The notes below the pieces were generated by a model, which saw only the letters and a list, made by a program, of their open reading frames with translations, was not told where the DNA came from and searched no databases. From Bifidobacterium breve (GTDB taxonomy: Bacteria > Actinomycetota > Actinomycetes > Nanopelagicales > Nanopelagicaceae), in the NCBI GenBank assembly GCA_943324025.2, contig CALPKA020000001.1:1-22425 (forward strand): DNA of 22,425 bases, in the 5' to 3' direction. Of this stretch, positions 1 through 22,425 are shown piece by piece (within the stretch, counting starts at the first letter, position 1; each line of letters opens with the position of its first letter). A program made the translations under genes and the position numbers.

Positions 1-228
1 ACAATCAGCAACTCTGACCGCCAGTGCAATATTTTTGTTAGAAGTAACTATTGCGTCTGCCTCTGGAAATATTGTTTCGTTCTCAATCACAGCCACTTCA
101 TTGCCATGGGATTGATGCATGAATACAACAGGTAGGGCAATTAAATTGTTTAGCTTTCTTGAGTTACTTGAATCAATTGGATCAGCCAGAGATCCGAAAT
201 CACGTCCTGTGAAAAGCAGCCTTGCCAT
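1..228 (-). CDS. pgeF: Peptidoglycan editing factor PgeF (YfiH/laccase-domain family), 3' end cut off by window
   Basis: This is the first 76 codons of a reading frame that runs off the left edge. From the ATG at 228 it reads MARLLFTGRDFGSL, then MHQSHGNEVAVI (residues 37-48) and LAVRVADC (69-76). The H-Q-x-H-G motif (His38, His41) and the Ala-Asp-Cys ending at Cys76 are the conserved metal and active-site elements of the YfiH/YlmD 'multicopper oxidase-like' family. Family members are reported to act on nucleosides or to remove wrongly incorporated L-Ser from peptidoglycan precursors. The gene follows ftsZ by 8 nt, its usual place in actinobacterial dcw clusters, so co-transcription is likely. 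The RBS is weak, suggesting translation coupled to ftsZ. The full protein should be about 230-250 residues. The family call is firm; the in vivo substrate is not shown by the sequence. Confidence 0.85.
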   Translation of the reverse strand, partial: MARLLFTGRDFGSLADPIDSSNSRKLNNLIALPVVFMHQSHGNEVAVIENETIFPEADAIVTSNKNIALAVRVADC

Positions 229-236
229 TACGGCTA

Positions 237-1376
237 CTACCGCATGAAATCAGGAATATCGATCTCATCTTCTGCAACTAGATCTTCAAATGTTATGCGT
301 TTACGAGGACGCTCAGCACCCTCAACATTTAAATCTAGTGCGACAGCAAGTGGATCATTAGCTGCAATTGGATCGGCCTCGCCACCAATAGTTGCTGCAT
401 CAATCACAGGCATAGCAACTCTTTTCGGTTGTCCGCCATCAAAACCAGCTGCAATAACAGTAACTCGTACCTCATCCCCCAGCGCATCATCAATCACAGT
501 TCCATAAATTATGTTTGCATCTGGGTGTGCAGATTTTGCAACTAACTCAGCTGCCTCAGAAATTTCAAACAAACCTAAATCAGATCCACCAGCAATTGAA
601 AGCAGAACTCCATGAGCTCCATCAATTGATGCCTCAAGCAGTGGGCTTGAGATTGCTAACTCTGCAGCTCTTACAGAACGAGCCTCTCCTCGAGCTGATC
701 CAATTCCCATTAAGGCTGATCCTGCCCCAGCCATAACACTCTTAACATCGGCAAAATCCAAGTTGATTAAGCCAGGTGTTGTAATCAAATCAGTTATACC
801 TTGTACTCCAGAAAGTAAAACTTGATCTGCTGTCTTAAAAGCTTCTAATGCACTAATTGATCGATCAGAAATTGCAAGCAAACGATCATTAGGAATAACA
901 ATTAAAGTATCAACTTCAGTACGTAGATTTTCAATTCCTTCTTCTGCTTGAGCAGTTCTACGCTTTCCTTCAAATGTAAATGGTTTTGTTACTACGCCAA
1001 CTGTTAATGCGCCAAGATCTTTTGCAACCTTTGCAACAATTGGTGCGCCACCAGTTCCAGTTCCGCCACCTTCTCCTGCAGTTACAAAAACCATATCCGC
1101 ACCGCGAAGAACTTCTTCAATTTCATCAATGTGATCAAGGGCTGCTTGACGACCAATCTCTGGTGCAGCACCGGCACCTAAACCTCTTGTTAATTTTCTA
1201 CCAATATCTAATTTCACATCTGCATCTGACATTAATAATGCTTGCGCATCAGTGTTGATTGCAATGAACTCAACGCCTTTTAAACCAACATCAATCATTC
1301 TGTTAACAGCATTAACTCCGCCGCCGCCGATACCAACGACTTTGATAACAGCTAAATAGTTTTGCGGTGTTGCCAC
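237..1376 (-). CDS. ftsZ: Cell division protein FtsZ
   Basis: Tubulin-like GTPase that polymerises at midcell into the Z-ring and recruits the divisome. The 379-residue product starts at a GTG (1376) preceded by the strong Shine-Dalgarno GAAGAGG with six bases of spacing. The N-terminal [15 protein letters not shown] loop (about 13-27), the tubulin signature GGGTGTGG (103-110) and the T7-region [11 protein letters not shown] are intact. The globular part ends near residue 312, and a linker of about 50 residues leads to the conserved C-terminal tail [11 protein letters not shown]. That tail is of actinobacterial type (compare DDLDVPDFL) and is the expected contact for SepF, because actinobacteria lack FtsA and ZipA. 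It is the only gene of the run with a large upstream gap (188 bp), which holds a palindrome, so a dedicated promoter is plausible. pgeF follows after 8 nt. Confidence 0.98.
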
Positions 1377-1397
1377 TTTTTGCCTCTTCCCTAGCCC

Positions 1398-1418
1398 TAA
1401 ATCTCAAGTTGAGAGTTA
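1398..1418. promoter_or_regulatory. Palindromic operator-like element in the ftsZ 5' region
   Basis: On the minus strand the sequence TAACTCTCAA-C-TTGAGATTTA has two 10-base arms with one mismatch around a single central base. It ends about 9 bases before the ftsZ Shine-Dalgarno. A -10-like CATAACTT lies immediately upstream (about 1419-1426 on minus). A hairpin with a one-base loop is unlikely, so a dimeric protein-binding site is the better reading. The CTCAA/TTGAG half-sites resemble operators of MerR-type regulators, but the binding protein cannot be named from the sequence. The rest of the 188-bp gap (1377-1564) shows only weak promoter-like hexamers, for example TTGATT and TAGTTT separated by 17 bases on minus. 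Confidence 0.5.
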
Positions 1419-1564
1419 AAGTTATGCTGATCTGATTACGCAAAACTAGGCACTACAGGCAATGCAATCAAACACCGACACGATGTTTACTGGATTAAAT
1501 ATTTCTTTGTTATTTGCTTTGTGTCGTCAGAAAATGCAAGTAAAAACCTAGCCAGATCCACTAT

Positions 1565-2290
1565 CTATTTAACGATTGGTGCATTCGGTTCGGATAAATC
1601 AACTTGAGAAATTGAGCTATTTTCAGGCAGTTCTAGCAATGCTTTCAGTACTTGGAATTTTTGCTCAATCTGGTCAATTGATCCCCAGTTAATTCGGACT
1701 GCCTTGCCGTTTATTTGTGTACTCATCAAAATAAACCCCGCTTTAGTCACCGAGATTTGATCTAATTTAGTCACTAAGTAATCCAGATCTTTGGGTAATT
1801 TGCGCATTAGGGCGGCAACAATTGCAAGATTTTCATTACTTGCAATAGCAGCTGAAACTAGTGGCAAGGAAGATTGATTTTTACCTTGCTCAGTTGAAAC
1901 TGGAGTAAATATGACTCCTTCAGAATCAAAATTAACTAGTTTGTTCTGGGCAGTTAGTGCCCGGGCTACTGGTACCCGTTCAAGGACTGTGATTTGGATT
2001 TTCTTACTCAGCCAATCTCTTGATGCTGAACTTGATTTAACCCAATCTAGCTCCACCAATGAGTTCTCAATAGATCTAACATCTACACGGGCTAGTTTTT
2101 GCCCAACTTGTGGGGCAACTTTATCTCGCACAAGCTTTTGATTTACTTCAGAAATGGCCGTTGTTCCACTTACCTCTATTTGCTTTACTGTGAATAGTGC
2201 AGACCAACCCAATGTATAGGCAAACACGACAAAGATGAATACAAGTAGCAATGCACTGACTCGCCTTTTTCCGTTTTTAGAAATTTCCAT
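1565..2290 (-). CDS. ftsQ: Cell division protein FtsQ (POTRA-domain divisome protein)
   Basis: Bitopic membrane protein that links FtsL and the septal synthase to the rest of the divisome. The 241-residue product has a basic cytoplasmic tail (KNGKRR), one membrane span at about 11-31, then a POTRA domain at about 33-108 beginning FTVKQIEVSGTTAIS, followed by an FtsQ-type beta domain. The region LDWVKSSSASRDW...ITVLERVPVA matches the conserved end of the POTRA fold. Length is typical of the family. It lies 11 nt after murC and before the ftsZ gap, as in other actinobacteria. Its own Shine-Dalgarno is weak, so translation probably depends on upstream ribosomes. Confidence 0.9.
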   Translation of the reverse strand: MEISKNGKRRVSALLLVFIFVVFAYTLGWSALFTVKQIEVSGTTAISEVNQKLVRDKVAPQVGQKLARVDVRSIENSLVELDWVKSSSASRDWLSKKIQITVLERVPVARALTAQNKLVNFDSEGVIFTPVSTEQGKNQSSLPLVSAAIASNENLAIVAALMRKLPKDLDYLVTKLDQISVTKAGFILMSTQINGKAVRINWGSIDQIEQKFQVLKALLELPENSSISQVDLSEPNAPIVK

Positions 2291-2301
2291 TGTCTACACA
2301 G

Positions 2302-3693
2302 TTACTGGTTTGCTAAAGCTTGCAAAATTGGATCCCCAAGTGAACTAACATCGCCAGCTCCTAAGGTAATAATTACATCACCTGGCTTTGCAAGTGATGC
2401 AACCTCTTCAACTACCTGAATCATCGAGGGTTCAAATTTAATTTTTTCTGAACTTAGATTCTTAGCAATTAATAAAGATGAAACTCCAGCCATTGGTTTT
2501 TCACTAGCTGCATAAACCTCTAATAGGTATGTAAAGTCTGCTAGCTCTAGCGCCTTTGAAAATTGCATTGCAAATGCCGCGGTTCTTGAATAGCGATGCG
2601 GTTGAAATATCACTAAAACACGTCCGGATTGAGCTAAATTTCTTGCTGCCGTTAAGGTAACAATTAATTCAGTTGGATGATGACCATAATCATCAATTAC
2701 TTTAATTCCAGAAACCTCACCCTTGAGCTCAAATCTACGTCTAGTGCCTGTAAAAGTCTCAAGCCCATTCAACGCCTTCTGCTCTGGTATTTGGAGCGCG
2801 CAGGCAGCTGCAAAAGCAGCTAGCGCATTCAATAAATTGTGCTCACCGGCTACTGAAAGGTTTAACTCCCCGACTTTTCGGCCAGTATTTGATACCACCG
2901 ATGTTGATTTAGTCGGCGCCAAAAAAATCTTATCGATCCTAAAATCATTTATCGCAGATTTTCCATAGAGATATACCTTCAAATCTTTTCTAGTGATTTG
3001 TTTAAGTAAAGTATTAACTCCCGCATCATCACCACATGCAACTAAAAAGCCACCGGGCTTAATCGATTCAACAAATTGTAAGAAAACTTCAAATAACTCT
3101 TTTTCGCTTGCAAAATGATCAACATGATCTAATTCAATATTGGTGATGATTGCACCAGATGGACGATAAGCCAAGAAAGATCCGTCAGACTCATCGGCCT
3201 CTGCTACAAATATCTGCCCACTACCGCTGTGAGCATTTGTGCCAGCAGTATTTATCGTGCCACCAATGGCAAATGAAGGATCAACTCCGGCTGATTGCAA
3301 TGCCACCGTAAGCATCGCGGTTGTAGTTGTTTTACCATGAGTTCCAGCTACTGCAACTGAAATTGATTCTGACATTAACCAAGCCAAGGCAGTTGCCCTT
3401 GCTGCAATCGGCAAGCCCTTTGCGATGGCACTTGATAATTCGGAGTTTTTTTCATTAATGGCTGATGAAACAATTACAAGCTCAGAATCGGTGATATTTT
3501 CTGGTGCATGGCCAACAAAAATATTTGCGCCGAGTGCTCTCAGGGAGGTTAGGACGGCAGAGTCATTCTTATCCGAACCAGACACTGTAAAACCTTTGGC
3601 CAACATGATGCGAGCAATTCCACTCATTCCAGCCCCGCCAATACCAATAAAATGAATCTTTAATTTAGCTAAATCAGCTAATGAATAATTCAA
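2302..3693 (-). CDS. murC: UDP-N-acetylmuramate--L-alanine ligase MurC
   Basis: ATP-dependent cytoplasmic ligase adding L-Ala to UDP-MurNAc. I chose the TTG at 3693 because AAGGTGG lies eight bases upstream and the protein then begins MNYSLADLAKLKIHFIGIGG, normal for MurC. It gives 463 residues and a 4-nt gap after murG. The open frame continues upstream to 3810 inside murG, and a GTG at 3705 is the main alternative. The nucleotide-sugar motif GIGGAGMSG is at about 17-25, the ATP P-loop GTHGKTTTT at about 117-125, and DDYGHHPTE, typical of MurC, is in the C-terminal half. The order murG-murC-ftsQ is standard. The family call is certain; the start codon is an inference. Confidence 0.96.
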   Translation of the reverse strand: MNYSLADLAKLKIHFIGIGGAGMSGIARIMLAKGFTVSGSDKNDSAVLTSLRALGANIFVGHAPENITDSELVIVSSAINEKNSELSSAIAKGLPIAARATALAWLMSESISVAVAGTHGKTTTTAMLTVALQSAGVDPSFAIGGTINTAGTNAHSGSGQIFVAEADESDGSFLAYRPSGAIITNIELDHVDHFASEKELFEVFLQFVESIKPGGFLVACGDDAGVNTLLKQITRKDLKVYLYGKSAINDFRIDKIFLAPTKSTSVVSNTGRKVGELNLSVAGEHNLLNALAAFAAACALQIPEQKALNGLETFTGTRRRFELKGEVSGIKVIDDYGHHPTELIVTLTAARNLAQSGRVLVIFQPHRYSRTAAFAMQFSKALELADFTYLLEVYAASEKPMAGVSSLLIAKNLSSEKIKFEPSMIQVVEEVASLAKPGDVIITLGAGDVSSLGDPILQALANQ

Positions 3694-3697
3694 ATTG

Positions 3698-4792
3698 TTA
3701 ACCACCTTGTTTTTCCAATTCATCAATGATCGCCTTACCAATAACTGCACTTGCTGAAATTTCATGTGAATTCTTAGGCGCAAAACTTCTGGTTTTTCGC
3801 CAAATTTCATCCCAATTACTAATCAACCAATCGGCATTAAATTTATTGTCATCTATAACCTCTGCAGCACCTGCAGTTTGTAAATCAATGGCATTTGCAG
3901 CTTGTTCACCATTGCCAACAGGCAATGGAATCAGAACGGCAAATTTACCAACGGCAGCTAACTCAGCACAGGTTAACGCGCCACTCCGAGCAATTACTAA
4001 ATCTGCTGCCTGATATGCAGCTGACATATCTTCGATGTAAGCCAGCGGTAGATAATTTTCTGTTGATGTTGGTAGAGCGTTATTGCGACCTACGGAATGA
4101 ACAACTTGTACCCCGCGATCAGTAAACAAGGACAGAGATTGAAGAATCGCCTCATTGATATGCCTTGATCCTTGCGATCCACCAAAAACTAAAACAGTTG
4201 GCTTATCTTTAGATAACTGCCATTTTTCCAATTGACGCTCTTTGATTTGTGCAGATTCTCCCGGGGTTGTTTTACCAACAGCTAAAATCTCTGCTCTTAT
4301 TGGCATGCCAGTAAGTTGAGCATTTCGCCAGCGTCCAACTTTTAAACCTGCTCTTGCGAAAGCGATAAAAATTTGGGTGGCAAATGGTGCCCCGAGACGA
4401 TTTGCCCAACCTGGAATAGCGTTTGCTTCATGAATAAAGATTGGCTTACGAAGTAAAGCTGCAGCTATATAAATTGGCGGACAGGCATACCCTCCGAAAC
4501 CGATAACTAATTCGTGTTTACGACAAATTTTTATGGACTCAATGGTTGCAATCAACATTTTAAATGGCCATAGAATGATTCCAGGTGTTACCTGCCGTGG
4601 CATTAAAACTTTTGGAATGTGCAATAAATCAAAACCAGCTCTTGGAACTAGTTGATTCTCTAAGCCATTCTTTGTGCCCACAAAAGTTATTTGCAATTCA
4701 GGTCGATTGGTTTGAAGCCATGTGGCCACCGCCAAAGCTGGCTCAACGTGACCTGCTGTACCGCCACCTGCAAAAAGTATCTTGGTTTTCAT
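3698..4792 (-). CDS. murG: UDP-GlcNAc:undecaprenyl-PP-MurNAc-pentapeptide transferase MurG
   Basis: Peripheral membrane GT-B glycosyltransferase that adds GlcNAc to lipid I to make lipid II. The 364-residue product opens with MKTKILFAGGGTAGHVEPAL, where the first glycine-rich loop reads GGTAGH (10-15) instead of the more usual GGTGGH. HEANAIPGWANR (121-132), GGSQGSR (204-210) and the donor-site segment ARSGALTCAELAA (268-280) followed by PLPVGNGEQAANA are in the expected order. The ATG at 4792 overlaps the ftsW stop by 4 nt (ATGA), so the two are translationally coupled. The next step, export of lipid II, needs a flippase that is not in this window. Confidence 0.96.
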   Translation of the reverse strand: MKTKILFAGGGTAGHVEPALAVATWLQTNRPELQITFVGTKNGLENQLVPRAGFDLLHIPKVLMPRQVTPGIILWPFKMLIATIESIKICRKHELVIGFGGYACPPIYIAAALLRKPIFIHEANAIPGWANRLGAPFATQIFIAFARAGLKVGRWRNAQLTGMPIRAEILAVGKTTPGESAQIKERQLEKWQLSKDKPTVLVFGGSQGSRHINEAILQSLSLFTDRGVQVVHSVGRNNALPTSTENYLPLAYIEDMSAAYQAADLVIARSGALTCAELAAVGKFAVLIPLPVGNGEQAANAIDLQTAGAAEVIDDNKFNADWLISNWDEIWRKTRSFAPKNSHEISASAVIGKAIIDELEKQGG

Positions 4793-5973
4793 TGGGATAA
4801 TTTTCTCACCCGATTAGCCTTTATGCCCTCTGAAATCTCAGGTGTGCGACGAGCAACTCCCAATACATAACCAATAGCCAGTAAATTGGCTAAAAGAGAT
4901 GATCCGCCATAAGAAATTAACGGCAAAGTCACTCCAATAACTGGGATAAGTGAGGTGACTGAACCAATATTGATTGTAACTTGTGCAATTAACCAACACG
5001 CAATTCCTGCAGTTACATACCTAGAAAAATCATCTTTTGTCTTAAGAGCAACCCTTAGAATTGAATAGATCAATGCTGCATATAGTGTTAACACCAACAA
5101 AGTTCCAAGCAACCCAAGTTCTTCACCAATAACTGAAAAGATAAAATCTGTATGAGCCTCTGCAAGATTTGCCCACTTTTGTTTACTTGCACCAAGCCCA
5201 CTGCCCCATAAGCCACCACTTGCTAGTCCCATGATGCTGTGTGCTGGCTGCCATCCAGCAAATTTGTAATATCGCTCATCAAAAGGATCAAACAAGGCAC
5301 CAAATCTATTCATTCGATATGAATTGGTAAGAATTGAAGCTCCACCTACTAAAACTGCCAGTACGCCCATCGCTATAAAAGGTTTCAGGGAGGCTCCTGA
5401 TAGAAACAAGATCCCTGAGGCAATGATAAATACTAAAAGTGCTGTTCCAAGATCACGTTCAAACAAAATCAAAGTTATAACTACAAATAATCCTGGAAAT
5501 ATCAATCCAAAATGCGTGTACTTACCACTGGTTTCACTGATTTTTCTAAGTTGAAGTGCGCACCAGAGAATCAATAAAAACTTGGCAAATTCTGATGGCT
5601 GTAAAGTAAACCCTCCGATTTCAATCCAATTCCTATTTCCCTTAACGTTTTTGCCCAAAAATGGCACAAAAGGCAAAAGTAAAATAACAATTGAAATACT
5701 CAGAGAATACCTTGCAATTTTTGGCCAAATTCTTCCGTTAACTCGAGATGCCCAGTAAAAACTAAATGCTCCTAAACCAAGGAAGAAGAATTGTCTGATG
5801 AAAATCGTGTATGCATTTCCATTTTCTTCTAGTGATGTAACAGTGGAAGAAGAAAGCACCATTACTAAACCTAGGGCTCCTAAGAATATAGTGCTCCAAA
5901 TAATTAAGTAATAAGGTATTTCAGGTCTACTTAAAATTCTTGAGTATCGATTAAGTGTTGAATTGTTACTCAT
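4789..5973 (-). CDS. ftsW: Septal peptidoglycan polymerase FtsW (SEDS family)
   Basis: Integral membrane glycosyltransferase that polymerises lipid II at the septum together with the transpeptidase FtsI, encoded in the same operon. The 394-residue product has about ten hydrophobic spans. SEDS hallmarks are visible: LQPSEFAKF (about 124-132), FERDLGTALL (171-180) with the putative catalytic Asp174, EAHTDFIFSVIGEELGLLG (272-290), and the C-terminal PLISYGGSSLLANL. The N-terminal segment before the first span is cytoplasmic and polar. The start at 5973 lies one base after the murD stop. RodA is the other SEDS option, but position in dcw favours FtsW. Confidence 0.95.
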   Translation of the reverse strand: MSNNSTLNRYSRILSRPEIPYYLIIWSTIFLGALGLVMVLSSSTVTSLEENGNAYTIFIRQFFFLGLGAFSFYWASRVNGRIWPKIARYSLSISIVILLLPFVPFLGKNVKGNRNWIEIGGFTLQPSEFAKFLLILWCALQLRKISETSGKYTHFGLIFPGLFVVITLILFERDLGTALLVFIIASGILFLSGASLKPFIAMGVLAVLVGGASILTNSYRMNRFGALFDPFDERYYKFAGWQPAHSIMGLASGGLWGSGLGASKQKWANLAEAHTDFIFSVIGEELGLLGTLLVLTLYAALIYSILRVALKTKDDFSRYVTAGIACWLIAQVTINIGSVTSLIPVIGVTLPLISYGGSSLLANLLAIGYVLGVARRTPEISEGIKANRVRKLSQ

Positions 5974-5974
5974 T

Positions 5975-7324
5975 CTATGCCTGAGCCTTTACTGCTTGAC
6001 TGAATAGCTGTCCTCGTTCGACATATGAATCAAACTGGTCCATTGAAGCGCAGGCAGGAGCCAGTAAAACTGTATCTCCTGTTTTTGCAATACTTTTTGC
6101 TTTGTTAACAACCTCCACCATTAATTGCTTGGCATCACTTATTTGATCAACTCTGATTAATTCAATTGTGGGGGCATGTTTTGCAAAAGCCTCGGCAATT
6201 ATTTCCCGATCTTGTCCAATCAAAATCACGCTCTTAATCCGTTCAGCGGTTCGTATTGCCAATTCATCCATACTGGCACCTTTGGCTAATCCACCGGCAA
6301 TCCATATAACATTGAAATAGGATTGCAATGAAGCAATAGCTGCATGAGGATTTGTTGCTTTTGAATCATCAACCCAGGTTATTTCATTCTTGTTTAAAAC
6401 AACTTCCATACGATGGTGATCGGTTGAGAAATTCTGAAGTCCTGCCTTGATAGATTCATAACTAATCCCAATTGACAAACAAAGCGCAGCCGCTGCAAGA
6501 GCATTAAGCACATTGTGTGGAACAGTTGGAGTTATATCCACTATTTCTGAAATTTCATTAGCCTCAGTTGGGGTTGGAGAAAAAGCTCTATCAATTAAAA
6601 GATTTTCAACTAAGCCTAATTCACCTGGTTTTGGAGTATCCAGCGAAAACCAAATAACGGATTGGTCTTTGATTCTGGTAGCTAGTTCTTTATCTGATTT
6701 ATTGGCAATAGCTTTTTTACTTTGATTCATCAATTTCAATTTGGCTTTTGCATAATTATCAAAACTTCCATGCCAGTCAATATGATCCTCAGCGATGTTT
6801 AATAGTGCAACAGACTCATACTCAGGATGCTCGCTCCATTGAATTTGAAAGGAAGATAGTTCCAGCGCCAAGAAATCAAATTGCTTCTGGCTTAAGACAG
6901 ATTCGATAACCGTTTGACCTACATTGCCGCAAGCTGCGCCATTAATATTGGCACTTTTAAAAATAGTTTCTACCATTTTAATCGTAGTAGTTTTTCCATT
7001 AGTTCCAGTCAATCCAACCCATTTTTGATTTGGCGCTACTACTTGCTTTACCATCCATGCAAAATCAATTTCACTAAATATCTCAACGCCTGATTTCTTA
7101 AGTTGATCAAAGACTGGGTGATCCATACGCCATCCAGGCGAGACAATTGCTAGATTAATGCCATTCGGAATTTCAGTAACAACTTCTTCATGTGAATTTG
7201 GATTATCGTCAAACAAAATCGGTGTTGCTTGAAATCCAATTAAAGCCTTTGCAACAGCCTTACCAGTTACACCTGCTCCAATTACTAAACATTTCTTACC
7301 TGATAAATTCTCAACAAAATTCAT
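5975..7324 (-). CDS. murD: UDP-N-acetylmuramoyl-L-alanine--D-glutamate ligase MurD
   Basis: Cytoplasmic Mur ligase adding D-Glu to UDP-MurNAc-L-Ala. I place the start at the ATG at 7324, one base after the mraY stop, giving 449 residues beginning MNFVENLSGKKCLVIGAG. The open frame extends 12 codons further into mraY, but that extension is not MurD-like. The N-terminal Rossmann loop IGAGVTGKA is followed by the P-loop GTNGKTTT (about 107-114), the LELSSFQ motif and a Mur C-terminal domain with WVDDSKATNPHAA. Order and spacing (mraY-murD-ftsW) are standard for actinobacteria. No separate promoter is apparent, and the RBS is poor, consistent with coupling. Confidence 0.96.
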   Translation of the reverse strand: MNFVENLSGKKCLVIGAGVTGKAVAKALIGFQATPILFDDNPNSHEEVVTEIPNGINLAIVSPGWRMDHPVFDQLKKSGVEIFSEIDFAWMVKQVVAPNQKWVGLTGTNGKTTTIKMVETIFKSANINGAACGNVGQTVIESVLSQKQFDFLALELSSFQIQWSEHPEYESVALLNIAEDHIDWHGSFDNYAKAKLKLMNQSKKAIANKSDKELATRIKDQSVIWFSLDTPKPGELGLVENLLIDRAFSPTPTEANEISEIVDITPTVPHNVLNALAAAALCLSIGISYESIKAGLQNFSTDHHRMEVVLNKNEITWVDDSKATNPHAAIASLQSYFNVIWIAGGLAKGASMDELAIRTAERIKSVILIGQDREIIAEAFAKHAPTIELIRVDQISDAKQLMVEVVNKAKSIAKTGDTVLLAPACASMDQFDSYVERGQLFSQAVKAQA

Positions 7325-7325
7325 A

Positions 7326-8384
7326 TTAAGAAGCAACCCACTGAGCGTAAAACAGTCCAAGGCCTGCTGCTACGCCAAGGCTTGCGATAATCCAAAACCG
7401 AATAACAATTGTCACTTCACCCCAACCGATCAACTCAAAATGGTGTTGCAAAGGGGCCATTTTGAAAATTCGTTTGCCGCCTGAAATTTTGAAATAAGCC
7501 ACTTGGATAATTACAGAGGAGGTAATCAAAACAAAGATAAATCCAAGCACAACCAATAGCAGCTGAGTTCGCAATGTTATTGCTAAACCTGCTAACGCTC
7601 CCCCAAGGGCTAGAGAACCAACATCACCCATAAATATTTTTGCAGGAGATGCGTTCCACCAAAGAAATCCACCACAAGCTCCAGCAAGTGCAGCGGCTAA
7701 AACTGCTAAATCCAAAGGATCCCTAACTTGATAACACTTAAGTCCATTAGTAAGTTCGCAACTTTGCCCAAACTCCCACACTCCGATAAGTATGAAGGAG
7801 GTAAAAACCATAACGGCAGCACCAGTTGCCAACCCATCCAGACCATCAGTTAGGTTCACGCCATTACTTGTTCCAAGCACCATCAAAATTACCCAGATTA
7901 TTACTAATACCAAACCTAATTTAATTGAAGTATCTCTTACAGTTGATAAGTTCATAGAAATTGGAGTCAAACCATTCTTATCTGGAAACTGTAATCCTGC
8001 GTAAGCGAATGCACCTGCTGCGATCGCCTGACCAAAAAGTTTTTGCTTGGCATTTAGACCCATGGATTTTTGTTTAGATACCTTCAGCCAATCATCTATA
8101 AATCCAACAAAACCCAATCCAAGAATTAAGGCCAATACCAATAACGCTGAGGTTGTTGGGGTAACTCCTGTTAACAGGTGACTTGAGAAATAACCGACCA
8201 ATGTTGCAAAAATTAAAGCTAGGCCTCCCATGGTTGGAGTACCACGTTTTACTTGGTGGGTAGTTGGACCATCATCTCTAATAATTTGTCCGTAACCTTT
8301 GCGAGCTAAAATTCTGATTAAAGCTGGAGTTGCAAAAAAGGCCACCACTGCTGAGATCGCTCCCGAAAGCAAAATACCTCTCAT
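7326..8384 (-). CDS. mraY: Phospho-N-acetylmuramoyl-pentapeptide transferase MraY
   Basis: Polytopic membrane enzyme that moves phospho-MurNAc-pentapeptide onto undecaprenyl phosphate, forming lipid I. The 352-residue product has roughly ten spans. It carries the Mg-binding Asp pair in GFIDDWLKV (Asp97, Asp98), the signature NGVNLTDGLDGLA (174-186), FMGDVGSLALG (about 251-261), and the His-rich loop MAPLQHHFE (about 309-317). The ATG overlaps the murF stop by 4 nt (ATGA). Length and motif spacing are normal. Confidence 0.97.
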   Translation of the reverse strand: MRGILLSGAISAVVAFFATPALIRILARKGYGQIIRDDGPTTHQVKRGTPTMGGLALIFATLVGYFSSHLLTGVTPTTSALLVLALILGLGFVGFIDDWLKVSKQKSMGLNAKQKLFGQAIAAGAFAYAGLQFPDKNGLTPISMNLSTVRDTSIKLGLVLVIIWVILMVLGTSNGVNLTDGLDGLATGAAVMVFTSFILIGVWEFGQSCELTNGLKCYQVRDPLDLAVLAAALAGACGGFLWWNASPAKIFMGDVGSLALGGALAGLAITLRTQLLLVVLGFIFVLITSSVIIQVAYFKISGGKRIFKMAPLQHHFELIGWGEVTIVIRFWIIASLGVAAGLGLFYAQWVAS

Positions 8385-9760
8385 GCTTGATCTCCTTCTA
8401 AGGCTTTCTTAATCAACTCTGCTAAATCCTCAAACTTTTCTGATCTAGAGGCCTTTAGCAAAATAACATCTCCGGTCGAAATGTTATTGACTAACTCTAA
8501 AACAGCAGCAGCAGAAGAGCAGTTATGAATCAGCATATTTTCATCAGAACTTTGATTATTACTCTCCTGATAAACGGCAGGAGCAACAGAAACTAGGTGG
8601 TCAACCCCAAGTTGGCTTGCAAATTCAGCGACTTCAAGGTGACCTGAACTTTCCTTGCTTCCGAGCTCATGCATTTTTCCAAGAATTGCCCAACTGGCTC
8701 CGCCACTTTCCTGGCTAAGCATGACTAATGTTTTAAGAGCCGCTTTCATACTTTCTGGATTGGCATTGTAATAATCATGAATGATTTGTATTCCATTAAT
8801 TGTTTCAATCTGCATCCGCCATTTACTTGAAAGCAATGCTGTTGTTAAACCAATTGCAATACTTTCATTCTTAACTCCCAAAGAAAATGCCGCGGCTGCC
8901 GCGGCTAATGCGTTTGGAATCTGATGCTCACCCATTACTTGTAATGCAACTGAATTTCGACCAGCTGGAGTAACTAAATCAAAATGAGCAAATCCTCCAT
9001 GTAGTTCAATATCAGCTGCCCGTACGATCTGCCCATCGCCAAATAAAACAGTATTTAGATCTAAGGAATCTGCCATCTTGGGTGTGAACTGATCATAAGT
9101 TCCTAGAACCGCTGTCATTTTTGGTGATAGTGCTTTTATCAATTCAGATTTTGTCTTTGCAATCGCCTCAACTGAGCCAAATTCACCCAAGTGTGCAGTT
9201 CCAACTACTAGAACCACTCCTACATTTGGATTAGCCAACTCTGTTAACTTTGCAATGTCTCCAACATGTCGTGCTCCCATTTCTAGAATACAAAATTTAG
9301 TTGCCTCTGTAGATCTGAGTAAGGTCAGTGGAACACCAATATCGGTATTGAAGTTTCCAGCAGTTGCCACCGTAGTGCCCTCGTTTTGCAAAACTGAGTA
9401 GAGAAATTCCTTGGTAGTTGTTTTCCCTTGGGAGCCAGTAATTCCGATAACCTTCATATTCGGCAATTGAGATCGGACAAACCGAGCAAGATCAATTAGC
9501 GCCTGGCCTACATCAGAAACTAATACATGCGGACCTGAAACTGACTTTGATACCAAAGAGAATTTTGCGCCTGAATTTAAAGCCTCTGATACAAAATCAT
9601 GCCCATCGAACTTTTCTCCTTTAAAGGCTACAAAAAAGTTTTTAGCTGATGCATCTTTTGAATTGATTACTGGATCTTGGTCAAGAATTTGAGAAGGTGA
9701 AATATCGTGAAGTGAACCTGACACAACTGATGCAAAATCTTGCGCAGATATTTTGATCAT
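8381..9760 (-). CDS. murF: UDP-MurNAc-tripeptide--D-Ala-D-Ala ligase MurF
   Basis: Completes the cytoplasmic pentapeptide by adding D-Ala-D-Ala. The 459-residue product shows an N-terminal Mur domain, the P-loop GITGSQGKTTTKEF with GSQGKTTT at about 109-116, the carbamylated-Lys region AKTKSELI, and the MurF-specific HDYYNANPESM, which separates it from the other Mur ligases. The start ATG at 9760 overlaps the murE stop by 4 nt, and its stop overlaps the mraY start by 4 nt, so three genes are linked by ATGA junctions. No ddl gene for making D-Ala-D-Ala is present in this window. Confidence 0.96.
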   Translation of the reverse strand: MIKISAQDFASVVSGSLHDISPSQILDQDPVINSKDASAKNFFVAFKGEKFDGHDFVSEALNSGAKFSLVSKSVSGPHVLVSDVGQALIDLARFVRSQLPNMKVIGITGSQGKTTTKEFLYSVLQNEGTTVATAGNFNTDIGVPLTLLRSTEATKFCILEMGARHVGDIAKLTELANPNVGVVLVVGTAHLGEFGSVEAIAKTKSELIKALSPKMTAVLGTYDQFTPKMADSLDLNTVLFGDGQIVRAADIELHGGFAHFDLVTPAGRNSVALQVMGEHQIPNALAAAAAAFSLGVKNESIAIGLTTALLSSKWRMQIETINGIQIIHDYYNANPESMKAALKTLVMLSQESGGASWAILGKMHELGSKESSGHLEVAEFASQLGVDHLVSVAPAVYQESNNQSSDENMLIHNCSSAAAVLELVNNISTGDVILLKASRSEKFEDLAELIKKALEGDQA

Positions 9761-11226
9761 TTGTTACCTTGTTTCAATATCGCCTGAGTAAGTTCTAGGC
9801 GATCATCAAAAGGTGTTATTACTCCGTTTATTTCTTGCCCACTTTCATGGCCTTTACCCATAATCAAAACCACATCCCCAGCATTTGCTTTGTTAACCGC
9901 TAGTGAAATTGCTTCCCGTCGATCGATACATACTTCACCTTTTTGACCTAAATCAAGCCCAAAAATCATTTCTTTTAGGATCGAATCGGCAGATTCACTT
10001 CTTGGATTATCACTTGTGAAAATCGATACATCACAACCTTGGAAAAGTGCCTGGCCCATTAATGGACGCTTGCTGTTGTCACGATCTCCACCACAACCTA
10101 ATACTCCAATAACCTTTCCAGAGGTTAGTTTTCGAGCTGTAGCAATTACATTTTGCACCGCATCAGGAGTATGGGCGTAATCTACCAATACAATAAATGA
10201 CTGACCAGCGTTAACAGTTTCTAAACGTCCAGGAACGCTTTTTAATCTACTTAAAGTATTGGAAATCTGTTCGCTACTAATGCCAAGTTGATGTGTAATC
10301 GCAACAGCTAGAATCAAATTATCCAAGTTGTAATCACCAATTAACGGGAAGATTCCCTTTATAACTTCACCACCAATACCCTTAATCTCAACATCATACG
10401 AATTATTTCTTAGTTCTGCTTTCTCAAAATACCAATCCGCAGATGATTTTTTTCTAGATACTGAAATTACCGGTAATCGGGTTTGATTTGAAAGTTTTTC
10501 ACCATAAGCATCGTCAATGTTAATTACTGCTTTTTGTGCATACTCTGAAGTGAAAAGTGCGGCTTTTGCTTCAAAATATGCCTGCATAGTTTTGTGATAA
10601 TCCAAATGATCTTGAGTTAAATTTGAGAATGCTACTACTTTAAAACTCGCACCCTTAATTCGATTTTGAACTATGGCGTGACTACTGACCTCCATCGATA
10701 GATGTGAACACCCCTGCTCCATCATTGCCCGAGCAATCGCTTGTAACTCATCAGCTTCTGGAGTAGTCCGAGAACCTTTAACTATCTGGTCATTAATTTC
10801 AATTCCTAAAGTCCCAATTAGCCCACATTTCGAACTGTTTAGATTCAGGATTTGTGAAACTAAATTTGCCGTAGTGGTTTTGCCATTTGTACCTGTTATT
10901 CCAACCGCGCTTAATTTTTCAAACGGTTTTTCATACACCCATGATGATAATTCTCCAACCAAGGCCCTTGGTTGTTTGTGAGTAAAACTTGGAATAGAAC
11001 AATCAATTTTTACATCACTTAGAACCGCCACCGCTCCATTAGCGATGGCTTGTGAAATGAAATCTTTTCCATGAAAGTTTTGGCCAGGACAAGCAATAAA
11101 TAGATCACCGGGTTCAACTCTTTGAGCATTTATACAAACGCCAGTAATCGATACTGATTCAGTAAAGATCGCAGGATCAAAATCAGAGAGTAATTTTGGC
11201 TTAATGGAAAGTGGCTTAATCTGCAT
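9757..11226 (-). CDS. murE: UDP-MurNAc-L-Ala-D-Glu--meso-diaminopimelate ligase MurE
   Basis: Adds the third stem-peptide residue. The 489-residue product has the P-loop GTNGKTTT (112-119), the carbamylated Lys221 in EAKAALF, and VDYAHTPDAV (348-357). Substrate choice can be read from the DNPR motif at 406-409: Arg at the fourth position is the mark of meso-diaminopimelate enzymes, whereas L-Lys enzymes carry DNPA. The cell wall is therefore predicted to be meso-DAP type, as in most actinobacteria. The gene follows ftsI by 3 nt and overlaps murF by 4 nt. Confidence 0.96.
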   Translation of the reverse strand: MQIKPLSIKPKLLSDFDPAIFTESVSITGVCINAQRVEPGDLFIACPGQNFHGKDFISQAIANGAVAVLSDVKIDCSIPSFTHKQPRALVGELSSWVYEKPFEKLSAVGITGTNGKTTTANLVSQILNLNSSKCGLIGTLGIEINDQIVKGSRTTPEADELQAIARAMMEQGCSHLSMEVSSHAIVQNRIKGASFKVVAFSNLTQDHLDYHKTMQAYFEAKAALFTSEYAQKAVINIDDAYGEKLSNQTRLPVISVSRKKSSADWYFEKAELRNNSYDVEIKGIGGEVIKGIFPLIGDYNLDNLILAVAITHQLGISSEQISNTLSRLKSVPGRLETVNAGQSFIVLVDYAHTPDAVQNVIATARKLTSGKVIGVLGCGGDRDNSKRPLMGQALFQGCDVSIFTSDNPRSESADSILKEMIFGLDLGQKGEVCIDRREAISLAVNKANAGDVVLIMGKGHESGQEINGVITPFDDRLELTQAILKQGNK

Positions 11227-11229
11227 GTT

Positions 11230-13038
11230 TTAAGCCCCAGCTTTCTTGTTGCTCTTCTTTACATCCTTCAAAGCGGCCTCAGTTAGTTTAAATGTTGTAA
11301 CCGGTGCAGTTGTTGGCTGAACTCTCTCACTTTGCAAAACAAAACTCATTACCTTTTTAAATACTGGCCCTGCAAGTACGCCACCCCAATGCATGCCTTT
11401 TGGATCCTGAATTGTCACGCTGATTACATACTTTGGTTGATCGGCAGGTGCAAACCCAATGAAGGATGCTGTGTAGCCGCTATAACATTTACAAGCAGTA
11501 CTGAATCTATTTGCGGTTCCGGTTTTACCAGCAATTCGATACCCAGAAATAGCTGCAGCTGGTGCAGTTCCATTGCTAGAAACCACGCTCTCCATCATTG
11601 CGCGCATATTTGAAGCTGTTTGTGAGCTTAAAACTCTAACTGATTCATTCTCTTTAGCAGGAGTGTATTTACCGCTTTCATCAACCACGCCAGCCAGGAT
11701 TGATGGTGAAACTCTAACTCCATCATTTGCGATAGTTGCAAAGACTGAAGTTGCTTGCATTGCTGTTAATGAGTATCCCTGACCAAAAGCTATCGTTGGA
11801 AGTGAAGTGCCAGACCATTCTTTAACTGGATGCAAAATTCCTGCAGATTCTCCAGGAAGTTTAGAGTTTGTGCTTTGGCCAATTCCAAACTTACGTAAGT
11901 AGTTGTATAAAGTATCTTTTCCAAGCTTTTGCCCAATTTGAATTGATCCAGTGTTGCTAGAAACAGCCAGAAGGCCGGTAGTTGTTAATCTCTGAGTTGG
12001 ATGTTTTTCGTGATCGTGGAAGTACTCATCAGCGACCTTCATTTTGTATGGAATTGTAAAAATGGATTGCGGAGTAACCAAGCCCTCTTGCAACGCTGCA
12101 GCTACTGTAATTACTTTTCCTGTTGATCCTGGCTCATAAACTTCCTGCACTGCAGGATTTCTTAGCTTATTTAATGTTATTGTGCTAGAAATATTTGGAT
12201 CAAAGGTTGGGGCACTTGCCTGGGCCAAAATCGCACCAGTTTTTGGATCCATCACAATTACCGTTCCAGATTCTGCTCGAGATGAAGCAACTGCCTGACT
12301 GATTGCATTTTGTGCTACCCATTGAACATCTCTATCAATTGTTAATCGAACACTGGTACCAGACTTTGCCTCAACACTTACTTGTTCTGATCCTGGAATG
12401 ATGTTGCCTCGTCCATTTGCATAAATATATTTACCATTAGTTCCAGCCAACAGTGAATTTAAACTACTTTCTATTCCCGATGCACCACTGCCTTGATCAT
12501 TTGTAATTCCAATTAGTGAAGATGTTAATTTTCCGCTCGGATAATCCCTAATAAAGCTTCGTTCTGGAACAAATCCGCCAATTCTTTTGCTGATTCCGTC
12601 TTTAGTTTTCAGAATTTGCGTGTTGTAATCTTTAATCGCTTGGTTAACCTGGCGCCAAGTTTCAGGGGTTATATCCTTGGCAATCAAAACATATCTACGC
12701 TCACCAGTTAAATCTGGTTGCAATTGGCTTGGTGTCATATTTAATATCGGGGCAACAACCTTGGCGGCAGCAGCTGGATCATTAACCACCGTTTGATCCA
12801 CAGCGATGTTCATGGCAGAAATACTTCGCGCCAATTCCACGCCATTGATATCGTAAATTGTGCCCCTTGGTGCCAATAATGTTGCTGATTTACTTAATTC
12901 AACTTCAGCTTTTTTAACATAACCATTTGCTCTAATCGCTTGAATTTCAATCAGCCTTAACCCGAACAAAAGGAAAATAACTACTGCAATTGCAACGATT
13001 TTTCGAATCCGGTCTTGAACAATTAATTGCTGATTCAT
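11230..13038 (-). CDS. ftsI: Septal transpeptidase FtsI / PBP3 (class B penicillin-binding protein)
   Basis: Cross-links septal peptidoglycan as the partner of FtsW. The 602-residue product has a short cytoplasmic tail, one span (about 13-32), the class B dimerisation domain starting LLAPRGTIYDINGVELA (about 54-70), and a transpeptidase domain. Catalytic motifs are in order: STGK (nucleophile Ser305, Lys308), SSN (360-362) and KTG (505-507). A Cys-x-Cys pair follows the KTG box (CKC, 516-518). The C-terminus ends in a short Lys-rich tail rather than PASTA repeats, which distinguishes it from StkP-linked or sporulation PBPs. The ATG overlaps the ftsL stop by 4 nt. Confidence 0.95.
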   Translation of the reverse strand: MNQQLIVQDRIRKIVAIAVVIFLLFGLRLIEIQAIRANGYVKKAEVELSKSATLLAPRGTIYDINGVELARSISAMNIAVDQTVVNDPAAAAKVVAPILNMTPSQLQPDLTGERRYVLIAKDITPETWRQVNQAIKDYNTQILKTKDGISKRIGGFVPERSFIRDYPSGKLTSSLIGITNDQGSGASGIESSLNSLLAGTNGKYIYANGRGNIIPGSEQVSVEAKSGTSVRLTIDRDVQWVAQNAISQAVASSRAESGTVIVMDPKTGAILAQASAPTFDPNISSTITLNKLRNPAVQEVYEPGSTGKVITVAAALQEGLVTPQSIFTIPYKMKVADEYFHDHEKHPTQRLTTTGLLAVSSNTGSIQIGQKLGKDTLYNYLRKFGIGQSTNSKLPGESAGILHPVKEWSGTSLPTIAFGQGYSLTAMQATSVFATIANDGVRVSPSILAGVVDESGKYTPAKENESVRVLSSQTASNMRAMMESVVSSNGTAPAAAISGYRIAGKTGTANRFSTACKCYSGYTASFIGFAPADQPKYVISVTIQDPKGMHWGGVLAGPVFKKVMSFVLQSERVQPTTAPVTTFKLTEAALKDVKKSNKKAGA

Positions 13039-13418
13039 TTAACACCTGCTGACATATCTAAGAAGCGAGGATTTACCGAAGCAACCATTCCAAGCTCACT
13101 TGCTCTTTGAGCCAAGCGATCTGGTGAAGAAACAACCGCGACTTGACGAAGAATTGCCTCTCGTTCATCGGTTAGCACTTGTGCCTCTTGCTTAAGTTGT
13201 TGCAATAGGAAAGCATCCTTAGCTAAAGCAGTGTTAATTACGAGTAAGGACAGTAATCCTGTTGTAAAGATTGTTGCCAAGAAAATAATGAAAGTTTTAT
13301 CACCAGCGACCTCACCTGATTTGGCCTCTGGAACTAAACGCAATACCGCTTGGTTAGTTTTCTCTCTGACAATTTTTCGAGAGATCTGGATCGCTGGTGC
13401 GAATTCAAAAATTGCCAT
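13035..13418 (-). CDS. ftsL: FtsL-like divisome protein
   Basis: Small bitopic protein of 127 residues: a polar N-terminal region (1-40), one membrane span at about 43-65, then a coiled-coil-like stretch (LLQQLKQEAQVLTDEREAILRQ, about 71-92) and a C-terminal segment RLAQRASELGMV. Septum-formation proteins of the FtsL/DivIC fold share this layout and the 'A-x-x-LGM' ending. Position between rsmH and ftsI is the canonical site of ftsL, whose product bridges FtsQ to FtsW-FtsI. Sequence conservation in the family is low, so the call rests on architecture and context. The start codon overlaps the rsmH stop by one base (TAATG) and its own stop overlaps ftsI. Confidence 0.85.
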   Translation of the reverse strand: MAIFEFAPAIQISRKIVREKTNQAVLRLVPEAKSGEVAGDKTFIIFLATIFTTGLLSLLVINTALAKDAFLLQQLKQEAQVLTDEREAILRQVAVVSSPDRLAQRASELGMVASVNPRFLDMSAGVK

Positions 13419-14371
13419 TATGCACTCACCCGCTCAATTGCTCGAAGGCGCATAGATGCAGATCGTGGATTTGCCAGTAGCTCAGATTCATCTGCGCCTT
13501 GGCTTCCACTTCCAATTAAATTAAATGCTGCAGCAGAGTTTGGAAGATCAACTGGTAAACCAAGTGGAGTTCTAGATTGAGTAGCGCTTGCAAATATTTT
13601 CTTAACTATTCGATCTTCAAGAGATTGATAGCTCATAACAACGATTCGGCCACCGATAGAGATCGCTTCTAATGCTGCCGGAATAGCACGCTCTAAAACC
13701 TGCAACTCTTGATTTACTTCAACCCGTAAAGCTTGGAAGGTTCTTTTCGCGGGGTTTCCACCTGTGCGTCTGGCTGGTGCCGGAATTGAGTCTTTAACTA
13801 TCTGAGCTAAATCTTGGGTGGTCTTTAGATTATCTGCTTGTCTTGCCTTAATAATATTTTCTGCAATTTTGCTGGCGAACTTCTCCTCGCCATAAATACT
13901 TAATATCTTTGCTAACTCACCATGTGAGTAGGTATTCAAGATTTTTTCAGCGGTTAAAGAACTGCTTTGATCCATTCTCATATCAAGTGGGGCGGCCTGT
14001 GAGTAAGAAAAACCCCGTTCAGCCTGGTCAAGCTGCATTGAAGAGACTCCCAAATCAAAGAGGATTGCATCAACCTTGGTTACTCCAGCCAAAGCCATTG
14101 CTGGCTCAATCTGGTCATAGGTGCCATGGAAAATACTTACTCGCTCTTGATAAGCCGATAAATTTGCTTGGGCAATTTTGATAGCTTGAATATCTCTATC
14201 TATTCCAATTAAGTGTAAGTTTGCAAAACTCTCTAAAAATGCACGGGCATGCCCGCCAAGTCCTAATGTGGCATCAATCAAATAGGTTTTGGATTTATTG
14301 ATTAGCGCTGGAGAAAGCAATTGAACGCAGCGCTCTAACGCAACTGGTATATGCGTAATTTCTGCACTCAT
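13418..14371 (-). CDS. rsmH: 16S rRNA (cytosine1402-N4)-methyltransferase RsmH (MraW)
   Basis: SAM-dependent enzyme that methylates C1402 in the decoding centre of 16S rRNA. The 317-residue product has the SAM-binding loop IDATLGLGGHARAFL (glycine-rich loop about 33-41), FDLGVSSMQLDQAERGFSY in the middle, and the family signature NPAKRTFQALRVEVN. The ATG at 14371 is preceded by AGAGGGGGAG with six bases of spacing, one of the strongest ribosome-binding sites in the window. It is separated from mraZ by 204 bp that hold a structured inverted repeat and a purine-rich leader. That arrangement suggests its expression is set separately from mraZ. Confidence 0.97.
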   Translation of the reverse strand: MSAEITHIPVALERCVQLLSPALINKSKTYLIDATLGLGGHARAFLESFANLHLIGIDRDIQAIKIAQANLSAYQERVSIFHGTYDQIEPAMALAGVTKVDAILFDLGVSSMQLDQAERGFSYSQAAPLDMRMDQSSSLTAEKILNTYSHGELAKILSIYGEEKFASKIAENIIKARQADNLKTTQDLAQIVKDSIPAPARRTGGNPAKRTFQALRVEVNQELQVLERAIPAALEAISIGGRIVVMSYQSLEDRIVKKIFASATQSRTPLGLPVDLPNSAAAFNLIGSGSQGADESELLANPRSASMRLRAIERVSA

Positions 14372-14377
14372 TTACTG

Positions 14378-14462
14378 CTCCCCCTCTTTCTCGAACTTTT
14401 CTTTTTCTGTTTTCGCTTCCTTGCTTACTTTTTCCTATTTACTTCTTTTTTAATCCTTCTCA
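14378..14462 (-). other. Purine-rich untranslated leader with rsmH Shine-Dalgarno
   Basis: Read on minus, this 85-base stretch is almost all A and G with few C or T, and ends in AGAGGGGGAG six bases before the rsmH ATG. It cannot form much secondary structure on its own and so would present the ribosome-binding site in an open context. It separates the upstream structured element (14475-14558) from the start codon. The plus-strand reading frame across it is only a polypyrimidine artefact. Confidence 0.5.
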
Positions 14463-14474
14463 CTTATCTACTTA

Positions 14475-14558
14475 GGTCACCGCCCCTCGACGGATCACTT
14501 TTAATAACACGCGGCACCGGGGAAGTGGCGCCGCGAATCTTTATGAGTGGCGGTGGCC
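14475..14558 (-). ncRNA. Candidate structured leader RNA upstream of rsmH (mraW-motif type)
   Basis: Transcribed from minus, the outer arms GGCCACCGCC (14558-14549) and GGCGGUGACC (14484-14475) pair over ten positions with one mismatch. The inner arms GCGGCGCC (14534-14527) and GGUGCCGC (14518-14511) pair over eight positions with one G-U and enclose the loop ACUUCCCC. The block is much richer in G+C than its surroundings and is not followed by a U-run, so it is not an intrinsic terminator. A conserved cis-RNA called the mraW motif has been described upstream of this gene in actinobacteria. The location fits, but I cannot align to that consensus from memory. It probably controls rsmH and the downstream dcw genes. 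Confidence 0.5.
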
Positions 14559-14575
14559 TAAATAGACATTTGAAA

Positions 14576-15007
14576 TTAGAACAGGCCTGGTAGCACCTCC
14601 TCTGAAACATCTGCGAAGGTTTTTTCACGATCAGTTAAGTACTTACTCCACGCAGATGAATCCCAAATTTCTAATCGTGTATTTGCGCCAATAACAACGC
14701 AGTTTTTTTCTAATGTGGCATAGGTTCTAAGAGCTGCCGGAATTGTTACTCGTCCTTGATTATCTGGAATCTCATCATGTGCACCGGCGAACATCACTCG
14801 TAAGTAATCTCGAGAATTTTTCTGCGTTACCGGAGCTTGTCTTAATCTTTCAGTAATTAATGCAAACTCAGAGGCTGGAAAAACATAAAGGCAGTGTTCT
14901 TGACCTTTTGTAATTACTAAACCCTCTGCTAATTCATCACGAAATCTGGCTGGCAAAATCAATCTGCCCTTTTCATCAAGCTTTGGCTCATGGGTGCCAA
15001 GAAACAT
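14576..15007 (-). CDS. mraZ: MraZ, transcriptional regulator of the dcw cluster
   Basis: 143-residue protein of the SpoVT-AbrB-like double-MraZ fold. It assembles into rings and binds repeats in its own promoter; in E. coli it represses the dcw operon. The first repeat opens [20 protein letters not shown] and the second carries the matching [17 protein letters not shown] (about 78-94), so both D-x-x-G-R-(L/V)-x-(I/L)-P-A copies are intact. The ATG at 15007 has GGGGAGG seven bases upstream. It is the first gene of the operon, just behind a promoter that bears three candidate MraZ boxes, pointing to autoregulation. Confidence 0.96.
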
Positions 15008-15044
15008 CGCTTAGCCTCCCCACGCTCACGATTTAACCTAGGTC

Positions 15045-15092
15045 ACCACTTTACTCCCTTTTTCCCCACTTTCAACCCCCCGCACCCACTTT
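15045..15092 (-). promoter_or_regulatory. MraZ-box array: three AAAGTGG(G/T) direct repeats at 20-bp period
   Basis: On minus the octamers AAAGTGGG (15092-15085), AAAGTGGG (15072-15065) and AAAGTGGT (15052-15045) are spaced exactly 20 bp apart, two helical turns. A degenerate copy, AAAAGGG, sits at the halfway point of the second interval. Described MraZ sites are TGGGN repeats in E. coli and AAAGTG(T/G) repeats in Mycoplasma, both with a 10-bp period; these octamers satisfy both. They overlap the likely mraZ promoter, as expected for autoregulation. Confidence 0.65.
15048..15075 (-). promoter_or_regulatory. mraZ: Putative mraZ / dcw operon promoter
   Basis: On minus, TTGAAA (15075-15070) and TAAAGT (15053-15048) are separated by 16 bases, giving a start near 15041 and a leader of about 34 nt. 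The two hexamers overlap two of the three AAAGTGG repeats, so MraZ bound there would compete with RNA polymerase. A terminator for the preceding gene lies just upstream. Hexamer matches are moderate. Confidence 0.4.
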
Positions 15093-15122
15093 CCCTCCCA
15101 TTCCCTCCCTGGAAATGGGCAT

Positions 15123-15147
15123 AAAAAAACCACCCAAATGGGTGGTT
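15123..15147 (-). terminator. Intrinsic terminator after the DUF3040 gene
   Basis: On minus, AACCACCC (15147-15140), a four-base loop ATTT and GGGTGGTT (15135-15128) form a perfect 8-bp stem followed by a run of T (15129-15123). It lies 23 nt after the DUF3040 stop and just before the mraZ regulatory region, separating the two transcription units. Confidence 0.85.
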
Positions 15148-15169
15148 GGTTTGAAGCATGGATAAGGCT

Positions 15170-15514
15170 TTACCCCTCGTTATTACGTCTATCCCATCTC
15201 TCCTCCAGGCTTGAGCCCCAGCCCGGTTTCTTAACCTTTTTTCCGCCTGAATTAAGGCTGATATTTGTGATGATCAAAAGCACCCCAGCAAGGCAGATAA
15301 CAAATGCAATAACCCCAACAATGGTGGCCTGAGCAACTAAGCCGCTAATCAAGACAACCGCCCCTAGAGCCAATATCGATAGTCCCAGCAAGGCTCGAGA
15401 GCTCTGGCGAGTGCGTGCTTTCCCAGTCAGCGTTGAGAGCAGACGTGGATCCTCCTGCTCAAGGGCAGCCTCCATCTCAGCAAGAAGCTTTCGTTCATGA
15501 TCGGAAAGTGCCAT
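15170..15514 (-). CDS. DUF3040 family membrane protein
   Basis: Small protein of 114 residues from the ATG at 15514. The start MALSDHERKLLAEMEAALEQ is the classical DUF3040 opening, so I prefer it to an in-frame TTG six codons upstream. The N-terminal half is a charged amphipathic helix ending DPRLLSTL, then come two membrane spans (about 42-62 and 65-87) and a basic C-terminal tail. The family is almost confined to actinobacteria and is often found near mraZ and dinB. Its function is unknown. The Shine-Dalgarno is poor and a TATATT sits six bases before the ATG, so the transcript may be leaderless. The gene lies 44 nt after dinB and ends at a terminator. Confidence 0.85.
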   Translation of the reverse strand: MALSDHERKLLAEMEAALEQEDPRLLSTLTGKARTRQSSRALLGLSILALGAVVLISGLVAQATIVGVIAFVICLAGVLLIITNISLNSGGKKVKKPGWGSSLEERWDRRNNEG

Positions 15515-15520
15515 ATTCGA

Positions 15521-15549
15521 AATATAGGGCAACTAAGGTTATTTTGAAA
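15521..15549 (-). promoter_or_regulatory. Possible leaderless promoter of the DUF3040 gene
   Basis: On minus a -10-like TATATT (15526-15521) lies six bases before the ATG and a -35-like TTTCAA (15549-15544) lies 17 bases further up. No ribosome-binding site is visible between them. The arrangement would start transcription at or next to the initiation codon, common in actinobacteria. Co-transcription from dinB is the alternative. Confidence 0.35.
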
Positions 15550-15558
15550 ACCTGGGAG

Positions 15559-16743
15559 TTAATTCTCTTCGTGATCTTCGACTAATCGCGCAGGACGCAG
15601 ACTTGCTGAGCCAAATTTGTTCTTAATTCGATCCACCGCCTTATCGGCTTGCTGCCACCCTGAGGTTCGCTGGCCCAAGACCATCTGATTTATCTCTTCA
15701 TCCTCAACTAGTGAATCAAGGCTTACTCCAACCAGTCTAATTAAGACATTTTCTAAATTAAGGGCTAGATAAAGATTCTTAACTACCTCAAAGATTTCCT
15801 GTGTTCCAGTTATCGGAAGATCTACAGTTTTTGATCTGCTGATTGTTTTAAAATCGGTGAACCTTACCTTGATCGATATCGTGCCAGCGGCAAAACCTTT
15901 CTCTCTCATCCGTTCAACACTTCTCTCAGTCAATCTTAGAAACTCCTTTAAAATCTCCTCCTGTGAATCTAAATCTTGATCAAAGGTTTCAGATGAACTA
16001 ATACTTTTCTCAATATGCTCAATTTCAACATCTCGATAATCCCTACCCCAGGCAAGTTCATAAAGTGAACCTCCACTTGCCTGCCCTAATACTCTAATTA
16101 ATGTGCTGCGCGGTGTGTTTGCAATATCGCCAACTGTTTGAAGTCCCATTTTTGCCAGCTGTTCATTGGTTTTAGGACCAACACCCCAGATCTCTTTAGC
16201 CGCTAGTGGATGCAGAAACTCCAAGACTCTTTCAGGATCAATCTCAAGTAATCCATTTGGTTTACATTGGTTTGAAGCAATCTTTGCGATGAACTTATTG
16301 TGGGCAATTCCAACTGAGCAGGTTATTCCCTCTTTTTGTTCAACTCTTGCCCTTATTAATTTTGCAATAGTTTGGCCATCTCCTAGTAGGCGGCGAGCCC
16401 CAGTAACATCTAGAAATGCTTCATCCAATGACATTGGTTCAACTAGCGGAGTGATGTCGTGAAAAATACTCATCACACTTCTTGAAACCTCTTCATAGCG
16501 AGCCATATCTGGTGAAATAAAAATTGCATGTGGTGCTAATGCTTTAGCTTTATAAACTGGCATCGCAGCTCGGATGCCAAATTTACGTGCTTCATAATTT
16601 GCAGCAGAGACCACTCCTCTTCTACCAGCACCAACTACAACTGCCTTACCTTTTAATTTTGGATTATCTTTCTCTGCAACAGATGCGTAGAAGGCATCCA
16701 TATCCACATGCAAAATGGTCGCAAGTTGTTCGACATCATTCAT
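15559..16743 (-). CDS. dinB: DNA polymerase IV (DinB, Y family)
   Basis: Error-prone translesion polymerase of 394 residues. The palm motifs are intact: HVDMDAFYASV with Asp14 as metal ligand and Phe18 at the steric-gate position, and SLDEAFLDVT with Asp107 and Glu108. YEARKFGIRAAMP (50-62) and the helix-hairpin-helix thumb IWGVGPKTNEQLAKMGL follow. Near the C-terminus QMVLG (353-357) resembles the beta-clamp peptide QLVLGL of E. coli Pol IV and sits where actinobacterial DinB proteins have QLSLD-like peptides. The start at 16743 faces doxX across a 138-bp divergent gap. No clear LexA palindrome is visible there, so SOS control is not supported. Confidence 0.95.
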   Translation of the reverse strand: MNDVEQLATILHVDMDAFYASVAEKDNPKLKGKAVVVGAGRRGVVSAANYEARKFGIRAAMPVYKAKALAPHAIFISPDMARYEEVSRSVMSIFHDITPLVEPMSLDEAFLDVTGARRLLGDGQTIAKLIRARVEQKEGITCSVGIAHNKFIAKIASNQCKPNGLLEIDPERVLEFLHPLAAKEIWGVGPKTNEQLAKMGLQTVGDIANTPRSTLIRVLGQASGGSLYELAWGRDYRDVEIEHIEKSISSSETFDQDLDSQEEILKEFLRLTERSVERMREKGFAAGTISIKVRFTDFKTISRSKTVDLPITGTQEIFEVVKNLYLALNLENVLIRLVGVSLDSLVEDEEINQMVLGQRTSGWQQADKAVDRIKNKFGSASLRPARLVEDHEEN

Positions 16744-16881
16744 AATTTACGCACCACATCAACAAAACAATCGATATTTTTATTGAACACACCTGTAGTT
16801 TAGATCAAATACCTGACAGTAGCCTTTATCTTTATACCTCCGGCCCAATCGGGCGAACACTAACGGTAAGGGTATAAACAA

Positions 16882-17298
16882 ATGACAGACACAATTTTAA
16901 TTATTGGACGGGTGCTTTTTGCACTTCTGTTCATCAGCTCTGGAATCTCACACTTCACAAAGACTTCAGCAATGACTGGCTATGCACAGTTTAAAAAGGT
17001 TCCAATGGCTAAATTCTCTGTGCTACTAAGTGGCGCAATGATTCTGCTTGGCGGAATCTATATTGCAATTGGCTTCTACGCTGATCTTGGTGCGCTGCTA
17101 CTTGCCGTATTCTTAATTCCAACCGCATTCCTAATGCATGCATTCTGGAAAGAGAGCGATCCAACCTCAAAGCAAAATGAGTCAATCGCATTCTTCAAGG
17201 ATCTTTCCTTGGCCGGCGCTGCATTGATCATTTTTGCTCTCCTTAGAGGCGGAGCAGATTTTGGAAGCAATGTAGGAACACTGCTTTTCTTTAGCTAA
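16882..17298 (+). CDS. DoxX family membrane protein
   Basis: 138-residue protein with four hydrophobic segments. The opening ILIIGRVLFALLFISSGISHF is the DoxX signature region, followed by a polar loop with KTSAMTGYAQFKKVP and three more spans. The LIPTAFLMHAFW segment is also typical. The family is broad: some members belong to thiosulfate:quinone oxidoreductase or to redox-stress systems, but most are uncharacterised, so no reaction is assigned. The ATG at 16882 has TAAGGG nine bases upstream. It stands as a single-gene unit, with the divergent dinB gap on one side and a strong terminator 12 nt after its stop on the other. Confidence 0.85.
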   Translation: MTDTILIIGRVLFALLFISSGISHFTKTSAMTGYAQFKKVPMAKFSVLLSGAMILLGGIYIAIGFYADLGALLLAVFLIPTAFLMHAFWKESDPTSKQNESIAFFKDLSLAGAALIIFALLRGGADFGSNVGTLLFFS

Positions 17299-17310
17299 TT
17301 TAAATTAGTA

Positions 17311-17352
17311 AAAACCGCCCTCCTGGTTATTGACCAAGGGGGCGGTTTTTTT
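17311..17352 (+). terminator. Strong intrinsic terminator after doxX-like gene
   Basis: Arms ACCGCCCTCCTGGT and ACCAAGGGGGCGGT pair over 14 positions with one G-U and one mismatch around a short loop TATTG, flanked by AAAA and followed by seven T. It ends the DoxX transcript and lies 37 bp before the permease start, so that gene needs its own promoter or read-through. Confidence 0.9.
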
Positions 17353-17389
17353 CTGCCGTTATTTAGTAAATATGTGGGAGTATCAGGTT

Positions 17390-18139
17390 ATGGAGATTGG
17401 CTTAGTTCTTACCGCACTTGCCAGTGGTGGTTTTATTGGCGCAGTACTTGGCTTTATAGGCGCAGGTGGTGCGATGGTCACAGTTCCTATCCTGCTTTAT
17501 CTATTTGATTTCACTCCAGCTGCTGCCACTACTGCCGCTCTTGCAGTGGTTTTTCTAGCCGCAGTTGCAGGGCTTGGTCCAAAATTTAAAAGTAAAGATG
17601 TATTGGTTAAGGAAGCACTTACGATTTGGTCACTTGGCCTTCTTACCAATATTGGCTTTGGCTTGATAGTTACCAAAATTGCAGATTCAGTAATTTTAAT
17701 TGGGTTTTCAATGGTGCTTCTAGGTGCTGCTTATTCAATGCTTAAGGGTCCAATTAAAGATTCACCTGAAAAGAAGATTCCGGTTTGGGCATTGGTATTA
17801 CTCTCACTTTTGATTGGCTCTTTAACAGGCCTATTTGGAATTGGAGGCGGCTTCTTAGCAATCCCAGTTTTAGTCTTGTTCTTTCATACACCCCAAAACA
17901 AAGCTGCAGGTACCTCCTTACTTATTATCGCCCTTAACTGTTTAACAGCATTTTTAGCCAAGTTTTCAATTTGGCAAGAGATTGATTGGGGCTATCCAGT
18001 AATAATCTCCGTAGCTGCTGTATTGATTGCTCACTACACCTCTAGATTGGCTGCAAAGACACCAACTGTTCATCTAAAACGAGGCTTTGCCTTTTTATTA
18101 ATTGGGCTTGCCGGATTTACTATTTTGGCTCAGATATAA
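17390..18139 (+). CDS. Sulfite exporter TauE/SafE family permease
   Basis: 249-residue membrane protein with about eight spans. It is an inverted duplication, with the glycine-rich signature once as GFIGAGGAMVTVPILLY (about 22-38) and again as GLFGIGGGFLAIPVL (about 147-161). The family exports or imports sulfur oxyanions and organosulfur acids, but substrates cannot be read from the sequence. I chose the ATG at 17390, with GGGAG nine bases upstream. An open frame reaches back to 17330, inside the preceding terminator, and an ATG at 17372 is possible. The aquaporin gene follows after about 22 nt, and the two are probably co-transcribed. Confidence 0.85.
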   Translation: MEIGLVLTALASGGFIGAVLGFIGAGGAMVTVPILLYLFDFTPAAATTAALAVVFLAAVAGLGPKFKSKDVLVKEALTIWSLGLLTNIGFGLIVTKIADSVILIGFSMVLLGAAYSMLKGPIKDSPEKKIPVWALVLLSLLIGSLTGLFGIGGGFLAIPVLVLFFHTPQNKAAGTSLLIIALNCLTAFLAKFSIWQEIDWGYPVIISVAAVLIAHYTSRLAAKTPTVHLKRGFAFLLIGLAGFTILAQI

Positions 18140-18163
18140 ATTTTAATCATCAAGGGGGTAGTG

Positions 18164-18829
18164 GTGAAGAAAAAACGAGCGATCGGCATGGAATTTGCTG
18201 GAACCATGATCTTGGCAATTGCTGTAGTTGGTTCCGGGCACATGGCTGCAAACCTTTCCCAAGATGGTGGAATTAGATTATTGATAAATGCATTGGCCAC
18301 AGCTGTTGGCCTAGCGGTTGTAATTAAGGTTGGTATGAATACCAGCGGTGCCCATTTTAATCCAGTAGTTACTTTAGTGATGGTAATTCTAAAGAAGATT
18401 TCAAATGAAGTAGCTGCCCTTTACATTGCAGCGCAGGTATTAGGCGCAGTACTAGGTGTTGGAGTTGCCAACCTAATTTATGATCAAGATTTTCTAAATC
18501 AATCATCAATACTTCGAGATGGTTCAAATCTGTTGGTCTCTGAAATCTTTGCAACCGCCGTATTGATCTGGATTATTCTTGCATTTGGTAAGAAAGTTGA
18601 GTTGATTGCAATCTACGTTCCAATCTGGATATTTGGGGCGATTTTGTTTACCTCAAGCACCTCCTTTGCCAATCCTGCAATAACAATTGGCAGAGTATTT
18701 ACTAACTCATTTACTGGAATTGCACTTGATTCAGTATTGCTCTTTGTGCTTGCTCAAATTATTGGTGCACTGCTTGGTTTAATATTGGCAAAGAGCCTCA
18801 CATCGGCTGGGAAGAAATCTGATGAGTAA
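18164..18829 (+). CDS. MIP/aquaporin family channel, AqpS-like (arsenic-operon type)
   Basis: Six-span channel of about 221 residues. Numbered from the GTG at 18161, the two half-helix motifs are SGAHFNPVVT (NPV at 67-69) and SFANPAITIGR (NPA at 171-173). The residue after the second NPA, normally the selectivity-filter Arg, is Ile174. Loss of that Arg is a feature of the arsenite-conducting AqpS proteins encoded in ars operons. GTG at 18164 is preferred because AGGGGG lies five bases upstream, while 18161 leaves only two. The gene overlaps arsC by 8 nt, supporting a joint role: ArsC makes arsenite and the channel lets it leave down its gradient. Plain water or glycerol transport is the alternative. 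Confidence 0.8.
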   Translation: MKKKRAIGMEFAGTMILAIAVVGSGHMAANLSQDGGIRLLINALATAVGLAVVIKVGMNTSGAHFNPVVTLVMVILKKISNEVAALYIAAQVLGAVLGVGVANLIYDQDFLNQSSILRDGSNLLVSEIFATAVLIWIILAFGKKVELIAIYVPIWIFGAILFTSSTSFANPAITIGRVFTNSFTGIALDSVLLFVLAQIIGALLGLILAKSLTSAGKKSDE

Positions 18830-19223
18830 GCCATCGGTTTTATTTGTTTGTGTTCATAATGCTGGCCGATCACAGATGGCTGCTGCATTTCTTACTCATT
18901 TAGCCGGTGATCAGATTGAAGTTAGATCCGCAGGATCTGCACCTGCTGACTTAATCAACCCTTCTGTGGTTGAGGCGCTTAAAGAGGTTGGCATTGATAT
19001 TTCAAATGAGACGCCAAAGATTTTAACTACCTCTGCTGTTGAACAATCTGATGTGGTGATCACTATGGGATGTGGAGATGCTTGCCCATTCTTCCCCGGT
19101 AAAAGATATTTAGATTGGGCACTACCTGATCCAGCTGGCCAAGGTGTGGCAGCTGTACGGCCTATTAGAGATCAGATTCGCAAATTAGTCGAAGAACTTA
19201 TTCCAACTTTAATTACGAAGTAA
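18822..19223 (+). CDS. arsC: Arsenate reductase ArsC (low-molecular-weight phosphatase family)
   Basis: 133-residue enzyme reducing arsenate to arsenite in the cytoplasm. The anion loop is CVHNAGRSQ with nucleophile Cys10 and Arg16, the arsenate-reductase version of the CX5R loop. Cys84 and Cys88 in MGCGDACPFFPG are candidates for the redox relay, and the general acid is Asp103 in ALPDPAG. The N of the loop and the GC-x-x-x-CP motif separate it from ordinary tyrosine phosphatases. It could recycle through thioredoxin or mycothiol; the sequence does not decide which. The start lies inside the end of the aquaporin gene (8-nt overlap). No ArsR, ArsB or Acr3 gene is in the window. Confidence 0.92.
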   Translation: MSKPSVLFVCVHNAGRSQMAAAFLTHLAGDQIEVRSAGSAPADLINPSVVEALKEVGIDISNETPKILTTSAVEQSDVVITMGCGDACPFFPGKRYLDWALPDPAGQGVAAVRPIRDQIRKLVEELIPTLITK

Positions 19224-19524
19224 CTGGCTGACCTGACTCAACCCAGGAGATAATTCCACCCAACAAATTGGCGGTTTCAAAACCACTCTCATCCATGATC
19301 GTGGCCGCATCCACGGAACGTTTTCCAGATCTGCAGTAGATCGCGTAATTGCAATTTTTATCCAGAGTCGAGATATCGGCAGTGAAGTATTCAGACATCA
19401 CATCGATATTGATCGCCTCTGGGATGTGGCCTTGGGAAAACTCTTCAGGTGTGCGCACATCAATTACCGCCACATTAGATTTCACAATCTCAGCAGCAAA
19501 TTGGGCAGCATCAAGATTTATCAT
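19213..19524 (-). CDS. Single-domain rhodanese-like sulfurtransferase
   Basis: 103-residue single rhodanese domain. VIDVRTPEEFSQGHIPEAINI (about 20-40) is the CH2A/B region and the active loop CRSGKRS has the nucleophile Cys64, so the catalytic residue is present. No signal peptide is seen, so it is probably cytoplasmic. It is convergent with arsC and the coding ends overlap by 11 nt. Its start is only 21 nt from the start of the divergent hydrolase. Single-domain rhodaneses transfer sulfane sulfur and are often found near redox or metal-stress genes; the actual acceptor is unknown. Confidence 0.88.
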   Translation of the reverse strand: MINLDAAQFAAEIVKSNVAVIDVRTPEEFSQGHIPEAINIDVMSEYFTADISTLDKNCNYAIYCRSGKRSVDAATIMDESGFETANLLGGIISWVESGQPVTS

Positions 19525-19545
19525 TAGAAGAGTAATCTTACCTAT
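19525..19545. promoter_or_regulatory. Compact bidirectional promoter region
   Basis: Only 21 bp separate the rhodanese and hydrolase start codons. On plus a -10-like TAATCT (19533-19538) sits seven bases before the GTG, and on minus TAAGAT (19540-19535) sits ten bases before the ATG. Neither gene has a clear Shine-Dalgarno, so both transcripts may be leaderless or nearly so. The -35 regions would fall inside the opposite gene and are weak. Confidence 0.4.
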
Positions 19546-20334
19546 GTGAAGCTAGCGATTGAAACACATGGTCATGGGCCATCCTTAGTTTTAATCCATG
19601 GCATGGGCTCGGCAGCAACTGCTTGGAAACCGATAATCCCTGAACTAGCAAAACACTTTCAAGTTATTACCGTTGATTTACCAGGCCATGGCCGAACACC
19701 CTACTCCCCAATTCAACAAATGGATCCAATCTCTTTGGCTAAATTAATCATTAGAAACCTTAAAGATATTGGAGTTGAGGAGTTTGACGTAGTTGCTAAC
19801 TCACTTGGGGGTTGGATTAGCTTTGAGATGGCAGTTTTAAATCCTGATTCAGTTAAATCAATTACCGCACTAGCACCTGCCGGACTTTGGCTAACTCCAT
19901 TTACCTCACGTTACCCAGGAGAATTGGCGCTACGAATGATGGCTAGCGGTGTTGAGAAACTAGCACCCTCTCTTTTGAATTACACCTGGGCCAAAAGAAT
20001 TGGGTTTGAAACTGTATCTCCACGATGGAAAGAACTAAGTTATGAAATTTGTTTAGATGCAACAAGTGCAATGGCGCAATCAACCGGATACTTTCCTGCT
20101 TGGGATGCTTTACTTGGCAAAAGGTTTGATAAACAGATCAGCGCTGAAATTCCAATCACTATTATTTTCGGAGATTCAGACCATACCCTGCCTGCCAAGA
20201 CATGTCAGGAGAGATCCCTTGCTCCATCTCACTCTAAATGGGTTATCTTGCCGCAGACCGGACATGCTCCAATGTGGGATAGCCAGCAAGAGGTTATCTC
20301 AGAGATTTTGTTAACCACAAGGGTGTCAAAATGA
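19546..20334 (+). CDS. Alpha/beta hydrolase
   Basis: 262-residue enzyme of the alpha/beta-hydrolase fold. The oxyanion segment LVLIHGMGSAATAW (14-27) is followed by VDLPGHGRTPYSP (43-55), the nucleophile elbow ANSLGG with Ser86, an acid in IIFGDSDHTLP, and the catalytic His in LPQTGHAPMW, so the triad is complete. A small cap domain lies between them. The start is a GTG, since the ATG two bases earlier reads straight into a stop. Its stop overlaps the CrtA-like start by 4 nt, so it heads the carotenoid operon. It could cleave or form esters of pigments or precursors, but the substrate cannot be deduced. Confidence 0.85.
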   Translation: MKLAIETHGHGPSLVLIHGMGSAATAWKPIIPELAKHFQVITVDLPGHGRTPYSPIQQMDPISLAKLIIRNLKDIGVEEFDVVANSLGGWISFEMAVLNPDSVKSITALAPAGLWLTPFTSRYPGELALRMMASGVEKLAPSLLNYTWAKRIGFETVSPRWKELSYEICLDATSAMAQSTGYFPAWDALLGKRFDKQISAEIPITIIFGDSDHTLPAKTCQERSLAPSHSKWVILPQTGHAPMWDSQQEVISEILLTTRVSK

Positions 20335-20993
20335 TTACCGTCATTTATTTTTGGCGAATCAAAAGAATCTATCTACCGTTGGCGATATTAAATATGGCAA
20401 CAAATAAATTCTTATTAAAAGTAATACTTGGCAGAAGTTTTATTAAAATGTTAGGCACTGGTAAAGGTGAGAGCTTTACTCCCAAAGATGCAGACTCATT
20501 TCGTTGGGGAATTTTGATTACGACCAAAGAATCCAACATTAAGAAGTTTGATTCTTCATTTGTGATTAAGCTTTGGCAAAAAATTGCTCGCTCGCAATAT
20601 AGAGCTGTGTTAAGACCAATTTCATCACACGGAGTATGGTCAGGACAAACTCCTTTTGAAAGTGAAAAATTTGAATGGAATGGCAAAGTTGCTGCAATTA
20701 CAAGAGCGAGAATTGTTTGGTCAAAGAATCTACAATTTTGGCGTGCAGTGCCACCAGTTACTGAAAGTTTGCATAAATCTGCTGGCCTAATAAGTGCCAT
20801 TGGTATTGGCGAAGCCCCGATCGGACTTCAGGGTACTTTTTCTCTTTGGGAGAATTCCCAAGCCCTGAAGCAGTTTGCATACCAAGGTCAGGCTCACCTA
20901 CAGGCAATCGCAGCCACTGAAACCAATAAATGGTATTCCGAGGAGTTGTTTGCTCGGTTTGCAGTGATACAGGAGCAGGGCACACTCGACTGA
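20331..20993 (+). CDS. crtA: CrtA-like carotenoid C-2 oxygenase (spheroidene monooxygenase family)
   Basis: 220-residue protein that I match by memory to spheroidene monooxygenase CrtA. Shared landmarks in order are GTGKGESFTP (42-51), the block VWSGQTPF (102-109) matching the WSGQSPF of purple bacterial CrtA, TRARIVWSKNLQFWRAVP (about 124-141), IGIGEAPIGLQGTFSLW (157-173) and the C-terminal WYSEELFARFAV (201-212). CrtA adds oxygen at C-2 of acyclic carotenoid ends, giving 2-keto groups in purple bacteria; a related flavobacterial enzyme is a 2-hydroxylase for myxol. It overlaps the hydrolase by 4 nt and is followed 17 nt later by cruF. Which product is made here, hydroxyl or ketone, is not readable. 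Confidence 0.78.
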   Translation: MITVIYFWRIKRIYLPLAILNMATNKFLLKVILGRSFIKMLGTGKGESFTPKDADSFRWGILITTKESNIKKFDSSFVIKLWQKIARSQYRAVLRPISSHGVWSGQTPFESEKFEWNGKVAAITRARIVWSKNLQFWRAVPPVTESLHKSAGLISAIGIGEAPIGLQGTFSLWENSQALKQFAYQGQAHLQAIAATETNKWYSEELFARFAVIQEQGTLD

Positions 20994-21010
20994 TGAGGCA
21001 CAATTAGCCC

Positions 21011-21823
21011 ATGTCACTTCGCCAATTTTACCCTCGTAAAAATAGCAGAAGGCAAGTTGCCCCTTGGAAGTTATATTCGCTCTATCTAACTCTTGCAATT
21101 GCAATCGGTCTTCAAATCTCCTATCCACTTATTGATGGTGAAGTTCTAAGAGTTGTCACTATTGCGACCGTTTACTGGGCAGCTGCAGCAATGTTCTTGC
21201 ACGCAATTTTTGCTTATGGAATTGTTTATGCAATTCAGTTTTTATCCATAACCTTCACTTACGCATTAGTAATTGAGCAAATTGGAAGTCGCACTGGCTG
21301 GCCATTTGGAAGCTATGAATACTCAGGAAGTTTGGGATATCAAATATATGGCGTGCCATTAGTTGTCCCCTTTGCATGGGTAATGCTTGCGCATCCAATA
21401 TTTATTGCCGCACGTAAGGTTACAAAAAATTGGGTGTTTTTATATGGCGGGATTGGGATGATGGCCTGGGATCTATTCCTAGATCCACAAATGGTTTCTG
21501 CAGAAAGATGGACTTGGAGCTTTACCGGCTCTCATGTGCCATTTCAGCCAGATATTCCATTATCAAACGCCTTTGGTTGGCTACTAACTGGAATGGGATT
21601 AATGGCACTTCTGAATTTAACCCTAAGAAGTGATCGCAGAAAAATTGGTACGTCAACTTTAGTGCCAGATGCTCTTCTCTTTTGGACATGGTTTGCCGGA
21701 GTGATTGGAAATCTCTTTTTCTTTGACCAACCAGGAGTTGCATTTATCGGTGGGCTTGTTTTTGGTTTGTTTTTACTTCCTTACATTTTCTTATTGCGTT
21801 TTGGTCCGCCTGCCAATAGTTAA
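21011..21823 (+). CDS. cruF: CruF-type carotenoid hydratase (DUF422 membrane protein)
   Basis: 270-residue membrane protein with about seven spans. The family signatures are clear: SRTGWPFGSYEYSGSLG (93-109), GVPLVVPFAWVMLAHP (114-129) and MAWDLFLDPQMV (151-162). CruF proteins hydrate the terminal 1,2 double bond of carotenoids, giving a tertiary hydroxyl at C-1'. Members occur in cyanobacteria (myxol pathway), haloarchaea (bacterioruberin pathway) and actinobacteria. GAGG is 12 bases before the ATG, slightly far. Its stop shares one base with the start of the glycosyltransferase (TAATG), a strong sign of joint function. Confidence 0.88.
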   Translation: MSLRQFYPRKNSRRQVAPWKLYSLYLTLAIAIGLQISYPLIDGEVLRVVTIATVYWAAAAMFLHAIFAYGIVYAIQFLSITFTYALVIEQIGSRTGWPFGSYEYSGSLGYQIYGVPLVVPFAWVMLAHPIFIAARKVTKNWVFLYGGIGMMAWDLFLDPQMVSAERWTWSFTGSHVPFQPDIPLSNAFGWLLTGMGLMALLNLTLRSDRRKIGTSTLVPDALLFWTWFAGVIGNLFFFDQPGVAFIGGLVFGLFLLPYIFLLRFGPPANS

Positions 21824-22425
21824 TGCAACTTCTATTAGCGATATGCGCTTTAGCATGCTTTTTAGTAATTCTAAATAGCCTCACAATTAAAGTAATCAAG
21901 GATTCAAATGCTTCAATTCTTGATTCGGTTTCGATTTTGATCCCAATGCGCAATGAGTCTGCAAATGCTGCAGATTGCCTAGAATCTATATTGAATCAAA
22001 CTGGTCTAGACAAGGTTGAAATTCTCTGCCTTGATGATGCTTCTACTGACAATACTGCAGAAATCATAAAAGGATTTCCTACAGTTAAATACCTTCCGGG
22101 TAGTAACCCACCAGAAGATTGGCTAGGCAAATTATGGGCATGCCATACCCTGGTAGAGAAAAGCACTGGGGAGTATCTTGTTTTTGTTGACGCCGATGTT
22201 AGGTTAAGTAAAAATGCCGTTGCAAGTTCAATATCGAAAATGGGTAATTGGGATTTCGTTTCTCCGTATCCTAGGCAAATTGCATCAGGCTTCATTCAAA
22301 AAGTATTTCAGCCACTGCTGCAATGGTCATGGCTTGCCTCTGTTCCACTTTTACTAGCTCAAAAACTTTCAATTAAATCGATGGCTGTTGCAAATGGCCA
22401 ATTTTTAATCGTTAAAAGACAGGCT
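21823..22425 (+). CDS. cruG: CruG-like carotenoid glycosyltransferase, family GT2, 3' end cut off
   Basis: 201 codons run to the window edge in frame. The product starts with a membrane-anchoring hydrophobic segment (about 2-20), then the GT2 fold: VSILIPMRNES (36-46), LCLDDASTDNT (68-78) and the metal-binding FVDADVRL (121-128) with the D-x-D at Asp123/Asp125. PPEDWLGKLWACHTL (96-110) is a segment shared with CruG-like and hopanoid-type glycosyltransferases. In cyanobacteria CruG glycosylates the 2'-hydroxyl made next to the CruF hydroxyl. The one-base overlap with cruF supports that pairing. Sugar donor and acceptor are inferred. More C-terminal membrane spans are expected beyond the window. 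Confidence 0.82.
   Translation, partial: MQLLLAICALACFLVILNSLTIKVIKDSNASILDSVSILIPMRNESANAADCLESILNQTGLDKVEILCLDDASTDNTAEIIKGFPTVKYLPGSNPPEDWLGKLWACHTLVEKSTGEYLVFVDADVRLSKNAVASSISKMGNWDFVSPYPRQIASGFIQKVFQPLLQWSWLASVPLLLAQKLSIKSMAVANGQFLIVKRQA

Follow-up and report, generated by a model that had tools for sequence, protein, structure and literature searches.

Closest described systems

Sioxanthin has a 2'-hydroxy, 3',4'-didehydro, 1'-glucosyl end group and an aryl (phi) ring, and its genes are scattered; its pathway in Salinispora and the Micromonosporaceae was reportedly described by Richter in 2015. Phleixanthophyll is the 1'-glucoside of deoxymyxol. The cyanobacterial myxol 2'-fucoside pathway uses a CruF-type hydratase and a CruG-type GT2 glycosyltransferase. 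The available text of PMC5765111 cites the 2015 sioxanthin work and already lists crtA in Micromonospora, and that of PMC5822342 names phleixanthophyll for Nocardia. The flavobacterial myxol cluster of Nonlabens spongiae and Flavobacterium P99-3 groups CruF, CrtD and CrtA-OH for a monocyclic carotenoid, with a 3-hydroxyl from CrtZ and no glycosyltransferase listed in the accessible part of PMC11855829; according to the same part, the N. spongiae CruF, CrtD and CrtA-OH steps, which precede glycosylation, were demonstrated in E. coli. CrtA is described as specific for, or confined to, purple bacteria in the excerpts available of PMC10604819 and PMC11855829, and the former gives purple CrtA a five-coordinated haem and a dependence on ferredoxin and O2.

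The window, meaning the whole 22,425-nucleotide stretch analysed, ends in what is best explained as the first genes of an end-group cassette, crtA-cruF-cruG-crtD, part of a full carotenoid locus that also has crtE, crtI, crtB and a two-gene cyclase. Sioxanthin resembles the predicted product as an actinobacterial carotenoid with one glycosylated end, a likeness taken from its description and not gene by gene, but its phi ring and dispersed genes differ from the cyclase genes here, which suggest a beta ring, and from their placement in one locus. Phleixanthophyll, likened by structure and not by genes, would match the predicted product in aglycone and type of glycoside if the ring stays bare. 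The locus shares clustered CruF, CrtD and CrtA homologues with the flavobacterial system, but it encodes a CruG-like enzyme, and no CrtZ-type (PF04116) match was found in nine genomes. The cyanobacterial equivalogs are far out of reach (58 of 400 bits for CruF and 104 of 600 for a complete CruG orthologue). Purple CrtA is homologous over its full length and shares near-invariant residues, but it forms a separate clade, and in six purple records crtA lies beside bchI (in five, phytoene desaturase too), whereas here it is linked to cruF, cruG and crtD.

Organization of the carotenoid locus

The window ends with four genes:

19546..20334, + strand: abH, an alpha/beta-hydrolase gene (Pfam Abhydrolase_1, 83 bits)
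20331..20993, + strand: crtA-like gene, 220 aa, predicted haem-dependent carotenoid C-2' oxygenase (NCBIfam NF045923, identity to purple CrtA, tree, H189)
21011..21823, + strand: cruF-like gene, 270 aa, predicted carotenoid 1',2'-hydratase (Pfam PF04240, TIGR03460)
21823..22425, + strand: cruG-like GT2 glycosyltransferase gene, 5' part, 201 aa (Pfam Glycos_transf_2, 75 bits)

The preliminary description had read the crtA-like gene, cruF and cruG as one unit, and the open reading frame coordinates and sequence agree: the three genes lie on one strand with gaps of 17 and -1 nt. abH, just upstream, shares its last 4 nt with the start of crtA. cruG is cut by the window end, where the 201-aa reading frame is still open. 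Of the 472 bases at positions 21954-22425, 452 agree with positions 1-472 of C63, another contig of this genome, so cruG continues there; its frame stops at 934, and crtD begins at 935. C63 and a further contig of this genome, C91, carry crtE, crtI, crtB and a two-gene lycopene cyclase, with the end of crtI, crtB and the cyclase pair in that order on C91. Genes assigned at the family level to 1'-hydration, 3',4'-desaturation, 2'-oxidation and glycosylation are thus linked to a lycopene pathway.

Profile matches support the three gene identities first proposed, at the level of the protein family. The 270-aa protein passes the cut-off of Pfam Caroten_synth (PF04240; 115.2 bits, cut-off 25) and matches three CruF models, each under its cut-off, among them the archaeal bisanhydrobacterioruberin hydratase equivalog TIGR03460 (100.2 bits, cut-off 154.7) and the cyanobacterial CruF equivalog NF045693 (58.2 bits, cut-off 400). 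The GT2 fragment in the window scores about equally against HpnB (62 bits) and CruG NF045692 (59.8 bits), while for a complete same-genus orthologue NF045692 is best at 104.3 bits (cut-off 600), followed by HpnB at 95. The crtD product on C63 exceeds the cut-off of the CrtI/CrtD desaturase subfamily TIGR02734 (305 bits, cut-off 238), and its best model is the 1-hydroxycarotenoid 3,4-desaturase CrtD, NF045637 (328 bits, below the cut-off of 580). Because CrtA, CruF, CruG and CrtD all score below their NCBIfam equivalog cut-offs, each could have shifted its substrate or product.

The CrtA homologue

Residues 6-218 of the 220-aa protein align with positions 7-222 of the 226 in NF045923, the model for spheroidene monooxygenase CrtA (E 5.2e-45), with a score of 153.5 bits against an equivalog cut-off of 300. 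Identity to eight alphaproteobacterial CrtA proteins is 31-35%. Judged from this alignment, the protein is a full-length member of the CrtA superfamily (spheroidene monooxygenase-like). Among 63 aligned rows, six of them purple, 27 positions hold one residue in at least 97% of rows, and the sole histidine among them, H189, is a putative haem ligand. A search of solved structures with the protein gave no matches.

In a tree that includes purple-bacterial CrtA, without flavobacterial CrtA-OH, and in which the purple rows are the only ones of named function, the protein falls in an actinobacterial clade apart from the purple rows (branch length 1.53). Clustering outside the CrtA family, which the preliminary description named as refuting its reading, is not seen in this tree. 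The 40 rows from the family form one clade (support 99/92), and other actinobacterial rows adjoin it; for this reason, we rejected the idea that this lineage alone recently acquired the gene from purple bacteria. crtA may have been transferred earlier, or the whole actinobacterial clade may stem from flavobacteria.

Distribution and gene order in relatives

The presence of CrtA in an actinobacterium had been thought unexpected, a view that the survey contradicts. With the genome of the window counted, crtA occurs in 70 of 100 genomes (54 of 61 in the family and 16 of 39 others of the class), and in a set of 296 taken from across the phylum 25 have it. The suggested survey of co-occurrence with cruF bore out the association: PF04240 is present in all 70 crtA-bearing genomes versus 10 of the 30 without crtA. 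Outside the family, the corresponding counts are 16/16 and 7/23 (Fisher p 7e-6, uncorrected for relatedness). In 48 of 49 loci cruF adjoins crtA with the same orientation; the exception, L044, is broken by a contig end.

The order crtA-cruF-cruG-crtD is kept in three complete same-genus genomes (G001, G004 and G013). It recurs in the family wherever it is visible, and every one of the 17 loci (16 places) long enough to show it has crtD downstream. Outside the family, the sequence retrieved around crtA includes cruF in 11 of the 16 loci and a crtD-like match in eight. Between the window gene and its orthologues in three same-genus relatives, dN of crtA is 0.19-0.22, and dS is saturated (2.5-2.8 or not computable). 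Chance or artefact was rejected on the presence of crtA throughout most of the family; the breadth of its distribution, the adjacency of cruF and the low dN against saturated dS all argue that the unit is not a chance arrangement. Identities to the family level, linkage, conservation and co-occurrence are shown directly.

abH stands upstream of crtA, in the same orientation, in 41 of the 49 loci. Six of the eight loci without it (four places: L006/L032, L008/L033, L010 and L011) have room for the gene, and the remaining two, L014 and L030, are cut short. Our best explanation gives this hydrolase no part in the pathway, which counts against it.

Proposed pathway and product

We assign a probability of roughly 0.75 to the reading that crtA-cruF-cruG-crtD, in its full carotenoid locus, makes a glycoside of deoxymyxol (plectaniaxanthin) of the phleixanthophyll or sioxanthin type. 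From the genes we infer each reaction, the reaction order, the sugar with its position, and the ring. CrtE, CrtB and CrtI would yield lycopene, one end of which the cyclase would close to a beta ring, giving gamma-carotene. CruF would then hydrate the open end to the 1'-hydroxyl, CrtD would introduce the 3',4' double bond, the CrtA homologue, as a haem oxygenase, would hydroxylate C-2', and CruG would move a sugar onto the diol end, more likely at C-1'. The path first put forward, leading to a glycosylated end group with oxygen at C-1' and C-2', holds up at the family level, now with crtD as the next gene, and its chemistry appears largely right.

With a hexose and a bare ring, the product would be C46H66O7 (monoisotopic mass 730.481 by hand calculation); a 4-keto group from a CrtO-like enzyme would make it C46H64O8 (744.460). 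Myxol proper was rejected on the absence of a CrtZ-type match from the nine genomes, in which no CrtW-type (PF00487) match was found either and five of which have a P450. Just two CrtI-family genes exceed the cut-off in each of eight near-complete genomes. CrtO, a beta-carotene ketolase, is the best model of the four weaker CrtI-family hits that were compared with it (G004, G013, G032 and G050; 88-107 bits, cut-off 1000), and these four reading frames sit away from the crt locus. The beta ring may therefore not stay bare, given the P450s and these distant CrtO relatives. The literature searched held no pigment chemistry for the lineage of the window.

Possible association with actinorhodopsin

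The pigment most likely serves as a membrane photoprotectant or antioxidant, and an added role as an actinorhodopsin antenna is possible in rhodopsin-bearing members. That light harvesting while bound to actinorhodopsin is its main role seems doubtful. A rhodopsin occurs in 53 of the 61 family genomes, including that of the window (contig C78), whose actinorhodopsin aligns a glycine at the residue counted as Gly156 of xanthorhodopsin, which we take to be the carotenoid-window residue. The same glycine motif is found in six of seven rhodopsin loci scanned (all but L070). According to the available parts of a review (PMC9728251) and of PMC8113403, actinorhodopsins retain the glycine for antenna carotenoids, and the actinorhodopsin from a different lineage, Candidatus Aquiluna, has a native carotenoid bound, respectively. 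However, 15 of the 16 crtA-bearing genomes outside the family lack a rhodopsin match. Within the family, three of the 29 genomes that are 90% complete or more carry crtA without rhodopsin; the association has p 0.14 in this set, and the p value of 0.04 over all 61 genomes is confounded by incompleteness. The rhodopsin gene also lies far from the crt locus in the three complete same-genus genomes. No Blh or RPE65 match was found in these three rhodopsin-bearing genomes, so the modified carotenoid is the only visible end point of their carotenoid genes.

In favour of an antenna role, salinixanthin shares the end group predicted here and differs by an added acyl and a 4-keto group. A more specific scenario, which we regard as unlikely, concerns lake actinobacteria of the acI type. 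They would make a monocyclic carotenoid that is glycosylated and 2'-hydroxylated, and that may or may not bear a 4-keto group, through an actinobacterial CrtA clade overlooked in reviews, and would have recruited this pigment as an actinorhodopsin antenna. If true, it would be an independent counterpart of salinixanthin in xanthorhodopsin.

Alternative chemistries of CruG and CrtA

The sugar could instead be attached through the 2'-oxygen, the position used in cyanobacterial myxol 2'-glycosides and the one proposed in the preliminary description; the CrtA-derived 2'-hydroxyl would then be obligatory for CruG. Among NCBIfam models, the 2'-O-glycosyltransferase CruG does fit the complete orthologue best, but its score is far under the cut-off and HpnB is nearly equal. 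One genome, G026, has cruF-cruG-crtD and lacks crtA, a pattern consistent with CruG acting without a 2'-hydroxyl and suggesting that the 2' step is dispensable there. Phleixanthophyll and sioxanthin bear their sugar on C-1', and we consider a 2'-O-sugar improbable.

We judge it more improbable still that CrtA in the same cassette acts as a 2'-ketolase, in which two hydroxylations and loss of water would give a 2'-keto-1'-hydroxy carotenoid (aglycone C40H54O2) with the sugar on C-1'. The purple CrtA rows of the tree are 2-ketolases by double hydroxylation, according to the accessible text of PMC10604819, and the near-invariant positions are common to the purple and actinobacterial groups. A long branch nevertheless separates the purple rows, and the Nonlabens and Flavobacterium P99-3 enzyme, acting with CruF and CrtD on a monocyclic carotenoid, reportedly stops at the alcohol (PMC11855829, in the part available).

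That the CrtA-like protein is a passenger acting on a non-carotenoid substrate is very improbable: a weak DUF3291 match under its cut-off, the score below the CrtA equivalog cut-off, a Deinococcus homologue without an annotated carotenoid gene within 9 kb, and three of the 16 loci outside the family that lack cruF near crtA away from the very contig end favour it, but the invariable co-occurrence with cruF and the crtA-cruF adjacency kept across the family and in most loci outside it argue against it.

Significance for the family

A literature search found no description of the cassette in the family, a weak negative given that the likeliest annotation sources (Dwulit-Smith 2018 and Richter 2015) lay outside its scope. 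The pigment type is already known from other actinobacteria; the system is unremarkable in kind, and its interest lies with these bacteria. The actinobacterial cassette sits badly with claims that CrtA is confined to purple bacteria, and it predicts a pigment together with its mass. The gene set, present in most close relatives of this lake bacterium, very probably produces an orange pigment that carries a sugar.

A carotenoid locus extending beyond the window

ORF and profile searches recovered crtA, cruF and cruG (carotenoid oxygenase, hydratase and GT2 glycosyltransferase genes) on the forward strand, exactly where the preliminary description had placed them, downstream of a hydrolase gene.

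19546–20334, + strand: alpha/beta hydrolase gene, 4-nt overlap with crtA
20331–20993, + strand: crtA-like ORF, CrtA profile matched over nearly its full length (153.5 bits, E 5.2e-45; equivalog cut-off 300)
21011–21823, + strand: cruF-like ORF, Pfam Caroten_synth (115 bits, cut-off 25)
21823–22425 (open), + strand: cruG-like ORF, fragment of a GT2 glycosyltransferase

Consecutive genes at 17330–19223 encode a TauE-family permease, a MIP-family channel and an ArsC-like arsenate reductase, the latter two overlapping by 8 nt; presumably these two combine arsenate reduction with arsenite exit through an aquaglyceroporin, as in other bacteria.

The window's genome (776,869 bases, 142 contigs) is 62.8% complete. 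The final 472 bases of the window (21954–22425) are identical to positions 1–472 of a second contig, C63, at 452 of 472 positions, and the 4% mismatch suggests a strain mixture or a redundant assembly. In C63, cruG stops at 934 and crtD (3',4'-desaturase) begins at 935; beyond it come a pgsA-like gene and metF, both on the opposite strand, and then crtE. Contig C91 carries the terminal part of crtI together with crtB and a pair of genes with lycopene cyclase domains, and the carotenoid gene order is unbroken in three complete genomes of the same genus (G001, G004 and G013). The crtA-cruF-cruG unit therefore opens a larger carotenoid locus in which crtD is the next gene.

The pgsA-like CDP-alcohol phosphatidyltransferase gene also lies reversed between crtD and crtE in loci L075 (4892–5509) and L076 (4780–6260), as does metF in L076. 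Both genes also neighbour crt genes in further actinobacterial families (e.g. L054, L057 and L061), and the association is an old gene neighbourhood.

Conservation and occurrence of the unit

Gene order was examined in 49 crtA loci, 35 from Nanopelagicaceae genomes and 14 from contig records without a stated family. By coordinates, at least six pairs are one place fetched twice (L006/L032, L008/L033, L021/L034, L023/L035, L027/L039 and L048/L078) and L002 is the window itself, so the 49 loci represent about 43 places. On the strand of crtA, cruF is found in 48 of 49 loci and cruG in 46, the remaining loci ending too early. All 17 loci that reach far enough contain crtD on that strand, and the others are cut before it. 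The hydrolase gene is present in 41 of 49 loci. Six loci (four places) lack it although the sequence extends far enough, and in two cut loci it is not seen.

The occurrence survey covered the window's genome and 99 relatives; of these 100, 61 belong to the family and 39 to other families of the class.

Table. Genomes with a match
Gene: all (100); Nanopelagicaceae (61); other families (39)
crtA: 70; 54; 16
cruF (PF04240): 80; 57; 23
rhodopsin: 54; 53; 1
crtB (PF00494): 90 of 100
blh: 16 of 100

Every crtA genome contains cruF (70/70). Outside the family, cruF occurs in 16/16 genomes with crtA versus 7/23 without (Fisher p 7e-6, a guide only because the genomes are related; the 16 span 13 families). 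In the stretches fetched around these 16 crtA genes, cruF appears in 11 and a crtD-like match in eight; among the five without cruF, crtA lies at the contig end in L053 and L064 and not in L052, L055 and L063. Across the phylum, crtA was found in 25 of 296 evenly drawn genomes, the window's own included. These frequencies contradict the earlier view that CrtA is unexpected in an actinobacterium.

Family of the CrtA-like protein

Searches of plasmid records gave 10 CrtA matches, each spanning 80% or more of the query. Eight are alphaproteobacterial (31–35% identity, annotated spheroidene monooxygenase), and the others come from Deinococcus (36.5%) and Nonomuraea (36.4%). In six alphaproteobacterial neighbourhoods inspected, bchI adjoins crtA in all six and phytoene desaturase lies on the opposite side in five. 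The family name Nanopelagicaceae (acI type) is taken here from a named record, L032, with a crtA 71% identical to the window's.

In a 63-row tree, the 40 family-labelled rows, of which 30 belong to the window or to family genomes and 10 to records that state no family, form a single clade (99/92), adjacent to 15 other actinobacterial rows (97/90), and six purple-bacterial rows form a separate clade (100/100). Deinococcus and Nonomuraea sit on long branches with unsure placement, and sequence composition is unusual in eight rows. Twenty-seven positions, including histidine H189, are near-invariant across all aligned CrtA rows. CrtA is described in a review (PMC10604819) as no P450 but an enzyme with a five-coordinated haem that uses O2 and reduced ferredoxin, and H189 is a putative haem ligand.

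A CrtA homologue on a Deinococcus taeanensis plasmid (L094, 8878–9663) carries the annotation hypothetical protein, and none of the genes annotated within 9 kb of it is a carotenoid gene. The crtA of L045 (CAMCYS010000002.1), titled Bifidobacterium breve, falls within the clade of the window's family; this record is probably a mislabelled MAG.

Role of the pigment and its relation to rhodopsin

Photoprotection is likelier as the pigment's general role than service as a dedicated actinorhodopsin antenna, which is possible. The window's genome encodes an actinorhodopsin on contig C78, which aligns a glycine with the residue counted as xanthorhodopsin Gly156, and the glycine motif is present in six of seven rhodopsin loci scanned. 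Reconstitution of actinorhodopsin with a native carotenoid has been reported for Candidatus Aquiluna, a different lineage (PMC8113403), and a 2026 abstract reports energy transfer to a freshwater xanthorhodopsin from hydroxylated xanthophylls, not salinixanthin (PMC13093654); on that account a keto group is no general requirement. Several findings speak against a dedicated antenna, however: outside the family, 15 of the 16 genomes with crtA lack rhodopsin, three of 29 near-complete family genomes have crtA without rhodopsin, and rhodopsin lies far from the crt locus in G001, G004 and G013.

Within the genus, rhodopsin was matched in 22 of 25 genomes and the Blh family (PF15461) in two; RPE65-type enzymes were found in none of nine genomes searched, four of them from this genus. 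Rhodopsin thus occurs there, complete genomes included, without a recognised retinal-forming enzyme.

Possible ring modification

No CrtZ- or CrtW-type profile matches were found in nine genomes searched, and a P450 is present in five of the nine. Only two CrtI-family genes, CrtI and CrtD, exceed the cut-off in each of eight near-complete genomes. Four weaker matches, away from the crt locus, lie in ORFs whose best NCBIfam model is CrtO, a beta-carotene ketolase (88–107 bits, cut-off 1000).

L105 602–2134 (G013): CrtO-like flavoprotein
L106 2–1414 (G004): CrtO-like flavoprotein, incomplete at the edge of the fetched stretch
L107 84–1631 (G050): CrtO-like flavoprotein
L108 515–2050 (G032): CrtO-like flavoprotein

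These ORFs could be ketolases adding a 4-keto group or other relatives, and the ring may accordingly bear a keto group. The likelihood of the proposed product is unchanged, because it depends on the opposite end group.

Predicted pigment

Taken with results from Nonlabens, the best prediction for the locus product is a deoxymyxol glycoside. In lycopene-making E. coli, PMC11855829 reports, CrtY, CruF and CrtD yielded 1'-hydroxytorulene, which CrtA-OH converted to deoxymyxol. By analogy, CruF, CrtD and the CrtA homologue would yield the deoxymyxol end group, and CruG would glycosylate it.

The complete family genome G026 retains the hydrolase gene, cruF, cruG and crtD (L092, 5507–7199), the hydrolase ORF ending 58 bases ahead of cruF, and profile searches there match neither crtA nor rhodopsin. 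This cassette without crtA is consistent with CruG acting without a 2'-hydroxyl. In phleixanthophyll and sioxanthin, the sugar is carried on C-1'. Both pigments are actinobacterial precedents (phleixanthophyll, reported for Nocardia, PMC5822342; sioxanthin, PMC5765111).

The chemistry of the preliminary description mostly stands; its claim of surprise does not. The system is a predicted actinobacterial glycosylated-carotenoid pathway of known type, which most genomes of a single family of lake bacteria retain.
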